From Aureispira anguillae (GTDB lineage Bacteria; Bacteroidota; Bacteroidia; Chitinophagales; Saprospiraceae): DNA of 64,000 nucleotides. Positions 1 through 64,000 of this stretch are shown piece after piece (position 1 is the stretch's first letter; each line of letters starts with the position of its first letter). Location of the stretch: positions 3,467,716 through 3,531,715 of the forward strand of contig NZ_AP026867.1 in the NCBI RefSeq assembly GCF_026000115.1. The letters are read 5' to 3'. Position numbers and translations under genes: made by a program. Under the pieces are notes generated by a model. It saw nothing but the letters and a program-made list of their open reading frames with translations. It did no database searches and had not been told where the DNA came from.

Positions 1-1000
1 TATACAACCGACGCAATCGAGTTATAAATACATCCATCAGACGATAATTATCTAAGGCTGACTTTAATGATTCAAGGCTATTTTTACGTCCAAAATAAAT
101 TGCCCCTCGCTGTGCCAGTATTTCTGCCATCAATCCCAATGAAGCAGATTGATTCAATTCGTTAACTGTTGGCAACTTGCCCTCTTCCTTTCCTTTCCAA
201 CTAGGTAGCAAAGATTGAATCGCAAAATCATTATAAGCTAAAGCTTCTTTGTCTCGTTTGTATGCTATATAATAAGCTGCCAAATCTCTATAAAATGTAC
301 TCCAAACGACATCCTGCTCAATCCGCTCCATCTCCCCCATTTTTATTGCTGTAAACATATGTTCCCCTGCCAAACTAGCATTACCTAACTTCTCTTCTAC
401 TCTCCCTAAGTACAAATGCGCCTGTGCCAATAATGCCATATCTTTAACATTCTCATCGTTAAAAGCCAACGCTTTTTCAAAATAGGCTTTAGTTTTAGTA
501 TATTTTTTTTGGGCATAAACGGTATACCCCATCCCCATCAAAGCATCTAAGTAGAGCTTTTTTGAGTTGCTATCTTGTTCCAACGTCTTATTTTGCTCAA
601 ACAAAGCTACTGCCTTGGCAAAACTTATCTGCGCCTCAACTAGACGTTCTAACTCCTTTAGGATTTTTCCTTTTTCGCTATAAGCCAATAACAAATCGTT
701 AGGAGAATAATTAGATTCGTTTTTTGCCCAGTCAATCGCTAATTCTAGCCGTTCTAATCCTCGATTGTAATTTCCTAGATAGTGATAAGCAATCCCCAAT
801 TTTGTGGTCAAAGGGAACCATAATTCTACCTTATTTTGTGTTGATTTTCGCAATAGTAGCTCCTCTCCCAAAGATGTTGCTCGATTATAGGCTCCTAAGT
901 TATAAGCCAGCAAAAAATCCGTCATTGTTGTTCGTTGCCCTAATAGATTTGTTGTCGTAAAGCATAAAATACTTAAAACAACAAAATAATAACTTCGCAT
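1..1000 (-). CDS. TPR-repeat secreted protein, C-terminus beyond window edge (likely TPR-CHAT family)
   Basis: Reading the minus strand from ATG at 1000 gives an uninterrupted frame to base 1, about 333 residues, with no stop, so the gene runs off the window. The N-terminus (MRSYYFVVLSILCF, ending near LLGQ) looks like a signal peptide. The rest is helical and TPR-like, with blocks such as LGIAYHYLGNYNRGLERLELA and ALMGMGYTVYAQKKYTKTK. The start resembles that of the 938-aa TPR-CHAT protein at 12460-15276 (MRSSLLCLICLLW), so a CHAT domain off the left edge is likely but not seen. An in-frame ATG at 1009 would add three residues. Export is inferred; no enzymatic residues are visible in this part. 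Confidence 0.8.
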   Translation of the reverse strand, partial: MRSYYFVVLSILCFTTTNLLGQRTTMTDFLLAYNLGAYNRATSLGEELLLRKSTQNKVELWFPLTTKLGIAYHYLGNYNRGLERLELAIDWAKNESNYSPNDLLLAYSEKGKILKELERLVEAQISFAKAVALFEQNKTLEQDSNSKKLYLDALMGMGYTVYAQKKYTKTKAYFEKALAFNDENVKDMALLAQAHLYLGRVEEKLGNASLAGEHMFTAIKMGEMERIEQDVVWSTFYRDLAAYYIAYKRDKEALAYNDFAIQSLLPSWKGKEEGKLPTVNELNQSASLGLMAEILAQRGAIYFGRKNSLESLKSALDNYRLMDVFITRLRRLY

Positions 1001-1100
1001 AGTGTACATAAGTAATTTTTTAAGGGTGAATGGATCCATTTAATCGTTTATTTTTAGGGTATTAGAACAATCTCTAAATGTCATTAGTTCGACCATGCAG

Positions 1101-1229
1101 AACCCAGCTTGCTGGCTCACGAGCAATAACGAATCAACCACAGGTAGCTCATAGAGATTCGCTAACTTAGCTCCGCAGATAAAGGCAATGCTTTTTTGTC
1201 CTTTTTGTAAAAAAAAATCTACGGAGTAT
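1101..1229 (-). repeat. Mosaic intergenic repeat, copy G (minus orientation)
   Basis: On the minus strand 1120-1101 reads GTGAGCCAGCAAGCTGGGTT, identical to the core block of the copies near 56290 and 60360. The right edge at 1220-1229 carries the end-type motif CTACGGAGTA. The copy sits between the divergent genes starting at 1000 and 1298. A second TACTCCGTT motif lies at 1258-1266, so the region may hold two overlapping ends. Confidence 0.6.
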
Positions 1230-1297
1230 TAAAATATAATATTATACGTTTATATTAATACTCCGTTAATTTTTTTCATTAATTTTATCAACAGCTT

Positions 1298-1816
1298 ATG
1301 AAGTGCTCTCTCTCTTTTATCTTAATTATTTTATGCGCTTTTTGTTCTTGTATTCAAGCTCAAAATGTAGGAATTGGTACTCCAGAACCCAAACATAAGT
1401 TGGTCGTAGAAGGTGATCGAATCAATTTACAAAATAAGGAACAAACCAAGTTTTTTTATGCTCGAACAGATGGTGACGAGATTGATATTACAACTGTTGG
1501 TAGCCATTTTTGGATTACTGCCGAAGAAGATAAGCATATCATTTTAAACCCTAACAATTCTTCTAGCGGAAATGTTGGGGTTGGCACTTATAATCCTACC
1601 GAAAAATTACACATAGATGGAGGGCTTAGGGTACAATCCTTAGAAGGAGAAGGCAATAGAATCATTTATGCTAGCCCTAGTGGTATTTTATCGTCAAGTC
1701 AGGTTGATATTTCTGCCTTAGAACGTAGCAATCAAGCGTTAAAAGAAAAAGTTGAGGAACAAGCTCAATTAATCCAAGATTTGATTCAACGCATCGAACA
1801 GTTGGAACAACCATAA
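1298..1816 (+). CDS. Small secreted protein with NVGIGT repeats and C-terminal coiled coil
   Basis: The protein has 172 residues. It begins with a signal peptide (about residues 1-22, cleavage after QAQ). Two similar motifs follow, NVGIGTPEPKHKLVVEGD at 23-40 and NVGVGTYNPTEKLHIDGG at 92-109. Residues about 140-170 form a heptad-rich coiled coil (LKEKVEEQAQLIQDLIQRIEQL). The NVGIGT..P..KLHVDG pattern is common in exported Bacteroidota proteins and in phage tail-fibre-like proteins ahead of S74 chaperone domains. There is no S74 domain here and no phage neighbour, so I read it as a cell-surface or extracellular oligomer of unknown function. It stands alone, with a repeat copy in its upstream gap. 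Confidence 0.75.
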   Translation: MKCSLSFILIILCAFCSCIQAQNVGIGTPEPKHKLVVEGDRINLQNKEQTKFFYARTDGDEIDITTVGSHFWITAEEDKHIILNPNNSSSGNVGVGTYNPTEKLHIDGGLRVQSLEGEGNRIIYASPSGILSSSQVDISALERSNQALKEKVEEQAQLIQDLIQRIEQLEQP

Positions 1817-2098
1817 TTCTTACAAACATCTGAGCATTTCCCTATATAATCCCCTCATAATTAAACCTTTTATCGTTTATTAGCGTTTCTTTTACATAAA
1901 AAGGGCACTTTTGGTCTACTTTTTACGTTTATTAAGAATAAAAGCGTATTTTTAATGTAATCAGACAGTTACCTTGTAATTAAGTAATAAAGCAAAACTA
2001 ATACGGCTAAATTTAACACATCGTCCATTCTGCTTCGTTACCTATACTAAATTTAAAAACTTTTTAACCCTTATTAATTAATATTTAAAGTAAATATT

Positions 2099-2269
2099 AT
2101 GCTATTAAAAAAAATGAATGTTGTAAAAAAATCTACTAGTAAATCTGTAAAGCAAGGAAAATCTAAAGAACAGGAAAAGGAACAAACCCGTCTAACCAAA
2201 GAAGAACTCAAAGAAAAAGAAGATAGAATGGGCACCAAAAGAAGAGGACTATTCGTAAAATCAAAATAA
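2099..2269 (+). CDS. Small lysine/glutamate-rich protein, 56 aa
   Basis: ATG at 2099 opens a 56-codon frame ending TAA at 2267-2269. The product is very charged: MLLKKMNVVKK, then KQGKSKEQEKEQ, LTKEELKEKEDR and a tail GTKRRGLFVKSK. An internal ATG at 2114 would remove five residues. It has no signal peptide, membrane segment or cysteine. Composition is coding-like and the frame is clean, but no family is recognised; a nucleic-acid or ribosome-associated role would be a guess from charge alone. It is isolated by 282 bp on the left and 472 bp on the right. Confidence 0.55.
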   Translation: MLLKKMNVVKKSTSKSVKQGKSKEQEKEQTRLTKEELKEKEDRMGTKRRGLFVKSK

Positions 2270-2502
2270 GAGTTATTGATTCACTTTTATCCTCCTCTAG
2301 TAAAAATATTTAAGGTATTGGCTATAATTTAGCAATCGAATACCCAATCATTTATGTCTATTATAACTCAACAATAGATTTTTTCCTCTTTTTCAGCAAG
2401 TCTTTGACTTTTACGCTCCTCCCCTTTTTTATACAAAAACAAATAAATCGTTTAACAAATAATCGTTTTCTAAAAATTTGTTTTTATATTATATATGGTA
2501 CT

Positions 2503-2569
2503 GTTGGTTTTTATGCTTTTTTATGAACTATCTCACAAACATAGCGAGCAAAAAAACATAAAAACCAAC
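2503..2569. repeat. 20-bp inverted repeat with 27-nt loop
   Basis: The left arm at 2503-2522 starts GTTGGTTTTTATGC. The right arm at 2550-2569 is its reverse complement at 19 of 20 positions. The arms could be a terminal inverted repeat of a very small element or a strong hairpin. There is no T-run typical of a terminator after the right arm on the plus strand. Confidence 0.75.
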
Positions 2570-2570
2570 T

Positions 2571-2632
2571 TACGCTACCGTACGATTAGCTGCGCTGCTA
2601 CTTCGTACTCCGTTCAGATTTCCAATGGAGTA
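2571..2632 (+). repeat. Mosaic intergenic repeat, minimal copy H
   Basis: Contains GATTAGCTGCGCTGCTACT, a block also found near 56345 and, with small changes, near 49040 and 60286. It is followed by TACTCCGTT (2606-2614) and a close inverted partner CAATGGAGTA (2623-2632). The inner distance is only 8 bp, so this is the shortest end pair in the window. Confidence 0.6.
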
Positions 2633-2741
2633 ATGATCACTAGAATTGTTTAAAATGGTGTGTATTGCAATCATTTTAAGTAATTTTGTCAATGCTTCCG
2701 ATTGATCTACCAATTAACCCTTTAATAGCTTATAGTCACTT

Positions 2742-4037
2742 ATGATCATTCATAAAAATAGTCCTATTCCTAAAGATGTTATAGCACAACAAACTTCTAG
2801 CATTTGTGAACCTAGTTTATCACAGTATAAAGATTTTATATTTGTAACAGGCAACTGGTTTGCTGCACAATCAGAAGATAATGGAACTACTTGGGAGTAT
2901 ATCTCTCCTTATTCCCACCTTCCCAAACCTCCAAATGGGGGGCAATTTGATTGTGATCAGACCACTATAGCTTCTATCCAACATCATTTACTTTTCTGGA
3001 TTTTGCAATACGATAAAAATAGTGCTGGCAATACTAATGTGTTACGACTCGCTGTTAAAAACTTTAACCATAATTCAAGTGGATCAGATTGGTACTGGTG
3101 GGATTTTTCGCCTTGCGAGGTCAATCAAGAATGGGATAACGAGTGGTTTGATTACAATCACGCTGTTGTATCCGATAACTATCTGTATATAGGCACTAAT
3201 GTTTTTAGTACCATTACGAACCAATTTACTCGTTTTGTTGTCTTGAAATTTTCGTTGAAAGACCTTGCCAATGCAGAAAACACAGAACAGCCTGAAAAAA
3301 TAAATAGCCAATATATACAAAATACGGTGTCTCCGTGGAGAGCTACACAAGGCGCTCACCATAAAATGTTCTTTGCCAGTCACAACAATAGCAATCAACT
3401 ACAACTCCTTATCTGGGACGAGCACACCAATGATATGTATGAGAAAAAAATTGCCATTAGTCCTTGGAATGACGTAGGGCATGATTATTCGGATGAAAAT
3501 AGTTTGGGGCGAACATGGTTAAACCGATGCGATGATAGAGTAACAGGAGCATGGTTTGCCAAAGGAGTTCTTGGTTTTATGTGGACCGCTAATCACGATG
3601 AACATAGACCTTATCCATTTATAAGGGTTGTCAGAATCAAAGAAGAAGAATTGGACAAGGAAGCTCCTAGTATTTTAGACGAACCTGATATTTGGAATGA
3701 AGATTATGCTTATGCCTATCCCGATGCTGCTGTTAACCAAGAGGGAGATGTAGGAATTACCCTATTTAGAGGTGGCCCTTCCCTTCCTCCAAGTCATTGT
3801 GTTGGTATTTTAGATTCGAATGAACCTAATCATTGGCTAATCCAATCTACAGTCATTGGTACGCATTTTCCTAGGGGTAACAAATGGGGCGATTATTTAG
3901 CTTGCAGACCTCACCCCGATGGCAAGTCATGGATTGCAACTGGTTTTACCTTGCAAGATAGTGACAATGAAAATACTACAGCTGGTCGTGAAGCCATAGA
4001 ACCTAGAATTATTCATTTTTCTAAATCAACCTTATAA
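2742..4037 (+). CDS. Asp-box (sialidase/BNR-like) beta-propeller protein, no signal peptide
   Basis: The protein has 431 residues. Residues 44-51 read SEDNGTTW, an exact Asp-box (SxDxGxTW), the hairpin motif of sialidase and BNR-repeat propellers. The rest is rich in Trp, Tyr and Asp with propeller-like beta segments (for example LLFWILQYD and NYLYIGTNVF). Only one clear Asp-box is seen, and I cannot place the catalytic Arg triad of true sialidases, so sialidase activity is not claimed. There is no signal peptide, which is unusual for this fold in Bacteroidota. The stop at 4037 is two bases before the next start, so it is co-transcribed with the degenerate receiver protein. Confidence 0.65.
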   Translation: MIIHKNSPIPKDVIAQQTSSICEPSLSQYKDFIFVTGNWFAAQSEDNGTTWEYISPYSHLPKPPNGGQFDCDQTTIASIQHHLLFWILQYDKNSAGNTNVLRLAVKNFNHNSSGSDWYWWDFSPCEVNQEWDNEWFDYNHAVVSDNYLYIGTNVFSTITNQFTRFVVLKFSLKDLANAENTEQPEKINSQYIQNTVSPWRATQGAHHKMFFASHNNSNQLQLLIWDEHTNDMYEKKIAISPWNDVGHDYSDENSLGRTWLNRCDDRVTGAWFAKGVLGFMWTANHDEHRPYPFIRVVRIKEEELDKEAPSILDEPDIWNEDYAYAYPDAAVNQEGDVGITLFRGGPSLPPSHCVGILDSNEPNHWLIQSTVIGTHFPRGNKWGDYLACRPHPDGKSWIATGFTLQDSDNENTTAGREAIEPRIIHFSKSTL

Positions 4038-4039
4038 TT

Positions 4040-4660
4040 ATGAAAAAGAATACTATTCTTATCCTTAAAGATAAACAAACAACAAGAGACAATATCCAAT
4101 CTAACTTAGAGGAAGCAGGTTATGCTGTTATTACAACAAATAGTGTAGATATTGCACTCCAACAAAAAGGACAAATTGCTTTAGCTATGATTGATGTTAG
4201 TCTAACAGGCTGCACAAAAATTGAAGGAGAGCAAGTTAATGAGCAGCTAGCAGGAATTCTTTTAGCTTCAAAATTACAGACAGCTCACTCTCCTGCAATA
4301 ATATTACGAACAGCTCCCAATTCTCAATCCATAGTAATTTCGGCTTCAAAGGAAATAAACGCCACCATATTGGATATTGGTATCGCCCAAAGTGCTATTC
4401 TAAAAAAAGTAAAAGAACTCATTCCCAACTATCCTATAAAAAAATTTACCTCTTATCGGGTTATGCAAAAACGTAATCCTTCAATTTTAGCCAACCAAAA
4501 TCCTATTTTACCGAAACCTCTTTTGGACAAAAAACAAGAGAAAATTGGGTTGACAAGAAAGCCGTATTATAAAAAAGATAGTGCGCTTCAATTAGAGGAA
4601 CATTTACCTAAATCGAATAGTCGCCCTATTATAAATGGTCCAACGATCTGTAAGGAATAA
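4040..4660 (+). CDS. Degenerate receiver-like protein
   Basis: The protein has 206 residues. Residues 1-130 follow a CheY-like pattern: a first strand ILILKDKQ, helix TTRDNIQSNLEEAGYAV, then a phospho-site-like LAMIDVSLTG. The usual DD/DE pair after strand 1 is replaced by KD. The loop after the presumed Asp lacks the usual MP, and no clear K is seen at the end of strand 5. The C-terminal 70 residues are basic, proline-rich and probably disordered. A pseudo-receiver or unrelated Rossmann-like domain is plausible. It starts two bases after the Asp-box gene, so the two probably act together. Confidence 0.55.
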   Translation: MKKNTILILKDKQTTRDNIQSNLEEAGYAVITTNSVDIALQQKGQIALAMIDVSLTGCTKIEGEQVNEQLAGILLASKLQTAHSPAIILRTAPNSQSIVISASKEINATILDIGIAQSAILKKVKELIPNYPIKKFTSYRVMQKRNPSILANQNPILPKPLLDKKQEKIGLTRKPYYKKDSALQLEEHLPKSNSRPIINGPTICKE

Positions 4661-5318
4661 TTGCTTAAGTAGGGTGATTCAGTAGTAAAACAAAAACATA
4701 TTTTAGCAATTTCATTAAACTATAAAATACTGTTTGTTAACCTATAGCAATAAATCCAATTGTTTCTTTTTAATGAAGTGAACATTGGAAGTTTTAATCT
4801 AGCCCTTATTTGGGGGGCAAAATAACAAAAAGCGGGGTAATCAATACCTATTGTTCTTTTTGCATTGCCCAAAAAGAACCAAAAACGCTAGGACTGGATG
4901 ACTTCTTGGACAAAGTATCTTCTTGCAAGCTTAGGCTTTCAGAAACTCGCTTCGCTCAGATATGAGCTTTATTTTAATAGATTGAGAATCTATTAAAATG
5001 AAGGGAAACAAAAACCTTCATGCTATGCCTTTGGTACCTTGTACCAAGCTTACGCAGTTCCCTGCGGTCATCTTACAGAAAAATAGCAGCTTTCTGCGGC
5101 GTACTTTGTTCCCAATCAGTCATATGCCCACCAAAAAAAAACTCTAAAAATGGGTTATGTGATGCTTAGAAAATGATTCAAAGAAAGCTCATTGTCAAAC
5201 GTTTCGTTGCAAAAATAGTAGCAAATATATTAGGGCGAATACATTTGTTTTACTCCTTAAAATCCCTCAATAAAGCCTCATAAATAATCCATCAATTTGC
5301 CTAATCTTTTTGGATACC
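4661..5318. other. 658-bp gene-free gap rich in hairpins
   Basis: No coding frame is convincing. Three perfect hairpins are visible: 4853-4862 with 4870-4879 (GTTCTTTTTG stem), 4971-4983 with 4987-4999 (ATTTTAATAGATT stem, 3-nt loop), and 5031-5037 with 5041-5047 (TTGGTAC stem). The block CCCTGCGGTCATC near 5061 recalls CCCTGCGGTCATGAG in the mosaic copy at 6337, so part of the gap may be an old repeat copy. Confidence 0.65.
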
Positions 5319-6284
5319 TTATTTTTCTTTTATCGCCATTTTTATAACTTGCCAATAATTAGCAGCCAGTACTCCCTGTTCATAAAAGCCTCTCTTTTTA
5401 ATAATTTGATGCAACTGGGGCAAATTATACGAAGGCACTCCCATTAACAGATGATGTTCAACGTGATAATTGACATAATAGGGTGCAAATAGCATTCGCT
5501 CTAATCGATTGGCATAAGTTGTTCTAGTATTTAAGATCGGATTGGTCGTATCTTCTACCACAGAGTGTTCGGCCATAGAACGCACTCGAATACAAAATTG
5601 AAAGGTAGTTAGATAGGCTGTTACCCAAAGTAAATACAACCAACCTGAGGCAAGTAAGTACAACAATACAAAAATAAAAAAATTAGCAACAATGGGCTGC
5701 CATAGCTTTGTGATAAATATCTGCAAAAATTCCCCCCAACTTCGATCCTCCTGTGCAATTTTTACCACCTTATTCCCTAGGTTGTATTCTAAGTAGCCTA
5801 AGCGCATTAAAACCAACCCCAAAAATGCTTTTACGCCTGTTTGTCCCGATAAATCTCTAAAAAATTTACGCAGCATGCTCTTCTTTGAGGTAGGGTATCC
5901 TCTTGTCAAAAGCAGGTCAGGATCTTCTTCTAAACCTGTATATAAATGATGAATTTTGTGATAAGGACGGTAGGCCAGCATATTTTGAAAGATGGGATAG
6001 GCTCCCAACCAATTCCCCACCCAATCGTTGAGTTTTTTGTTGCTAAAAACGGAATAATGAGACGCATCGTGCAATAAAATAGCACAAGCCAACTGCTTTC
6101 CTCCCAGTATAAATAGCGACAAAAGAACCGTTAGGGGATTTAGAAAAAAATAAGGCAATAATAAGGCAAAAACAATCCATGCCCAATGAGCAGCTACTTC
6201 TATTAACGCTTGGAAATCGTTCATTTCTAGGAGCTGTTTTTTCTCTTCTGCTGTAAGATAAGGAGCGGTTGGTATCTGATGCAT
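5319..6284 (-). CDS. Membrane fatty acid desaturase family protein
   Basis: The 321-residue protein has the three histidine boxes of membrane di-iron desaturases: HDASH at residues 72-76, HKIHH at 109-113 and HVEHH near 275-279. Hydrophobic segments lie at about 33-62, 66-82, 150-162 and 190-230. The family inserts double bonds into acyl chains (or hydroxylates related substrates) in the cytoplasmic membrane using O2 and an electron donor. Regiospecificity cannot be read from sequence; a beta-carotene hydroxylase-like role is less likely. The length is typical for the PF00487 family. It is preceded by a mosaic repeat copy (6321-6432) and followed by the hairpin-rich gap. Confidence 0.9.
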   Translation of the reverse strand: MHQIPTAPYLTAEEKKQLLEMNDFQALIEVAAHWAWIVFALLLPYFFLNPLTVLLSLFILGGKQLACAILLHDASHYSVFSNKKLNDWVGNWLGAYPIFQNMLAYRPYHKIHHLYTGLEEDPDLLLTRGYPTSKKSMLRKFFRDLSGQTGVKAFLGLVLMRLGYLEYNLGNKVVKIAQEDRSWGEFLQIFITKLWQPIVANFFIFVLLYLLASGWLYLLWVTAYLTTFQFCIRVRSMAEHSVVEDTTNPILNTRTTYANRLERMLFAPYYVNYHVEHHLLMGVPSYNLPQLHQIIKKRGFYEQGVLAANYWQVIKMAIKEK

Positions 6285-6320
6285 TGGATCGATTAATTGA
6301 TTGTTGGTAAATAAATTTAA

Positions 6321-6432
6321 TACTTCGTGGATTACTCCCTGCGGTCATGAGCGCTACGCTTAGTTCGTCCCTCATAGATCAGCAAGCTGGGTTCGTAAGG
6401 TCGCAAGCTCTGTTCGGGTTTCCCACGAAGTA
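6321..6432 (+). repeat. Mosaic intergenic repeat, copy D with TACTTCGTGG ends
   Basis: The 112-bp element is bounded by TACTTCGTGG (6321-6330) and its exact reverse complement CCACGAAGTA (6423-6432). Inside are GCTACGCTTAGTTCGTCCCTC (shared with copy A), CAGCAAGCTGGGTTC (shared with A, B, G) and GGTCGCAAGCTCTGTTCGG (shared with E). It lies upstream of the desaturase start at 6284 and downstream of the hpd terminator. Confidence 0.85.
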
Positions 6433-6456
6433 ATGCAAATTGGCTTCTGAGCAAAA

Positions 6457-6506
6457 AAAAAGCTAGCAATCCTAAGATAAAACGACCTTAACATTACTAG
6501 CTTTTT
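6457..6506 (-). terminator. Terminator of hpd
   Basis: On the minus strand AAAAAGCTAG (6506-6497) pairs with CTAGCTTTTT (6466-6457), followed by more T residues. It lies about 40 bp after the hpd stop. Confidence 0.75.
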
Positions 6507-6544
6507 AGCTCAATTAAAAAAGGATTTAACCCCCATCTAAGTGA

Positions 6545-7699
6545 TTACAATGTACCTCTTCTAGCTTGTTCTGCCTCAATAGACTCAAACAAAGCTTTAA
6601 AATTACCTTTGCCAAACGATTGTGCTCCTTTACGCTGAATAATTTCAAAGAACATCGTTGGACGATCTACTACAGGTTTGGTAAAGATTTGTAACAAATA
6701 CCCTTCATCATCACGATCTACCAAAATCCCCAACTCTTTTAGCTTTAAGATTTCTTCATCAATCTCACCAACACGATCCAAGACGGTATCATAGTACGTT
6801 CCAGGAACATACAAAAACTCAATTCCACGAGCTGTCATTTCCTTAACCGTACTTAAGATGTCATCCGTTGCCACTGCAATGTGTTGAATTCCTGCCCCTT
6901 GGTAAAAATCCAAATATTCTTCAATTTGAGATTTTTTCTTTCCCTCAGCAGGTTCATTAATCGGGAATTTTACCCGTCCATTGCCATTGGTCATTACCTT
7001 AGACATCAATGCTGTATATTCCGTTGAAATATCCTTATCGTCAAAACTAATCAAATTGGCAAAGCCCATTACATTGGCATAATAATCTACCCACGTATTC
7101 ATTTCGCCCCAACCAACATTTCCGACCATGTGGTCGATGTATTTCAAACCAACCGATTTGGGATTGTAATTAGACTCCCATTTTTTGAAGCCAGGCATAA
7201 ATACCCCATTATAATTTTTGCGCTCTACAAAAATATGAACCGTTTCTCCATAAGTATAAATTCCAGAACGAACTACCTCGCCATGCTCATCTGTTTCTGT
7301 TGTAGGCTCCATAAAAGGCTTACCACCACGCTTAGTTGTTTCCTCGTAAGCCTTGGTTGCATCATCTACCCAAAGTGCTACTACTTTTACGCCATCGCCA
7401 TGCTTTTTGATATGTTCAGCAATAGGTCCCTCTTCTGACATTGGAGTCGTTAAGACCAAACGAATTTTATCTTGTACCAAAACATAAGAAGTTCTATCTT
7501 TTACCCCCGTTTCTAAACCACAATAAGCCAAAGATTGAAATCCAAATGCTGTTTTATAAAAATGTGCAGATTGTTTTGCATTTCCTACATACAATTCTAC
7601 ATAATCTGTTCCCAATAACGGTAAAAAATCTTCTGCTTCATCAAAGATTTTTTCAAGCCCATATCTTACGTTATCCAATTCTTTTAAATTATCTGCCAT
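6545..7699 (-). CDS. hpd: 4-hydroxyphenylpyruvate dioxygenase
   Basis: The 384-residue protein converts 4-hydroxyphenylpyruvate and O2 to homogentisate in tyrosine breakdown. It shows the two-vicinal-oxygen-chelate layout of the family, with the Fe(II) ligands visible as H190 (YIDHMVGNV), H273 (GIQHIAVATDD) and E352 (FFEIIQRKGA). The C-terminal gating helix (GNFKALFESIEAEQARRG) is intact. Length fits the family (about 350-400). It follows hmgA on the same strand after 190 bp, so the two consecutive pathway enzymes are probably co-expressed. The later enzymes, maleylacetoacetate isomerase and fumarylacetoacetase, are not in this window. Confidence 0.97.
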   Translation of the reverse strand: MADNLKELDNVRYGLEKIFDEAEDFLPLLGTDYVELYVGNAKQSAHFYKTAFGFQSLAYCGLETGVKDRTSYVLVQDKIRLVLTTPMSEEGPIAEHIKKHGDGVKVVALWVDDATKAYEETTKRGGKPFMEPTTETDEHGEVVRSGIYTYGETVHIFVERKNYNGVFMPGFKKWESNYNPKSVGLKYIDHMVGNVGWGEMNTWVDYYANVMGFANLISFDDKDISTEYTALMSKVMTNGNGRVKFPINEPAEGKKKSQIEEYLDFYQGAGIQHIAVATDDILSTVKEMTARGIEFLYVPGTYYDTVLDRVGEIDEEILKLKELGILVDRDDEGYLLQIFTKPVVDRPTMFFEIIQRKGAQSFGKGNFKALFESIEAEQARRGTL

Positions 7700-7889
7700 G
7701 ATTATTCTATTTTAATGGAATTATTTTCCTCGTTGATTAATATTAAAATTTTGGTATATAACATTTGGTTTTGCACCACCACAATATGCAAAACCCAGTC
7801 CTTACCACATAGCACTACTCTGAATCGCTAATTTGATTCGTTGTTTTTCTGAAATTTTACTAATTAGATTATAATTCATTTTTCCTGAT

Positions 7890-9050
7890 TTAATGTTCTA
7901 ACCAAGACAAGTAATAATTAGGATCCTGAATTTCCAAAGCTGCTTCTGTAATTTGGAATGGACGGAAAGGATCTACCATTACAGCTAATTCTTCAGTATC
8001 TTCTACCCCAATGCTACGCTCTGCGGCACCAGGATGCGGTCCGTGAGGAATTCCTCCAGGATGTAATGTAATTTGCCCTTTTTGGATGTTGTTTCGGCTC
8101 ATAAAATCACCATCTACATAATACAACACTTCGTCTGAATCCACATTGCTATGGTGATAAGGTGCTGGAATTGCTTGCGGATGATAGTCGTACTTACGAG
8201 GACAGAAAGAACAGACTACGAAACCTGCTCCAGAAAAAGTCTGATGTACTGGCGGTGGCTGATGCACTCGTCCTGTAATTGGTTCAAAGTCATGAATAGA
8301 GAAAATGTAAGGATAATGATAGCCATCCCAGCCTACTGCATCAAATGGATGCGTTGCATAGGTGTATGGGAAGATCAAGCCTTGTTTTTTAATCAAAACT
8401 TTAAAGTCACCGTGCTCATCGTGCATTTTCAAATTTTCGGGCGTGCGAATATCTCGCTCACAAAAAGGCGCATGTTCCATCAATTGTCCTTCGCCATTTT
8501 GATAACGCTTAGGCAAGTGGATAGGACTGAATGACTCTAGAAAAAACAAGCGATTATTTTCCGTCTTAAATTCAATCTGATAAATTGTTCCTCTAGGCAA
8601 AATAATATAATCACCATAGCCAAAATCTAAGTCGCCATAAATCGTATGCACGGTCCCCTCTCCTTCATGAACAAAAAGCATTTCGTCTGCATCTCCGTTC
8701 TTGAAGAAATAATCCATTTTTTCTCCTTTGGGAGCAGCCACACCAATTTGCAAATCATTGTTGACCATCAAAACCACTCTACTCTTTAAGTAATCTGCTT
8801 CAGGCTTGACCTTAAAGGTACTCAAAGATAAAGATTTTAGATTTTTCTCAACAGCAATTTTGGGGGCAACAGAATAGGGTTCTCCTATTTCTTTGACCAA
8901 AGTAGGAGGATGTGCATGGTAAATGAGTGAATAATTAGCTGCAAAGCCCTCTGTACTCACCAATTCTTCCGCATACAAACTTCCGTCCTCCTTTCGAAAT
9001 TGAACGTGTCGTTTGTTCGGAATCTTTCCTTTCTTTTGATAAAAAGCCAT
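7890..9050 (-). CDS. hmgA: Homogentisate 1,2-dioxygenase
   Basis: The 386-residue protein is a cupin-type ring-cleaving dioxygenase that opens homogentisate to maleylacetoacetate, the step after Hpd. The iron-site region is seen as the HH pair at 299-300, E307 (HHSNVDSDEVLYYV) and H336 (GGIPHGPHPG). Other family blocks are GGIPHGPHPGAAERSIG and the VHQTFSGAGFVVCSF segment near 268-282. It is shorter than the human enzyme (445) and matches the compact bacterial branch, so the assignment rests on these blocks plus adjacency to hpd. A -7 promoter box lies 60 bp upstream. Confidence 0.94.
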   Translation of the reverse strand: MAFYQKKGKIPNKRHVQFRKEDGSLYAEELVSTEGFAANYSLIYHAHPPTLVKEIGEPYSVAPKIAVEKNLKSLSLSTFKVKPEADYLKSRVVLMVNNDLQIGVAAPKGEKMDYFFKNGDADEMLFVHEGEGTVHTIYGDLDFGYGDYIILPRGTIYQIEFKTENNRLFFLESFSPIHLPKRYQNGEGQLMEHAPFCERDIRTPENLKMHDEHGDFKVLIKKQGLIFPYTYATHPFDAVGWDGYHYPYIFSIHDFEPITGRVHQPPPVHQTFSGAGFVVCSFCPRKYDYHPQAIPAPYHHSNVDSDEVLYYVDGDFMSRNNIQKGQITLHPGGIPHGPHPGAAERSIGVEDTEELAVMVDPFRPFQITEAALEIQDPNYYLSWLEH

Positions 9051-9109
9051 AATTAATTCTGTACTTTTTGTGTGATAAATTGTGGTTAACTAATCTATTT
9101 CAGATAAAA

Positions 9110-9117
9110 CAAAAGTA
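9110..9117 (-). promoter_or_regulatory. Candidate -7 box for hmgA
   Basis: The minus strand reads TACTTTTG, matching the Bacteroidota -7 consensus TAnnTTTG, 60 bp before the hmgA start. I find no good TTG/TTTG at the usual -33 distance, so support is partial. Confidence 0.45.
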
Positions 9118-9212
9118 CAAAAAAACTATGACTCCTCCTTCCTTAACCTCCTCTTATTACAAACAAGCCACCAACACCTAAATATCAAAGCATTACAAAT
9201 ACAAAATTCAAC

Positions 9213-11588
9213 TTACATTTTCCATAGAATTGCCTCCTCTAAGGTTTTTTCTCCAAACTCATCCAAAGCCCCTAACAATTCACTAACTACAACCCGACAA
9301 TCATAACGAGCTGCTCTGCCTGCTTCTTTTTCTGTCAATAACCACTGTTGTACTCGTTCTAAACTAGGAATAGTATCAGCAATGTTTCCTTGATCCAATT
9401 TTATTAATTCGAACTCACTAACAAAATATTCTGCCAATAATTGTCCTTGTTTTTTGACCGATCCCGTTTGTTCTTGAATCTCTAAGCCATCTTTAGTATG
9501 TTTTAAAGCAGCCTCAAAATAAGTTCGACGTTTTTCTGGTTCTTGGATTGAAAAAGCTAATTCAATATAAGTTTGGGCAAGGTTGTGCTGAGCAATAGGC
9601 AATTGATCGGCATCTCCAATAGCTGTTTTGATCTCAACTCCTTGTTCCCCATAAAAAGCACCTTCTTTTAGGCACTTGATTTGGCGTAGTGCAATGCCTT
9701 TGTTCACCAACAAATTACTCAAGCCAGATTGGCTAACCCCTGGAATTTGTAAGGCTTTATCATAATTGAGAATAGCGCCCTCTGGATGCCCTTCCCACTC
9801 TTCGTAATTCGCCAAAATATTATACAATCGAATCGTTTGGTCATTATTTCGAATAGCATCAAATTTACGATATAATAATTCTTTGGCCTCGCCAATTGCC
9901 AACCGTCCAATGTTTCTACGGCTCTCTAATCTACCGCTCACAATTGCCCAAGAAATATTGAGATTTAGATCAATAATAGAGCTATCTTTTAAATTAATTT
10001 TTCCAGTTTTCCAATCCTCTAGCACAGCCAACATATCTACGACAGAGGTTTCAAAATTTCCCTGACGCTCCTTAATTCGTGCTTTGCCAACAATCCCCCT
10101 AAATGGAAAGATTCGTTCAATATAATCTAAAGCAATGCGAGCATTATCATACATAGCAGCACGTTCAAAAATAGTCGTCAATTGCAATAATAAATCAACG
10201 CCAATAATTCGATAAACGTCTTCATTCATATCCTTGCTTGCATTGGGATTGCCAATCGCTAAATTCCAATATTTTTTTAAAACTTTATATTGTTCAGATT
10301 CATGAATAACGGTAACAAAAAAACGAATCGCAATAAGACGATGTTCATTGTAAATACTTTCTTTTTCTTGAATGCTATTTAGTTTAAGCGCAGCAATAGG
10401 GTCATCCAAAACGGTAATCAATGCAGCAATCTCTGTTTTTAAGAAAGAAGTCATAAATTTCATTTCTTCTTCTACCGCCTGCCGTTCAAGCCCAACAACC
10501 TGTTCTGCTATTTGCCAAATATCACTGGTATACCGCAAGGATGGAGATAAAATACCATAATCATTCAAACAACGACTAGCAAATAAATCCAAAGAAATCA
10601 ATTTGGCTAAATCTTCTTCGGGAAACAACCGTTCCTTAAAACGTTCTACCAATACTTTAACCAAACGCAAAGAAACCACATTATGCAACACCCCGTCATT
10701 AATTCCCCCCTCTAGGATTCGCCAATGCTGGGGCAAACTTGCTGTAGAAGCAAAAACATAAACAGCTAATAAACTTTTTTCCCAAGTTTCAAGATATTCA
10801 TAAGCAATGGGTTTGATTGTTAAGGGATCTTGTTTTTCCATTGCTATTTCATCCCAAATCAAATCCTGCTCTACCCGCTGTTGAAAATAATTTTCAACCA
10901 ATTTTCGTTCATCAATTCGAATGTGCAATACAATTTCCATCTGAACATCCAACAAAGCAGGAATCAAACTTTTGCCGACCCAATCGTGCTGTTCATTTGA
11001 CAAATCAGGGTTCCATATCTCTAGCGTGTGTACATAATCTTGCTCTTTCAGAAAGGTTAACAGCAAGGTCAGCCGCTTCCGCAACTCTTCTCGATTGGAA
11101 AAGCGCTCGTTTAAAGCCTCGATGAATCCTTCTTGCTCGCCCGTAAATAAAACGGGAAAAAAATAAATTACCAAAATTGCCACAATAGCATAAATGATGG
11201 CAGATTGGTTCATGTTTAAACCAAATACAGTGGGTGCATTCTCTCCAAGAAAAACCCAATTGATCACTAAATCCCCCCATACTGTTATAAAACCAATAAA
11301 AACTACCGTTAAGGCAATTGGTATTAACAACAATAAAGAAGGGATTCTTTTCTTTAGCTGTAACGTAATATAATAAAACCAACTACGTTCACGAATTAAG
11401 TCCAATAAGGCATCTTGAACCATAGAAGCCATATCATCAGGGCACAGATAAACGGATAGCTTTTTAGACTTTACCGCTAAATCTACACCCATTTCAGTTT
11501 GTTGGCGAACAGGAACCTGCCAAAGACGGCCACCATCCATTTGCACTTTCAGGTGGTTGTTTCGTATCGAAAAATCCTTTTCTTTCAT
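9213..11588 (-). CDS. Membrane-anchored TPR-like protein of unknown function
   Basis: The 791-residue protein has two membrane segments at about residues 83-105 (SLLLLIPIALTVVFIGFITVW) and 129-148 (SAIIYAIVAILVIYFFPVLF). About 80 residues precede them. The remaining 640 residues are alpha-helical and TPR-like (for example TIRLYNILANYEEWEGHPEGAILNYDKALQIPG, here split: NYEEWEGHPEGAILNYDKAL near 585-605). The N-terminal segment contains a small beta-rich stretch (HLKVQMDGGRLWQVPV) and a DDMASMVQDALLDLI helix. No catalytic motif is seen. It starts 18 bp after the gamma-glutamylcyclotransferase-like gene, so the two form an operon. A scaffold for a membrane complex is the most I can infer. Confidence 0.75.
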   Translation of the reverse strand: MKEKDFSIRNNHLKVQMDGGRLWQVPVRQQTEMGVDLAVKSKKLSVYLCPDDMASMVQDALLDLIRERSWFYYITLQLKKRIPSLLLLIPIALTVVFIGFITVWGDLVINWVFLGENAPTVFGLNMNQSAIIYAIVAILVIYFFPVLFTGEQEGFIEALNERFSNREELRKRLTLLLTFLKEQDYVHTLEIWNPDLSNEQHDWVGKSLIPALLDVQMEIVLHIRIDERKLVENYFQQRVEQDLIWDEIAMEKQDPLTIKPIAYEYLETWEKSLLAVYVFASTASLPQHWRILEGGINDGVLHNVVSLRLVKVLVERFKERLFPEEDLAKLISLDLFASRCLNDYGILSPSLRYTSDIWQIAEQVVGLERQAVEEEMKFMTSFLKTEIAALITVLDDPIAALKLNSIQEKESIYNEHRLIAIRFFVTVIHESEQYKVLKKYWNLAIGNPNASKDMNEDVYRIIGVDLLLQLTTIFERAAMYDNARIALDYIERIFPFRGIVGKARIKERQGNFETSVVDMLAVLEDWKTGKINLKDSSIIDLNLNISWAIVSGRLESRRNIGRLAIGEAKELLYRKFDAIRNNDQTIRLYNILANYEEWEGHPEGAILNYDKALQIPGVSQSGLSNLLVNKGIALRQIKCLKEGAFYGEQGVEIKTAIGDADQLPIAQHNLAQTYIELAFSIQEPEKRRTYFEAALKHTKDGLEIQEQTGSVKKQGQLLAEYFVSEFELIKLDQGNIADTIPSLERVQQWLLTEKEAGRAARYDCRVVVSELLGALDEFGEKTLEEAILWKM

Positions 11589-11606
11589 AATTCGTGCAAA
11601 CTATAG

Positions 11607-12197
11607 TTATTTTTGATATTGAAGACGAACCGATTCTAGATCTTCTAATGCCTCTAAATGCTCTTTATAGTAATCAACCAATAATGTTTTTCCATCTGCC
11701 AAATAAGTAGTTGCGTCATACATTTTACCAAAGGCTTCACTAATTCGATAAGCTCCCACACGAGCATAAACAATATCTCTCCACAACGGCAGCAATTTAT
11801 TGTTGTCACGCACCAACCAACGAGCATCCAAAGGAGATTCGTAAACATGGCATTGCCCTAATTTTTCGCCCGTTTCAAAATCAAAATAATCAACGACCGA
11901 ACGTTTGTAATAACGCTCCCGTTGGTCTAAATTTTCTAAATCACTCGCATTTGCTTCAAAACTCAGACCATTAAATTGAATGCCTTCAGCAGGTTCAATA
12001 TTTGCTGCTCCTATTTCAGAGGCATCGCTTCTAAGGCGATTGTCTGCCTCATAATGATCTGGTAATAAATTAAATAATCTACGATAACCTTTTACAATGA
12101 TGGGTGTAAATTTCTTTTGTTTACCAACGGTATCTCCAAGAGATTCCTGCAATAAAAGTGTTCCAAAACCTACGATAACCACCTTTTCGTTTTCCAT
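11607..12197 (-). CDS. Gamma-glutamylcyclotransferase-like (AIG2/GGCT fold) protein
   Basis: The 196-residue protein opens with VVIVGFGTLLLQESLGDTV, matching the GGCT-fold signature (hydrophobic strand then Y/F-G-S/T-L). It has a hydrophobic second strand with PIIVKGYRRLFNL. The presumed general acid could be a Glu in the middle (for example LDQRERYYKR), but I cannot assign it with confidence. Known relatives cleave gamma-glutamyl amines or glutathione; the substrate here is unknown. It is the first gene of a two-gene unit with the 791-aa membrane TPR protein. Confidence 0.6.
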   Translation of the reverse strand: MENEKVVIVGFGTLLLQESLGDTVGKQKKFTPIIVKGYRRLFNLLPDHYEADNRLRSDASEIGAANIEPAEGIQFNGLSFEANASDLENLDQRERYYKRSVVDYFDFETGEKLGQCHVYESPLDARWLVRDNNKLLPLWRDIVYARVGAYRISEAFGKMYDATTYLADGKTLLVDYYKEHLEALEDLESVRLQYQK

Positions 12198-12321
12198 ACT
12201 GTATTTTATAATTTGTTAATAGTGAATTTTTTCTGAGTACAGGACAAAACTATAAATCCTATTAGGTTGTAAAAAATAAAAGGAGACAACAACTATTTTT
12301 AAATCGCTATGCCTTTAGACA

Positions 12322-12368
12322 TTAGATTTTAGACTCCAACAAACACTTAACTGGAGTCTAAAATCTAA
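12322..12368 (-). terminator. Terminator hairpin after the CHAT gene
   Basis: A perfect 17-bp inverted repeat, TTAGATTTTAGACTCCA (12322-12338) and its complement at 12352-12368, with a 13-nt loop, lies 92 bp after the CHAT stop and before the next gene at 12197. Confidence 0.7.
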
Positions 12369-12459
12369 AAACGATCTAATAAAGAGTTAAACAGAAGTTC
12401 TTAGTTAGCCTATTTTTTAGTTTTGTCCTTCACTCAGGCATGTTTTAATGTTATAAGCC

Positions 12460-15276
12460 TTATTTTTCTCTTCTTTTTCTGAAGATTCGAAATAAAAGCA
12501 GCAGTCCCAACAGTCCAATTCCGCCCCCAAAGATTGACCACCACACTTTATTCCTTTTGGTATACAAAAGAACAGGTCTATCATCGCCCAATTGAATAAA
12601 AGAAGCCCAAAAAATAGGATGCGAAGCCAAACCTTTTGTTCCTGCTAAGTATTTTTGTTTGGCCTCTTTTAATGCCAATGATTTATTCAAGCCTTTAGCC
12701 AATCCTCCATAAAAGTGCTGCATAATAATTGCTGTGGACAAGTCATTAATTTGCCAAAGCGATACCACCAAAGAAGGAACACCCGCATACATAAATGACC
12801 GAGCTAAACTCATGACTCCCTCCCCTTGTTCAAATTTACCAAATCCTGTTTCGCAAGCAGAGAGTACCACCAATTGAGCATTAATGTCCATTTGAGAAAT
12901 CTCATAGGCCTGCAAAAAATTATCTTCCAGACTATCTCCTATTTCTGTAAAGGCTAAAGAAGACAATAAAGGCTCCTCTTTATCTAACACCCCATGCATT
13001 GCCAAATGAATAATGTCATAATGCCCTATGTCTTGTTTAAAGTTAGCCTCTGTTGCTGCTCTCTTTGTTCTAAACTCCCCTTCAAAAAACTTAGACAAAC
13101 CCGTTACTTCCTCTATGCATTGAGACAAAGGGGTCAATTTTTTTCGAATCGTTAACAACCGCTCTGAATCTATTTTTTTCAATTGCTCATCGTTTAATTC
13201 ATTCGAATAACTAGGAGCATAAGCCAATAAATGACCATTGTTAGAAACTGTCGTAGAGTTTTGGTTCTTCCACCATAAACTCACAGAATAATTATAACTA
13301 ATTTGATAAAAATTCAATAAATAAGGCAACTGATTGTACGCTTTTTTTGCTTGATTATCCAATGCCTCTGTTAAAAACACATCAAAAGGTAAATAACCCA
13401 ATTTTCCATCGGGAATTATGATTAGTTGTTGGATTGAATTGCTATTTGGTGGTATAATATCTTTGATCAACATTTGATAAAACCAATGCGCTACTTTGCA
13501 ATATTCTCGATAGGCATAGTCCCGATCTTCACTAAAAAAATCATAATCACTAATCGCTAGTCTTAAGCGTTCAACTTGGGCTAATAATTGGTCTTGATCG
13601 ATCCCTATCTCCTTTACCTCTATTGTTTCCCAACTGATTACAAACACATACATTTTGGAAGGAGTAACCAAATAATCCAACAGCAATTGGTCTTTCTTTA
13701 AATCCTTTTGTATCTGCTCCAAAGATAGTAATTTATTATTATATTTAGCATTATAATATTTTGGATAGGCTTGTTCTAAATCCCTCTGAAATTCTGCAAT
13801 GGTCTGATTTATTTCATTGAATTCTGCAATCAGAATATTATAGGTGGTATCCTCTGGTGAAACAGCCGCTAATTTTCCTTTGATCTGTGCCAATTCTTCT
13901 TGAAGTTTTTGCTCCTTTTCTTCTAAATGGTCAGGAAGATAGCCAATTTTTTTTGCCTCATTCATTCTGATCGCTTCATCCAAAAGCCTTGACTTATTTT
14001 CTTGCGCCAACAAAAAAGCCCCCTCCAAACAATCCTCGCAATCCAACTCTAAAGCGGTCATTACTCCTTTTTGAGCCAAGGAAGCATTTTGTTGAATCAA
14101 CTGTAATTTATCGCCTTCAGTCCTAAAAGAGTTTCTTACTTTATTATTAATTTCGTTCTGAGTTTGGTACAGGATATATTGTAATCTCAACCATTCTTTG
14201 TCCTTTGTTTTTTCGTATAATTTTTTGAAAAAAAGCTCCACTAATTTAAAGCTTTCCTCCAGTACATCAAAAGATAAAAAAAAGTCTACCTCTGTCAAAG
14301 ATTTAAATAGGCTTTCCCAAGTTGTTGTATCCATTGAATGAGCAGGATCTAGTGAATTTAGACTAAGGGTCATTTTTGCATCAGCCAATCCTTCTAAATA
14401 ATCCTGTTGCGCATACTTTACATTGCCATTAAGAACAATGGCTCTTAAAGTAAAACGATTTCTATAACCAACAATATTCTTGCAGAGTTCCAAAACCTCG
14501 GCAGCCAATGTTTCTGCCAAATCAGGTTTTCCATGTTTATAATATAGCCGAGCTACCTCCGAAAGTCGATGCGTATATATCAGATCTTTTCCCCCGACTT
14601 TTTCCTGTATTTCCAAGGCCTCTAAAGCTGTGGCTATTGCTTCAGGAATTTGCTCTTGCCGCTCGTACAAGATGGTCAAATAACTAATGATAGAGGTATA
14701 AGTCTCATTCATTTTACCAGCAAGTTTCAGGTGATTTTCTTTTGCCTTTACTAACGCCTTTGTTGCTTCAACCAACTTATCATTGTCCATGTAAACAAGT
14801 CCCAATAACGTTAAGGCATTGGTATAATAAGGGTTATTTGTCCCCATTATTTTTTTTATAATATTATACGCTTCTAACACCTGTCGTTCAGCCCGTTGTA
14901 GTTGTCCAGAAAAAGACGATATTTTTCCAGAAAGCAACAAAGTCTGAGCATAGACAGTACTTTCCTTTCCTTCTTCTTTTTCAATAACATCCAACAGTTT
15001 ATGACAGGTTTTTTCCGCTTCTTGGTAAAGCGAGTTTTGTTCCTGAAAGTTGACTAAAAAAAACAACGCATGAACATAAGCTGCTACATTTTCATCTTCT
15101 GTCTCTTCAACCAATTGTTCAGCAAGCTTTAACCCTTTTACAAATTGCCCTCTAGTTTCATACCAATAAAAAAGGCTGTCTATTTCACTTACACGATTCA
15201 AAACACTATCTGGCAGCTGAGCAAAACTGACATCTAGCCATAAAAGACAAATTAAACACAAAAGACTGCTTCTCAT
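12460..15276 (-). CDS. Secreted/periplasmic TPR-CHAT protein with C-terminal membrane anchor
   Basis: The 938-residue protein begins with a signal peptide (MRSSLLCLICLLWLDVSFAQ). TPR repeats run from about 40 to 300, followed by helical linkers to about 560. A CHAT (caspase HetF-associated) domain covers about 600-905. The catalytic pair of this clan CD-like fold is visible: H761 in HLAMHG and C808 in LSACETG. A membrane segment (about 911-930) and a basic tail (FRKRREK) end the protein. CHAT proteins are caspase-like peptidases or pseudo-peptidases; in this architecture the substrate is unknown. The signal peptide places the protease outside the cytoplasm, unlike the CHAT effectors of CRISPR-guided or gasdermin systems. 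The truncated gene at the left edge appears to be a relative. Confidence 0.88.
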   Translation of the reverse strand: MRSSLLCLICLLWLDVSFAQLPDSVLNRVSEIDSLFYWYETRGQFVKGLKLAEQLVEETEDENVAAYVHALFFLVNFQEQNSLYQEAEKTCHKLLDVIEKEEGKESTVYAQTLLLSGKISSFSGQLQRAERQVLEAYNIIKKIMGTNNPYYTNALTLLGLVYMDNDKLVEATKALVKAKENHLKLAGKMNETYTSIISYLTILYERQEQIPEAIATALEALEIQEKVGGKDLIYTHRLSEVARLYYKHGKPDLAETLAAEVLELCKNIVGYRNRFTLRAIVLNGNVKYAQQDYLEGLADAKMTLSLNSLDPAHSMDTTTWESLFKSLTEVDFFLSFDVLEESFKLVELFFKKLYEKTKDKEWLRLQYILYQTQNEINNKVRNSFRTEGDKLQLIQQNASLAQKGVMTALELDCEDCLEGAFLLAQENKSRLLDEAIRMNEAKKIGYLPDHLEEKEQKLQEELAQIKGKLAAVSPEDTTYNILIAEFNEINQTIAEFQRDLEQAYPKYYNAKYNNKLLSLEQIQKDLKKDQLLLDYLVTPSKMYVFVISWETIEVKEIGIDQDQLLAQVERLRLAISDYDFFSEDRDYAYREYCKVAHWFYQMLIKDIIPPNSNSIQQLIIIPDGKLGYLPFDVFLTEALDNQAKKAYNQLPYLLNFYQISYNYSVSLWWKNQNSTTVSNNGHLLAYAPSYSNELNDEQLKKIDSERLLTIRKKLTPLSQCIEEVTGLSKFFEGEFRTKRAATEANFKQDIGHYDIIHLAMHGVLDKEEPLLSSLAFTEIGDSLEDNFLQAYEISQMDINAQLVVLSACETGFGKFEQGEGVMSLARSFMYAGVPSLVVSLWQINDLSTAIIMQHFYGGLAKGLNKSLALKEAKQKYLAGTKGLASHPIFWASFIQLGDDRPVLLYTKRNKVWWSIFGGGIGLLGLLLLFRIFRKRREK

Positions 15277-15573
15277 AATTTCAAGTTATTTAGGACATTA
15301 AGAAGTACAACTATGACGAGTAAGTTTATTTATTGACGAATTCAAGCCGATCTAACTCACTCACTATCAATCTTACTATTGCTTTTTAGACCTAAACTCA
15401 AAATACGGTTAAAGTTACTTCTTACAGGAGAGAAATTTCATAACTGTACATTTTTCAAAATAACTATAAAAATCACTCACATTCAAACATTTATCCCAAA
15501 ATAAAAAAAAACGCCTAATTAACTTTGCTCTTTGACAAGTTAATTAGGCGTTTTAGATTTAGAGAAAGATCGC
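15277..15573. other. 297-bp gap between CHAT gene and M56-M23 gene
   Basis: AT-rich and without a coding frame. The only structure I see is the terminator at 15511-15551. Confidence 0.6.
15511..15551 (-). terminator. Terminator of the BlaI/M56-M23 operon
   Basis: ACGCCTAATTAACTT (15511-15525) pairs perfectly with 15537-15551; flanking A and T runs extend the stem and give a U-tract on the minus strand. It begins 23 bp after the stop at 15574. Confidence 0.9.
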
Positions 15574-16890
15574 TTAAAACTTAGGCAATAAACCCACTGG
15601 ATTTATTTTTTTGCCATTTTTGATCATTTCAAAATGAAGATGCGCATTGGTCGTTGCTCCTGTATTCCCAACCAATCCTATAGGCATTCCCTGTTTTACC
15701 ACATCACCTATTTTTACAGAAAAGCTAGCCAAATGAGCATAAAGCACACTGTATTCATCATCAATTGTTAAAACAATATTCTTTCCATAACCTGTTTCTT
15801 TCTCTTCCAAACGAGTAACTTTGCCATCCTTGACTGCTAAGACAACCGTTCCCTCTGCTGCAATGAAATCAACTCCTGTATGTAGTTTCTTAACCTTATA
15901 AATAGGATGCATTCGCATACCATAACCGACTAAGGACTTAAAATCTCCTGTTTTTATAGGCAAAATAAATGCTCCATTGGTAGAAGTGGTTGTTTTAGAC
16001 TGAAAACCAACTAAGCAATTCAAAGCAATAAAAATAGGAATGAGTAAAAATATTCTATAAAAAGATTTATTTTCTAATTGATTATAATGAGCAATCATTG
16101 TAATACGTTTTAAAGTTAATGAATGGTTGAATTGGTTTCCAAAACTTGCCAACTTAGAATTAGTAGCATATTTCATAATGAGTTGTTGATAAAAAATAGG
16201 ATCTACTCCACTTTTTACAACTCCTTGATCTGCTAAATATTCGTGTAGTTCTGTCAAGTCCCTTCGAAACCAATATATGAAAGGGTTAAACCACTGAAAA
16301 ACGTATAAAACTTCTGTTAAAACTCTATCAATACTATGCCATTGTCGAACATGAACCTCTTCATGTTGAGCAATAAGTAGGTAATCATCGGACTGCCATA
16401 TATCTTTACTAATAAAGATATAGCCCATAAAAGCAGCAGCTACCCTTGGGCGTTCTACCAATACGTATTTGTAACCATTTTTTAACCTAATTTCAGCACT
16501 AAATAGTGTCCGTAACACGGATAAAATTTGAATACAAAAACGCCCTCCCACCATCATTAGCCCTAAGCAATAACCCCAGGATAAAAAAAGCCAAAAATCA
16601 GCCCAAGTTAATGATTGATGTACAACAGGTAGTTTCTCGGTAGACCAAGCTGTAGAACTTAAGTCCTCCCATTTGGTCAATTCTATTGCATGAATGCTAA
16701 GATTAGGCAACCAATCTCCCCAGTCATGCATCTGTATAAAAGGCAACACAAATACAGCTAACAAAATAAGCATTAAAGCTAGGCGTTGAGCCTTGAACGA
16801 ACAATGTTTTTGCAGCAAAAAGCGATAGCACAACATAAAAACCCCCAAGGCAATAGCCGAAAAGCAAATTGACCTAAAAAACTCAGCCAT
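15574..16890 (-). CDS. BlaR1-type M56 membrane peptidase fused to an M23 endopeptidase domain
   Basis: The 438-residue protein joins two metallopeptidase modules. Residues 1-300 are an M56 (BlaR1/MecR1) domain with membrane helices near 5-25, 35-55, 98-125 and 278-297. Its zinc motif is HEEVH at 176-180, with E217 (ELHEYLADQG) as third-ligand candidate. Residues about 320-438 are an M23/LytM domain with all expected ligands: H337-x3-D341 (LHTGVDF) and H417-x-H419 (AHLHFEM), plus H386. M23 enzymes cut peptidoglycan cross-links. The M56 site faces the cytoplasm in relatives and the M23 domain after the last helix should be periplasmic. Together with BlaI this suggests a wall-linked signalling or remodelling unit. 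It overlaps blaI by 8 bp. Confidence 0.92.
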   Translation of the reverse strand: MAEFFRSICFSAIALGVFMLCYRFLLQKHCSFKAQRLALMLILLAVFVLPFIQMHDWGDWLPNLSIHAIELTKWEDLSSTAWSTEKLPVVHQSLTWADFWLFLSWGYCLGLMMVGGRFCIQILSVLRTLFSAEIRLKNGYKYVLVERPRVAAAFMGYIFISKDIWQSDDYLLIAQHEEVHVRQWHSIDRVLTEVLYVFQWFNPFIYWFRRDLTELHEYLADQGVVKSGVDPIFYQQLIMKYATNSKLASFGNQFNHSLTLKRITMIAHYNQLENKSFYRIFLLIPIFIALNCLVGFQSKTTTSTNGAFILPIKTGDFKSLVGYGMRMHPIYKVKKLHTGVDFIAAEGTVVLAVKDGKVTRLEEKETGYGKNIVLTIDDEYSVLYAHLASFSVKIGDVVKQGMPIGLVGNTGATTNAHLHFEMIKNGKKINPVGLLPKF

Positions 16891-17269
16891 TATCGTCCTG
16901 CTTTCTATCTGCTATTTGTTGTTCAATAATCTGCTTCATTTCCTCCAATTCACGAACAGATAGGTCTTTATCTTTTGTAAAAAAAGAAGCAAAGCTAGAA
17001 GTAGAATTATTAAAAAAACGAGCAAGAAATCCTTTAAAAAAGCCAGAAAAGTAAATATCTCGACTGACTAAAGGGTAATATTCATGTGTTTTTCCATACG
17101 TATTGTAGGCAATGAATTTCTTTTTGACCAAAACCCGAATCACCGTTGATACGGTCGTATAAGCGGGTCTTGGTTCATCGTATGCTTCTATAATATCCTT
17201 TAGAAATGCCTTTTCGAGCTTCCATAAATGATGCATTACTTGTTCTTCAGCTTGTGTTAATCCTTTCAT
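16883..17269 (-). CDS. BlaI/MecI-family transcriptional repressor
   Basis: The 128-residue protein matches the BlaI/MecI/CopY winged-helix family: MKGLTQAEEQVMHHLW at the start, a recognition region RPAYTTVSTVIRVLVKKKF, and a Tyr-rich wing (THEYYPLVSRD). The C-terminal half (about 75-128) forms the dimerisation and proteolysis-prone helices. In relatives, a partner M56 peptidase causes repressor cleavage after a cell-wall signal. Here the partner is the overlapping M56-M23 fusion, so the pair is a sensor-repressor unit. Two palindromes just upstream are the likely operator, implying autoregulation. Confidence 0.9.
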   Translation of the reverse strand: MKGLTQAEEQVMHHLWKLEKAFLKDIIEAYDEPRPAYTTVSTVIRVLVKKKFIAYNTYGKTHEYYPLVSRDIYFSGFFKGFLARFFNNSTSSFASFFTKDKDLSVRELEEMKQIIEQQIADRKQDDNG

Positions 17270-17283
17270 AGTACAATTATATG

Positions 17284-17317
17284 ACTATTTTTATAGTAAT
17301 ACAACTATTTTTATAGT
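17284..17317. promoter_or_regulatory. Tandem palindromic operator for the BlaI-type repressor
   Basis: The 14-bp palindrome ACTAT-TTTT-ATAGT occurs twice, at 17284-17297 and 17304-17317, exactly 20 bp apart (about two helical turns). The sites lie 15-48 bp upstream of the repressor start. BlaI-family proteins bind such dyads as dimers, commonly in pairs. The core differs from the classic TACA/TGTA dyad, so assignment rests on position and symmetry. Confidence 0.7.
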
Positions 17318-17370
17318 AATTAAATGTTAATTTTTTTTAGCGTCTATCAGAATTGCTCTCCAATTCCTAA

Positions 17371-17913
17371 TTACGCCAAGGTCCAGTAATCAAAATTATT
17401 CAAGAAAATTTTTGCAATGTTTTTGGCATCATCAATTCCTCTATGGTGTGTTCCTTCCATTTGGATTTGCTCTCTATTTAAAGCCCCCTTCATACCTAGT
17501 GGTCGAGACAAGTTATAGATATCTGCATACTGATGTTTTAAGCTGATGTGTTGTCTTAACCAAGTGGTATCCAAGCCGTGTAATTCGCAATCTTTTTTAA
17601 ATTGGGAACGATCATAAAAACCCCAAGAGCAAAGCCAATATTCTCCTCCAAATGATTCAATCCACTCCAAAAAATCATCCAAAACAACAGGAAAAGTTTC
17701 TGCGGCATCTACCTCCTCTTGCTTGATGGTCGTCAATTCTTTGCAAAAGTCTGACAATTCAGGGTATAACTTAGGTTTTACAAAACTATTATACTCCCCA
17801 ATTAATGCTTGCCGTTGATTGATGCAAACAGCTCCTATTTCTATAATTTCATTGGTAAAAGATCCTTTTTTGCTCCAACAGGTAGCTTCTAAGTCTAATA
17901 TAATATAATTCAT
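17371..17913 (-). CDS. DEDDh-family 3'-5' exonuclease (ERI1/KapD-like)
   Basis: The 180-residue protein has all exonuclease motifs: Exo I at ILDLEATCW (D7, E9), Exo II at CSWGFYDRSQF, and Exo III at HHRGIDDAKNIAKIF with the His-x4-Asp of the DEDDh type. Length and motif spacing fit the ERI1/KapD branch, a single-domain enzyme acting on RNA or DNA 3' ends with two metal ions. The true substrate is unknown. It is divergent from the glycosylasparaginase gene, with 154 bp between the starts. Confidence 0.88.
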   Translation of the reverse strand: MNYIILDLEATCWSKKGSFTNEIIEIGAVCINQRQALIGEYNSFVKPKLYPELSDFCKELTTIKQEEVDAAETFPVVLDDFLEWIESFGGEYWLCSWGFYDRSQFKKDCELHGLDTTWLRQHISLKHQYADIYNLSRPLGMKGALNREQIQMEGTHHRGIDDAKNIAKIFLNNFDYWTLA

Positions 17914-18067
17914 TCTTTATTTTTTTAAGGTTTTATACATCAACTGTCTTATCACTCTAACAAATCGCTCTATTATACCAAATTAATGGTAACAAACCAT
18001 CTAATCTTTCGAAATTTTATTACATTGAATGTATCCCCCATTTTTATACTAAAAATTTTGACACATC

Positions 18068-19072
18068 ATGATGATAAGACGTAATTTTTTAAAATTATTA
18101 GGACTTACAGGAGGAACTAGTTTATTAGGTATCTCTTGCAACAACGCACCGACTACCACTCCGTCTATAGACAAAGAAACGACAACGCCACCTACTCCTA
18201 TCCAACCAATTGTGGTATCTACTTGGAAACATGGAATGGAGGCTAATGCAGCAGCTTGGCAAATTTTAGAAAAAGGAGGAACCGCATTAGATGCCGTAGA
18301 AAAAGGGGTGATGGTTTCAGAATCTGATCCTGAAAATACATCTGTAGGAATTGGAGGAACTCCCGATAGAGATGGACATGTTACCTTAGATGCTTGCATT
18401 ATGGATCATGAAGGAGCCTGTGGTTCAGTTGCTTTTTTACAAGAAATTGAAAACCCAATTGCTGTTGCTCGTCTAGTGATGGAAAAAACCCCACATGTTA
18501 TGTTAGTTGGGAAAGGTGCTCAAGATTTTGCGCTTCAAGAAGGATTTCAACGTAAAAATTTATTAACTGAAAAGTCAAAAGAAGCTTGGCTGGAATGGAA
18601 AAAGACCTCTAATTATACCACTCCTGTTAATATCGAAAATCACGACACCATTAGTATGCTGGCAATTGATAAAGCTGGAAACATTTCTGGTGCTTGTACC
18701 ACAAGTGGTTTAGGGTACAAGATGCACGGACGTGTTGGAGATTCGCCTATTATCGGGGCTTCTTTATTTGTTGATAACGAAGTGGGTGGTGCCTGCGCTA
18801 CTGGTGTTGGAGAAATGGTGATTCGAGTCGTTGGCAGTCACTTGGTCGTTGAACTTATGCGCCAAGGTCACTCTCCGCAAAAAGCTTGTGAAATGGCCGT
18901 TCAGAGGGTTATATCCAAACATAAATCCGTAGAAGGGCAGCAGGTTGGTTTTTTAGCTCTCAACAAAAATGGTGAGGCAGGAGGCTTTGCAATTTACAAT
19001 GGCTTTAATTATGCTTATAGAACGCAAGACAAAAATGAATTGATTGACACCCCATTTACTAGAGAATGGTAA
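18068..19072 (+). CDS. N4-(beta-N-acetylglucosaminyl)-L-asparaginase (glycosylasparaginase)
   Basis: The 334-residue protein is an Ntn-hydrolase of the aspartylglucosaminidase family. The precursor is cleaved before the nucleophile in HDTI (T194 at the motif H192-D193-T194-I195), and the downstream block GACTTSGLGYKMHGRVGDSP binds substrate. It removes the Asn of glycosylated asparagine. The N-terminus (RRNFLKLLGLTGGTSLLGISC) looks like a twin-arginine/lipoprotein signal with a Cys at about residue 24, so it probably acts in the periplasm or on the cell surface, a scavenging role. ATG at 18071 is an alternative start. Terminator at 19103-19145. Confidence 0.93.
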   Translation: MMIRRNFLKLLGLTGGTSLLGISCNNAPTTTPSIDKETTTPPTPIQPIVVSTWKHGMEANAAAWQILEKGGTALDAVEKGVMVSESDPENTSVGIGGTPDRDGHVTLDACIMDHEGACGSVAFLQEIENPIAVARLVMEKTPHVMLVGKGAQDFALQEGFQRKNLLTEKSKEAWLEWKKTSNYTTPVNIENHDTISMLAIDKAGNISGACTTSGLGYKMHGRVGDSPIIGASLFVDNEVGGACATGVGEMVIRVVGSHLVVELMRQGHSPQKACEMAVQRVISKHKSVEGQQVGFLALNKNGEAGGFAIYNGFNYAYRTQDKNELIDTPFTREW

Positions 19073-19102
19073 TTAATTCAGTGCATCCGCTCCAATAGAA
19101 AA

Positions 19103-19145
19103 GAGCCCAATTAAGCACTTGACAGATAAGTGTTTAATTGGGCTC
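19103..19145. terminator. Bidirectional terminator between glycosylasparaginase and M16 protease
   Basis: GAGCCCAATTAAGCACTT (19103-19120) pairs with 19128-19145 with one G-T pair, 7-nt loop. The genes on both sides converge here. Confidence 0.9.
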
Positions 19146-19170
19146 CTTCAATTCCGTTTGTTAGACCATA

Positions 19171-22131
19171 TTAATATCCAAAAACTTGTTCTAAACTTAG
19201 CTCCTCTAATTTTCCTAAAGACTTCAAATAATCCATATCTAGTTTGTCCTTATCCCCTAGAACCAAAAAAGTAAATTTTCGACCTTTGATTTTGTCAGCA
19301 TGAAAGCCTTTAAGGGCTTCTATTACTGCGGTTTCACTCTTAGCCAAAGCTTTGAATTGTTGATATTCATCGGCTCGAATATCTTTATCTAATCCCAATT
19401 GAGCATTTCCTCGGCGATCCCAAAAGATTTCAGCTCCAGTGATACGCTCCGATTCTATTTTTTTGAGAATAGCATCTACAGCATTCATAACTTGATCGTT
19501 CGACATGGGCATCTCTTGAATAATTCCAGTCATAGCAGGAATTGCTTCTTTCAATTTATCTGCTTGTGTCCCAATAAATGCTCTTAAATAATGTGCTTTA
19601 TCCTTTTTGCTAGGAGAAGAATTAAACACATAAGCAGAATAAGCCAAAGCTCTAGATTCTCTTATTTCTTGAAAAACAATAGAGGACAAGCCTGCACCAA
19701 AGTATTCGTTATACAAACGAGACAAGGTATTTTCTTCTAAATCAAAGCTAGTTATTCCCTTAGAAATCATCAAAATTTCGACCTGTGGCATCCCTTTATA
19801 ATCTACAAAAACCACTTTGTTTTCATCCGTTGGCAATTGTACAAATCGACGAGCAGGTTCAACAGGCTTAGGAGTTGCAGGAACGTTGTGATGCTGATCT
19901 AGAATAGCAGTAACATCCTCCTTAGTTTTTGAGCCATAATAAAAGATTTTGTGCTCATAACTGGTTAATCTCTTGATGCGTTTAATTAAATCATTGGTCG
20001 TTAAGACATCTAATGCAGAAGTATTTAAACGGGCTTTAAACGGAGAATTATAACCATAATACGCATAACTCAACATTGCTTGTTGCAAAATTTTGCGTTT
20101 ATCTTTTTTCGCATCCATACGGTTTTTCTTCAAGTCTCCCACCATCTTCTTTAGCGCATCCTCATTGGCAGCAGCATAGGCTAAAATATGCTCAAACAAC
20201 TCCACTCCTTTTTCAAAAGAGCGATCCAACCCAACTAAGGTAACATAGGAAACATCAGACCTTACACTTACATTAAAAGACAAGCCTAATTTGAAGAATT
20301 CTTGTTGCAATTCCTGAGCGGTGTATTTATCCGTCCCCAAAAACTTAAGATAACGCAAAGCAATTGGCAATACATTATCGCTGTTGCTTCCCATTTCTAT
20401 AATATAAGCCAACTCAAATGTCTCATTGTCGTGATTTTTAATGTAATCCATCTCAACACCTGTTTTTAGTTTTTGGTTTGTTATAGACCCATTATAATCC
20501 AAAAAGACAGGTTGCTGTCTAGGAGATTGTATTTTGTCAAATCCTGCTCTAAAAATAGATTCCACCTCTCTATTGAGACTAACGGGAGTGATCTGAGGCT
20601 TGTCCACTTTTTGCACATTGTTGTCAGTCCCTTCCCTTTTGTAAACGACTACACAATTATCCTTTTTGAATTTTGCCGTTACAAAATCAACGATATCTTG
20701 TTTACTAAACGCACGCATTCGTTTATATTTTTGGCAAGCATCTGCCCAAGAATGGTTAAAGATAAAGGCATCTAACATACTAAAAGCACGTCCAGAGTTT
20801 GATTCTAACTTACGAATTTCTTGAATTTCAAGATTATTAATAACCGCTTCTAACATCCAATCTTCAAACTCTCCCAATTTGATTCGCTCCAATTCCTTGT
20901 ACATATAATCCTTAACAGCATCCAAGTTTTGCCCCTTTCTAGGTTCTCCATAAAGATAAAAGAAAGAATAATCATTGGCCGCCCAAGCACCAGCAGCACT
21001 ACGTTGTCCGATGACTTGCTTTTGCAACAAGTTCATATCAATCAAACCCGCTTTTCTATTGTATAAAATTCCTGCTGCCAATTGTGCTTTTAAGGCATCG
21101 TCTGATCCTGCTCCATCGAGTAGCCAACCTACCTGCATATTTGATTTTTCTTTGCCAAAAATATCAATAGACTTGGTTTGTGTCAAGGTTGTTGCAGCAG
21201 GCTTTTTCCATTGAGGAACCCTTTTACTTTTAAAATTTCCCCAATATTTTTCAATCATTTTTACCATTTCATTGGGGTCAAAATCTCCCGAAAGAATAAT
21301 GGACATATTGTTGGGTACATAGTAGGTATTAAAATAATCGTGAATTTTTTTCATAGAGGGCGTTTTCAAATGCTCCCCTGTTCCAATCGTTGTTTGCGTT
21401 CCGTAAGGATGATTGGGCAATAGCCCCTTCATAAAAGCAGCAAACACCTTTCGTCCATCTTTTCCTTGTGCAATATTATACTCCTCATAAACCGCCTCCA
21501 ATTCGGTATGAAACAAACGCAAAACCAACTCATTGAATCGTTCAGATTCTAACTTTAGCCATTTTTCAATTTCATTAGAAGGAATATCGTTGATGTAAAC
21601 CGTTCGATCCAAAGAAGTAAAAGCATTTGTTCCCTCTGCTCCTAGCGAAGAAACCATTTTGTCATATTCATTGGCTGCCACATACTGAGCGGCCAAGCCC
21701 GATAAAGAATCAATTTGATGATAGATAGCCGCTCGTTCATCAGGAGTAGCACTCCTATGTTTCTCGTACAAATTAGAAATTTGCTTGAGCAATACTTTTT
21801 CTTTTTCCCAATCTAAAGAAGCAATTTTGCTAGTCCCCTTAAACAACATATGCTCCAAATAATGAGCTAAGCCAGTGGCATCCGCAGGATCATTTTTAGA
21901 GCCTGCTCTTGTTGCAATCATCGTCTGTATTCTAGGGGCATCCTTATAAACACTCATATATACTTTAAGACCATTTGCCAAAGTATATATTTTTACCCCC
22001 ATTGGATCTCCATCAACCTCTTCGAAGGCATAAGTGCCATCTTCATTTTGTTTTGTTTGCATATTTCTGTTACAAGACATTCCCACCCAAGAAAGAAGCA
22101 GTGCTAATAATCCTATTTGTTTAATATTCAT
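19171..22131 (-). CDS. M16-family (insulinase-like) zinc protease lipoprotein
   Basis: The 986-residue protein has two M16 units, as in pitrilysin/insulinase-type proteins. The inverted zinc motif HxxEH is intact at H90-Y-L-E93-H94 (GLAHYLEHMLFKGT), with the distal Glu in ELEAVYEEYN near 210-220. The second half (from about 540) lacks the motif and forms the usual inactive half. A lipobox-like VGMSC (Cys20) follows a hydrophobic signal, so it is probably a lipoprotein in the cell envelope. It degrades small proteins or peptides. The -7 box at 22165-22172 and a TTG at proper distance form a good promoter. Confidence 0.93.
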   Translation of the reverse strand: MNIKQIGLLALLLSWVGMSCNRNMQTKQNEDGTYAFEEVDGDPMGVKIYTLANGLKVYMSVYKDAPRIQTMIATRAGSKNDPADATGLAHYLEHMLFKGTSKIASLDWEKEKVLLKQISNLYEKHRSATPDERAAIYHQIDSLSGLAAQYVAANEYDKMVSSLGAEGTNAFTSLDRTVYINDIPSNEIEKWLKLESERFNELVLRLFHTELEAVYEEYNIAQGKDGRKVFAAFMKGLLPNHPYGTQTTIGTGEHLKTPSMKKIHDYFNTYYVPNNMSIILSGDFDPNEMVKMIEKYWGNFKSKRVPQWKKPAATTLTQTKSIDIFGKEKSNMQVGWLLDGAGSDDALKAQLAAGILYNRKAGLIDMNLLQKQVIGQRSAAGAWAANDYSFFYLYGEPRKGQNLDAVKDYMYKELERIKLGEFEDWMLEAVINNLEIQEIRKLESNSGRAFSMLDAFIFNHSWADACQKYKRMRAFSKQDIVDFVTAKFKKDNCVVVYKREGTDNNVQKVDKPQITPVSLNREVESIFRAGFDKIQSPRQQPVFLDYNGSITNQKLKTGVEMDYIKNHDNETFELAYIIEMGSNSDNVLPIALRYLKFLGTDKYTAQELQQEFFKLGLSFNVSVRSDVSYVTLVGLDRSFEKGVELFEHILAYAAANEDALKKMVGDLKKNRMDAKKDKRKILQQAMLSYAYYGYNSPFKARLNTSALDVLTTNDLIKRIKRLTSYEHKIFYYGSKTKEDVTAILDQHHNVPATPKPVEPARRFVQLPTDENKVVFVDYKGMPQVEILMISKGITSFDLEENTLSRLYNEYFGAGLSSIVFQEIRESRALAYSAYVFNSSPSKKDKAHYLRAFIGTQADKLKEAIPAMTGIIQEMPMSNDQVMNAVDAILKKIESERITGAEIFWDRRGNAQLGLDKDIRADEYQQFKALAKSETAVIEALKGFHADKIKGRKFTFLVLGDKDKLDMDYLKSLGKLEELSLEQVFGY

Positions 22132-22164
22132 AATTCAGTTTTTTATCATAAGTAAGTCGGTCGG

Positions 22165-22198
22165 CAAAATTAGTAAAATATCTTGTGCTTTGAATCAA
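22165..22198 (-). promoter_or_regulatory. Promoter of the M16 protease gene
   Basis: Minus strand -7 box TAATTTTG (22172-22165) with TTG at 22198-22196, a 23-nt spacer. This fits the Bacteroidota pattern TTG-N17-23-TAnnTTTG. It ends 34 bp before the start codon. Confidence 0.6.
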
Positions 22199-22238
22199 AA
22201 CCTCTGGTGGCTTTTCACGAAGTTGTAAAAAAATAAAA

Positions 22239-22283
22239 ACACAGATGTTCCTAAATTTTATCAAAACCTAGGAACATCTGTGT
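22239..22283 (-). terminator. Terminator of the GAPDH gene
   Basis: ACACAGATGTTCCTA (22239-22253) pairs perfectly with 22269-22283, with A/T runs on both sides; about 42 bp after the GAPDH stop on the minus strand. Confidence 0.9.
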
Positions 22284-22324
22284 AAAAAGATATTTTTAAC
22301 TCTTTGCTGTTCTAACAGCGTCTT

Positions 22325-23314
22325 TTAAATCATCAAAGCCAATTCTGCTAAACGAGCCGAATAGCCAGCCTCATTATCATACCAAGCGGTTACTTTTAAC
22401 ATGCCATTGTGTACTGTTGTCAAAGGAGCATCAAAAATGCTGGAATAGGGACTAGAAACGATGTCAGTAGAAACCAATGGTTTTTCAGAATATTCCAAAA
22501 TACCTTTAAGTTCTGCTTCTGAAGCTGCCTTAAACTTACTATTTACGGTAGCAACATCTACTTTTTTGTCCAACACACACATTAATTCAACCAAAGAGCC
22601 TGTTGGAACAGGTACACGAATACTAGAAGCACTAATTTTACCTTTTAGTTCAGGTAAGACTAATGCCAAAGCATTGGCAGCTCCTGTAGTAGTAGGAATC
22701 ATATTAACTGCTGCTGCTCTTGCTCGTCTCAAATCTTTGTGTGGTGCATCTTGCAATTTTTGGTTGGCAGTATAAGCATGAACTGTACTCATAAAACCAT
22801 ATTGGAGCCCCCAGTTGTCGTCTATAATTTTCACTAAAGGAGCCAAGCAGTTGGTGGTACAGGATGCGTTAGAGACAATTAAATCTTCCCCTGTTAATAG
22901 GTGATCATTTACTCCTTTTACAATTGTTGGTACCCCTTCACTCTTGGCAGGTGCAGACAATAAAACTTTTTTGGCTCCTGCTGTTATGTGTAACATAGCT
23001 TGTTCTTTCTTTCTAAAAAAGCCCGTACACTCCAAAACAACATCCACCTCCAAATCTGCCCAAGGAAGCTCCGCTGGATTTCTCATAGAAAAAGTCGGAA
23101 TTGTTTTACCATTAATGACTAAATTGTCATCAGCCACATTAACTGTCCCCTCAAAACGACGATGGGAAGAATCATATTCAAATAAATGAGCCAAAGTAGC
23201 AGTATCTGTCAAATCATTAATTCCTACTATTTCGACATCCTTTCTATTAATTAAGTTCCTTAAAGTTAGTCGTCCAATACGACCAAATCCATTTATCGCA
23301 ATTTTTTTTGCCAT
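22325..23314 (-). CDS. gap: Glyceraldehyde-3-phosphate dehydrogenase, type I
   Basis: The 329-residue enzyme oxidises glyceraldehyde 3-phosphate to 1,3-bisphosphoglycerate with NAD+ in glycolysis. The N-terminal Rossmann motif INGFGRIGR (residues 7-15) and the catalytic loop ASCTTNCLAP with C152 are seen. NDLTD at 33-37 has the Asp typical of NAD specificity. SSIRVPVPTGS and the C-terminal WYDNEAGYS block are intact. Length is normal. It reads away from the tRNA-Glu cluster, with its own terminator downstream. Confidence 0.97.
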   Translation of the reverse strand: MAKKIAINGFGRIGRLTLRNLINRKDVEIVGINDLTDTATLAHLFEYDSSHRRFEGTVNVADDNLVINGKTIPTFSMRNPAELPWADLEVDVVLECTGFFRKKEQAMLHITAGAKKVLLSAPAKSEGVPTIVKGVNDHLLTGEDLIVSNASCTTNCLAPLVKIIDDNWGLQYGFMSTVHAYTANQKLQDAPHKDLRRARAAAVNMIPTTTGAANALALVLPELKGKISASSIRVPVPTGSLVELMCVLDKKVDVATVNSKFKAASEAELKGILEYSEKPLVSTDIVSSPYSSIFDAPLTTVHNGMLKVTAWYDNEAGYSARLAELALMI

Positions 23315-23450
23315 CTTGATTTATTTTTATTTTCTTAATACGTAAAATAAAAAACATTGATTTTGAACCATTTTTGCATTACCAACGTTAACTATTCAAC
23401 ATTAATCTTCAAAATTGAATTAGAAAGATAGCAAAAAGTTTTTATTTTTT

Positions 23451-23482
23451 TTTGGTGATATGAAAAAACCGCTTTATATTTG
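23451..23482 (+). promoter_or_regulatory. Promoter of the tRNA-Glu cluster
   Basis: TTTG at 23451-23454, 20-nt spacer, then TATATTTG at 23475-23482, an exact match to the Bacteroidota -33/-7 pattern TTTG-N19-21-TAnnTTTG. Transcription should begin near 23489, about 23 bp before the first tRNA. Confidence 0.8.
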
Positions 23483-23511
23483 CACAGCAATAATCGGCGG
23501 GTTATTATTTT

Positions 23512-23586
23512 GGTCCATTCGTCTATCGGCTAGGACGCCAGGTTTTCATCCTGGTAAGAGGGGTTCGATTCCCCTATGGACTACCA
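23512..23586 (+). tRNA. tRNA-Glu (TTC), copy 1
   Basis: The 75-nt gene folds into a cloverleaf. The anticodon stem CCAGG/CCTGG encloses loop TTTTCAT (anticodon TTC, Glu). The T arm GGGG-TTCGATT-CCCC is present. The acceptor stem GGTCCAT/ATGGACT has a G-T first pair. CCA is encoded (ACTACCA). Confidence 0.97.
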
Positions 23587-23621
23587 ATACATATTCTATT
23601 AATGAATAAAAGATTCATTTT

Positions 23622-23696
23622 GGTCCATTCGTCTATCGGCTAGGACGCCAGGTTTTCATCCTGGTAAGAGGGGTTCGATTCCCCTATGGACTACCA
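23622..23696 (+). tRNA. tRNA-Glu (TTC), copy 2
   Basis: Identical to copy 1 over all 75 nt, with encoded CCA. The 35-bp spacer before it ends with a small hairpin-like AATGAATAAAAGATTCATT. Confidence 0.97.
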
Positions 23697-23734
23697 AATA
23701 CATATTATAATTAATGAATTTAAGATTCATTTTT

Positions 23735-23809
23735 GGTCCATTCGTCTATCGGCTAGGACGCCAGGTTTTCATCCTGGTAAGAGGGGTTCGATTCCCCTAT
23801 GGACTACCA
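23735..23809 (+). tRNA. tRNA-Glu (TTC), copy 3
   Basis: Identical to copies 1 and 2, with encoded CCA. The preceding spacer is a 38-bp variant of the others. Confidence 0.97.
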
Positions 23810-23844
23810 ATACATATTCTATCAATGAATAAAAGATTCATTTT

Positions 23845-23916
23845 GGTCCATTCGTCTATCGGCTAGGACGCCAGGTTTTCATCCTGGTAAGAGGGGTTCG
23901 ATTCCCCTATGGACTA
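23845..23916 (+). tRNA. tRNA-Glu (TTC), copy 4, no encoded CCA
   Basis: Identical to the others through the discriminator base A at 23916. The following bases are CTC instead of CCA, so the 3' end must be made by the CCA-adding enzyme. It is followed at once by the terminator hairpin. Confidence 0.93.
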
Positions 23917-23920
23917 CTCA

Positions 23921-23950
23921 AGAGCATTCTGTAACAGGATGCTCTTTTTT
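23921..23950 (+). terminator. Terminator of the tRNA-Glu cluster
   Basis: AGAGCATTCTG and CAGGATGCTCT pair with one G-T pair across a TAA loop, followed by a run of six T. It starts five bases after the last tRNA discriminator base. Confidence 0.92.
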
Positions 23951-24108
23951 GTTTTAAGGATCTATCTAAGCACTCTCCTTTTCTAAATTTTCACAGCACT
24001 ATTTCTTTTGTCTGAACACTTCTTTTATTTTTACCCCTAACTTTTTGGGATAATCTCTAACATCAATTCCTAGCTTACTCGTATTATTTTACACTAGCTC
24101 AATATTTT

Positions 24109-25191
24109 ATGGATTATAAAAATAATATCGGACTCATTTTCGCTCATATAACATTTTGGTTATTATTGGCTGCTTCTCCGTTTTACTTTAATACACAATT
24201 ATTTGGAATTTCTGTAGCTATTGTTCGAACCGTTATCCCCATTAGTTGTATTCTTATGGTTGCTTATGGCAATAATCTTTTTATCATCAAACAGCTCTTT
24301 AGACGAAAGAATTTTGTCTGGTACTATCCCTTTTTGGCTTATAGCCTTATCATTCCTATTACCTTATTTGCTTTCGAATTTCTTTTTGAGTTCGTTAATA
24401 CCCTCACCAATATCGAAGTTTCGTTAGTCATAGAAGCACGGCAGCATGGAGAAATCATTGACATAGAGAGAAGCGACTCTAGTTTTCCTCGCTCTATTAT
24501 TGGCTTGATCGTTATTTTTACACTTTTTGTGAGTTCTCTTTATGGTTTGGCGATTGAATTTATGCAGCGAGACCGCCAAGAAATAAAATTAAAAGCAGCC
24601 AACCTAAAAAATGAGCTAAAGCTATTGCGTAGCCAAATGAACCCACACTTTTTGTTCAATGCCATGAATAATTTATATGCTATTGTACAACTAAAACCAG
24701 AGAAGGCAGGCGAGTTTGTCCTAAAATTGTCTGATATGCTCCGTTATGTAACCTATGACTGTCAAAATGAAAAGGTTTCTATCCACAAAGAAATTGATTA
24801 CCTCAACAATTACATTTATTTTCAGAAGTGGCGAGATCAAAATTTTCAAGATATTGATTTAACAATAGAAGATAACCATAGTAACTTGCAGATAGAACCA
24901 ATGCTTTTGATTCCCTTTGTAGAAAATGCTTTTAAACACAGCTATGACCATAATGGCTCTATTAGAAGATGGGTCAAAATCCACCTCAAAAATACCCCCA
25001 ATAAATTAATATTTGAAATTCAAAATAATCTTTCTACCTCCAACACCCAAGAAGACGTTCCTGATGAATATATGGGAATTGGAATAGAAAATGTGAGAAA
25101 ACGATTGGAGCTATTGTATAAAAACAAACATCAGCTGCACATCAAAAAAACACTTCATGATTTTCAAATACAGCTAATTATCCAGCATTGA
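24109..25191 (+). CDS. LytS/YehU-type sensor histidine kinase
   Basis: The 360-residue membrane protein has four membrane segments (about 7-29, 33-54, 70-95, 130-150). A short coiled linker precedes the His_kinase (PF06580) domain. The phospho-acceptor is H180 in SQMNPHFLFNAMNNL. The N-box-like PFVENAFKH and G-box-like GIGIENVRKRL of the ATPase domain follow. Such kinases phosphorylate LytTR regulators; the next gene, 47 bp on, is one. The signal sensed is unknown; the small membrane domain could sense a membrane or small-molecule cue. Confidence 0.93.
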   Translation: MDYKNNIGLIFAHITFWLLLAASPFYFNTQLFGISVAIVRTVIPISCILMVAYGNNLFIIKQLFRRKNFVWYYPFLAYSLIIPITLFAFEFLFEFVNTLTNIEVSLVIEARQHGEIIDIERSDSSFPRSIIGLIVIFTLFVSSLYGLAIEFMQRDRQEIKLKAANLKNELKLLRSQMNPHFLFNAMNNLYAIVQLKPEKAGEFVLKLSDMLRYVTYDCQNEKVSIHKEIDYLNNYIYFQKWRDQNFQDIDLTIEDNHSNLQIEPMLLIPFVENAFKHSYDHNGSIRRWVKIHLKNTPNKLIFEIQNNLSTSNTQEDVPDEYMGIGIENVRKRLELLYKNKHQLHIKKTLHDFQIQLIIQH

Positions 25192-25238
25192 TTAATTTAA
25201 GAATAGGTCTGTAATACAGGCCATAAAACTGATTTAAT

Positions 25239-25955
25239 ATGACTATAAAATGCCTTGTTGTAGACGATGAACAGCTAGCTAGAGAGATGTTAGAGGCGTA
25301 TATAAGCAAAATCCCTGAGCTGGAATTGGTGCAGCTTTGTAAATCTTCCTTTGAAGCACAAACAATACTTCAAACCAATCCAATTGATTTGATGTTCTTG
25401 GATATTCAAATGCCTCAACAATCGGGAATTGATTTTTTAAATCAATTGGGCAACAACAAGCCTAATGTTATTTTTACAACCGCCTACCCTAATTATGCCA
25501 TACAGGGTTTTGAGTTAGAGGTCATTGATTACCTACTAAAACCTATTTCTTTTGATCGATTTAGGCAGTCTGTACAAAAAGCATTAAAAAATTTCAAGAT
25601 AGCCTATAAAGCAGAAGAATTTGATCGCCAACAGGAGCAAAAAGAGCAATTTATCATGGTGCATTCTGAACATAAGCATCATAAAATTTTACTCCAAGAT
25701 ATTATTTATATTGAATCGTTAAAAGAATACGTTCGTTATCATACCTCTAAGGGCAAAATTATAGAACTCAACTCCATGAAACGATTAGAATCAGAATTGC
25801 CCAGCAACCAATTTATTCGCATCCATCGCTCTTATATTGTCTCTCTTCATCAAATTCAAAGCTACCAAAATGGTCATTTAGTCTTAAAAGTCCCCTTAGA
25901 ATTGCCCATTGGGAAAACGTACAAAAAAGTAATTCTAGAAAAGCTGTTTAAATAA
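25239..25955 (+). CDS. LytTR-family response regulator
   Basis: The 238-residue protein has a receiver domain (VDDEQ acidic pair, phospho-site MFLDIQMP, FTTAYPNYA switch segment, KP at LLKPISFDRF). A C-terminal LytTR DNA-binding domain covers about 135-238 (ILLQDIIYIESLKEYVRYHT). It is the partner of the upstream kinase. LytTR proteins bind direct repeats upstream of their targets. Confidence 0.94.
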   Translation: MTIKCLVVDDEQLAREMLEAYISKIPELELVQLCKSSFEAQTILQTNPIDLMFLDIQMPQQSGIDFLNQLGNNKPNVIFTTAYPNYAIQGFELEVIDYLLKPISFDRFRQSVQKALKNFKIAYKAEEFDRQQEQKEQFIMVHSEHKHHKILLQDIIYIESLKEYVRYHTSKGKIIELNSMKRLESELPSNQFIRIHRSYIVSLHQIQSYQNGHLVLKVPLELPIGKTYKKVILEKLFK

Positions 25956-26084
25956 AAAATAATCCCAATCCGAGGCGTTTAAGGTAGGGCAAAAAAAATT
26001 GAATAGGATTTGTCCTATTTAATAAAGCTCGATCGATATAAGGTTGTAATAGATTCAATAATTAATACTCAAAATGAAATAGAA

Positions 26085-26429
26085 ATGAAAGAGTTTATGA
26101 TGATTTTTAGAAATGATTACAATCCTAACATCAAGCCATCTCCTGAGCAGCTCCAAGCTAATGTAAAAAAATGGCAGGATTGGATTGGAGGCATTGCAGC
26201 ACAAGGAAAATTTGTAGGAACCAACCGATTGGGCTTTGAGGGCAAAACATTAAACCCCAATAACGTTATTACAGATGGTCCTTATACAGAAATTAAAGAA
26301 ATTATAGGGGGGTATATTATCGTCAAATCCAATACGATTGATGAAGCATTAGAATTAGCGAAAAATTGTCCTGTATTAGACATTGGGGGCAATGTAGAAG
26401 TCAGAGATATTATGTCCATTACGCTATAA
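26085..26429 (+). CDS. YCII/DGPF-domain protein
   Basis: The 114-residue product starts at ATG 26085; a longer frame from TTG at 26010 adds 25 residues unlike the family. It has the YCII/DGPF pattern: MKEFMMIFRND at the start, then ITDGPYTEIKEIIGGYIIV containing the DGPF-like signature. Such proteins are short dimeric alpha-beta folds and are the marker gene next to ECF42 sigma factors. The sigma-factor gene follows 60 bp downstream. The biochemical role of this partner is not known to me with certainty. Confidence 0.85.
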   Translation: MKEFMMIFRNDYNPNIKPSPEQLQANVKKWQDWIGGIAAQGKFVGTNRLGFEGKTLNPNNVITDGPYTEIKEIIGGYIIVKSNTIDEALELAKNCPVLDIGGNVEVRDIMSITL

Positions 26430-26489
26430 TTAGCTGTCCTATCCTATTTTTTAATAAAGCCTGTATTGCAGGCTTTATGCTCTTTGATA

Positions 26490-27728
26490 ATGAACAAACA
26501 ACACTTAATTCCACATCTATTTAGAAATGAATTCAGCAAGATCGTAACGGTTCTTTGCAAAAAGTTTGGTTTAGCCAATATACAACTGGCTGAGGATATT
26601 GTCGCAGAAACGTTTTTGATTGCTACAGAAACTTGGGGACTAAAAGGAATTCCCCCCAATCCTACAGCTTGGTTATATGCGGTTGCTCAAAATAAAACCA
26701 AAGATATACTCAAAAGAAATCAGGTTTTTAAACACAAAATAACCCCAGACTTAAAAGATCAACCGATAACGTCGGCTACTTTTCAGCTCGATCTATCAGA
26801 ACAAAATATATTGGATGGTCAAATTCAAATGCTATTTGCGCTCTGTAATCCAGCCATCTCTACCACATCCCAAATTGCTTTAGCATTAAAAATTTTGTGT
26901 GGATTTGGCGTTCATGAAATTGCCAACGCTTTTTTGACCAACAAAGCAACCATTAATAAAAGACTGCACAGAGGCAAACAAAAATTAAGACAACAAAATA
27001 TTGATTTATCGTTCCCACTCCCCCACGAAATAGAAAATAGGCTGCCCAATATTCTATCCATCCTTTACTTACTGTTTAATGAAGGATACTACTCCAAAAC
27101 AGCACAAAAAACACTACAAAAAGATATTTGCTTAGAAGCTATGCAGCTCCTCTATAACTTACTAAAGTATCCCCCCACTAATCAACCCCAAACCAATGCA
27201 CTCATGGCCTTATTTTGTTTTCAAGCCTCTAGGTTTGACGCAAGAACCAATCATCTAAATGAGCCTATTTTGTATGCTCACCAAGATCAAAACATTTGGG
27301 ATAAAGAATTAATTGCTAAAGGCAATTATTATTTGAACTTATCCGCACAAAAAAACATGGTTACCAAATATCATTTAGAAGCAGCCATAGCCTATTGGCA
27401 TACCAATGTGACGACTCCTGCAAAAGAAAAATGGGAAGCAATCTTACAATTGTACAATCAGCTGCTACAGATAGCGTACTCCCCAATTGCTGCCCTAAAT
27501 CGCACCTATGCCCTATCCCAAACCAACAGTTGCTCAGAAGCAATTCAAGAGGCGCTAAAAATTGACCTAAAAGACAACCATTTATATTACGCTTTATTGG
27601 CTGAACTTTATAAGGATTTAGATCCCCAAAAACAGTTAGAGTATTTACAATTGACCTTGGCATTTGCCAAAACTGAAAATGATCGCAAGGTGTTACTCAA
27701 AAAGATAAAAGCTGTTCGGGTAGACTAA
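26490..27728 (+). CDS. ECF42-type RNA polymerase sigma factor with C-terminal TPR-like domain
   Basis: ATG at 26490 is preferred over the TTG at 26466, giving 412 residues. The N-terminal 170 residues are an ECF sigma-70 domain: region 2 (LAEDIVAETFLIATETWGLKG) and region 4 (GFGVHEIANAFLTNKATINKRLHRGKQKLR). The remaining 240 residues form the long helical TPR-like extension that marks the ECF42 group. ECF42 factors lack an anti-sigma gene and are linked to DGPF proteins, as seen here. The C-terminal extension is thought to control activity. Confidence 0.9.
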   Translation: MNKQHLIPHLFRNEFSKIVTVLCKKFGLANIQLAEDIVAETFLIATETWGLKGIPPNPTAWLYAVAQNKTKDILKRNQVFKHKITPDLKDQPITSATFQLDLSEQNILDGQIQMLFALCNPAISTTSQIALALKILCGFGVHEIANAFLTNKATINKRLHRGKQKLRQQNIDLSFPLPHEIENRLPNILSILYLLFNEGYYSKTAQKTLQKDICLEAMQLLYNLLKYPPTNQPQTNALMALFCFQASRFDARTNHLNEPILYAHQDQNIWDKELIAKGNYYLNLSAQKNMVTKYHLEAAIAYWHTNVTTPAKEKWEAILQLYNQLLQIAYSPIAALNRTYALSQTNSCSEAIQEALKIDLKDNHLYYALLAELYKDLDPQKQLEYLQLTLAFAKTENDRKVLLKKIKAVRVD

Positions 27729-27730
27729 AA

Positions 27731-27754
27731 AAGGTCTGCTCTCCAGCAGACCTT
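27731..27754. terminator. Terminator between sigma factor and phasin-like genes
   Basis: A perfect 10-bp stem, AAGGTCTGCT with AGCAGACCTT, 4-nt loop, starts three bases after the sigma-factor stop and serves converging genes. Confidence 0.85.
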
Positions 27755-27823
27755 CTATAAAAACTTACCCAAAAAAAACTACTTAATTCTTTAATGTATC
27801 ATTAATTTACATTCTTAATGAGA

Positions 27824-28174
27824 TCATTTTTTTTCAGCTTCCTTTCGTTCAGCTTTTTGGCGTTCTACTTCTTTTGCCAAAAGCCCAACCTTCACCTCCA
27901 ATGATTTAATTCGCTTTTCCATTTTAGAAAAGGCATCACTTTGAGGCAAATTCATTTTGTCAAAAGCTGAATCTACTATTTTTTTAAATCTATTTTCGAA
28001 TTGAGGGCGTTGTGTTTCTGCGTTTTTAACAACATCATCGACTACTTTCTTACCTTCTTCTTCAGAAATTTTTCCCTTTTCTACCAATTCATCAATAGAA
28101 TTCTGTAGGCGTTCTGTAGTTGCAGCAACAATCCCAACTCCTGTATACAGGACCTTCTTAATTAGATTTTCCAT
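27824..28174 (-). CDS. Phasin-like coiled-coil protein
   Basis: The 116-residue protein has an amphipathic start (MENLIKKVLYTGVGIVAATTERLQNSIDEL) and a following region SEEEGKKVVDDVVKN that resemble the PhaI/PhaF (PF05597) group, which coats polyhydroxyalkanoate granules. The C-terminal 45 residues are a charged coiled coil (RIKSLEVKVGLLAKEVERQKAERKEAEKK, here in parts). It could instead act as a general membrane- or granule-associated stress protein. No PHA synthase gene is in the window. It follows its relative by 21 bp in the same direction. Confidence 0.6.
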   Translation of the reverse strand: MENLIKKVLYTGVGIVAATTERLQNSIDELVEKGKISEEEGKKVVDDVVKNAETQRPQFENRFKKIVDSAFDKMNLPQSDAFSKMEKRIKSLEVKVGLLAKEVERQKAERKEAEKK

Positions 28175-28195
28175 TTTTATTGCTTGTCTATATTC

Positions 28196-28537
28196 CTAAA
28201 TACCAGCATCTTCTTTGCGAAGTGCTTCTAGACTTTCTTCTACTAGTTTGCTTAATTTTGCTTCTAGTGCAGCAATACGCTCTTCCAATTCTGCTTGTTC
28301 TTCTGATTTAGAAGTTGTAAAACCAGAAAATGCAGTACCAATAACTTCTTTAGCTTTAGACTCAAAGTTGTCAAAATACTTAAACAACGATTTAGTATCT
28401 ACTCCTTCGTTATAATCATAATCGTAGTTATTTGAACCTTCAAATCCAATTACTTCTTCTTTTACGACTTTAGCAATATTTTTACTTAAAGCAAAAACAT
28501 CTTTTACGGTGTCCGTGATCATGTTTGTGATTGCCAT
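28196..28537 (-). CDS. Small coiled-coil protein, partner of the phasin-like gene
   Basis: The 113-residue protein has an amphipathic helix at the start (MAITNMITDTVKDVFALSKNIAKV), a Tyr/Asp-rich middle (NNYDYDYNEG) and a C-terminal coiled coil (AELEERIAALEAKLSKLVEESL). The layout resembles the 116-aa protein 21 bp downstream, so both probably coat the same hydrophobic surface. No enzyme motif. A 5'-leader hairpin at 28570-28605 precedes it. Confidence 0.65.
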   Translation of the reverse strand: MAITNMITDTVKDVFALSKNIAKVVKEEVIGFEGSNNYDYDYNEGVDTKSLFKYFDNFESKAKEVIGTAFSGFTTSKSEEQAELEERIAALEAKLSKLVEESLEALRKEDAGI

Positions 28538-28569
28538 TTTTAATTGATAGTTTAAATTTGTTAAAAGAA

Positions 28570-28605
28570 GGGATGATAAAAAAATAACTTCTCTTTTATC
28601 ATCCC
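28570..28605. promoter_or_regulatory. Leader hairpin upstream of the phasin-like operon
   Basis: GGGATGATAAAA (28570-28581) pairs perfectly with TTTTATCATCCC (28594-28605), 12-nt loop, 33 bp before the start at 28537. With the -7 box further upstream it would lie in the transcribed leader. It could be an operator, an attenuator or an RNA-stability element. Confidence 0.6.
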
Positions 28606-28654
28606 AAGTGATTGATTGTTGATGATTATCTTGGTTTGAATCTTAAATTCACAA

Positions 28655-28662
28655 CAAATGTA
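28655..28662 (-). promoter_or_regulatory. Candidate -7 box for the phasin-like operon
   Basis: Minus strand TACATTTG matches TAnnTTTG. No good -33 element is seen at the right distance. It would give a leader of about 110 nt holding the hairpin. Confidence 0.4.
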
Positions 28663-29050
28663 CTACATTTTTTTTGGAGTTTACAACCCGATTTTGCAAT
28701 TTTAGATAATAAATATTATATCGCTTCTTTTCTGATTTTTAAATAAAAAAAATTAGATCAACTAAACTAAATTACATTTTCTTCACTTTTATTAAATAAT
28801 CTACAAAATCAAGTTCTGAAAATTATTTTATTTTAAACTATAACTTTAATAATAGTTCAATTTATATGACATTTTGGAACTGACAGCTTGTCGAAAGGCA
28901 ATTTTGGCATTTCATCTGAACTATTGCAACTAGAATAGTTTAAACAAACTAAAGTAAAAATAAAAAAGGCAAGATAAAATAGAATTTATACTTAGCAGTC
29001 TCAACAAATTACTATAAAAGAAAATCATTTGTGCTAAGCATAAAAAGAAA

Positions 29051-29080
29051 AGAGGCCCCCCCTTGCAATGAGAAGCCTCT
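29051..29080 (-). terminator. Terminator after the four-repeat membrane protein
   Basis: AGAGGC (29051-29056) pairs with GCCTCT (29075-29080); on the minus strand the stem is followed by a T-rich run. About 210 bp after the stop. Confidence 0.55.
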
Positions 29081-29288
29081 GAAAAAACAGTACAAAAATT
29101 GCTAAATTACAAACCTATTATCTTATGAAAAACTTGCAATAAGCAAGGTGAAAAGGTAGTCAATCTTTCCACCTATATGCTTAAACGTTTAAACTAAAAA
29201 TCAAGTTTCTTTTATATTCTACATTTTTCTTAAAGTTATGTTAAAGTTTTGTTTTTTCAAACTATTTGCAAAGAAAAGAAATCCAATT

Positions 29289-31073
29289 TTAAAATCTATA
29301 GCCCAAAATAAGATATCCCCCCAGATGAATAATATTAGTTTGATTTTCTTGCCCTCTAAGGCTGGTATTTCCTCTAAAAATATTTGATGCACCAATATCA
29401 GATCTTAAGCCATAGCCAATAACAAACTTATCCACCAAGATCTCTTGCCCTATTGCAACTTTGAAGCCAAAATCAAATTGATGAAAATCCGCCAGTTTGT
29501 CAAACATCAAAACTCCATCATAAAATAATTTGGCCTCCCTCAGTACTCCCACATAAATCCCTGCTTGAGCAACTAGCTTAGTATTAAATAATTGATCGCT
29601 ATTCGTACTCCACAAATCATGCTGATAAGCCAAAGAAATACGATTGTATTTCATAACCCATTCCTTGATATAAAAAATGCCTTTTTCATAACTCCCATAA
29701 GCCTGCTTATTATCTGCATTGATAGAAAACTCTGCCACTAAAGCACCTTTAGGGATTATCTTATAAGATGCCCAAAGACCATAATTGGCTGCCAAGCCAA
29801 AATAATTCGTTGTCAAACTATTCTTATCAAACCCCTCTCTGGTTTCGTTATTGAGTAACATTGTAGAGTTAACCACAATAAAGGCGCCCGCTGCAAGTTT
29901 GCCTTCTACCAAATTCTTCTTTGGCGCTCTCTTTATTTCAACTGCTTCTAATAATTGAATGGGCTCTGTCTTATGATCAGAAGCCAATGCTCCTATTTTT
30001 AAAGCATCCAAAACAGCCCAGTTGATTTTAGATGCTGCAACCTGCTTATCATCCGTTGCCACAGCAACTATATCCAAATCTAAATTTTTAGTCCTAGGAC
30101 TTTCGCCGCTAAAATCATTTTTAGGTTCTGTCTCCCCAGTCAAAAGAAAATCTTTGGGCTGAATCCCCTTTGCAACATCCAATAAGTCGTTCTCTTGACG
30201 ATTTAATGGTTGATTAGCAGGATTTGTAACCGCTTCTATATTTCTTTTTGTTTTAGTAGGTTCCTCAGAGTGCTTTCCTTCAATTTTTACTGCTCCAGCG
30301 TCTTCAATAGTGTGCCCTGTACTCTCCTCCCCCTTAACCTGTTCACGATCATTGACGAGCGCATTCTTTTTCTTTAACTCATTCTTTTTCTCCGTCCAAG
30401 TAGCTGTTGTTACACCAGTTCGTTCTTCTTGATTGGTTTCAATAGGTTGATTAACAACAAAAGTAGTATTTTGAATTGGATGAGGTTTATAGTTACACAT
30501 CCTTAGCAATAATAATAATAAAGCTGTGGTCATTAAAAATCGCAACATTCGCTTTCTCCAATCACTAACAATCGGTTTAGCATCCAAAATTTTACTAATA
30601 TTGTCCCAAGTTTTATCAATATTTAACTGCCTATTGATGGCAAACCAAACTTTATTGGGCGTTTGAGTTGTTTCTTCTTGTAAGAAACTCTCTTTTAACT
30701 TAGTATCTAGGTCGGTATCTGTAACGGCTCCATTTTCAAGTTCGTCAGAGATAGAAGACCACAAAAAGGTAGGAGCTGCTTTTGTTAATTGAGCATTTAA
30801 TCCATCCTTTACTTTTTCATCGATCGCTGCATCTAAATGACTTGTATCGTCCAGTTCTTTTTCTATCTTTCCCCAAACAAAAGTTGGGGCACTGCTCTTT
30901 TGTTCATTTAGATAAGTATTTTGAATCTTTTGATCCAATGTTTCATTGATACGCTGCTCCAAATCCATTTGTGAGGCAATGTTTTCCCACAAATGCGCTG
31001 GCGCATTCTCTTGAATAGTATCAAAAGAACACTTTATTTTAGCATCAATATGTTTATCTAAATTATTTTTCAT
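29289..31073 (-). CDS. Sigma-operon membrane protein: four 38-residue repeats, TM, barrel-like C-terminus
   Basis: The 594-residue protein begins with four tandem repeats of exactly 38 residues. Each has a hD.KI-type helix and an APxxxW block, with Trp at 29, 67, 105 and 143; a fifth partial one has W156. One membrane segment follows at about 178-192. A disordered, low-complexity periplasmic stretch runs to about 390, and the last 200 residues are beta-rich, ending in YLILGYRF like an outer-membrane barrel. It overlaps the ECF sigma gene by 11 bp, so an anti-sigma role for the cytoplasmic repeats is likely. A single protein with a TM and a barrel-like end is unusual. Confidence 0.8.
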   Translation of the reverse strand: MKNNLDKHIDAKIKCSFDTIQENAPAHLWENIASQMDLEQRINETLDQKIQNTYLNEQKSSAPTFVWGKIEKELDDTSHLDAAIDEKVKDGLNAQLTKAAPTFLWSSISDELENGAVTDTDLDTKLKESFLQEETTQTPNKVWFAINRQLNIDKTWDNISKILDAKPIVSDWRKRMLRFLMTTALLLLLLRMCNYKPHPIQNTTFVVNQPIETNQEERTGVTTATWTEKKNELKKKNALVNDREQVKGEESTGHTIEDAGAVKIEGKHSEEPTKTKRNIEAVTNPANQPLNRQENDLLDVAKGIQPKDFLLTGETEPKNDFSGESPRTKNLDLDIVAVATDDKQVAASKINWAVLDALKIGALASDHKTEPIQLLEAVEIKRAPKKNLVEGKLAAGAFIVVNSTMLLNNETREGFDKNSLTTNYFGLAANYGLWASYKIIPKGALVAEFSINADNKQAYGSYEKGIFYIKEWVMKYNRISLAYQHDLWSTNSDQLFNTKLVAQAGIYVGVLREAKLFYDGVLMFDKLADFHQFDFGFKVAIGQEILVDKFVIGYGLRSDIGASNIFRGNTSLRGQENQTNIIHLGGYLILGYRF

Positions 31074-31623
31074 CGTTCTTACTCAGCAATTGTTTTAACA
31101 ATGCCCTAGCCCTATGCAACTGAGATTTAGATGTTCCTTCGCTTATATCTAATTTTTCGGCAATTTCTTTATGGTTGTAGCCTTCTACTGCATATAATTT
31201 TAGTACAATAGCAGCTCTTGAAGGTAATTCATTGACCAAGGCAATCAAATCTTGCGCATCAATTTGATCCAAAACATTTCCAATATGAGGACTGATGGCG
31301 ACCTGAGTATAAGACTCTAATTTTTCTTCATGCCGCTTTTGTCTACGATAATGATCCAAAGCAGTATTGATAATAATTCTCCTTATCCAACTTTTCAAAG
31401 AGCTTTCAAAATTAAACTGTTCTAATTTTCGAAATACCTTAATAAATCCTTCTTGCAAAATATCACAGGCTTCATCTTCATCATTATTATAAGAAAGACA
31501 AACACTATACATTTGATCCGCATATTTTCGATAAAGCATCTCTTGATATTGACGCTCATTCGCAATACACTTTTGAACCAAGTCCTTTTCTGAAATATTT
31601 TTAATATCTAATTTATCTTTCAC
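31063..31623 (-). CDS. ECF RNA polymerase sigma factor (RpoE-like)
   Basis: The 186-residue protein has sigma regions 2 (SVCLSYNNDEDEACDILQEGFIKVF, here in part: CDILQEGFIKVFRKL) and 4 (YNHKEIAEKLDISEGTSKSQLHRARALL). The start codon is GTG at 31623; no in-frame ATG precedes it before the lipoprotein gene ends at 31631. It directs RNA polymerase to an extracytoplasmic-stress set of promoters. It overlaps the four-repeat membrane protein, its probable anti-sigma factor. Confidence 0.93.
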   Translation of the reverse strand: MKDKLDIKNISEKDLVQKCIANERQYQEMLYRKYADQMYSVCLSYNNDEDEACDILQEGFIKVFRKLEQFNFESSLKSWIRRIIINTALDHYRRQKRHEEKLESYTQVAISPHIGNVLDQIDAQDLIALVNELPSRAAIVLKLYAVEGYNHKEIAEKLDISEGTSKSQLHRARALLKQLLSKNDEK

Positions 31624-31630
31624 CCTTTCA

Positions 31631-32320
31631 TTAGCTTTGCTTTACAAAAACAGCCTTCTGCTCCTCCCGTTCCAATTTAGCAACCACTTCTTCATATAAC
31701 TGCTGATTAATTGTCTTAGTAATTAAAATTGTGCTTTGACCCCCTACTGGTGATTTTTCAGCCTGTTCTAGACTTGCTCCCTGAATAGAAGAAAACCATT
31801 GAGCTGGATCTAACAATATTGTTGCTTTTGTCTTGGTAATTTTTGCTAAGTCCACTTCTTTGTCATTTCCCATCAAATCTTCTCCTGTTATGTGAAGAAC
31901 TTCTGTCTTAGCCAATTCAAAACGGACGGGGTACAACAAGCCCATTTTATTTTTAAAGGTACCATTAATGACTAAATTAGGGGTATGGCTGCTTTTAGAA
32001 ACCAATTCTACATCAATGGATTGGTAGATGCCCTGAGGCACATCAAACGACAACTCATCCAAACGCTCTATCCCTAATGGTGCAGTAAATTCATCGGTAT
32101 AATGCTTGGTAAAATATACATCTGCTCCTTCGGTTCTTTTTCCATCAAATTTGAAAGACTCCACCATCAAATAGCCCTCATCAAATGTCAATTTTCCATC
32201 TAAAATAGTTGCATCCAACAAATCAATACTAAAACAGATTTTTGTAGGCTGTTTCCATTGATTTACTTTAGAACAAGCAAAGATACTAAGAATAAAAAAG
32301 CAAAAAATTTTTAGTCTCAT
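31631..32320 (-). CDS. Lipoprotein of unknown function, first gene of ECF sigma operon
   Basis: The 229-residue protein has a lipoprotein signal (MRLKIFCFFILSIFACSK, Cys16). The mature part is beta-rich with a domain that suggests an immunoglobulin-like or DUF4382-like fold (for example GIYQSIDVELVSKSS), but I cannot name a family. It lies 8 bp before the sigma-factor start, so it is part of the operon and may be the envelope sensor or a target of the sigma factor. Confidence 0.7.
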   Translation of the reverse strand: MRLKIFCFFILSIFACSKVNQWKQPTKICFSIDLLDATILDGKLTFDEGYLMVESFKFDGKRTEGADVYFTKHYTDEFTAPLGIERLDELSFDVPQGIYQSIDVELVSKSSHTPNLVINGTFKNKMGLLYPVRFELAKTEVLHITGEDLMGNDKEVDLAKITKTKATILLDPAQWFSSIQGASLEQAEKSPVGGQSTILITKTINQQLYEEVVAKLEREEQKAVFVKQS

Positions 32321-32653
32321 TTTTAATTTTGTTTCCCTTATGACGCTTTTAAATATTAATAGGTTGCAAAGGATTTTATTTTTTTTACTTTTTTTTCAAC
32401 GATCGAATAATAGGGAAATTGCTCACAAATTGCAGCGTTTAAAATGGTATTTTACCTCTTATAAAAACAATGCTTTGAATATAAATAATTAATATTATTA
32501 ATGCAACATTGTTGCATTTACTTGCCTCAAAAATAATTAGTTATACATTTTAAAATAAATAATTATTTATATACATTTGGCTTGACGTCACAAAATTAAC
32601 CCCGATTTATATTCACAACATTCCCCAACTACACAATTACAATTATTCCAAAC
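32321..32653. other. Divergent promoter gap
   Basis: 333 AT-rich bases separate the sigma operon and the metalloprotease gene. A -7 box TACATTTG at 32572-32579 reads toward the metalloprotease. The stretch GACGTC at 32584-32589 is palindromic but short. Confidence 0.5.
32572..32579 (+). promoter_or_regulatory. Candidate -7 box for the M43 protease
   Basis: TACATTTG matches TAnnTTTG, 75 bp before the start codon. No clear -33 partner is visible. Confidence 0.4.
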
Positions 32654-34897
32654 ATGAAGACAACAAATTTTTTATTCCTCTTAATCCCATGTTTCTTATT
32701 TTCAGGGCTCTTACTACAAGCCCAAACCCCTGAAAACTACCAACAACAAATACACCAACACACAGAAGGAGAACCCAACCACGAATGTGGTGCACACCCA
32801 ACTACTGGTCAGGTCAATTACATGAATTTGACGGCAAGAGAGCGCCAAAATTATGTAAGCCAAAGCCGAGCGGGTACTATTTACATTCCTGTACGTCATA
32901 TTATTGTTAGAAAATCAGATGGTACAGGTGGTATTTCTAGTACAGATTTACAAAATGCAATGGATGAATTAAATACTACTTATGCTGCTGCTAATATTCA
33001 GTTCTATGAGTGCAGCAAAGCTTATGTTAATAGCGATACTTATTATGACTTTGAAACCTCTGAAGAAGCTGCTTTAGCTGCGGCTTATGAAGTTGCCAAT
33101 GTGGTTAATATTTTCCACTGTAATACGGTTTCGAATGGAGCAGGAAGTTTCTACTGTGGTTATGCTTATTTCCCAGGTGGTGCTGATCGAATTGTAATGA
33201 AGAACAGCTGTACCACCAATGGAAGTACTTTTATTCATGAGTTTGGTCATTATTTCTCTGCTTATCACACCCACCAAGGCGGTAATGAACTTGTTAATGG
33301 TTCTAACTGTTCTACTGCGGGTGACCAAATTTGTGATACACCTGCTGATCCTAATTTGTCGGGTGTTGTTAATAGCTCTTGTGTTTATACAGGTACTGCT
33401 ACCGATGCCAATGGCGATAGCTATACTCCACAAACAACAAATTACATGTCTTATTCCAGAAAATCATGTAGAACGGTCTTTACCAATGGACAAATTGCTC
33501 GTATTCGTTATAGCGCTGTTAATGATAGAAATTACTTAACTTGCTCTTGCTTTTCATACGACTATGTTGGATACTTTAACTTTGGTTCGGATGTTAGCAG
33601 TCACAATTACACAACCACTGGCACTACTTCTTTAGTTAGCGTGTACAACTGTGACTCAGACCCTCTACAACAAAGAGTTGGTGGTTGTTCTAGCGCTCCT
33701 AATTCAGTTAGTGTAGATTTTGATGTACCAGCAGGTACCGACAAATTGCGTTTATTGTTAAAAGGAGGCTGGCAAAATAGCCACAGTGAAATTCATATTG
33801 ATGGTCAATATCAAAAAGATTTCACCTTAAATACAAGTAGTTGTAGCACTGGCTATACCTATGTATACATTTACAATATTTCTAACCATACGCAAGACGG
33901 CAAGGTTACAATTGAGTTGGTAGATCCTACAACAGGATGTGCTGGTGATTTTATCATCGACTACATGTATGTTTATGCAGCCAATTGCAACGAAAGTAGT
34001 TATGCCAAAATTCCATACTTTACCAACTTCAACTCTGGTATTTTAGACAACTATTGGTTGACCCAAAGTTCAAATGAATTTGGACGTGCTGAATTAACCA
34101 ATTTGAATGGTCCATATTCTGGTGCTTATCACTTGGTAATGGATGTAAATACCAATGGCAACTACGCTACCAACCAAGCTGATCTACGAGTTGATTTAGA
34201 CAATTGTACTAGTCCTACTCTCTATTTTAGATGGAAAGAATTTAATGATGAAACGCATACACAAGATGGTGTTTACTTATCCGATGATGGAGGAGAAAAT
34301 TTTGTTAAAGTACATGATTTAACAGGAGGTACTTATAATACTTGGACTGCTGTTAGTCTCAACTTAGCAACCTTGGCTACTACTCATGGTTTAACACTAA
34401 GCAGTGAGTTTGTGATTCGATTCCAACAGTATGATAATTACAAAGCTACGACAGATGGTATTGCCATTGACTATGTTTATGTCTATGGTTGTAACAATAC
34501 ACCTACTCCTATGGTTATCATGACGGATGAAGACAGAAGAAGAGGTTCGGTTGTTACCGAATTCCCAGGTTGGGAAAATGCAACCAATGATCCTCTATCT
34601 ACTGATATTGATGCGATAGATGAAACAGCAAGCAAAACAGAGGTAGATGTATTCCCAAATCCAGCAGATCAACAATTGAGTCTTAACTTCAGACAATTTA
34701 AAACGGCTGATAAAGTAACCATCAAATTGGTCAATATGCTTGGTGCGGTTCAATATACAACAACACACAATATCAATAATGGGCAATCAGATGTTATTGG
34801 CTTGTCTATTGAACAGTTACCTGCGGGTGTCTATTCTGTGGTTATCGAAAGTAATAACAAAATGCTACACAACAAACGTTTTGTAATAGAGCACTAG
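32654..34897 (+). CDS. Secreted M43 (pappalysin/cytophagalysin) metalloprotease with T9SS signal
   Basis: The 747-residue protein has a signal peptide (about 1-23). The zinc motif is H195-E196-x2-H199-x5-H205 (HEFGHYFSAYH), with Ser where most metzincins have Gly, and a Met-turn NYMSYS follows near 265. These mark peptidase M43B. The middle holds CBM/jelly-roll-like beta domains. The C-terminus is a type A T9SS sorting domain (VDVFPNPADQQLSLNF start, AGVYSVVIES end). It should be exported and attached or released by the type IX system, degrading external proteins. It is convergent with another T9SS cargo. Confidence 0.94.
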   Translation: MKTTNFLFLLIPCFLFSGLLLQAQTPENYQQQIHQHTEGEPNHECGAHPTTGQVNYMNLTARERQNYVSQSRAGTIYIPVRHIIVRKSDGTGGISSTDLQNAMDELNTTYAAANIQFYECSKAYVNSDTYYDFETSEEAALAAAYEVANVVNIFHCNTVSNGAGSFYCGYAYFPGGADRIVMKNSCTTNGSTFIHEFGHYFSAYHTHQGGNELVNGSNCSTAGDQICDTPADPNLSGVVNSSCVYTGTATDANGDSYTPQTTNYMSYSRKSCRTVFTNGQIARIRYSAVNDRNYLTCSCFSYDYVGYFNFGSDVSSHNYTTTGTTSLVSVYNCDSDPLQQRVGGCSSAPNSVSVDFDVPAGTDKLRLLLKGGWQNSHSEIHIDGQYQKDFTLNTSSCSTGYTYVYIYNISNHTQDGKVTIELVDPTTGCAGDFIIDYMYVYAANCNESSYAKIPYFTNFNSGILDNYWLTQSSNEFGRAELTNLNGPYSGAYHLVMDVNTNGNYATNQADLRVDLDNCTSPTLYFRWKEFNDETHTQDGVYLSDDGGENFVKVHDLTGGTYNTWTAVSLNLATLATTHGLTLSSEFVIRFQQYDNYKATTDGIAIDYVYVYGCNNTPTPMVIMTDEDRRRGSVVTEFPGWENATNDPLSTDIDAIDETASKTEVDVFPNPADQQLSLNFRQFKTADKVTIKLVNMLGAVQYTTTHNINNGQSDVIGLSIEQLPAGVYSVVIESNNKMLHNKRFVIEH

Positions 34898-34922
34898 ATC
34901 ACTCCAATGATCGTTTCAAATT

Positions 34923-34950
34923 TGAGCCATCTCATTAATGAGATGGCTCA
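34923..34950. terminator. Bidirectional terminator between T9SS cargo genes
   Basis: A perfect 13-bp stem, TGAGCCATCTCAT with its complement, 2-nt loop, lies between converging genes and has T/A runs on both sides. Confidence 0.88.
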
Positions 34951-34981
34951 TTTCTATCCATAATACTATAATCCAATCTAA

Positions 34982-36964
34982 TTACTGCTTAATAAAATTA
35001 GAGGTATATGTTTTTTCTGAAACCCCTACAACACTAATGATATAAGCACCTGCTGGTAGTTCATTAAAGTCAATCGCTTCTCTTGTATTCTGACCACTAA
35101 GCGAAATATTTTTAATCAAAGTGCCGATACTTGAACGTATTTGAATGCCTTGAATAGCTTCGTCTTGTAAGGTTGCTACTAATACCCCATTGGTAGGATT
35201 GGGATAAATACTTAGTGCTTCTTCTCTCTCGGATAGTGTTGCTGCTGAGGAATGTCCTTGCTCAATTAATTCTACAATTTTTGCTATTTGCTCAGGAGTT
35301 AACTGAAATCCATTATTCGATTCGGCAAAGTTATAAGTGAGTTGATAAGCAAAATCGCTCGCATAACAACCGCATTCTCGTTGATAAATCCCAATAACGT
35401 AAAGAGTGTTAGGGGCAAAAACATAATCGGGGAATGTAGTCGTTAAGTCCCAAGGGCTACCACTAGTGCCTGGAGGTACAACTGTATTTCCTGCTTGATT
35501 GCCACTGGCTAATGTTCCTATATCAATCCCCAAAGGAGATACATTATTTACTTCTGCAACAAACCAAGCGTATTCACAATCTCCTGCAATACTATCATCA
35601 GCAACACTAATATTGTTTACAGATGCTGTAATTTGCTGATTGCTACCTTGGTGTTGTACGGTGATATTAAGACCAGGGCTTGCTAATTTAAGGACAGCAA
35701 TATCATCAATTGCTAAATCATTTCCATCCCCATTACCATTTTCATCTAAAATAATACGGATTAATTCTGTAGTGCTAGTTGCCGTAAAATTCATTTCCAC
35801 CGATTGCCAATCGCAGGGGTCTGTAGGAGTAGTTGAGATTGTTGCTGTAGTCGTACTCCCTCCTGCCTGTAGGGTAATCTTAGGTAATACATCAAACGTG
35901 CATTGCGGCATATTTTTAAAGTTGACACAGAATTTATAACGTTCTCCTTCTTCTAACCCTGTAATAGGTTGTCCCCAGATGGTGTTACTCCCCGCTTGTT
36001 GCGTTCTTCCATTTACTAACATAAAGTTACTGTTATTTGGAAAATTGCCTGAACAAAAAGAATGGTCTGCTACAGTAGCACCAAAAGCTGCTGCGGTTGT
36101 TGTTACTTCATATTCACCAGGAAAAGTTCCAACCGTATAAGTACTCAAAAAACCAGTATTTCCAGCTTCAAAGTTACCATTTTGTACTAGGTTATTTCCA
36201 TCACAGCAGTAATCACCATCAGGACCATTGTCTTGAACAACCATGCAAAAATTATCGACAGCAACATATTTGCCTCCTTGTATAATAGCATCAGATGATG
36301 CAATAGCAATATGCGTTATATTTCCTGTTAAGGCAAGGCCATTGGTACTAAAAGAAAAAGTCATACTATTATAGGTATCATCACACTGATTGGGAACAGG
36401 TACGGTACCTAACAACACTATTTCTTGCGGCAAGCCACTTGCCGAGAATAAATTAACATTAAGAGGCGTATGGGATGCTGTTGGGCTATTAGCATATACA
36501 TAACCTCCTGGATAATTAGGATCATAAATACCATAAACACTAATCTCTGCATCACCAGAACCATGTAAGCAAGCAATGTCAAAGGAAAAGGCATAGTTAC
36601 CTGTATTTAAGGGAACAGGAGTAGCCAACTCATTGAGCATACCTTCTCGCCAAGTACTATTGGATAGATTTCGGCTATCAATCCATAAACTACCATAATC
36701 TCCTGATGCGGGAGAAGGCGGCGCACCAATAGCAGCATTAAATTGATCATAGTAATCTGCTTCACTGTTTCCTGCCCAAATCTTGTCCCAACCGCTCGCA
36801 AGGGTTATATTATTACTTACATTCGTTGGTACGCCAATTTCAAAATCTCCATTGGTAAAAAAATTACCAGGACAAAAAGTAGAATTTTGCGCCATTACAG
36901 CTTGAACACTGCAACCCAATATCAGCAGCAATGCCATTATAAATTTTGATTTTTTACACATCAT
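34982..36964 (-). CDS. Secreted T9SS cargo protein with carbohydrate-binding-like domains
   Basis: The start at 36964 gives MMCKKSKFIMALLLILGC, a good signal peptide (660 residues); ATG at 37009 is an in-frame alternative. Two similar domains with NGDFEIG (about 30) and NGNFEAG (about 260) resemble CBM4/9/6-type jelly-rolls with Trp and Asn-rich loops. A type A T9SS sorting domain ends the protein (LSIYPNPTNG start, AGAYIISVVG end). No catalytic residues are visible, so adhesion or glycan binding is inferred. Confidence 0.85.
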   Translation of the reverse strand: MMCKKSKFIMALLLILGCSVQAVMAQNSTFCPGNFFTNGDFEIGVPTNVSNNITLASGWDKIWAGNSEADYYDQFNAAIGAPPSPASGDYGSLWIDSRNLSNSTWREGMLNELATPVPLNTGNYAFSFDIACLHGSGDAEISVYGIYDPNYPGGYVYANSPTASHTPLNVNLFSASGLPQEIVLLGTVPVPNQCDDTYNSMTFSFSTNGLALTGNITHIAIASSDAIIQGGKYVAVDNFCMVVQDNGPDGDYCCDGNNLVQNGNFEAGNTGFLSTYTVGTFPGEYEVTTTAAAFGATVADHSFCSGNFPNNSNFMLVNGRTQQAGSNTIWGQPITGLEEGERYKFCVNFKNMPQCTFDVLPKITLQAGGSTTTATISTTPTDPCDWQSVEMNFTATSTTELIRIILDENGNGDGNDLAIDDIAVLKLASPGLNITVQHQGSNQQITASVNNISVADDSIAGDCEYAWFVAEVNNVSPLGIDIGTLASGNQAGNTVVPPGTSGSPWDLTTTFPDYVFAPNTLYVIGIYQRECGCYASDFAYQLTYNFAESNNGFQLTPEQIAKIVELIEQGHSSAATLSEREEALSIYPNPTNGVLVATLQDEAIQGIQIRSSIGTLIKNISLSGQNTREAIDFNELPAGAYIISVVGVSEKTYTSNFIKQ

Positions 36965-37338
36965 AATGTATTGTATTTGAATTAAAAATAGAGGTATCAG
37001 AGATGTCATTAATAGGCTCTTTTTCGTTCACCTATTTAAGTATTTTTTTCTCTCTTATTTATTATTATAATCTATTTATAGGACTAATGTTGGTAGAAAT
37101 AGTTATTCGTATGGATTGGTTTATCCTTTGCACCTCTCAACTTATCCAACTCATTATCAACAACTTTTATTTTTTATTTTATATTTTTCTAACTAATATT
37201 TTTTTGCTTATAACAATATTAATCCCGTTATTTGCTAATAACAGCCCCTTTTAACCTCCACAAACTATCAATCTAAATATTACGACTCAATAGCTTCACC
37301 TACTGCAACAAGTAGGCTGTCCAAACAAGGATTAAAAC
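36965..37338. other. Leader gap between T9SS cargo and propeller kinase
   Basis: Contains the longer-start alternative of the cargo gene and AT-rich DNA. A hydrophobic 83-codon frame (37003-37254) runs here but is discussed as rejected. No repeat copy seen. Confidence 0.5.
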
Positions 37339-40300
37339 ATGCAAAAATCGCTTCTGTCCTATAAGCAACCCACATTTTACCTGCAAATAATGCCCTTTCT
37401 ATCTATTCCCCGTCTGCCACTATGGTGGGGTCTATGCATGCTCTTGGGCGTATCGAATATTCAAGGACAATCCCCCTATCTAAAGCATTTTTCTTTTTCT
37501 GAAGGCCTCCCCTCCAACACGGTGTATGCTGTTTATCAAGACAAACAAGGTTACATTTGGTTTGGAACAAACCTTGGTGTTTGTCGATATAACGGCTATG
37601 AAATAGAAAACTTTATTAATAAAGAAGGGATACCTGATTTAGATATTTTTGGCTTTTATGAAGACAGCCAAGACCGCTTGTGGTTTCGCACTTTTAATGG
37701 CAAATTAGGCTATTATAAAAATGGGCAGTTCTATAACGAAAATTTCGATTGCGCTTTGCGTGTAAAGAATCCAAGTAGTTTGATTGCAAGCATTCAGGAG
37801 TATAAAGGCTCCATTTATTTCACTTATTTTAGAAAAAGGATATTGCAATTAGATTCCACTACTAAGCAACTGCACGATATTAAACTAGATAAAAATGCTG
37901 ATTTAGTACAGCTTTATAATAATAAAATACTAACAGCCTTACGAGATTGTGATTCCTTTAAGGTTCATTCTTTGGGAGCATTAAAAACACTAAAAAAGAT
38001 CCCCTGTCCTTCTTTTCTAGAGTTATCGAGAAGTGCTTCCTACAAAGAGGGTTGGTTATTCTCTAACTACAAAACATTAAGGTATTTAGACCTTAAAAAA
38101 GGTACCAATACACTCTTAACTAGTTTTAAACGAGACATTATAGCGATTCATACCATTGATTCCTTGGTTTGGGTAGGGACATTTGATGGCGCTTATCTCC
38201 TCCGAATAAAAAACGATAGTTCTATTACTATTTTGTCTAGTGTTCTCCGTGGTAAAAAGGTAACGGCTATTTGCAAAGACTTTGAAGGAGGATTATGGTT
38301 TAGCACCTTAAACAATGGGGTATATTATGATTATAATACGAACTTAAATATTCACTATTCTACCAAAAATAAAACCGAAGCACTAGGGACAATCTCTTCG
38401 CTGTCCGTTGATCAAGACCAAAGAACTTGGTTAGGTTTTTCCAAAAACAAATACGGCTATGGATACCCGCCAAACATAACTTTTAAAGAATTCAGTAGGT
38501 ATAAGCACCATGAAGTTCGCCGCATTGCATTCTTGGGAAATAAAGTTTGGGGCTTGGGAGGTAGTATTTTGGGTCTAATAAAAAATAAGAACAAAAATCT
38601 TAGCAAAATACCTCAATTAATTTTTGCTGCAAAAGCAATTCTTTTGGATGAAGAAGGCAATTACCTAATTGGTGGCAATCCTGGTTTGTTAAAAATTCCT
38701 CAAGAATTGCCTCCTAGCCACACAGAGAAGTACAGTACCTTGTTAAATCGCATTCCGCTTAAATTTCGCTTAATAAAAGATAGGGTAAATTACCTGCATA
38801 AAGATCTACAAAAACAAGTATGGCTAGGCTTATACAAAGGGCTATTTAAATTGGAGGGCAACCAAATCCTAGAAATTAAATTTAAAGGAAAATCACTTGA
38901 AGATATTAGAGGAATTTGTAACTATGATTGGCAAACATTCTTGGTAACAACCAGCCAACAAGGTGTTTTTGTGGTAAAAAATAACCAAGTTGTACAAAAC
39001 ATTGGGGTTGCTGATGGGCTCAATGCTATGAATTGCTTTAAATGTATTGTCGATCAGAAAAAAAGAGCTTGGATAAATACTTCTAAAGGCATCAATTTAT
39101 TGTCTGGGATAAACGATTCTATCAAAATCCAAGACATATCTTTTGAGTTAGGTTTGCAAAATGAAAAAATTGTCGATATTGCCTTGTCAAATGATACCTT
39201 ATTGTTTGCTACACCAGACGAAGTTTTGTCTTATTTTCCTCAATCCGCTCCCCTTTCGTCGCCTCCCATTTTAATCATAGATGAAGTTCGTGTCAATAAT
39301 ATTCCTCAAGTCAATATTAACAATTTAGAACTAAAGCCACACCAAAATAATTTAAGAATTGCATTTACTGCCTTGTCTTACAAAAATAACAAAGCGATTA
39401 AGTATTTGTATAAATTGATTGGGGTGGCTCATAAATGGACGACCACCACCCATCGAGCCATTTCTTTTGATGCCTTACCAGCAGGTCGTTATACCTTTCA
39501 ACTCAAAGCGATTAATTTGAGAGGAATTGAAAGTCAGTTATTGGAGGTCAACTTTACAATTGCACAACCCTTTCACAGGAGTATTTATTTTTTTCTACTA
39601 ATCTTATTGGGCTTAGGCTTTCTATTTTACCTATTGCTCAAAATTAGAATTACAAAGTTAAAACAAAAGCATGAAGTTGAGCAACGAACCATACTGAACC
39701 AAAAGAAAAAAGCAGAGCTAGAGGGAGAACTCAGAGTCTTAGAGCAACAAGCGCTTCGATTGCAGATGAATCCCCATTTTATCTTTAATGCACTAAATAC
39801 CATCAAAGGCTATTATTCTAGCAAAGATATTCAAAAGGCTAATACTTATATCAGCAAATTTTCTCACCTTCTGCGTATTATATTAGAACACAAAAAACGA
39901 ACCATCAGCTTAGCCAAAGAAAGAGAGTTGTTAAACCTATATCTCAAATTGGTGATGTTGCAATACAATACAAACTTTGAGTTTTCATTCACTATTGATC
40001 CTTCCATTAACCCCTATGAGGTCGTCATTCCCTCTATGTTGCTACAGCCTTTTGTCGAAAATGCAATCATACATGGCATTTCAACCATGCTAAAAAATGG
40101 AAAAATAACAATCAATATACAAAGAAAAGATTCCCAACTATATTGCTCTATTCGAGACAATGGAATCGGAAGAAAAGCGGCCAAGCAACATAGATTTAGC
40201 AAGACCAATCGGGTCAATGCTATTGATATTACCAAAAGACGTTTAGAGTTGATACAGGAAGAGAGTGAAGGAGAGGCTTCTATTTTTATTAATGATTTAT

Positions 40301-40368
40301 ACAATGAGCAGCACCAAGCCTTAGGAACAGAGATCATGCTCATTTTACCTTATAAAGAAGAATGGTGA
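37339..40368 (+). CDS. Hybrid two-component propeller sensor kinase (LytS-type)
   Basis: The 1009-residue protein has a signal segment, then about 680 residues of two-component-regulator propeller repeats (motifs such as YIWFGTNLGVCRYNG and LWFSTLNNGVYY), then a Y_Y_Y domain (about 690-750). One membrane helix (about 752-772) leads to a coiled coil and a His_kinase domain with H813 in QMNPHFIFNALN. N- and G-box-like PFVENAIIHG and DNGIGRKAA complete the ATPase. Such proteins sense extracellular glycans or other polymers in Bacteroidota. It overlaps the regulator by 7 bp. ATG at 37390 is an alternative start with a cleaner signal. Confidence 0.92.
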   Translation: MQKSLLSYKQPTFYLQIMPFLSIPRLPLWWGLCMLLGVSNIQGQSPYLKHFSFSEGLPSNTVYAVYQDKQGYIWFGTNLGVCRYNGYEIENFINKEGIPDLDIFGFYEDSQDRLWFRTFNGKLGYYKNGQFYNENFDCALRVKNPSSLIASIQEYKGSIYFTYFRKRILQLDSTTKQLHDIKLDKNADLVQLYNNKILTALRDCDSFKVHSLGALKTLKKIPCPSFLELSRSASYKEGWLFSNYKTLRYLDLKKGTNTLLTSFKRDIIAIHTIDSLVWVGTFDGAYLLRIKNDSSITILSSVLRGKKVTAICKDFEGGLWFSTLNNGVYYDYNTNLNIHYSTKNKTEALGTISSLSVDQDQRTWLGFSKNKYGYGYPPNITFKEFSRYKHHEVRRIAFLGNKVWGLGGSILGLIKNKNKNLSKIPQLIFAAKAILLDEEGNYLIGGNPGLLKIPQELPPSHTEKYSTLLNRIPLKFRLIKDRVNYLHKDLQKQVWLGLYKGLFKLEGNQILEIKFKGKSLEDIRGICNYDWQTFLVTTSQQGVFVVKNNQVVQNIGVADGLNAMNCFKCIVDQKKRAWINTSKGINLLSGINDSIKIQDISFELGLQNEKIVDIALSNDTLLFATPDEVLSYFPQSAPLSSPPILIIDEVRVNNIPQVNINNLELKPHQNNLRIAFTALSYKNNKAIKYLYKLIGVAHKWTTTTHRAISFDALPAGRYTFQLKAINLRGIESQLLEVNFTIAQPFHRSIYFFLLILLGLGFLFYLLLKIRITKLKQKHEVEQRTILNQKKKAELEGELRVLEQQALRLQMNPHFIFNALNTIKGYYSSKDIQKANTYISKFSHLLRIILEHKKRTISLAKERELLNLYLKLVMLQYNTNFEFSFTIDPSINPYEVVIPSMLLQPFVENAIIHGISTMLKNGKITINIQRKDSQLYCSIRDNGIGRKAAKQHRFSKTNRVNAIDITKRRLELIQEESEGEASIFINDLYNEQHQALGTEIMLILPYKEEW

Positions 40369-41102
40369 AATATAAATGTGTTATAATTGACGATGAAATG
40401 CAAGCAATTAATGCCTTGCAACACGAATTAAAAGAAAATTGCCCTGAAATAGCAATCATAGGTCAAGCGAATAGCGTGGCTACCGCTGTTGTTGAAATCA
40501 ATGAAAAAAAACCCGAATTAATTTTTTTAGATATTCGGCTCACAGATGGTCTTGGGTTTAATGTATTGGAACAAATAAATGACGATAACATCAAGGTTAT
40601 TTTTACAACTGCCTACAGCGAGCACGCCATCCAAGCGTTTCGTTTTAATGCAATTGATTACTTATTAAAGCCCATTGAGGGCATCGAATTAGTACGGGCT
40701 GTGCAAAAAATATTAAAGGCTGAAAACAGTCAATTAAAACAACGAATCAAGTCCTTATTAGCACCTGCAAAAGGAGACAAAAAAATAGCCATTGCTACCT
40801 CAGAGGGAATCCATCTATTTCCACTACAAACAATTGTAAAGCTCAATTCTGAACGCAATTATACAAGAGTGTATTTCTCTGATGGCAAAACGCTCTTATC
40901 TGCCAAAACACTCAAAGAATTTGAAGGGCTTTTAGCTCCCTACCAATTTATGCGAGTCCACCAATCGTATATCATCCACCTAATACATATTAAGAGTTAT
41001 ATGAGCAAGGATGGTGGATATATTTTAATGGAAGATGAATCTACTGTTCCTTTGGCCTCTCGAAAAAAGAGTCAATTATTAGAGGAGTTGAAGAAGTTAT
41101 AA
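40362..41102 (+). CDS. LytTR-family response regulator, partner of the propeller kinase
   Basis: The 246-residue protein has a receiver domain (IIDDE, phospho-site FLDIRLTDG, FTTAYSEHA, KP at LLKPIEG) and a C-terminal LytTR domain (IVKLNSERNYTRVYF onward). Overlap of start and the kinase stop shows translational coupling. Its target genes are not known. Confidence 0.94.
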   Translation: MVKYKCVIIDDEMQAINALQHELKENCPEIAIIGQANSVATAVVEINEKKPELIFLDIRLTDGLGFNVLEQINDDNIKVIFTTAYSEHAIQAFRFNAIDYLLKPIEGIELVRAVQKILKAENSQLKQRIKSLLAPAKGDKKIAIATSEGIHLFPLQTIVKLNSERNYTRVYFSDGKTLLSAKTLKEFEGLLAPYQFMRVHQSYIIHLIHIKSYMSKDGGYILMEDESTVPLASRKKSQLLEELKKL

Positions 41103-41501
41103 TTTTTTAGTATAAGATATAGGAGTGAGCCAGCAAGCTAGGTTTGGGGTGTCAAATTAAATGGCAGTGTACAAAGTTCTTTATAATCGTGAACTTTTTT
41201 CTATCAATAGTAGTTTACCCTACAAGTAATCTTCATTCATCCATCTAAAATATAGCGATCGCATGCGTTGGAAAGTACAAAAAGAACCTTCCAAACTTTG
41301 GATTTTGGTACAAGGTAATTGGGCTTCATTCATCTTCTGAAAATAGATGTTTAAAATTCTACTAATTTTAAATAGAAAATTCTATTTTCGCAACACTAAC
41401 TTTAAATTATTTAATCGATTAGTTGGCATGTACTCGCTCAACCTATTCCTACTTTATTAGGAGCACCAACCGCCAACTATTATTAATCCAATTATAGAAT
41501 A
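41103..41501. other. 399-bp gap with a short repeat core
   Basis: GTGAGCCAGCAAGCT at 41125-41139 is the core block of the mosaic repeat without ends. The rest is AT-rich; no coding frame seen. Confidence 0.5.
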
Positions 41502-43034
41502 ATGCAACATCAATATATTCAAGATTTTGCTCAATACGAAGATGGAACAGAAATCACCATCAAAGGCTGGATCGATAAGGCTCGTAACAGTAAAACCAAC
41601 CACTTTTTTGATTTTCGTGATGGAACTGGTTTTACACAGTGCATCGTTTCTTTAGATACAGTAGGTGAAGAGGCCTTTGAGCAAGCAAAGCGATTGACCA
41701 TTGAGAGTTCTGTTTCTTTTACAGGAAAAATTCTTCGCAACGAAAGAAGTCTTGGGGGCTATGAACTTCAGGTAACTACTTTTGAAATTTACCATATTGC
41801 TACTGATTTTCCGATTACAAAAACGGACAAAGAACATGGTCCTAACTTCTTAGAAGAACGTCGCCACCTTTGGTTGCGTAGAAGACGACAATGGGCAATC
41901 AACCGAGTACGTAACCAACTCATTATGGGAATTCATGAGTTTTTCCAACAAGATGGTTTTGTACAAATGGACGCACCGCTCATGACGGGTTCTGCCTGTG
42001 AGGGTACAACAGATTTGTTTGAAACAGACTTTTTTGGTCAGCCTGCTTATTTGTCTCAATCTGGGCAACTTTACGCAGAAGCGATGGCCATGGCCATGAA
42101 TAAAGTATATACCTTTGGTCCTACTTTCCGTTCTGAAAAATCAAATACGCCTCGTCATTTAGCGGAATTCTGGATGATTGAACCTGAAGTTGCCTTTGCT
42201 ACCAACGAAGACAACATGGTATTGATTGAGCGTTTTATCAAACATGTTATTGCTCGTGTCTTGGACAAATGCCAAACTGAATTTGAACTTTTGGGAAGGG
42301 ACACTTCTAAACTACAAGCAGTCGTAGACGGAGATTTTCCACAAGTTTCTTATTCTGATGCTGTTAAAATCTTAAATGGCTCAATGGATGTTGATGGCAA
42401 AAATGCCATTGCCTTGCAAGAAGAAGACTTAGCCGCAGCCAAAGCATTGATTGAGGCACATCAGCAAGAGATTGCAGATCGTGAAAAAGCCATCAAAGCG
42501 GGAATGAAAAAAGGCGCTCGCAAACACAGTGAGCAGGTTATCGCTAAATTGCAAGCAGAAATAAAAGTAGCAGAAGAACAACTGAGAAATATTCCAAAAT
42601 GGATTGAATCTGCCAAAAACTTTGAACACGGAGAAGACTTAGGAAGCTCTGATGAAACGGTTCTAACTCGTGTTTTCTCTACCCCTGTTATGGTTTATAA
42701 CTGGCCTACTAAAATCAAGGCTTTTTATATGAAAGAAGTAGAGGGGCAACCTGAATTTGTCAAGGGGGTAGATTTATTGGCACCAGATGGATTTGGAGAA
42801 ATCATTGGAGGTTCTGAAAGAGAAACCGATATTAATATCTTACTTAAGAAAATTGAAGAGCACGAATTAGATCAAGCTGATTTTGAATGGTACTTAGACT
42901 TGCGTCGCTTTGGTTCTGTTCCTCATGCTGGTTTTGGTTTGGGCTTAGAACGTTTGGTTCGTTGGTCTTGTGATCTACACCATGTTAGGGAAACCATTCC
43001 TTTCCCTCGTCGTTATGGGCACATCAAACCTTAA
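41502..43034 (+). CDS. asnS: Asparaginyl-tRNA synthetase
   Basis: The 510-residue class II enzyme charges tRNA-Asn. The N-terminal OB fold (residues 1-105, GWIDKARNSKTNHFFDFRDG) binds the anticodon. Motif 2 (FRSEKSNTPRHLAEFWMIEPE, near 210-230) and motif 3 (GFGLGLERLVRW, near 487) are intact. A charged helical insert of about 90 residues (near 285-375) makes it longer than the E. coli enzyme (466), as in other Bacteroidota. AsnRS is preferred over AspRS because of length, fold order and the FAxNEDN segment; a terminator follows the stop. Confidence 0.95.
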   Translation: MQHQYIQDFAQYEDGTEITIKGWIDKARNSKTNHFFDFRDGTGFTQCIVSLDTVGEEAFEQAKRLTIESSVSFTGKILRNERSLGGYELQVTTFEIYHIATDFPITKTDKEHGPNFLEERRHLWLRRRRQWAINRVRNQLIMGIHEFFQQDGFVQMDAPLMTGSACEGTTDLFETDFFGQPAYLSQSGQLYAEAMAMAMNKVYTFGPTFRSEKSNTPRHLAEFWMIEPEVAFATNEDNMVLIERFIKHVIARVLDKCQTEFELLGRDTSKLQAVVDGDFPQVSYSDAVKILNGSMDVDGKNAIALQEEDLAAAKALIEAHQQEIADREKAIKAGMKKGARKHSEQVIAKLQAEIKVAEEQLRNIPKWIESAKNFEHGEDLGSSDETVLTRVFSTPVMVYNWPTKIKAFYMKEVEGQPEFVKGVDLLAPDGFGEIIGGSERETDINILLKKIEEHELDQADFEWYLDLRRFGSVPHAGFGLGLERLVRWSCDLHHVRETIPFPRRYGHIKP

Positions 43035-43055
43035 TTTTTTAAGTAGACAACTTAT

Positions 43056-43090
43056 ACTGCATCTCTTAAGAAGGGGATGCAGTTTTTTAT
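43056..43090 (+). terminator. Terminator of asnS
   Basis: ACTGCATCTC pairs with GGGATGCAGT (one G-T pair), followed by six T, 22 bp after the stop. Confidence 0.9.
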
Positions 43091-43233
43091 AATAACAGCT
43101 AGGTCATCATCAACAAGATGATTAAATAGAAGTTGTTTTAATGAAACTGTTTTTCAGCTTTTTTTATATTTTTTTTTCTTAACTTAAAGTTCATTATTCT
43201 CCCCCATTGAAGTTAATTAAGCGTATTTTTAAA

Positions 43234-43282
43234 TACTCCACGGATTAGCTAGGTTGCTATTGCATCATTTTTAGTGGAATAA
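43234..43282 (+). repeat. Degenerate mosaic-repeat end (copy J)
   Basis: TACTCCACGG at 43234-43243 followed by GATTAGCTAGGTTGCTATTGC and an imperfect partner TTAGTGGAATA near 43271. It resembles the ends and 5' block of copies A and B. Lies 25 bp before the next start codon. Confidence 0.4.
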
Positions 43283-43306
43283 TAACTTCTTTATAAAAAA
43301 AAAGTA

Positions 43307-43765
43307 ATGAACAAAGCTGACCTCAAATTAGAATTAGAAAAAACGGAACAGACCACATTACAGTTCTTTGATCTGCCTCTTGACGATTTGCAAAAACGTT
43401 ATGCTCCTACCAAATGGAATATCCAGCAAGTTTTACATCATTTGGCAGATGCTGAAACAATCCTCTACGAACGAATTAGGCGGGTAATTAGTGGTCCCCA
43501 GCAGGTCTTGTGGACTTTTGACCAAGATCGTTTTTGTCAAGGGCTAGATTACGATAAGTTTCCGTTGAACATCAACAAAGATATTTACAAAGCAACCCGA
43601 AGAGCAATCATCTATATTTTGGAGCAGCATTATGATTCAAAAAAAGAGCTTGTTTTTATCCATAGTAAGATGGGAAAACGTACCTTGGGTGAAGAATTTA
43701 GAAAAGTGGCTTGGCACAATGAACACCACTTAAATCAAATTCGACAAGCCTTAAAATTTGGATGA
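43307..43765 (+). CDS. DinB-like (YfiT/DinB four-helix) protein
   Basis: The 152-residue protein matches the DinB fold: WNIQQVLHHLADAETILYERI near 36-56 with His and a C-terminal WHNEHHLNQIRQAL (about 135-148). The three-histidine metal site can be formed by H44/H45, H136 and H140. Members act as thiol transferases or metal-dependent hydrolases; the substrate is unknown. It stands alone between two repeat copies. Confidence 0.82.
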   Translation: MNKADLKLELEKTEQTTLQFFDLPLDDLQKRYAPTKWNIQQVLHHLADAETILYERIRRVISGPQQVLWTFDQDRFCQGLDYDKFPLNINKDIYKATRRAIIYILEQHYDSKKELVFIHSKMGKRTLGEEFRKVAWHNEHHLNQIRQALKFG

Positions 43766-43830
43766 ACCTACTAAGCAAAACGATCTAAAATACATCGCTT
43801 CAGGTAGATTCTTGATTTTTAGGATTCTCG

Positions 43831-43950
43831 ACTAGTTTAACTCGCTTTGCTCGTGAGTCAACAAGCTGGGTTAGCTACTGGTTCACTTTATTGCTACTAC
43901 GTGGTGTTACTAGTGTGCCTCGTGAGTCAGCAAGCTGTTCTTGTTCGATA
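43831..43950 (+). repeat. Mosaic intergenic repeat, copy F
   Basis: Two related blocks, CTCGTGAGTCAACAAGCTGGG and CTCGTGAGTCAGCAAGCTG (near 43850 and 43919), flank GCTACTACGTGGTGTTACTAG, a block shared with copy A. No paired ends are seen. It lies 86 bp before the next gene. Confidence 0.7.
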
Positions 43951-44035
43951 CTAAAAAATATACCAAAATTTAATCTAAAAATCGGTTGATACTTGCTATT
44001 TTAGTAGCAAAATAAATTGATTTTATAAACAAACA

Positions 44036-44791
44036 ATGAATTTAGAAAAACGATTAGCGGTCTTAATTGATGGCGATAATATACCTTCTGCCTACGTTAA
44101 AGAAATGATGGAAGAAATCGCCAAATATGGCAATCCTACCATTAAAAGAATTTATGGCGACTGGACCAAACCCAACCTCAATAAATGGAAGTCAATGTTA
44201 TTGACTAATGCCATTACTCCTGTCCAACAATATGCTTATACCACAGGCAAAAATGCAACCGATTCTGCCATGATAATTGATGCAATGGACATTCTTTATT
44301 CTGGCAAAGTAGATGGTTTTTGTTTGGTCTCTAGCGATAGTGATTTTACTCGATTGGCAACACGGCTACGAGAAGCAGGAATGAATGTCATTGGGATTGG
44401 CGAACGCAAAACACCTGAGCCTTTTATTGTTGCCTGTGACCGTTTTATTTATATAGAAATCCTAAAACCAAAACCAGAAAAAACGAACACAACAAAAGGG
44501 AAAACTGTAGATAAAGCCAAAAAGGATGAGAAAGATGAGTACGAAAAAATTACGCCGAAGGTTATTCGCTTGATTACTTCTACTATTTCGGACATTGCGG
44601 GTGAAGATGGCTGGGCATTTTTGGGGGATGTTGGTTCTTTGTTGCAGAAAAAACAGCCTAACTTTGATGCTAGAAATTATGGCTTCCAAAAACTAACTCC
44701 ACTTATTCGTTCGATCAAAAAAATTGAAATTGACGAACGAGAATCAGGACGTAGTCGCTCCAAACTAATTTATGTAAGAGTCAATTTTTAA
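44036..44791 (+). CDS. NYN-domain nuclease-like protein with C-terminal LOTUS/OST-HTH domain
   Basis: The 251-residue protein has a NYN/LabA (PIN-like) domain: AVLIDGDNIP with D12 and D14, a second acidic site in NATDSAMIIDAMD, and SSDSDFTRL near 100. These are the metal-binding acids of the fold, so RNase activity is plausible. Residues about 175-250 form an OST-HTH/LOTUS domain (GWAFLGDVGSLLQKKQPNFD). NYN-LOTUS fusions in bacteria are linked to RNA processing; the substrate is unknown. It precedes a DUF4272 gene by 35 bp. Confidence 0.88.
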   Translation: MNLEKRLAVLIDGDNIPSAYVKEMMEEIAKYGNPTIKRIYGDWTKPNLNKWKSMLLTNAITPVQQYAYTTGKNATDSAMIIDAMDILYSGKVDGFCLVSSDSDFTRLATRLREAGMNVIGIGERKTPEPFIVACDRFIYIEILKPKPEKTNTTKGKTVDKAKKDEKDEYEKITPKVIRLITSTISDIAGEDGWAFLGDVGSLLQKKQPNFDARNYGFQKLTPLIRSIKKIEIDERESGRSRSKLIYVRVNF

Positions 44792-44826
44792 TCCTTTACC
44801 CTCCTAACTAATTTATACTATTTTTT

Positions 44827-46035
44827 ATGGAAAACTGTACCATTTACAGTCATTATTTAGATTTCGAAAGTATTGAGACGATCATCCGCCAACAGCTTCC
44901 TAAGGCTATTATCAAACGACAAGACAACTACAATCATAAGAGTTTATTGATACAATCTAAAAAAGGCTTTTTGGGTCGAAAATACACCTTAACGGTCAAT
45001 TGTAGAGAGCGTATTACTCCTTCTCATCAATTGGAATCCATCTCCTGCCCTTTGACACAGAACATAATGGGTATGCGAAATTACATTGGTCAACTCCCTG
45101 CCCAAGACAAATCTATTCAAGCTCTATTAATGCAAAAAATAGCCACGATTAATAGTGAAATTAGTTTTGCAGCAGAACCTTACCTTTCTGAAGATTTTGA
45201 AAAGATTCTAAAAAGTAGTCTAGAACAATTGGATGGCATTCTTTTTACTTCTCCTACTTCTTTATTCAAAAAATCAAAACATCAACATTTCTTAGATAAA
45301 GATTTTAATCTCATTTTAGATCTCGTTGGCAACTCTGAGGTTAATGATTTGGAGATTGTCGTTGAAGCTAAATACCACGATCAAACTAAAGCGCAAGATA
45401 CAGCAGCGCAAATGGATAGAAAAAGTAGAAGTGAGCAAATTCTACAACAACAACAAATCAAAATTAATACAAACTTACCTTGTAGTCCCGCTGATGAGCA
45501 GGTCTCTATACGCAGTCAAGCAGAAATTCTTAATCGAATTTATGCCTTAACTGCTGTCACTGCAAAAGCTGAAGGGGCTCCCTCCGATCAAATTCAACAA
45601 TTAATTACAAATAAAAATATTACGCATTTTTCTCCCTATGAGCAACATGCTCTAGCCCAAGAACTTTCAGAGAAAGAGACATCCATTCTTACTTGGCGTT
45701 ACGAAAGTCTTTTTCTCCTTTTCTGGATGGTTAATAAAGTAGATGAACTCCCCCATCCTTCTGAAATGTGCAAAGTCGAAACATTCTTAAATCCTATTTT
45801 TCAATTGTCTAGAGCTGCATTTGAAGCCGATATTAAATTAAGAACGAAAAAAGAAGTCTTGGATTTATTGGATCTAACTTATAGGATGAACTGGGCCTGT
45901 ACAGATGCCAATCTAAAAAAGGAAACTCCTCCTGGCAATTTGCATCCAGGTATTGTTTATGAACGTCATTATACACTCAACTGGCTCACGCATTACAAAA
46001 ATCAAAGCTGGGATGACATTCGGACGGATACCTAG
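44827..46035 (+). CDS. DUF4272-family protein
   Basis: The 402-residue protein ends with the DUF4272 pattern: EILNRIYALTAVTAKAEGA, LTWRYESLFLLFWMVNKVDELPHP and a tail VYERHYTLNWLTHYKNQSWDD. The N-terminal half is a separate domain that I do not recognise. The family has no established function. Close spacing suggests co-transcription with the NYN-LOTUS gene, and a terminator follows. Confidence 0.8.
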   Translation: MENCTIYSHYLDFESIETIIRQQLPKAIIKRQDNYNHKSLLIQSKKGFLGRKYTLTVNCRERITPSHQLESISCPLTQNIMGMRNYIGQLPAQDKSIQALLMQKIATINSEISFAAEPYLSEDFEKILKSSLEQLDGILFTSPTSLFKKSKHQHFLDKDFNLILDLVGNSEVNDLEIVVEAKYHDQTKAQDTAAQMDRKSRSEQILQQQQIKINTNLPCSPADEQVSIRSQAEILNRIYALTAVTAKAEGAPSDQIQQLITNKNITHFSPYEQHALAQELSEKETSILTWRYESLFLLFWMVNKVDELPHPSEMCKVETFLNPIFQLSRAAFEADIKLRTKKEVLDLLDLTYRMNWACTDANLKKETPPGNLHPGIVYERHYTLNWLTHYKNQSWDDIRTDT

Positions 46036-46084
46036 TTCATTTTGTCTTCAAAAAATAACAATTGAGATAATTTTTAAGCAAGCT

Positions 46085-46121
46085 GCAATTGTATATCTAT
46101 CGATATGCAATTGCATTTTTT
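46085..46121 (+). terminator. Terminator of the NYN/DUF4272 unit
   Basis: GCAATTGTATAT pairs with ATATGCAATTGC (one G-T pair), 6-nt loop, then a T-run. Confidence 0.85.
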
Positions 46122-46430
46122 ATAGCTCTAAAGAGATAAAATTTCATTGAGTTAGAAAAGAGCATCAACCAATATACCATAACTAAAAAGCATTTATTTT
46201 TAGACAATTAAACTGCATCAAACAGGTTGAATCCACCAATTTTAACAAAAAACTGGTTTGCATAGTTGTTTTGGACTAATTACATTTGTTGGATCATTGT
46301 AGGGTTATATAAAATGATCAAACAAAATAACAATCGCAAAAAATTTCAACTATTAAACTCATATACAATACATTAACGTTTAGCAACAATATATTTTCAG
46401 TTTTTTATTATATGCTTAAATTAAATTTCA

Positions 46431-46438
46431 TATATTTG
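46431..46438 (+). promoter_or_regulatory. Candidate -7 box for the 46718 lipoprotein gene
   Basis: TATATTTG matches TAnnTTTG; no clear -33 partner. It implies a long leader of about 275 nt. Confidence 0.4.
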
Positions 46439-46717
46439 CAGCGGATTCTCTTCACACCTTGGGCTAAGTTGTGATGCTTTCTGTTTAATTCCACTATACT
46501 AGGTTCTTATCCAATTATTCATCTCATTTAATAGTCTTTCTACACACCCCAACTAGCACTTTTTAGTGTACCAATTTACTGTGTGACAACCTTTCTATTT
46601 AAGATGGATATTCCTTTAAATCAATTAAAAATAGGTTGACTATTACTGTTGTTTAAGGCAGTAAATAGAAGGGTCAGCCTACAACTAATTTTTTCACACA
46701 AACCAATTTTTATTATT

Positions 46718-48145
46718 ATGGTATTAACAAAAAGGAATCTCTTAGCCACTCTATTAACCCTTGTCATTGGGATGCAATTTAGCTGTAAAAAAGATGCCCC
46801 AGCGCCCATTAATCCGCCACCCTCTATTCTCGAACAATTTTACAGTATTGGCGCAAAACAAGTAGCCTCAGACCTTATTCGCACGAGCGATGGAGGTTAT
46901 CTTATGGTAGGCACTTCCTACCCCAATACAACCGACCCTGAAGGAGATATTGTCGTCATCAAAACAGATTCTATAGGCGTCCAACAGTGGCATTCATTAT
47001 TAGGCAAAACAGCAGGTGCTGGAACGGGGAATTTAGCAGGTATGCATATTGAATACCACGAAGAAGGAGTAAAAATAGCCGAACTTCCTAATCAAACAGG
47101 TTATACGGTTGCCGCTAATAGAACTTATGTTGCTTATCCGACAGCCAGTAGTACTACAGGTACCAAAAAACAAACCAAAATTGTTATGTACAGCCTTGAT
47201 AACTCAGGGGCTGCTCAGACCGCAGATGGTCATGAATTAAGAGCTAATACCGATTTCACAGAAAATGTATCTGATTTTAAAATTGATAATAGCAATGGTA
47301 ATCTGCACTATATCTTGACTGGTTATACGACTAATGTCAACCCTAACAAACCTAATGATCCAAACAATGGAATCTATGATTTGACCGATATTGTGACCAT
47401 TTTGATGGATGCAAGTTTTTCAGAAGTATGGGCTACAGGAGCTACTGCTTATGGCTTTTTAGGAAAAGACCATGGAACCAGTGTTCAAATTCTACCCGAT
47501 GGTTATTTAGTTGTAGGAACCATTGAGGAGCAACATACAGCTAATGGTCCATTTATGGGGCGCCTTGCTGCTATAAAAATGAGAAAAGACAATGGAGTGC
47601 CAACCAATCCTATGTATTTTGGCGACCAAGATTATAATTTTGAGGGTGCTTATTCTACCTATGACGCAACGGCAGGACATATTACCATTGCAGCTACTGT
47701 TGCTGGTGGGAATTCTGCTTATACAGGTCAAATTGCTGTGCTACAACTGGATGAGAATTTAAATGCTCAAACGCCCAACCCCATAGCATTCGGTCTAACA
47801 TTTCTGGATCCTACTCCTCCTACTGCTACCTCTATCAACAATAGCTTTAAGGTACAATCCATTGCTGCTCTTCCTAATAACGATGGCTTTTTGATTGCAT
47901 CAACAATGACCGACAATTTAGGTAAGGACATTTGTATCTCAAAACTAAACGATGACTTCTCGCTTCCTGCTACAGATTGGCCGTATTATCATGGTTATAC
48001 AACGGGTAATTCTATGAGCACTACTCAAGAATTAGCGGGCACAGTACTTCCTGTTATTGACAATAATACGCTAATTGGTCATGCCTTTACAGGAACGTTT
48101 AATGCCAATAGCAGTAACAGTCAAATTGGTTGGGTTCGGTTCTAA
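46718..48145 (+). CDS. Secreted lipoprotein with propeller-like repeats
   Basis: The start at ATG 46718 (475 residues) gives a lipoprotein signal with Cys23 (MVLTKRNLLATLLTLVIGMQFSC, here in part: LVIGMQFSCKKD). Repeats such as DGGYLMVGTSYP, PDGYLVVGTIEEQ and NDGFLIASTM follow, which suggest a beta-propeller of the kind found in many Bacteroidota surface proteins. No catalytic motif. It is alone, with a terminator hairpin 26 bp downstream. Confidence 0.75.
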   Translation: MVLTKRNLLATLLTLVIGMQFSCKKDAPAPINPPPSILEQFYSIGAKQVASDLIRTSDGGYLMVGTSYPNTTDPEGDIVVIKTDSIGVQQWHSLLGKTAGAGTGNLAGMHIEYHEEGVKIAELPNQTGYTVAANRTYVAYPTASSTTGTKKQTKIVMYSLDNSGAAQTADGHELRANTDFTENVSDFKIDNSNGNLHYILTGYTTNVNPNKPNDPNNGIYDLTDIVTILMDASFSEVWATGATAYGFLGKDHGTSVQILPDGYLVVGTIEEQHTANGPFMGRLAAIKMRKDNGVPTNPMYFGDQDYNFEGAYSTYDATAGHITIAATVAGGNSAYTGQIAVLQLDENLNAQTPNPIAFGLTFLDPTPPTATSINNSFKVQSIAALPNNDGFLIASTMTDNLGKDICISKLNDDFSLPATDWPYYHGYTTGNSMSTTQELAGTVLPVIDNNTLIGHAFTGTFNANSSNSQIGWVRF

Positions 48146-48170
48146 AATTAAGCCTTAAATCAAATCACTA

Positions 48171-48208
48171 AAAAAGTTGTATTTTGTAAAAAGTACAACT
48201 TTTTTTTA
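48171..48208 (+). terminator. Terminator of the lipoprotein gene
   Basis: AAAAAGTTGTA pairs with TACAACTTTTT, followed by further T, just after the lipoprotein stop. Confidence 0.85.
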
Positions 48209-48253
48209 TAACTTACTTTGCTGTATTTTGCTTACCCAATTAAAACAACAATC

Positions 48254-48847
48254 ATGAAAAGGAAATACATTGAAGGTTTCGATCAATCTGATATTCCCCC
48301 AAGAGATAGCGAAATGAATAGCCCCCTAATCCGAAATATGGCTATGGCTGCTCCTGCTTTTACCAACACCCAAATTCAAGAAATGCTAGCAGCACATGCC
48401 GAATTTATTAACGACGGTGGCAGCGCTGGACGTTTTGAACGACTTCAAGTTGCAGGCTTGCCCATGAACATCTATATAGGAGGTGCGCAATCTGGAAAAC
48501 AATTTGAAGTTCGAATGAAAAATTTTGCTCCAGATACAAATTTGGAACAAGCTCAATTGACTCATTCAGATTTTGCAGGGGCACTTGCCGAGGAAGTCAA
48601 TTTTCAAGGTGCAAAATTAGATCATTCATTAATGACAGATTCCTTTTTGGCAGGGGCTAACTTTGACGAGGCATCCGCAATTGGAGTAGACTTTACAGGG
48701 GCAGATCTTACAGGGGCTTCTTTTGTAAATACAGATCTTAGGAATGCCGATTTTGAAATTTGTAATTGTACTGGAGTAGATTTTTCGGGAGCTAATATAG
48801 AAGGGGCTTCCTTCAAAGGGTGTAACTTGGATGGTATTCGCAGATAG
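48254..48847 (+). CDS. Pentapeptide-repeat protein
   Basis: ATG at 48254 gives 197 residues; a TTG upstream is less likely. Residues about 95-195 are pentapeptide repeats of the A(D/N)LxX type, for example FAGALAEEVNFQGAKLDHS and FTGADLTGASFVNTDLRNADF. These fold into a right-handed quadrilateral helix. Some relatives protect gyrase, but most have unknown roles. No signal peptide. Confidence 0.9.
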   Translation: MKRKYIEGFDQSDIPPRDSEMNSPLIRNMAMAAPAFTNTQIQEMLAAHAEFINDGGSAGRFERLQVAGLPMNIYIGGAQSGKQFEVRMKNFAPDTNLEQAQLTHSDFAGALAEEVNFQGAKLDHSLMTDSFLAGANFDEASAIGVDFTGADLTGASFVNTDLRNADFEICNCTGVDFSGANIEGASFKGCNLDGIRR

Positions 48848-49248
48848 ACAATGACTCTTATTTTATACCCTAAATCATCACTCCGTAAAAAAAATAAGAT
48901 TCTTTTACAACTCTATCACAAAATAAATGCTATGTGCTACAGTTTAATACTTCATTGGTTATCGGACTTTTAACACGCTAACTACAAAAACATATAATGC
49001 TAATAATCAACTGCGCAGCACTCATGCAATAATGTGATGCGATTAGCTTCGCTGCTTCTGCGTGGTTACTACGTGAGCCTTGTTACTCACTGTGTTTGTG
49101 AGGTCGCAAGCTCTGTTCGGATTGCCCACGAAGTAATGAGAGTTGTCAAAGAGCGAAAAATAAAACGTAAAATTTATAGAGGAAATCACCATTAGTTTCA
49201 AACTAATTCCACCTCTAATACTTATCAATAAATAAAATACAAATATTA
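48848..49248. other. 401-bp gap with mosaic repeat E
   Basis: Contains repeat copy E at 49007-49135 and otherwise AT-rich DNA; no coding frame. Confidence 0.6.
49007..49135 (+). repeat. Mosaic intergenic repeat, copy E with CCACGAAGTA right end
   Basis: Begins with AATCAACTGCGCAGCACTCATG, shared with the middle of copy A. It contains GTGGTTACTACGTGAGCCTTG and GGTCGCAAGCTCTGTTCGG (shared with A and D). It ends with CCACGAAGTA at 49126-49135, the same end as copy D. The left partner end is not seen, so this copy may be truncated. Confidence 0.8.
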
Positions 49249-49725
49249 ATGACAGAAGAGGATAAAAAGTTTATGCAACGGGCAATTGATTTGGCAAAGG
49301 AAGGAATGAATGCCAATGCTGGCGGTCCCTTTGGAGCAGTTGTTGTAAAAAATGGCGTTATTGTAGGAGAAGGTTACAACAAAGTAACTTCTACCAATGA
49401 CCCTACAGCGCATGCTGAAGTAACGGCAATTCGAAATGCCTGCAAGGCATTGGGCACTTTTCAATTGGACGACTGCATTATTTATACATCTTGCGAACCC
49501 TGCCCGATGTGCTTGGGAGCCATTTATTGGGCTCGTCCCAAAATGGTTTATTTTGGTTGTAACCGTGAAGATGCTGCCGATATTGGTTTTGACGATCAAT
49601 TTATTTACGATGAATTAGAGCGTGAATTGGACGACCGTAAAATCAAAATTGTCCGTTTGATGCGCAAAGAAGCGCTCTCTGCATTTGAAACTTGGGCAGA
49701 AAAAGGTGATCGAACAGAATATTAA
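49249..49725 (+). CDS. guaD: Guanine deaminase
   Basis: The 158-residue protein is a cytidine-deaminase-fold enzyme. The zinc ligands are H55 (HAEV), C85 and C88 (CEPCPMC), with E57 as proton shuttle. The sequence follows the Bacillus-type guanine deaminase: NAGGPFGAVVV, DPTAHAEVTAIR, YTSCEPCPMCLGAIYWARP and a C-terminal EY closing the active site of the partner subunit. It deaminates guanine to xanthine. TadA-like tRNA deaminases are the alternative but lack this C-terminal tail. Confidence 0.92.
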   Translation: MTEEDKKFMQRAIDLAKEGMNANAGGPFGAVVVKNGVIVGEGYNKVTSTNDPTAHAEVTAIRNACKALGTFQLDDCIIYTSCEPCPMCLGAIYWARPKMVYFGCNREDAADIGFDDQFIYDELERELDDRKIKIVRLMRKEALSAFETWAEKGDRTEY

Positions 49726-49758
49726 GAGCCTTGCTGTATTTTTATAGATTAATCGTTG

Positions 49759-49789
49759 GCGCCTTATTGGTAATAGACCAATAAGGCGC
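49759..49789 (+). terminator. Terminator of guaD
   Basis: GCGCCTTATTGGT and its perfect complement, 5-nt loop, 33 bp after the stop. Confidence 0.88.
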
Positions 49790-49812
49790 TGCAATTAAAC
49801 GGTTTCTACTTT

Positions 49813-49845
49813 AGCTAGACTTTCTCAAAATGCTAAAGTCTAGCT
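49813..49845 (-). terminator. Terminator of the YHS gene
   Basis: AGCTAGACTTT and its complement, 11-nt loop, 10 bp after the YHS-gene stop on the minus strand. It stands back to back with the guaD terminator. Confidence 0.75.
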
Positions 49846-49855
49846 TAGTTAATCC

Positions 49856-50323
49856 TTAATTGTGTGTTTGGCTTAATTTTTTCCAATTTTTATCCGCAGA
49901 CAAGACTAATTCATCGTGTCTTTTTTCTTTCAACCACAATTGCTGAGCATCTAATTCTAGATTATAAAGAAATAGATAGTACTTTCCATCCTTCACAATA
50001 AATTTATTGGGGTTAACCCTAAATTTGGCACCAGCATAGGTTCCAAAAGCACAAAACCCTCCATATTGTGGTAAGTATTTTGTTGGGTTCTGATCAAAAT
50101 TCGATTTTTGTTCGGCAGAAGTAAAATAATAAATTATTTTTTTATGTTCTGATTTAAATTCCTTGACGCCTTTTTGTGCCAAGCCCAAATCAAGGTAAGA
50201 AACAGGGCTATAACCTGCCAGTGCAATATTGCTATTATCAATGTTATTAGCCATCTTATCCTGAGCCACTAGACCAACGGTTAAGCAAACAAAAAAGATC
50301 GTGAATAAGTTATACAAGTTCAT
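49856..50323 (-). CDS. Secreted YHS-domain protein
   Basis: The 155-residue protein has a signal peptide (about 1-20). A YHS domain occupies residues about 30-100: IALAGYSPVSYLD, IIYYFTSAEQKSNFDQNPTKYLPQYGGFC. The family binds metals or haem-like ligands in related proteins. No other domain. It lies 81 bp downstream of a SnoaL-like gene on the same strand. Confidence 0.88.
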   Translation of the reverse strand: MNLYNLFTIFFVCLTVGLVAQDKMANNIDNSNIALAGYSPVSYLDLGLAQKGVKEFKSEHKKIIYYFTSAEQKSNFDQNPTKYLPQYGGFCAFGTYAGAKFRVNPNKFIVKDGKYYLFLYNLELDAQQLWLKEKRHDELVLSADKNWKKLSQTHN

Positions 50324-50404
50324 AATTTTTAGTTTTTAAAATTGCGGTTATACATTGCGATTATAAGAAGGGGATTTGATTAAATATTAGTTCTGCTCAG
50401 TTAC

Positions 50405-50758
50405 TTAATCTGCTTTGAAATATTCTTCTTTGACTACTTTTCCATCCTGCCCCCATTCTCTTTGAATAATTTCATGCCAGTGAATTTGGCTTCCGTCCTT
50501 CATATCAAAATCAAAGGTAAACTCAGATGCGGACACATTTCCGTCCAACAAAGTCTGATGATGCGTTATCTCATTAATCTTAACAATTCCTGCCGTAAAG
50601 CTTTTCATTTTTTCTACCATTTGAGCTTTGGTAGTAGTGGCCGTTCCGCCGTAGTCTGAAGTTTTTGCAAAATCACAAAAATTAACATCAACAGCTTCTA
50701 CAATAGCCCCTTTAGCGACTAATTCGTCCATTTTTTGAACCAATTCTCTTAATTCCAT
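50405..50758 (-). CDS. SnoaL-like (NTF2-fold) protein
   Basis: The 117-residue protein fits the SnoaL/NTF2 fold: an initial helix (LVQKMDELVAKGAIVEAVD), then beta strands with conserved HWHEIIQREW near 90-100. Such proteins are small cyclases, isomerases or ligand-binding proteins. Substrate unknown. It lies between the AraC gene and the YHS gene, all on the minus strand. Confidence 0.75.
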   Translation of the reverse strand: MELRELVQKMDELVAKGAIVEAVDVNFCDFAKTSDYGGTATTTKAQMVEKMKSFTAGIVKINEITHHQTLLDGNVSASEFTFDFDMKDGSQIHWHEIIQREWGQDGKVVKEEYFKAD

Positions 50759-50841
50759 TTGTTTTTATTTTTACTAATTAAAAAATTAATGACCTTACAA
50801 AGGTGGAAAGAAAAGCTGTTCAAATAGGTACAAAAAAAACG

Positions 50842-51894
50842 CTAAGAATTGTACTTTTGGTTTTTATATTGGGTAGGAGTATACTTGGTATGTAATTTAA
50901 AAAAGGAAGAGAAATGGTTGGCTTCTTCAAACCCTAATTGGTGAGCAATTGCCTTAATAGCCTGCCCTTCTTCCAACAATACTTTTGCTGTATTGATAAT
51001 TTTCTGGCGAATCAATTGCCCTAAACTTATATTTAATTCTGTCCGAACTCTTTTAGACAAAGCCTTGACTGACAAGTGCATTTTATCAGCATAAAACGCC
51101 AAAGAATGTTCCTCTTGGTGATGCCGCTGGAGCAATTCATAAATGTTCTGAACAAATAAATCGCTCTGATCAAAATCCTGCCTTTTTCTAAACTGATTAG
51201 GATTAAATCCAGTATTTTTTTTGAATATTCTTGTAAAATATGCAGGGTCTTTATAGCCCATATCATAGGCGATTTCCTTTACGCTTTTATCCGTAAATAC
51301 AAGCGCTTTTTTAGATTCGATTAGACGCTTATTTTTCAAAAGCCCTTTCATTGAGATCCCTACTTTCTGCCGAAATAGAGCCTGGGCTTCTTGCCCCTCA
51401 CTAGTAATCAACGCTGCAAGTTGTTCATTATTCAAATGATTATTATACTGTTGATCCACGACATCTTTTACATCAAAAATAATGTGGTATTCTTCTTTAC
51501 TAGCACAAAATGGGTTTTGCCAATACCACTGCTTGGATGAAACGTCTATAATGTCGCTTAGTTGAGCTGAAAATGCCGTATTGGTTAAATATTTTTGACA
51601 AGCTATACATTCATTAAAATTGATATACCCTAACGAAATTAGGTGTTTAAACAAAACCCTAATCTCTTTTTGATTAAAATACGCTTCATTGGGAAATTCT
51701 ATCTTACGCACCACAAAATCATCGGACAAAAATCGAATGTATTGCCCCTTATCCAAAAATATAATTTTATCCTTCCAATCGTGATAAGCTTTGAAATCAA
51801 CCTGAATTCCCCCTGTGCCTTTTAAGATATGGAACAAGGTACAATGATGGATCAGGTATACTTTATTAAGCTCAGGTGTTGTTTTTACAACCAT
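50842..51894 (-). CDS. AraC-family regulator with two C-terminal HTH domains
   Basis: The 350-residue protein carries two separate AraC-type DNA-binding domains. The first (about 140-235) contains KSVKEIAYDMGYKDPAYFTRIF. The second (about 255-348) contains QAIKAIAHQLGFEEANHFSSFF and ends TPTQYK. The N-terminal 130 residues are a cupin-like sensing domain with VDFKAYHDWKDKIIFLDKGQY. Normal AraC proteins have one such domain. The pairing could bind longer or duplicated operators. It is transcribed with downstream SnoaL and YHS genes. Confidence 0.85.
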   Translation of the reverse strand: MVVKTTPELNKVYLIHHCTLFHILKGTGGIQVDFKAYHDWKDKIIFLDKGQYIRFLSDDFVVRKIEFPNEAYFNQKEIRVLFKHLISLGYINFNECIACQKYLTNTAFSAQLSDIIDVSSKQWYWQNPFCASKEEYHIIFDVKDVVDQQYNNHLNNEQLAALITSEGQEAQALFRQKVGISMKGLLKNKRLIESKKALVFTDKSVKEIAYDMGYKDPAYFTRIFKKNTGFNPNQFRKRQDFDQSDLFVQNIYELLQRHHQEEHSLAFYADKMHLSVKALSKRVRTELNISLGQLIRQKIINTAKVLLEEGQAIKAIAHQLGFEEANHFSSFFKLHTKYTPTQYKNQKYNS

Positions 51895-51987
51895 CTATTC
51901 ATTATTTGTCACTTGTATTCCTTACAAAATACCCAACATTTAGAATAAAACATTCAAATTCATGCTATTTTTGGAATAAGTGAGGTA

Positions 51988-52857
51988 CTAATCCCTCAAA
52001 AAACCAGCAATATACTGCTCAATCATTTCGTAATCACTCCCTGCGGGAACATGTTTAGCATTTTCCATCAATATGGTCTTTTGTAGATTCTTAAATAACC
52101 GCTGAGCCTTTTTTATAGTTTGATTTCCAGGAAAAAAGACATCATCCTCAGCCGCTAAAATATAAACAGGGGCATCCAATTTCTGAGCCTCTTTTTTAGT
52201 CAAAAGCGGAGGTCTCCGAGTATCCATATAAATCCCTTCTAATACGGCCTCTTGGTAAGCAACTAAATAGGCATCTTTTTCGGCACAAAAAGCGTCCATA
52301 AAAGTATGCAAATCTTGTTTTTTTCTAGATTTTAAATAACGCCTCATCGGAATTAACACCTTAAAAATGGCCTTTAGAGCAGAACCATTCGTAAATCCTG
52401 CTGGCACAATAAAAATAGCTCGCTCTATACGCTCAGGAGCACAAGCAATCAAACGCTGTAAAATAAAACCTCCATAAGAAACCCCAATTAGAGCCACTCG
52501 TTCTAATGCTAAGGCATCTAATACTTCAACCAACCACTTTCCATAGCTATTGTCTCTCAAAGGCAGTCTTGTTTCTTCACTCCTATTGGGCTGCCCAAGA
52601 ATATCAATCGCATAAATACAAAAGTGCTGCGCCAATCCTTGAATCGCCTCTAAGGCAATCGGCGCACCAACATTAACCCCATGCAACAAAACTACTGGCG
52701 GCAATTGTTCCGATCCCACTACAATAACATTGGTTTTTCCTGCCTTTGTTTCAATTTGGGTTTCTTTATAATGCAGTTTTAAAGCATCTAGCTTTTGCTG
52801 ATATAGTGCCAAAATCTTTTTTTTGGCTTGAGCACTTTTATAAATTGTTGTTGGCAT
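51988..52857 (-). CDS. Alpha/beta-hydrolase fold enzyme
   Basis: The 289-residue protein has the oxyanion-hole segment VVLLHGVNVGAP, nucleophile elbow GVSYGG (Ser), an acid in ILAAEDDVFFP and a His in NAKHVPAGS. No signal peptide. The substrate cannot be read. It lies next to a TetR-controlled gene and upstream of the AraC gene. Confidence 0.9.
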   Translation of the reverse strand: MPTTIYKSAQAKKKILALYQQKLDALKLHYKETQIETKAGKTNVIVVGSEQLPPVVLLHGVNVGAPIALEAIQGLAQHFCIYAIDILGQPNRSEETRLPLRDNSYGKWLVEVLDALALERVALIGVSYGGFILQRLIACAPERIERAIFIVPAGFTNGSALKAIFKVLIPMRRYLKSRKKQDLHTFMDAFCAEKDAYLVAYQEAVLEGIYMDTRRPPLLTKKEAQKLDAPVYILAAEDDVFFPGNQTIKKAQRLFKNLQKTILMENAKHVPAGSDYEMIEQYIAGFLRD

Positions 52858-52944
52858 AATGTTCTATTTTAAGGATGCTAGATTACATCGTTTGGGATTT
52901 AGATCAATGGCTATTAATGAGCTATGTCATTAAAAAAAACAGAC

Positions 52945-53280
52945 TTAATACTTAATAAAATGTCCTAACTTTAGTTTTTCTTTAGCCTCCTTCCAAGAAG
53001 GAAACCTGTCTGATTCATAAGTATAACTTCCTGTTTCAATAGCTAATTTTGCACTTTCTTTCATTGCCTCACCATGTGCTCCCAATAGCATAGCTTTTTG
53101 CATATCTTCTTTGGATTCCCACGAAGTTATTGTATAATGCAGATAACCAAATCCTGTATTTTTCATTTTAATGAACCCTGGTGCTTTTCTTACTTGTAGG
53201 GTAATCTTAAGCCCATGCCATGATAACTTAAAGTAATACCATAGGCTGCGTAAACGGACAGAAGTTACTGTAATAATCAT
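52945..53280 (-). CDS. DUF3291-like dimeric alpha-beta barrel protein
   Basis: The start at ATG 53280 gives 111 residues; a TTG at 53304 is less likely. The pattern (ITVTSVRLRSLWYYFKLSWHG, KAPGFIKMKNTGFGYLHYTITSWESKEDM) fits small DUF3291/ABM-type proteins, related to spheroidene monooxygenase-like proteins. A His near 81 (GAHGEAMKES) could be functional. It is divergent from the TetR gene and is the likely target of that repressor. Confidence 0.7.
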   Translation of the reverse strand: MIITVTSVRLRSLWYYFKLSWHGLKITLQVRKAPGFIKMKNTGFGYLHYTITSWESKEDMQKAMLLGAHGEAMKESAKLAIETGSYTYESDRFPSWKEAKEKLKLGHFIKY

Positions 53281-53360
53281 CTTGATTGGTTTAGGTGCTA
53301 TCAATTAGCAGGTTATTGATAATATAGGTATGTACCACAAGATAATTCTTTTTACTAAGA

Positions 53361-53380
53361 ATTAGGCACAAGTGCCTAAT
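53361..53380. promoter_or_regulatory. Palindromic TetR-family operator
   Basis: ATTAGGCAC-AA-GTGCCTAAT is a perfect 9-bp dyad with a 2-bp centre, 17 bp before the TetR start and between the divergent genes. Confidence 0.7.
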
Positions 53381-53397
53381 TTTATTGATTAAAAACT

Positions 53398-54024
53398 ATG
53401 AAACGAAAGGATAAAATCCTAATTCAAGCTCAATTACAATTTAATGAACAAGGAATTTCCGCTGTTTCTCTCAAAGCGATTGCCAAGGCAATGAAGATTA
53501 GTTATGGCAATGTTACCTATCATTTTGCCAACAAAGCACAGTTGGTCGGGCAATTATATGCCAATATGCTAACAGAGCATCAACAAATTTCTATGGCTTT
53601 TGGTGCGCAAAAAAACTTGCTTGAAGCCATTATTTTAGCTCCTAATGATACCTTTGAAATATCGTTTAGGTATCGCTTTCTCTTTATTGATTTTGCAACC
53701 ATCATACGTCAATACCCTGACATACACCAGCAACAACAGCAACTAACTGCTACAAGAATGGAAGCATTAGCCCCCATTTTTGATTTGTTGAAACAACAAG
53801 GGTATTTTAGAACGGAAATCCCTCCATCACAGATTCAACACCTCATGCAAATCAGTGGTGCCATTAGAACCTTTTTCTTTATGCACCATTATACAGAAAT
53901 TGAACAAACCAAAAACCTAGAGGACATCAAACGATCTTATCTACTGTATGTCAACCAATTGTTATACCCTTACTTAACACCAAGTGGCATTCAAGTTTAC
54001 AAAGAAGTACTAAATTTGGAGTAA
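53398..54024 (+). CDS. TetR-family transcriptional regulator
   Basis: The 208-residue protein has an N-terminal TetR HTH (KDKILIQAQLQFNEQGISAVSLKAIAKAMKISYGNVTYHFANKAQL, residues 1-47, seen here as the FNEQGISAVSLKAIA and SYGNVTYHFANK blocks). The C-terminal ligand-binding part is helical. It is divergent from the DUF3291-like and hydrolase genes, with a dyad operator between, so it probably represses itself and those genes. Confidence 0.92.
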   Translation: MKRKDKILIQAQLQFNEQGISAVSLKAIAKAMKISYGNVTYHFANKAQLVGQLYANMLTEHQQISMAFGAQKNLLEAIILAPNDTFEISFRYRFLFIDFATIIRQYPDIHQQQQQLTATRMEALAPIFDLLKQQGYFRTEIPPSQIQHLMQISGAIRTFFFMHHYTEIEQTKNLEDIKRSYLLYVNQLLYPYLTPSGIQVYKEVLNLE

Positions 54025-54042
54025 ACCTCTCAATTATTTTTG

Positions 54043-54050
54043 TAATTTTG
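54043..54050 (+). promoter_or_regulatory. Candidate -7 box for the TPR gene at 54082
   Basis: TAATTTTG fits TAnnTTTG, 31 bp before the start. A TTTG lies 24 bp upstream of it, slightly beyond the usual spacing. Confidence 0.4.
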
Positions 54051-54081
54051 CCCTTCATTTAACCACAACTAGAAGCACTTT

Positions 54082-55302
54082 ATGCTCAATCCACAAGAAA
54101 TTAAAAACTTATCCAGTTTATTAATCAGTTCAAATGACAATAGTGTTGAGATAGCTTTTCAATTATTAACCAATTATAATGAGGTGATTGAACAAGTGAC
54201 AAAAGAACTTGTTTTGATTGCTCAATTATCTTGGAACGATACACTTCGCAAGCAAGCCTACCAATTCTTACAAAAACAGTACGACACAAAGCAGTTGGAA
54301 CAATGGAACGAGGATTTTCGCCTTTTTCATATCTATAACAACCTTTTTGATATTGAAGATTTTGACAAGAACTGGGAGTGGTTTGAACGCCATGAATTGG
54401 TACGCCTCGATTATATGCCGCTAATTATTCAAAATAGTGAGTATGCAGGAGAATATTTTGCCATTGCCGAAACCCTTGCAGAGTATTACAAAAAGCGTTT
54501 GGATTGGGCAGAGCGTTATTATCATATTCCATTAGCGCATAATCCCCAAAATCTCAATGTATTGATTACCTTGGCAAATCTTTACAAAAATGGTTTTCAT
54601 CACTATGACAAAGCATTGCTTTATTACAATAAAATGCTCTATTTTGAAGAAACCCATTACGATGCACTAGAAGCCAAAGGCACCTTGCTCTTGGAATATA
54701 TGAAAAAGGTAGATGAGGCAATCAAGACCTTTGAGCTAGCACTCAACTTTCACCCCCAAGATGAAGTGTTGCGCATTTGGTTAGCCGATGCTTATATGGA
54801 AAAAAATACGACCACATCATTTCCCTTAGGCAAGAAAATATTAGAAACACTCCTAGAGCAATCGCCCTCTAATTCTTTTGCATGGACCATCTATGGCAAT
54901 CGACTTTGGCTGACTGAAAACAAGCCCAAAGAAGCAGAATTGGCTTACAAAAATGGCCTAAAACACAACCCTAGAAATTATAATATCTTAGGCAATCTAG
55001 CAGAGTTGTACGACTGCGTTTATAAGGATTATGAACAAGCAAAAGAATATTACCTCCACGCTTTTGCCATCTATATGGACGATGCTTTCCATTTGAGCAA
55101 TTATATTCGAATGTTGGTCTTTGCAAAACAAGATATAAAGGAGGCAAAAGATTATTATATACACTTACAAACCTTGTGTTTTGGAGCCGCCAAACGAGAA
55201 CCTGAGTTTAATGATTTACAATGGAAACAATTTCAGCAAGCAGAAGCTATTTTGTGGGAACAGTTTCCTGAACTCAAAAAAAACATCTTAAATACAGTGT
55301 AA
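54082..55302 (+). CDS. Tetratricopeptide-repeat protein, cytoplasmic
   Basis: The 406-residue protein is all-helical, with TPR repeats from about 130 to 370, for example LNVLITLANLYKNGFHHYDKALLYYNKMLYF and YNILGNLAELYDCVYKDYEQAKEYYLHAFAI (each seen in part). No signal peptide or enzyme motif. A protein-interaction scaffold is inferred. It is not clearly linked to its neighbours. Confidence 0.8.
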   Translation: MLNPQEIKNLSSLLISSNDNSVEIAFQLLTNYNEVIEQVTKELVLIAQLSWNDTLRKQAYQFLQKQYDTKQLEQWNEDFRLFHIYNNLFDIEDFDKNWEWFERHELVRLDYMPLIIQNSEYAGEYFAIAETLAEYYKKRLDWAERYYHIPLAHNPQNLNVLITLANLYKNGFHHYDKALLYYNKMLYFEETHYDALEAKGTLLLEYMKKVDEAIKTFELALNFHPQDEVLRIWLADAYMEKNTTTSFPLGKKILETLLEQSPSNSFAWTIYGNRLWLTENKPKEAELAYKNGLKHNPRNYNILGNLAELYDCVYKDYEQAKEYYLHAFAIYMDDAFHLSNYIRMLVFAKQDIKEAKDYYIHLQTLCFGAAKREPEFNDLQWKQFQQAEAILWEQFPELKKNILNTV

Positions 55303-55461
55303 CAAAAGTTATGGATGGTTTTTACAAAACGTTTTAGATGAGATTCGATGAAAATTACAGCGCTATCAAGGCGAAAAGTTGAAAAAGAAGAACGCTAAAA
55401 GACTCGATTAAAAAATAGTTAGAAATTTTTGTTAGAGTGTATTAAATCCTCCAAAACAAAG

Positions 55462-56106
55462 TTAATCATAAATACGCTTTAACGCTCTTAATAACAAAAG
55501 GCCAATATCCAAGCTCTTTTCAAACTCTGTATATATTTTATCATTGACCAACTGGTAAGGAAGTTTGTAACTAAGTTCTGTATTTGTAATTACAATTTCA
55601 CCAAAATACATCTTAGGAATCGATAGCATTTTATCCCTAGTTTGCTTATTTAATAAGTTTCTACTCGTAGACAAATTATTGGATTGGATCAAAAAGCGCT
55701 GGTCAAACTCCTGTACCCCCAATTCTACTTCGTTAACGGTTCCTAAACGCTTTCCTATTTTGCGCAAAAAATGCTCATTCACTAATTTCAATTCATAACC
55801 TTCTAGATTCAACCCGTGCTTCAATTTAAAAGCCGTCCAATGCACCGAGTGTTTGCCTGCTCCTGTTACATAAGTATAGCCAACAAATTCTTTTTCTTCA
55901 AGGATTCCCAATAAAATAGGTCCCCTCTTTGCTCCGTATTTTCCCTGTTTATCTTTCTCTAGCCTTAAGCTACTATACTGATTGGCTATTTTCTGAAAAT
56001 TGCCCAGTTTCTTCCCCTCTATCACTTTAAAAAGTTTGTAAACCACTGCTCCTACCAAAACACAAGCTAGGATAATGACTATTATTCCAATTAATTCATC
56101 TGACAT
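55462..56106 (-). CDS. Single-pass membrane protein of unknown function
   Basis: The 214-residue protein starts with one membrane helix (about residues 4-24, ELIGIIVIILACVLVGAVVY). A cytoplasmic or periplasmic beta-rich domain follows, with GPILLGILEEKEFVGYTYV and a conserved-looking HSVHWTAFKLKHG. No known family. It lies downstream of mosaic repeat A. Confidence 0.65.
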   Translation of the reverse strand: MSDELIGIIVIILACVLVGAVVYKLFKVIEGKKLGNFQKIANQYSSLRLEKDKQGKYGAKRGPILLGILEEKEFVGYTYVTGAGKHSVHWTAFKLKHGLNLEGYELKLVNEHFLRKIGKRLGTVNEVELGVQEFDQRFLIQSNNLSTSRNLLNKQTRDKMLSIPKMYFGEIVITNTELSYKLPYQLVNDKIYTEFEKSLDIGLLLLRALKRIYD

Positions 56107-56138
56107 ACTGTTCTTTTTATATTTTTTATTCCTTTTAA

Positions 56139-56453
56139 TACTCCGTTAATTAGCTAGTGCGCTAGCGCTTATGAGCTCCCTGAGGTCGGTTCGTTACACT
56201 CGTGAGATAGTTTTTTGATTACCAAACAACTAAGATTCAGAGTGGTAAAATTACATCATTTTAATAATCAACTGCGTAGCACTCATGAGCCAGCAAGCTG
56301 GGTTCTGCGTGGTTACTACGTGAGCCTTGTTACTCACTCTGTTTAGCTGCGCTGCTACTACGTGGTGTTACTAGTTCACTTTGTTCATGAAGTCGCTACG
56401 CTTAGTTCGTCCCTCGTGAGCCAGCAAGCTCTGTTCGGGTTTTCAACGGAGTA
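56139..56453 (+). repeat. Mosaic intergenic repeat, copy A (longest, 315 bp)
   Basis: Bounded by TACTCCGTT (56139-56147) and AACGGAGTA (56445-56453), exact inverted ends. Inside is a 47-bp block (56150-56196) identical to 60305-60351 in copy B. Other blocks are GTGGTTACTACGTGAGCCTTG (shared with E), GCTACGCTTAGTTCGTCCCTC (shared with D) and two GAGCCAGCAAGCT units. The right end is 6 bp from the stop of the GH-like gene. No open frame of note. Confidence 0.9.
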
Positions 56454-56459
56454 ATGCCT

Positions 56460-57566
56460 TTACAAAATAGCTTTTAATTTTATAAATACCTCTTTTTGTG
56501 CCACCGTTAAATCATCTGCTGTAAAAATACACATTCCTTTTGCGCCATTTTCTTTGGTAATCAGGATCGCTTGTTCCAATTCTTTAGGAGATCGCAGGGC
56601 AGGAGAATACAAACCTGCATGAATTGGAAAATCAACATCACGAACTCCTTGTTGCGTAGCAAAACCAATCCAATTGATGCTTTCTCTATAAAAATTATGA
56701 TACAACATTGGGTAAGCAGCGTTCAAGTTCCAATCGTTCCATGCTTGGCGAACCATTTGGCGAGACATTTCAGGAAAAGGGAAAACGGCTGCTGTTAACT
56801 CAATATTATGTTCTTTTGTAATAACAGCAATAGCATTGACCAATTCCGTGACCGCATTCAAACGATATTGTCGCCACTCTGTGCTCAATTCGGGGTGTTC
56901 CATCTCTATTGGGTCTTTTCCAAACAAAGCCTTAAATCCTGCTCTAGCAATTGGATGGTAACCATAATCATATTCTGGTAACTCTGTTTCTTGTTTAATT
57001 TTGTATTTGGGCTGCAAATCTGCCCCCAAAATAACATCCACATAACGCACATAATCTAAATGCACAGAAGCCAATCCCTCTACTTCACAATAAGATCGAA
57101 CCTTATCTTTGATGTATTCACAAGCATCGGGATGAAATGGGCTCAACCACTGATAGTAATCAACATAAGCCCGATATTCTAAAGAATGTTGACCATTTCG
57201 ATTGACCGCATACCACTCAGGATGTTGCTGCGTTTCTTTGTTTCCAGGTTGATTCAAGGTCCACATCCAAGCATGAACCTTCATGTTCATAGCAGTTGCC
57301 AAAGGAAGCAGCTTGGTCAAAAAATCAGGATTTCCCTGCACTAGCAACTCACTTATTCCTAAAGAATCATAGGTTTTAAGTCGCTGTTCCCAATCCACTT
57401 GGTCAAACTCCTTTTTGCCGTGCACCCAAGTCGAAAGTATAAAAGTACTGTCAACCACTTGCCTTTCATCTTCTACAACCTTCAATGGCTCAACGTCCCC
57501 TACCCTTTCTTTACAGGCAAAAACAATCATCAATATAAGACTGATAACAATTATAAAACCTTTCAT
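56460..57566 (-). CDS. GH10-like/GHL10 putative glycoside hydrolase lipoprotein
   Basis: The 368-residue protein has a lipobox (MIVFAC, Cys18). The mature part resembles the family 10-like (PF02638) hydrolases: MKVHAWMWTLN near 90, GLASVHLDYVRYVDVIL near 168, and an Asn/Glu-rich TIM-barrel pattern. Catalytic acids are likely in HLDYVRY and the later ELTAAVFPFPE region but I cannot assign them with certainty. It lies 29 bp after the CBM9-like gene on the same strand. Confidence 0.75.
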   Translation of the reverse strand: MKGFIIVISLILMIVFACKERVGDVEPLKVVEDERQVVDSTFILSTWVHGKKEFDQVDWEQRLKTYDSLGISELLVQGNPDFLTKLLPLATAMNMKVHAWMWTLNQPGNKETQQHPEWYAVNRNGQHSLEYRAYVDYYQWLSPFHPDACEYIKDKVRSYCEVEGLASVHLDYVRYVDVILGADLQPKYKIKQETELPEYDYGYHPIARAGFKALFGKDPIEMEHPELSTEWRQYRLNAVTELVNAIAVITKEHNIELTAAVFPFPEMSRQMVRQAWNDWNLNAAYPMLYHNFYRESINWIGFATQQGVRDVDFPIHAGLYSPALRSPKELEQAILITKENGAKGMCIFTADDLTVAQKEVFIKLKAIL

Positions 57567-57595
57567 AGCTTCCTATTATAATTCCTGATAAATTC

Positions 57596-58684
57596 TCATT
57601 GGAGGGATTTAAATCGCCCCATTTCATTAATAACAAATTCTTTTTCTAGTGTTTGATTATAAATATAAATTTCAAACCCTGAGTATGTTTTGACAAATTT
57701 TGCTTCAAAAATTTCATCTTTTAGATGAATGGATTGAATCTTTTGAGTTTGCCCGACCTTATTGTCCAACATTTTTTGGTGCGCTCCTAAGCGTATCTGT
57801 TCTAACAAAGCATAAGCAACCTGTTTGGTTAGCAAATTTTCAATCTCAATAGGGCTTTTTTTATGGGTCAGTTCATTATCCGTAAATTCAATATAGCCCC
57901 ATCGTTCGGGACAATGCATATTGATGGCTCCTTGGTTGGACCAAACCCAATTGTATTCAGGCAATAGTTTCCCATCTACTTTTTTTCGACTATAGCCACC
58001 ACTATCAATACTATGTTCCCACTGTACTCTCGAAAAATTTACCCGCCAATAGTCCCCTGCCTGTGGGCCTTTTACTTTTTTTCGTTTTTTTTGCAAAATC
58101 ACTTCTAAAGGAATAGCCATTTCAACAGCCCAATACTGATCCATATCGCTCGGATCATTGATGGTTCCTGCTATTTCAACAGCTGTTTTTAAGCCCTCTA
58201 TTTCATAATAATCATTGGCTTTACCTCCAAAACGATACGGCTTATCAAGTCTTAAATCCCAAGTAGTATTTAAGGCATTTACTTCTATTTCTGTATAATT
58301 ATAGGTGTCATCAGTGGGGTCTATAAACACCTCAAAATCATTGTTGTAAAAAATAATAGCGTCATGATTGGTTATATCGCCCCAAATGTGAGGTTCTTCC
58401 ATTTCTGCATATAGATATAAATACTGATCGTCCCAAAGCATTTTTACTTGAGTTTTATATTGGGGTACTTTTATTCCTTCTATATCTATAAATGGCTCTG
58501 TAAACGATGCATTTTGCCAATCCTCCTCCTCAGGTTTTCCATCAAGATTAATGGTATGCTTTGTTTTGTACACAATATAATGCTTAGGAAAAACTACCTT
58601 TTTGTGAACATCAATGAAAACGGGTTCTTCTATGGAAAAAATACAGCTTGTCAAGAGAAAGAACCCAATAATAGTTAGTCTCAT
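57596..58684 (-). CDS. CBM9-like carbohydrate-binding exported protein
   Basis: The 362-residue protein has a signal/lipoprotein-like N-terminus (GFFLLTSCIFS, Cys14). The core resembles CBM9-type domains (PF06452): INLDGKPEEEDWQNASF, QVKMLWDDQYLYLYAEMEEP and DIDPTDD-like acidic patches. It ends with a helical region. No catalytic motif is clear. It is co-directional with the GH-like lipoprotein, so the two probably act on one external glycan. Confidence 0.75.
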   Translation of the reverse strand: MRLTIIGFFLLTSCIFSIEEPVFIDVHKKVVFPKHYIVYKTKHTINLDGKPEEEDWQNASFTEPFIDIEGIKVPQYKTQVKMLWDDQYLYLYAEMEEPHIWGDITNHDAIIFYNNDFEVFIDPTDDTYNYTEIEVNALNTTWDLRLDKPYRFGGKANDYYEIEGLKTAVEIAGTINDPSDMDQYWAVEMAIPLEVILQKKRKKVKGPQAGDYWRVNFSRVQWEHSIDSGGYSRKKVDGKLLPEYNWVWSNQGAINMHCPERWGYIEFTDNELTHKKSPIEIENLLTKQVAYALLEQIRLGAHQKMLDNKVGQTQKIQSIHLKDEIFEAKFVKTYSGFEIYIYNQTLEKEFVINEMGRFKSLQ

Positions 58685-59106
58685 TTTTTTTAAAAGTAGG
58701 TATACGTAAAACTAATGATTGTAAATTTACATTTTTTTTGCAACTGACGACCTCTTCCCATGCTTCTCTAGTTACTACAAACCTTGGTAAATTTAACAAA
58801 CAATCAATACTACTTTAGTATTTTTTGTGCTCTAAAAGCAATTAGTGGGTTTTGAAAATAAAAAATAGCCCTAGATCAACTCTAGAACTATTCATTTATA
58901 AGTGAACGATTTTTTATAGTATCGATATTACTATGGAGGTTTACAAGGGGGCTATTCTTTTTTGTCTTTTGATATTATGCTTAGATTTGGAATGGTTGTC
59001 AATTCCATTTTTCAACCAACCATACTGCCTTTTTATGGGCAAATAGAAGTTCATTATAGATTCTAACTTTTTGAAGGAGGAGGAAGATTACCTCCTCCTT
59101 CAATCT
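58685..59106. other. 422-bp gap
   Basis: AT-rich, no coding frame. The only structure is a hairpin at 59073-59101 just after the MoeB-like stop. Confidence 0.55.
59073..59101 (-). terminator. Hairpin after the MoeB-like gene
   Basis: GAAGGAGGAGG pairs perfectly with CCTCCTCCTTC, 7-nt loop, 6 bp after the stop. It lacks a T-run on the minus strand, so factor-independent termination is uncertain. Confidence 0.5.
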
Positions 59107-60213
59107 CTAATTAAGAGCATTCCAGTTCTTAATTCCTCCTGTAAGATTTTTCAAATTAGTATAGCCCAATTGTTCTTGCAATTGCTGAATAGCAATTTTA
59201 CTACGAATTCCCTTTGCACAAATCACCACTACAGGCTTATTTTTAGGAATTTGATCCGCAGATAACAATAAACGAGGTAAAGGAATATTAATACCTGCTA
59301 ATTCGGTATAACGAGGTTGTTCCCACAATTCTCGAACATCCACAATCGTATAATTTGCTAGATCTTTTGCCAAGTCAGCGGCAGAGATTTCTATAATTTC
59401 AGTAGCTTGCTCCATTCCACAAAACAGTTGATAATTAGTTGTTTTAAATTCTTTTTCTAGTTCTTTTGTTTTTGTTATAACAGCGTGATTGGTATTGATA
59501 TTCAGCACCAAACTTTGAGTATTCAACGCATTATAAACCAATAGTTTTCCTGTTAGCACCTCCCCTAGTCCTAAGATGATTTTTAGTGCTTCATTTGCTT
59601 GCATTGCTCCAATAATTCCAGGCAAAACGCCCAATACTCCAACTTCTGAGCAATTGGGTACTTCGTTAGGTGCTGGAGGTTCTGGAAACAAACAACGATA
59701 ACTAGGTCCCTCTTTATAATTAAATACCGCAACCTGCCCTTCAAAGCGAAAAATAGAACCATAAACCAAGGGCTTATTCGTAATCACACAAGCATCATTC
59801 ACCATATAACGAGTCGCAAAATTATCAGTGCCATCTACTATAAGATCATATGCTCTAAATAGATCCAATGCATTCTCTGTTGTCAAAGCGTAGGGATATG
59901 CCTCAATACTGATGAAAGGATTTAGGTTTAATAAACGTTTCCTAGCTGCTAAAGCCTTATTGGTACCAACATCTTGTACGGTATAAAGAATTTGACGTTG
60001 CAAGTTGCTTTCTTCCAAAACATCCATGTCGATAACCCCCAATTTCCCAACTCCTGCTGCTGCCAAGTATTGCAACACAGGGCAACCCAAGCCTCCAGCC
60101 CCAATCACAAGCACCTTAGCTGCTTTCAGCTTTTTTTGACCACTTTCGCCAATATCCGATAACAATAAATGACGACTATATCTTGCTAATTCTTCTTTGG
60201 TTAAATTCATCAT
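59107..60213 (-). CDS. ThiF/MoeB-family adenylyltransferase with C-terminal rhodanese domain
   Basis: The 368-residue protein has an adenylating domain: GAGGLG at 38-43, DGTDNFATRY and CSEVGVLGVLPGIIGAMQAN with the family Cys. Residues about 265-368 are a rhodanese domain with C332 (VVICAKGIRS). Such proteins activate and thiolate a ubiquitin-like sulfur carrier (MoaD/ThiS). The usual zinc tetrad appears incomplete: GPSYRC has one Cys where CYRC is usual, and the later CxxC is absent. The carrier gene is not next to it. A repeat copy and -7 box lie upstream. Confidence 0.9.
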   Translation of the reverse strand: MMNLTKEELARYSRHLLLSDIGESGQKKLKAAKVLVIGAGGLGCPVLQYLAAAGVGKLGVIDMDVLEESNLQRQILYTVQDVGTNKALAARKRLLNLNPFISIEAYPYALTTENALDLFRAYDLIVDGTDNFATRYMVNDACVITNKPLVYGSIFRFEGQVAVFNYKEGPSYRCLFPEPPAPNEVPNCSEVGVLGVLPGIIGAMQANEALKIILGLGEVLTGKLLVYNALNTQSLVLNINTNHAVITKTKELEKEFKTTNYQLFCGMEQATEIIEISAADLAKDLANYTIVDVRELWEQPRYTELAGINIPLPRLLLSADQIPKNKPVVVICAKGIRSKIAIQQLQEQLGYTNLKNLTGGIKNWNALN

Positions 60214-60250
60214 CTCTATTTTAATAATAGTTATAGTTGTTGGGACCTAA

Positions 60251-60455
60251 TACTCCGTTAATTAGTTCGCTGTACTCTTGTATTCGATTAGCTTCGCTGC
60301 TAGGTTAGCTAGTGCGCTAGCGCTTATGAGCTCCCTGAGGTCGGTTCGTTATCACTCCTGAGCCAGCAAGCTGGGTTCTACATGGTTACTACGTGAGTCT
60401 TGTTACTCATTCTGTTTATGAGATCGCAAGCTCTGTTCTGATTTTAAACGGAGTA
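60251..60455 (+). repeat. Mosaic intergenic repeat, copy B
   Basis: 205 bp bounded by TACTCCGTT (60251-60259) and AACGGAGTA (60447-60455). It shares 47 bp exactly with copy A. Its last 38 bp (60418-60455) are identical to the last 38 bp of copy C. A minus-strand -7 box lies just outside, so it would sit in the leader of the MoeB-like gene. Confidence 0.9.
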
Positions 60456-60469
60456 AAGTCAGTACAGGA

Positions 60470-60477
60470 CAAACCTA
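60470..60477 (-). promoter_or_regulatory. Candidate -7 box upstream of the MoeB-like gene
   Basis: Minus strand TAGGTTTG fits TAnnTTTG. It lies 14 bp outside repeat B. No firm -33 element. Confidence 0.4.
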
Positions 60478-60636
60478 GTAATAGCTGACTATTCTGATTC
60501 TTTGATAACTTATAAATTAAAAGGCCAAGAATATCTATTTTCTCTGCAAAGATATAATCTTTAAGTAGAATATTTCGTTAGAATTAAATATCTACTCATT
60601 TTTTCATTCCTCGATCATCGAAACAACCACGCAACC

Positions 60637-61500
60637 ATGAAATTCATCCATCTTCTCAGTTTAATCTTAGTCTTCCCCACTCTACTTTTTGCTGCGGTTC
60701 CCCCAAAAGTAAAAACGCTTAGTTTGAACCATGCCATTCAACAAAAAATCATTAGTCTTAATAAGGTTAAATACATTGGTAAACAATCCCTCCAATTAAC
60801 CATTAAAAATATTCACAAAAGAAAAGACATTAAGATTCATTTCCCAACAGGTCTACAATTTGCTTCTAAGGATAGTTCGGAACAGGATCAAATTATCTTA
60901 CAAGAACGTATATTATTGGTTCGTGCGGGGAAAAGCATTAGCCCTAGCTTTGTTAGTTATTGTACACAATCAGACCATTTGAGTCCTGGATTAAACAGCG
61001 AATTTAAATTAAAAGAAAATGCCAATGGGCAACTCTTAGAACTTGCTCAATTTTTAGCAACCATCAAAGATAGTCAATACACCTCCCAACATGCTGTATG
61101 GGCAGTGACCAACGATCACGATTTAAAAGGCCTGCACCATAATGATTTCAAAACCGCCTTAAAAATCCAAAAATTTGTTGCGGATCTAACAGGGAAACCT
61201 TTACCGCAATATACCGTTCGCTATCGTGATGGCAGCGAGCGTCAAGTGGCGTTTACTGGCGAAACAATCCTCATTTATGGAAACCACCAGTACACACTTA
61301 GCCAAGATGCCTTGGTCACCTGCCAAATCTTTAACGAAGCAGGAGAAATGGTACAGGAAGTTTTTAAGGATATGAAACAAAAAAAAGGAAAAGTGCGCTT
61401 CAATTTTCACCTAAAAACAATGGACTTGCCCAAGGGAAAATACGTCTCAAAAGTGATTATTAATAACCAAACTTTTAAAGAACAATGGGTGGAGGCTTAA
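60637..61500 (+). CDS. Secreted protein of unknown function
   Basis: The 287-residue protein has a signal peptide (about 1-19, ending LLFAA). The mature part shows a beta-rich segment near 40-60 and a helical-looking part with THELRKENAN-like charged stretches; the C-terminal 90 residues resemble a small Ig-like domain with a K-G-K-Y motif (LPKGKYVSKVIINN), like a degraded sorting domain. The block FVSYCTQSDHLSPGLNSEFKL contains a single Cys. No known family. Confidence 0.65.
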   Translation: MKFIHLLSLILVFPTLLFAAVPPKVKTLSLNHAIQQKIISLNKVKYIGKQSLQLTIKNIHKRKDIKIHFPTGLQFASKDSSEQDQIILQERILLVRAGKSISPSFVSYCTQSDHLSPGLNSEFKLKENANGQLLELAQFLATIKDSQYTSQHAVWAVTNDHDLKGLHHNDFKTALKIQKFVADLTGKPLPQYTVRYRDGSERQVAFTGETILIYGNHQYTLSQDALVTCQIFNEAGEMVQEVFKDMKQKKGKVRFNFHLKTMDLPKGKYVSKVIINNQTFKEQWVEA

Positions 61501-61586
61501 TTTTAGCCCCAAGGCAAAAAATGTTATGATAATGATAAAAAATGTGGCAAAAGCAGTTCTTCCTTATAAATACTGGATTTAGTTTG

Positions 61587-61594
61587 TAAATTTG
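61587..61594 (+). promoter_or_regulatory. Candidate -7 box upstream of the SpoU gene
   Basis: TAAATTTG fits TAnnTTTG, 13 bp before repeat C, implying that repeat C is in the leader of the SpoU gene. Confidence 0.45.
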
Positions 61595-61607
61595 CATTTT
61601 AATATAA

Positions 61608-61673
61608 TACTCCGTTAAATTAGTTTGCTGTGCTCATGAGATCGCAAGCTCTGTTCTGATTTTAAACGGAGTA
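61608..61673 (+). repeat. Mosaic intergenic repeat, copy C (shortest complete, 66 bp)
   Basis: Bounded by TACTCCGTT (61608-61616) and AACGGAGTA (61665-61673). The last 38 bp are identical to the end of copy B. It lies 26 bp before the start of the SpoU gene. Confidence 0.9.
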
Positions 61674-61699
61674 ATGTTAATACAAAACCAGACTACAAA

Positions 61700-62242
61700 T
61701 TGAAAAAACGATCTATGCTAGAACTCAACCGTTTATCTGTTGAGTCGTTTAAAGAAACCCAAAAAACCCCTATCATAGTTATCTTAGATAATATTCGTTC
61801 TGCGCTTAATGTAGGTTCTGCCTTTAGAACCAGCGATGCTTTCCTAGTACAAGAAATTGCACTCTGTGGTATTACTGCGCAACCTCCCCACCGTGAAATT
61901 CTAAAAACAGCCATTGGTGCCACCAATTCTGTAGATTGGCAGTATTTTGAAAACACGCAAGCAGCAATACAGCAATATAGAGAACAAGGTTATCACATTG
62001 CGGCTGTCGAACAAGCTGCTGATAGTATCCCCCTTCAACATGTAAGCCCAAAAGCACAAGCAAAAATGGCAATTATCTTTGGCAATGAAGTTAAGGGGGT
62101 TGATCAAGCCGTTATGGATGAGGTAGATTCTTGCATAGAAATTCCTCAATTTGGCACCAAACATTCCTTTAATATCTCTGTTTCTATGGGGATTGTATTG
62201 TGGAGTCTAACCCAAAAAATTCGTCCTGACCTTATTGTTTAA
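61700..62242 (+). CDS. SpoU/TrmH-family RNA 2'-O-ribose methyltransferase
   Basis: The 180-residue protein starts at TTG 61700, which aligns with the usual family start (KKRSMLELNRLSVESF); ATG at 61715 is the alternative. SPOUT motifs: NIRSALNVGSAFRTSDAF, IIFGNEVKGVD and IPQFGTKHSFNISVSMGI, forming the trefoil-knot SAM site. It methylates a ribose in tRNA or rRNA; the target is not determined. Mosaic repeat C lies in its leader. Confidence 0.9.
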   Translation: MKKRSMLELNRLSVESFKETQKTPIIVILDNIRSALNVGSAFRTSDAFLVQEIALCGITAQPPHREILKTAIGATNSVDWQYFENTQAAIQQYREQGYHIAAVEQAADSIPLQHVSPKAQAKMAIIFGNEVKGVDQAVMDEVDSCIEIPQFGTKHSFNISVSMGIVLWSLTQKIRPDLIV

Positions 62243-62461
62243 TCAACCATTTGTAAATCAACAATTATCATAAAACAATAGCCAATCAATCACACTAGAT
62301 CAGGCATTAATCGTCCATAGGCTTAGATTGACAAAATCAGTATGTTTTTTCTAAATTTTACTTGGCGGTATTGGTACTGCTTATTTATGAATTGGCAACT
62401 GGTACATCAATTGCCCAAAGTAATCCTGTCTAGATGACTTAGCTATCAATACACTTTAATA

Positions 62462-62905
62462 ATGAAAGTAGATCTTAATTTTGTCAAAGATATGGTGGAA
62501 GAACAAATTCCAATCCATAAATTTTTAGGCGTAAAACTTGTTGAAATTCGTAGAAATTATGCCAAAGTTCACGTACCTTTCCAAGAGGCTGTTCTTGGAG
62601 ATATTATTCGCAGAAGATGGCATGGGGGCATTTTGGCAACGATAATGGACTCTGTTGGAGGCTTGGCTGGTATGACGCATCTTACTTCTTTTGAAGATAA
62701 AATGGCAACCATAGATTTGAGGGTAGATTACCTGAAAGGTGCCGAAGCCAAAGATATTTTTGTAGAGGGCGAGATCGTTCGCTTGGGAAATCGAATTTTG
62801 GTTACCAGTATGAAGGTTTGGGATGAAACAGAGACCGAATTACTAGCAGAAGGAAAAGGCGTTTACAACTTTATACGAATGAAAGATAAGGTATTGGTTG
62901 AATAG
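62462..62905 (+). CDS. PaaI-family hotdog thioesterase
   Basis: The 147-residue protein has the hotdog signature WHGGILATIMDSVGGLAG (PaaI type: HGG, then D and G in the long helix) and strand segments ATIDLRVDYLKG. It probably hydrolyses acyl-CoA thioesters; the substrate is unknown. The GNAT gene follows 40 bp on. Confidence 0.9.
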   Translation: MKVDLNFVKDMVEEQIPIHKFLGVKLVEIRRNYAKVHVPFQEAVLGDIIRRRWHGGILATIMDSVGGLAGMTHLTSFEDKMATIDLRVDYLKGAEAKDIFVEGEIVRLGNRILVTSMKVWDETETELLAEGKGVYNFIRMKDKVLVE

Positions 62906-62945
62906 TCTTTGTTCTATTCCCCCCAATTAAAATTCCATTTTTGTT

Positions 62946-63419
62946 ATGAAAATCACCTTTAAAATAGAAAACAACCCCGTTATTCTTACCCAACTCAACA
63001 AGACGGTTCAAAATTATCATGCTACCCAATACCCCAACCTATTTTTACCACACAATTATGATCGCTTTCTCCCTTGGTTTGAACAAAAATTAGCTCAAAA
63101 AAATATAACCGCCATTGTAGTTTACGATGCGGATCAGCCCATTGGTTATGCTCTATTGATCCTTAACGTTGTAGGAGATGACAACCCCTTTCAACCCGAT
63201 GGTTTTACAACAATGCTTATCGACCAAATGAGCATTGAGCCCAATTATCAAAATCAAAAAATTGGCACGTTACTAATGGAGTATATTTTCAATTATTGCC
63301 AAGAACAACAAGTCTCTCGCATTCGACTAAGTGTCTGGTCAGATAATTTGCAAGCCAAACATTTTTATAAAAAAATGGGCTTCTCCAACTACCTAGAACA
63401 CCTAGAAATTCAACGATAA
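62946..63419 (+). CDS. GNAT-family N-acetyltransferase
   Basis: The 157-residue protein shows the acetyl-CoA-binding motif A NQKIGTLLMEYIFNYCQE (R/Q-x-x-G-x-G/T type) after the strand TMLIDQMSIEPN, and a C-terminal IRLSVWSDNLQAKHFYKKMGF. Acceptor substrate unknown. It is in the same direction as the thioesterase. Confidence 0.9.
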   Translation: MKITFKIENNPVILTQLNKTVQNYHATQYPNLFLPHNYDRFLPWFEQKLAQKNITAIVVYDADQPIGYALLILNVVGDDNPFQPDGFTTMLIDQMSIEPNYQNQKIGTLLMEYIFNYCQEQQVSRIRLSVWSDNLQAKHFYKKMGFSNYLEHLEIQR

Positions 63420-63434
63420 AGTTTGCTCCCTGTT

Positions 63435-63962
63435 CTACTGCGAAAAAATAATACTCAACATTGCAGACTCTGTTTGATGTGTTTTATCAATTTGAGCATG
63501 AATTGCCGTCCCTTTTAACAATATTTTTTCATTGTATTTAAAGGATTTCGCTGCTGCTTGAATCGCTGCTGCCCACTGTTGAAAAAGCCCTAATTTCTCA
63601 GGAGCTTCTCCCGCTAAGATTAAAAAGATGTTGGAAATATGCAAGGCGCAAACTTCTGCGGGCGTATTCAAAGGATAAGCTTCTTCTAGCAAAATTCTAT
63701 ATTCCTGTTGCAAAAAATCACAGCCCGATTGATAAAGTTCTATCGTCATATTCATTTTAGGAATAAAAACACGCTCTACAGCATCCTGTCCTGTTACTTC
63801 AAAACTATGATTTGAAAAACGATCAATCCCTTCAAAAATTGCAACGGGAGGTTTGTACTTGCACGGTTTTGAATCAGAATTTGTATTGGTACAGCTTATA
63901 ATTGTAAACAGACTCAAAATACCAATTAAAAATCTCTTCCTTGTTTTTATTGATTTAAACAT
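63435..63962 (-). CDS. Lipoprotein of unknown function
   Basis: The 175-residue protein has a lipobox (LFTIISC, Cys24). A helical domain with two Cys (GCDFLQQ and EVCALH) follows; no family recognised. It converges with the GNAT gene with only 15 bp between. The start at 63962 is near the window edge. Confidence 0.65.
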   Translation of the reverse strand: MFKSIKTRKRFLIGILSLFTIISCTNTNSDSKPCKYKPPVAIFEGIDRFSNHSFEVTGQDAVERVFIPKMNMTIELYQSGCDFLQQEYRILLEEAYPLNTPAEVCALHISNIFLILAGEAPEKLGLFQQWAAAIQAAAKSFKYNEKILLKGTAIHAQIDKTHQTESAMLSIIFSQ

Positions 63963-64000
63963 AGAATGCTATAGGTTTATTCCCTTAATTGTTTAGGTTC

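Follow-up and report, generated by a model that had tools for sequence, protein, structure and literature searches.

Copies of the repeat in the window

The window, a stretch of 64,000 nucleotides from Aureispira anguillae (contig NZ_AP026867.1, positions 3,467,716 to 3,531,715), contains scattered repeats which an earlier note had described as one mosaic family built from shared blocks between inverted ends. Re-examination recovered the blocks and ends as described. All of them derive from a single mobile element that does not code. When intact, it measures about 146 bp, reads T-AATACTCCGTTGA...TCAACGGAGTAAT-G, is flanked by a target-site duplication (TSD) and has a conserved fold. The window holds the following features:

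1082-1231, minus strand: mixed-end copy with the ends TAATACTCCGTAG and GAACTAATG; TSD matching at 5 of 6 positions (ATATTT/ACATTT)
1256-1271, plus strand: lone left end TAATACTCCGTTAATT, for which no partner was found
2604-2635, plus strand: possible minimal hairpin copy with the right end CAATGGAGTAATG and a degenerate left end
6318-6435, plus strand: copy D, of the end type TTCGTGG / CCACGAA; its AAATT repeat is one base out of register
48945-49138, plus strand: copy E, with the left end TAATACTTCATTGG and unmatched ends; TSD matching at 5 of 6 positions (ACAGTT/AGAGTT)
56131-56135: left TSD of copy A, CCTTT (exact, 5 bp; right copy at 56457-56461)
56136-56456, plus strand: copy A, a complete element with modules and the ends TAATACTCCGTT / AACGGAGTAATG
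56345-56365, plus strand: hairpin module AGCTGCGCTGCTACTACGTGG within copy A
60248-60458, plus strand: copy B, with matching ends, without TSD, and with the right terminus AAG instead of ATG
61599-61604: left TSD of copy C, TTAATA (exact, 6 bp; right copy at 61677-61682)
61605-61676, plus strand: copy C, a short complete element of 72 bp

Copy E is longer than first described, its left end lying 62 bp beyond the earlier limit, and the former partial copy at 1101-1229 is part of the minus-strand copy 1082-1231. Both ends were identified in six copies of the window. Positions 4-12 of the ends match in A, B, C and D, but E has two mismatches and 1082-1231 has four, so that two of the six copies break the rule of matched ends. 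The module class found in copy A recurs as a polymorphic insertion in relatives.

Abundance and target sites

Matches to a model of the element were present in five same-genus genomes out of nine, with 96, 143 (G001), at least 150 (G003), 149 and at least 150 matches; the best 150 per genome were scored, so 150 is a lower bound. With about 100 or more matches per genome, the expectation of a single mosaic family with tens to hundreds of copies held true. Literature searches listed no description of the element.

In 2.06 Mb of the window's own genome (G000; the window plus 100 tiles), 37 stem-paired candidates were detected versus 6 in the reversed sequence. A TSD agreeing in at least 5 of 6 positions accompanied 29 of the 37 versus none of the 6; one of these 29, in L135, is unlike the family. 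All copies had been thought to lie between genes, and nearly all do: by crude ORF calling, 31 of the 32 copies with a TSD that were sampled from the window's genome are intergenic, and 46 of 48 once 16 copies from Aureispira sp. CCB-QB1 (G008) are added. No favoured gene orientation was evident around the copies.

The TSD is 5-7 bp long, usually 6. Thirty copies picked by model score, which include some orthologous pairs, comprised 20 with a TSD of six, five with five and three with seven base pairs, one without TSD and one at a contig end. The target-site check proposed in the earlier note was thus positive, with an exact TSD of 5-7 bp in 28 of 29 assessable copies. Precise empty sites were found in G003, a 99%-identical relative of CCB-QB1, for 2 of 17 CCB-QB1 elements (TSDs ACATAT and TAGTAA). 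Copies of only 30-45 bp without inner helices also exist with perfect TSDs, which suggests either that nothing but the ends is required or that copies become shorter after insertion.

Probable partner insertion sequence

The family had been said to fit no standard element. Its features are instead those of a miniature inverted-repeat element (MITE) of a DDE insertion sequence (IS): a short, non-coding core of about 146 bp in many dispersed copies, terminal inverted repeats, a TSD upon insertion as seen in the assessable copies and the empty sites, and ends that are near-identical, though not identical, to those of an autonomous element from the same hosts. This autonomous element is an intact IS of 1365 bp in CCB-QB1 (L330:1282-2646), which encodes a 429-aa DDE transposase and has the ends CAATACTTCGTTGAAGTATT / AATACTTCAACGAAGTATTG and a 6-bp TSD, TTATGC. 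Its own empty site, with a single TTATGC, is preserved in G003. The IS ends are near-identical to those of the MITE and the TSD length is equal; MITE left ends start with TARTA, and the IS carries CAATA at both ends. The window's genome contains a deleted relic of the IS at L350:1428-2024, with the ends CAATACTTCGTTGA / TAACGAACTATTG. The search for a transposase, which the earlier note had called for, therefore succeeded in part: among nine genomes searched it is intact in one and a relic in two, but it was not found in G001 or G003, both rich in element copies.

Two of three inspected transposase homologues from other Bacteroidota have MITE-like ends. The Persicobacter homologue (39% aa identity) is bounded by CAATACTCCGTAGA / TTTACGGAGTATTG with a 7-bp repeat, and the Parabacteroides homologue (36%), on a 1477-bp circular record, by CAATACTTCGGTAA / TTTAACGAACTATTG; for the Segatella homologue no bracketing inverted repeat was present within 350 bp. 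The transposase scored 30.5 against Pfam PF01609 (cut-off 23). Its scores were below the cut-offs of the NCBIfam models IS701_3 (92.3; cut-off 170) and IS4_1 (46.8; cut-off 115), and a PDB sequence search with it returned nothing meaningful.

The other candidate partners inspected were rejected. PF01609 loci were inspected apart from the 427-aa and 468-aa families of G003 and three G002 loci: four G003 families, two of which also occur in G008, are bounded by ends of another kind, and no P1-like motif was seen at five single loci. A screen of the tiles for long autonomous copies of up to 6 kb yielded 31 pairs of ends accompanied by a 5-bp repeat. Only two of these, L128 and L134, were long, and in each at least one end is unlike the family. 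Two long candidates from 1.35 Mb of other loci did not survive closer inspection; one extends across an N gap next to what we take to be a ProC-like gene, and the other lies at a presumed acetate kinase gene.

The empty sites, the near-identical IS ends, the relic and the ends of the homologues make a MITE of the matching IS the most likely identity. We consider it highly likely that the element is a MITE of the CCB-QB1-type IS and that the mosaic reflects a second process, in which hairpin modules are added or swapped. Judging from the sequences, the element is very probably moved by the transposase of this IS, which would bind the common ends and insert the MITE in trans.

Covariation of ends and fold

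The two ends had been reported to vary together, as a sign of selection on pairing or of an exchange of whole ends. Among 94 copies selected by TSD and CG core, position 6 of the ends agrees in all 94 and position 8 in 91. The rule is not strict, however, as mixed ends occur in E and 1082-1231, in several tile copies, in the IS relic L350 and in a Parabacteroides IS. Within a single genome the covariation is weak, the observed values being reached in 74 and 83 of 5000 shuffles; it is strong only across subfamilies, and about five independent changes underlie many copies. Matched ends are no proof of selection on pairing, because one transposase has to accept both ends of a MITE and each copy takes over the ends of its parent.

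Better evidence for pairing comes from the inner helix P3. The core consists of three helices, P1, P2 and P3, and across 22 copies 9 of 34 pairs are changed on both sides, three in P1 and six in P3, a number reached in 2 of 500 shuffles. The covariation score of the fold was 0.143 versus 0.047 and was reached in none of 500 shuffles of these copies. Support for P2 is almost nil (one pair). As P3 is kept with compensatory changes, a single strand or cruciform, of RNA or DNA, is probably under selection. Mismatches in P1 served as a probe of which strand folds; in the window's own genome, G-T versus A-C counts were 7 versus 5 over the first nine pairs and 15 versus 19 over 11 pairs.

The P3 loops are copy-specific. 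Their transition/transversion ratio ranged from 3.1 to 14 in five genomes versus 3.5 in the G003/G008 background, in comparisons that were pairwise and not independent; a special hypermutation of the loop was dropped as an explanation. The sample for these rates consisted of top-scoring copies, which favours intact stems.

The strong fold and the compensatory changes in P1 and P3 would also be expected of structured RNA genes or regulatory RNAs retained for a host function. This explanation is very improbable in view of the insertion polymorphism with TSD, the 30-45 bp copies devoid of inner helices and the genes around the copies, which resemble the intergenic background. Nor did any Rfam family reach its gathering score: Rfam 15 returned four tRNAs only for the window at this threshold, and for the element in L165, with E up to 5, the best match had an E of 0.12 and 21.5 bits of 80. 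Mobility through a reverse-transcribed RNA intermediate, of the retron, SINE or group II type, would accommodate a structured single strand with copy-specific loops and presupposes a reverse transcriptase in each host. RVT_1 was present in two of the five element-bearing genomes and undetected in the other three (G001, G006 and G008), the TSD length is nearly fixed and a DDE IS has the matching ends, so that we regard this route as extremely improbable.

Hairpin modules and the origin of the mosaic

The mosaic arises because hairpin modules of 18-36 nt are added or swapped. Seven of 15 copies common to G003 and G008 differ in their modules, and these differences otherwise leave the parent sequence intact. 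Of nine polymorphic cases resolved by eye, eight fit a 2-bp TT duplication, one of them with a neighbouring substitution and several ambiguous in T-runs where TTA fits too; the ninth has one extra T. Most additions appear to fall at a TT within a loop or junction, where they leave the three helices intact. Modules are also exchanged among copies, and at least once the adjacent letters were exchanged too, as gene conversion would do.

We lean towards a spread of modules solely by ectopic gene conversion or recombination among MITE copies, with first insertions as rare replication accidents at hairpins. The module variants are position-specific: GGGCGC follows P1 in 19 of 19 contexts, and ATCGC lies in the P2 loop in five of six, as gene conversion or the amplification of decorated copies would yield. 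In copy G8:56508 a module was swapped together with altered P2 letters, and copy G8:1346 is rearranged. On the other hand, conversion would require short tracts that leave the P3 loop untouched, and would require them two times over in copy G8:165832, where the modules added in G003 flank an unaltered, copy-specific loop.

These gained-looking modules, the otherwise intact parent sequences and the TT duplications would suit independent micro-mobile elements of 18-36 bp with a separate activity that targets T-rich MITE loops and junctions. Furthermore, over the 200 kb compared between G003 and G008, 11 of 13 indels of at least 8 nt are extra letters in G003, where the IS was not found; if these are gains, the IS is seemingly unneeded for modules. 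Independent micro-elements nevertheless appear a rather doubtful source, given the position-bound variants, the changed P2 letters at G8:56508 and similar totals of one module class in the two strains (32 and 26). We know of no enzyme that moves hairpin modules. More tentative still is a two-tier system of non-coding mobile units, in which Y-shaped MITEs would be landing platforms for hairpin micro-elements of 18-36 bp; these would enter at the unpaired TT of loops and junctions, duplicate it and have their own enzyme.

Relation to known repeats

REPINs and REPs are not known to produce a target-site duplication, which is present in the Aureispira element. REPINs are small hairpin mobile units that rely on a RAYT transposase in trans (excerpt of PMC3116915), and the Aureispira element likewise is a small hairpin unit with a transposase putatively acting in trans; RAYT is, in that excerpt, a tyrosine (IS200-like) transposase, whereas TSD and a DDE partner characterize the Aureispira system. 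Bacterial MITEs such as Nezha, paired with ISNpu3-like elements, and RUP, paired with IS630-Spn1, as covered in the excerpt of PMC3049150, are similarly short, AT-rich and non-coding, with inverted ends, TSD, a paired fold and IS-like ends in the same hosts. The TSD of about 6 bp, the three-helix core, the covarying inner helix and the polymorphic hairpin modules set the Aureispira element apart from those treated there. Pneumococcal BOX elements (67-637 bp) are modular as well, with outer parts and a variable number of inner modules (same excerpt), a likeness in architecture, not from sequence comparison; BOX varies by tandem boxB copies, in contrast to the different hairpins at several sites in Aureispira.

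The modules resemble yeast mitochondrial GC clusters, small mobile palindromes that have a 2-nt target repeat (AG) and undergo merging and shuffling (excerpt of PMC4478555). The modules may likewise be palindromic micro-insertions with a short target repeat, since TT fits eight of the nine polymorphic cases, with ambiguity in T-runs. GC clusters differ in their organellar location and GC-rich units, and that excerpt mentions no MITE or IS partner. By analogy, the Aureispira repeats may be a bacterial counterpart of the yeast mitochondrial hairpin repeats. Small, possibly mobile units are also known as the cyanobacterial small dispersed repeats (Elhai 2008, as mentioned in excerpts of PMC2884548 and PMC4390886), which the modules resemble in this respect.

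An unexplained mosaic thereby becomes a testable system with one transposon family, two near-identical strains and an IS found in only one of them. Between G003 and G008, otherwise identical copies have differing sets of hairpin modules, and the precise parent sequence is available for interpreting recent changes. If the two-tier reading is true, mosaics would grow without the fold being broken. Cyanobacterial small dispersed repeats are reportedly about 20 bp long and possibly mobile. The origin and spread of such micro-palindromes, which include GC clusters and BOX parts, is a long-standing question that may be approachable here.

Ends, target duplication and distribution of the element

For sampling, the window was combined with 100 tiles of 20 kb spaced evenly across its own genome (7.79 Mb), together 2.064 Mb or about a quarter of that genome. 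A search for AATAC...GTAATG with at least seven of eight paired bases inside returned 37 candidates, against 6 in the reversed sequence. The target-site duplication (TSD) that the earlier note had proposed to look for was present, in at least 5 of 6 letters, in 29 of the 37 candidates and in none of the 6 reversed ones; one of the 29, at locus L135, is unlike the family in appearance. The layout is TSD-T-AATACTCCG...CGGAGTAAT-G-TSD. Among 30 copies taken by model score, which include orthologous pairs and one copy ending at a contig edge, the exact TSD measured 6 bp in 20, 5 bp in five and 7 bp in three, and was missing from one. Perfect 6-bp TSDs also flanked copies of 30, 32, 42 and 45 bp; copies of at most 75 bp with such a TSD gave six matches in the 3.31 Mb searched and none in the reversed control. 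A 77-bp stretch at window 28850-28926 (TAATAGTTCA...TGAACTATTG) has matching G-type ends without a TSD and is either a chance occurrence or an old copy.

Copies in the tens to hundreds, named as support in the earlier note, were found in five Aureispira genomes, with 96 model matches in the window's own genome (G000), 143 in G001, 149 in G006 and at least 150 each in G003 and G008 (Aureispira sp. CCB-QB1), the high counts being lower bounds as 150 candidates were scored per genome. The model matched nothing in another four genomes from the genus, nor in four from the family, and in an order-level draw of 79 genomes under stricter filters G000 was the sole match. One contig filed under Sulfurovum (L262) bears the Aureispira repeat; it shares its metagenome series with an Aureispira MAG and is possibly mis-binned.

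Other repeats were seen in the own genome. A tandem set of four tRNA genes (window 23512-23916) contains two 187-bp stretches that are 99% identical. A second palindromic family reads GGTCGTAAGTCGTATG...CATACGACTTACGACC then CAAAAGTAGTAATAAG, its core having five exact matches in 2.06 Mb (L088:2789, L076, L117, L138:817 and L072).

Covariation of the ends and of an inner helix

End covariation was assessed in 107 copies selected for short motifs at the termini and an exact TSD of 6 bp (reversed control, 7): 19 from the own genome, 12 from G008 and 76 on contigs retrieved by a single right-end pattern, which enriches one end type. Both ends carry CG in their core in 94 copies. In these, the two ends are identical at position 6 in 94 of 94 (shuffle maximum 82), at position 8 in 91 (77) and at position 12 in 90 (85); agreement at position 13 (78 of 94) is not above shuffling. 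The paired change of both ends claimed in the earlier note is thus real. It mostly reflects differences among subfamilies, because it is weak when a single genome is taken alone and, on our reading, only about five independent changes stand behind the 94 copies. The matching of end types has exceptions, with mixed ends in two window copies (E and 1082-1231) and in tiles such as L051, L055, L059 and L070.

The best-scoring copies measure 145-147 bp in all five genomes and fold into an outer helix of the ends (P1), a T-rich hairpin (P2) and a long hairpin with a variable loop (P3). In 22 copies from the five genomes 95.2% of cells pair, against 34-57% when pairing partners are shifted by 1-3 columns. 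Changes on both sides affect 9 of 34 pairs (three in P1, six in P3), a number reached in 2 of 500 shuffles. The cells so changed number 30, and covariation scores 0.143 compared with 0.047 on average after shuffling; neither the cell count nor the score was reached in 500 shuffles. A smaller copy set agreed with these statistics. Covariation support for P2 is almost nil (one pair). As P3 is not terminal, a single transposase that recognises both ends does not by itself account for the covariation of this helix.

In copies chosen by score, the P3 loops of paralogues (e.g. L165, L170, L176, L180 and L186) differ by 14-25% within one genome, beside unchanged P1 and P3 stems in G008, G003 and G006 though not in G000; between the orthologues L165 and L166, 2 of 146 sites differ. 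A lone P3-like hairpin at L153:10276-10346 is flanked left and right by one and the same module, and the 120 surrounding bases showed no P1.

A probable partner insertion sequence

The transposase search suggested in the earlier note led to an insertion sequence (IS) with near-matching ends in G008 and a deleted relic in the own genome.

Insertion sequences related to the element
L330:1282-2646, G008: IS (PF01609 locus), 1365 bp, one 429-aa ORF; ends CAATACTTCGTTGAAGTATT and AATACTTCAACGAAGTATTG; TSD TTATGC
L350, own genome: relic, 597 bp, deleted; ends CAATACTTCGTTGA and TAACGAACTATTG; TSD not clear
Persicobacter: homologue, 39% identity; ends CAATACTCCGTAGA / TTTACGGAGTATTG; 7-bp repeat
Parabacteroides: homologue, 36% identity, 1477-bp circular record; ends CAATACTTCGGTAA / TTTAACGAACTATTG

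The empty site of the L330 IS in G003 has one TTATGC. A Segatella homologue, one of three inspected, showed no bracketing inverted repeat. The transposase matches DDE_Tnp_1 (30.5 bits, cut-off 23), falls under the cut-offs of named IS families and contains what we take to be a YREK-like stretch. Among nine genomes searched it is intact in one and a relic in two, with no match in G001 or G003. Matches to DDE_Tnp_1 number 42 in G003 and 3 in the 99% identical G008, either because an IS expanded recently or because the assemblies differ.

Judged by the ends of the IS, relic and homologues, the C/T, C/C and G/T types of the element (positions 6/8) are also end types of this IS family. Its enzymes seem to tolerate mixed ends, since left and right ends differ in type within the relic and within the Parabacteroides element. 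Matched ends of the element despite such tolerance hint at pairing, with few IS behind this comparison. Within each IS end (L330:1282-1301 and 2627-2646) lies a separate palindrome (AATACTTC GTT GAAGTATT), and a single end can therefore fold into a hairpin as well.

Insertion polymorphism and hairpin modules

Over four long matches (~198 kb), G003 and G008 share 99.1-99.5% identity. The comparison covered 17 elements of G008 shorter than 700 bp; two of them are precisely missing from G003, which has single 6-bp target copies there. No whole element exclusive to G003 was identified in this stretch, where G003 alone has a 44-bp insertion partly matching the element.

Modules differ in 7 of the 15 shared elements. 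Some of the differing modules are hairpins that, counting TT, measure 34 or 36 nt and follow P1 or lie in the P2 loop; another hairpin in the P2 loop has 20 nt, and one of 22 nt precedes the right end. The remaining differences are a swap and a rearrangement. At L141/L144 two more cases, and at the IS locus one, each have the extra module in G008; among indels of at least 8 nt in 200 kb, the extra letters are in G003 in 11 of 13. In eight of nine cases resolved by eye, one of them with a neighbouring substitution, the module is flanked by two TT and the parent has one TT, a call that is ambiguous within T-runs; the ninth has one extra T.

One module class with four variants, searched by a pattern itself requiring TT on both sides, has 32 copies in G003, 26 in G008 and none in G000, G001 or G006. 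Across 28 contexts the GGGCGC variant lies after P1 in 19 of 19 and the ATCGC variant in the P2 loop in 5 of 6. This position bias, together with a module swap accompanied by altered P2 letters (G8:56508), speaks for a contribution of gene conversion to module spread. Two modules added around an unchanged loop (G8:165832) weigh against module spread by conversion alone.

Relation to known systems

BOX elements are among the nearest models of the element (PMC3049150), and yeast mitochondrial GC clusters are the nearest for its modules; units of these clusters likewise merge, shuffle and carry a 2-nt target repeat (PMC4478555). The repeat was absent from titles and abstract openings of the papers listed on Aureispira genomes and transposition, nested or mosaic palindromic MITEs and REPIN/MITE, a survey mostly outside subscription papers. 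A MITE family with an IS partner is the best-supported account and, in our judgement, a highly probable one. With its conserved fold and the exchange of hairpin modules, the family goes beyond an ordinary MITE.
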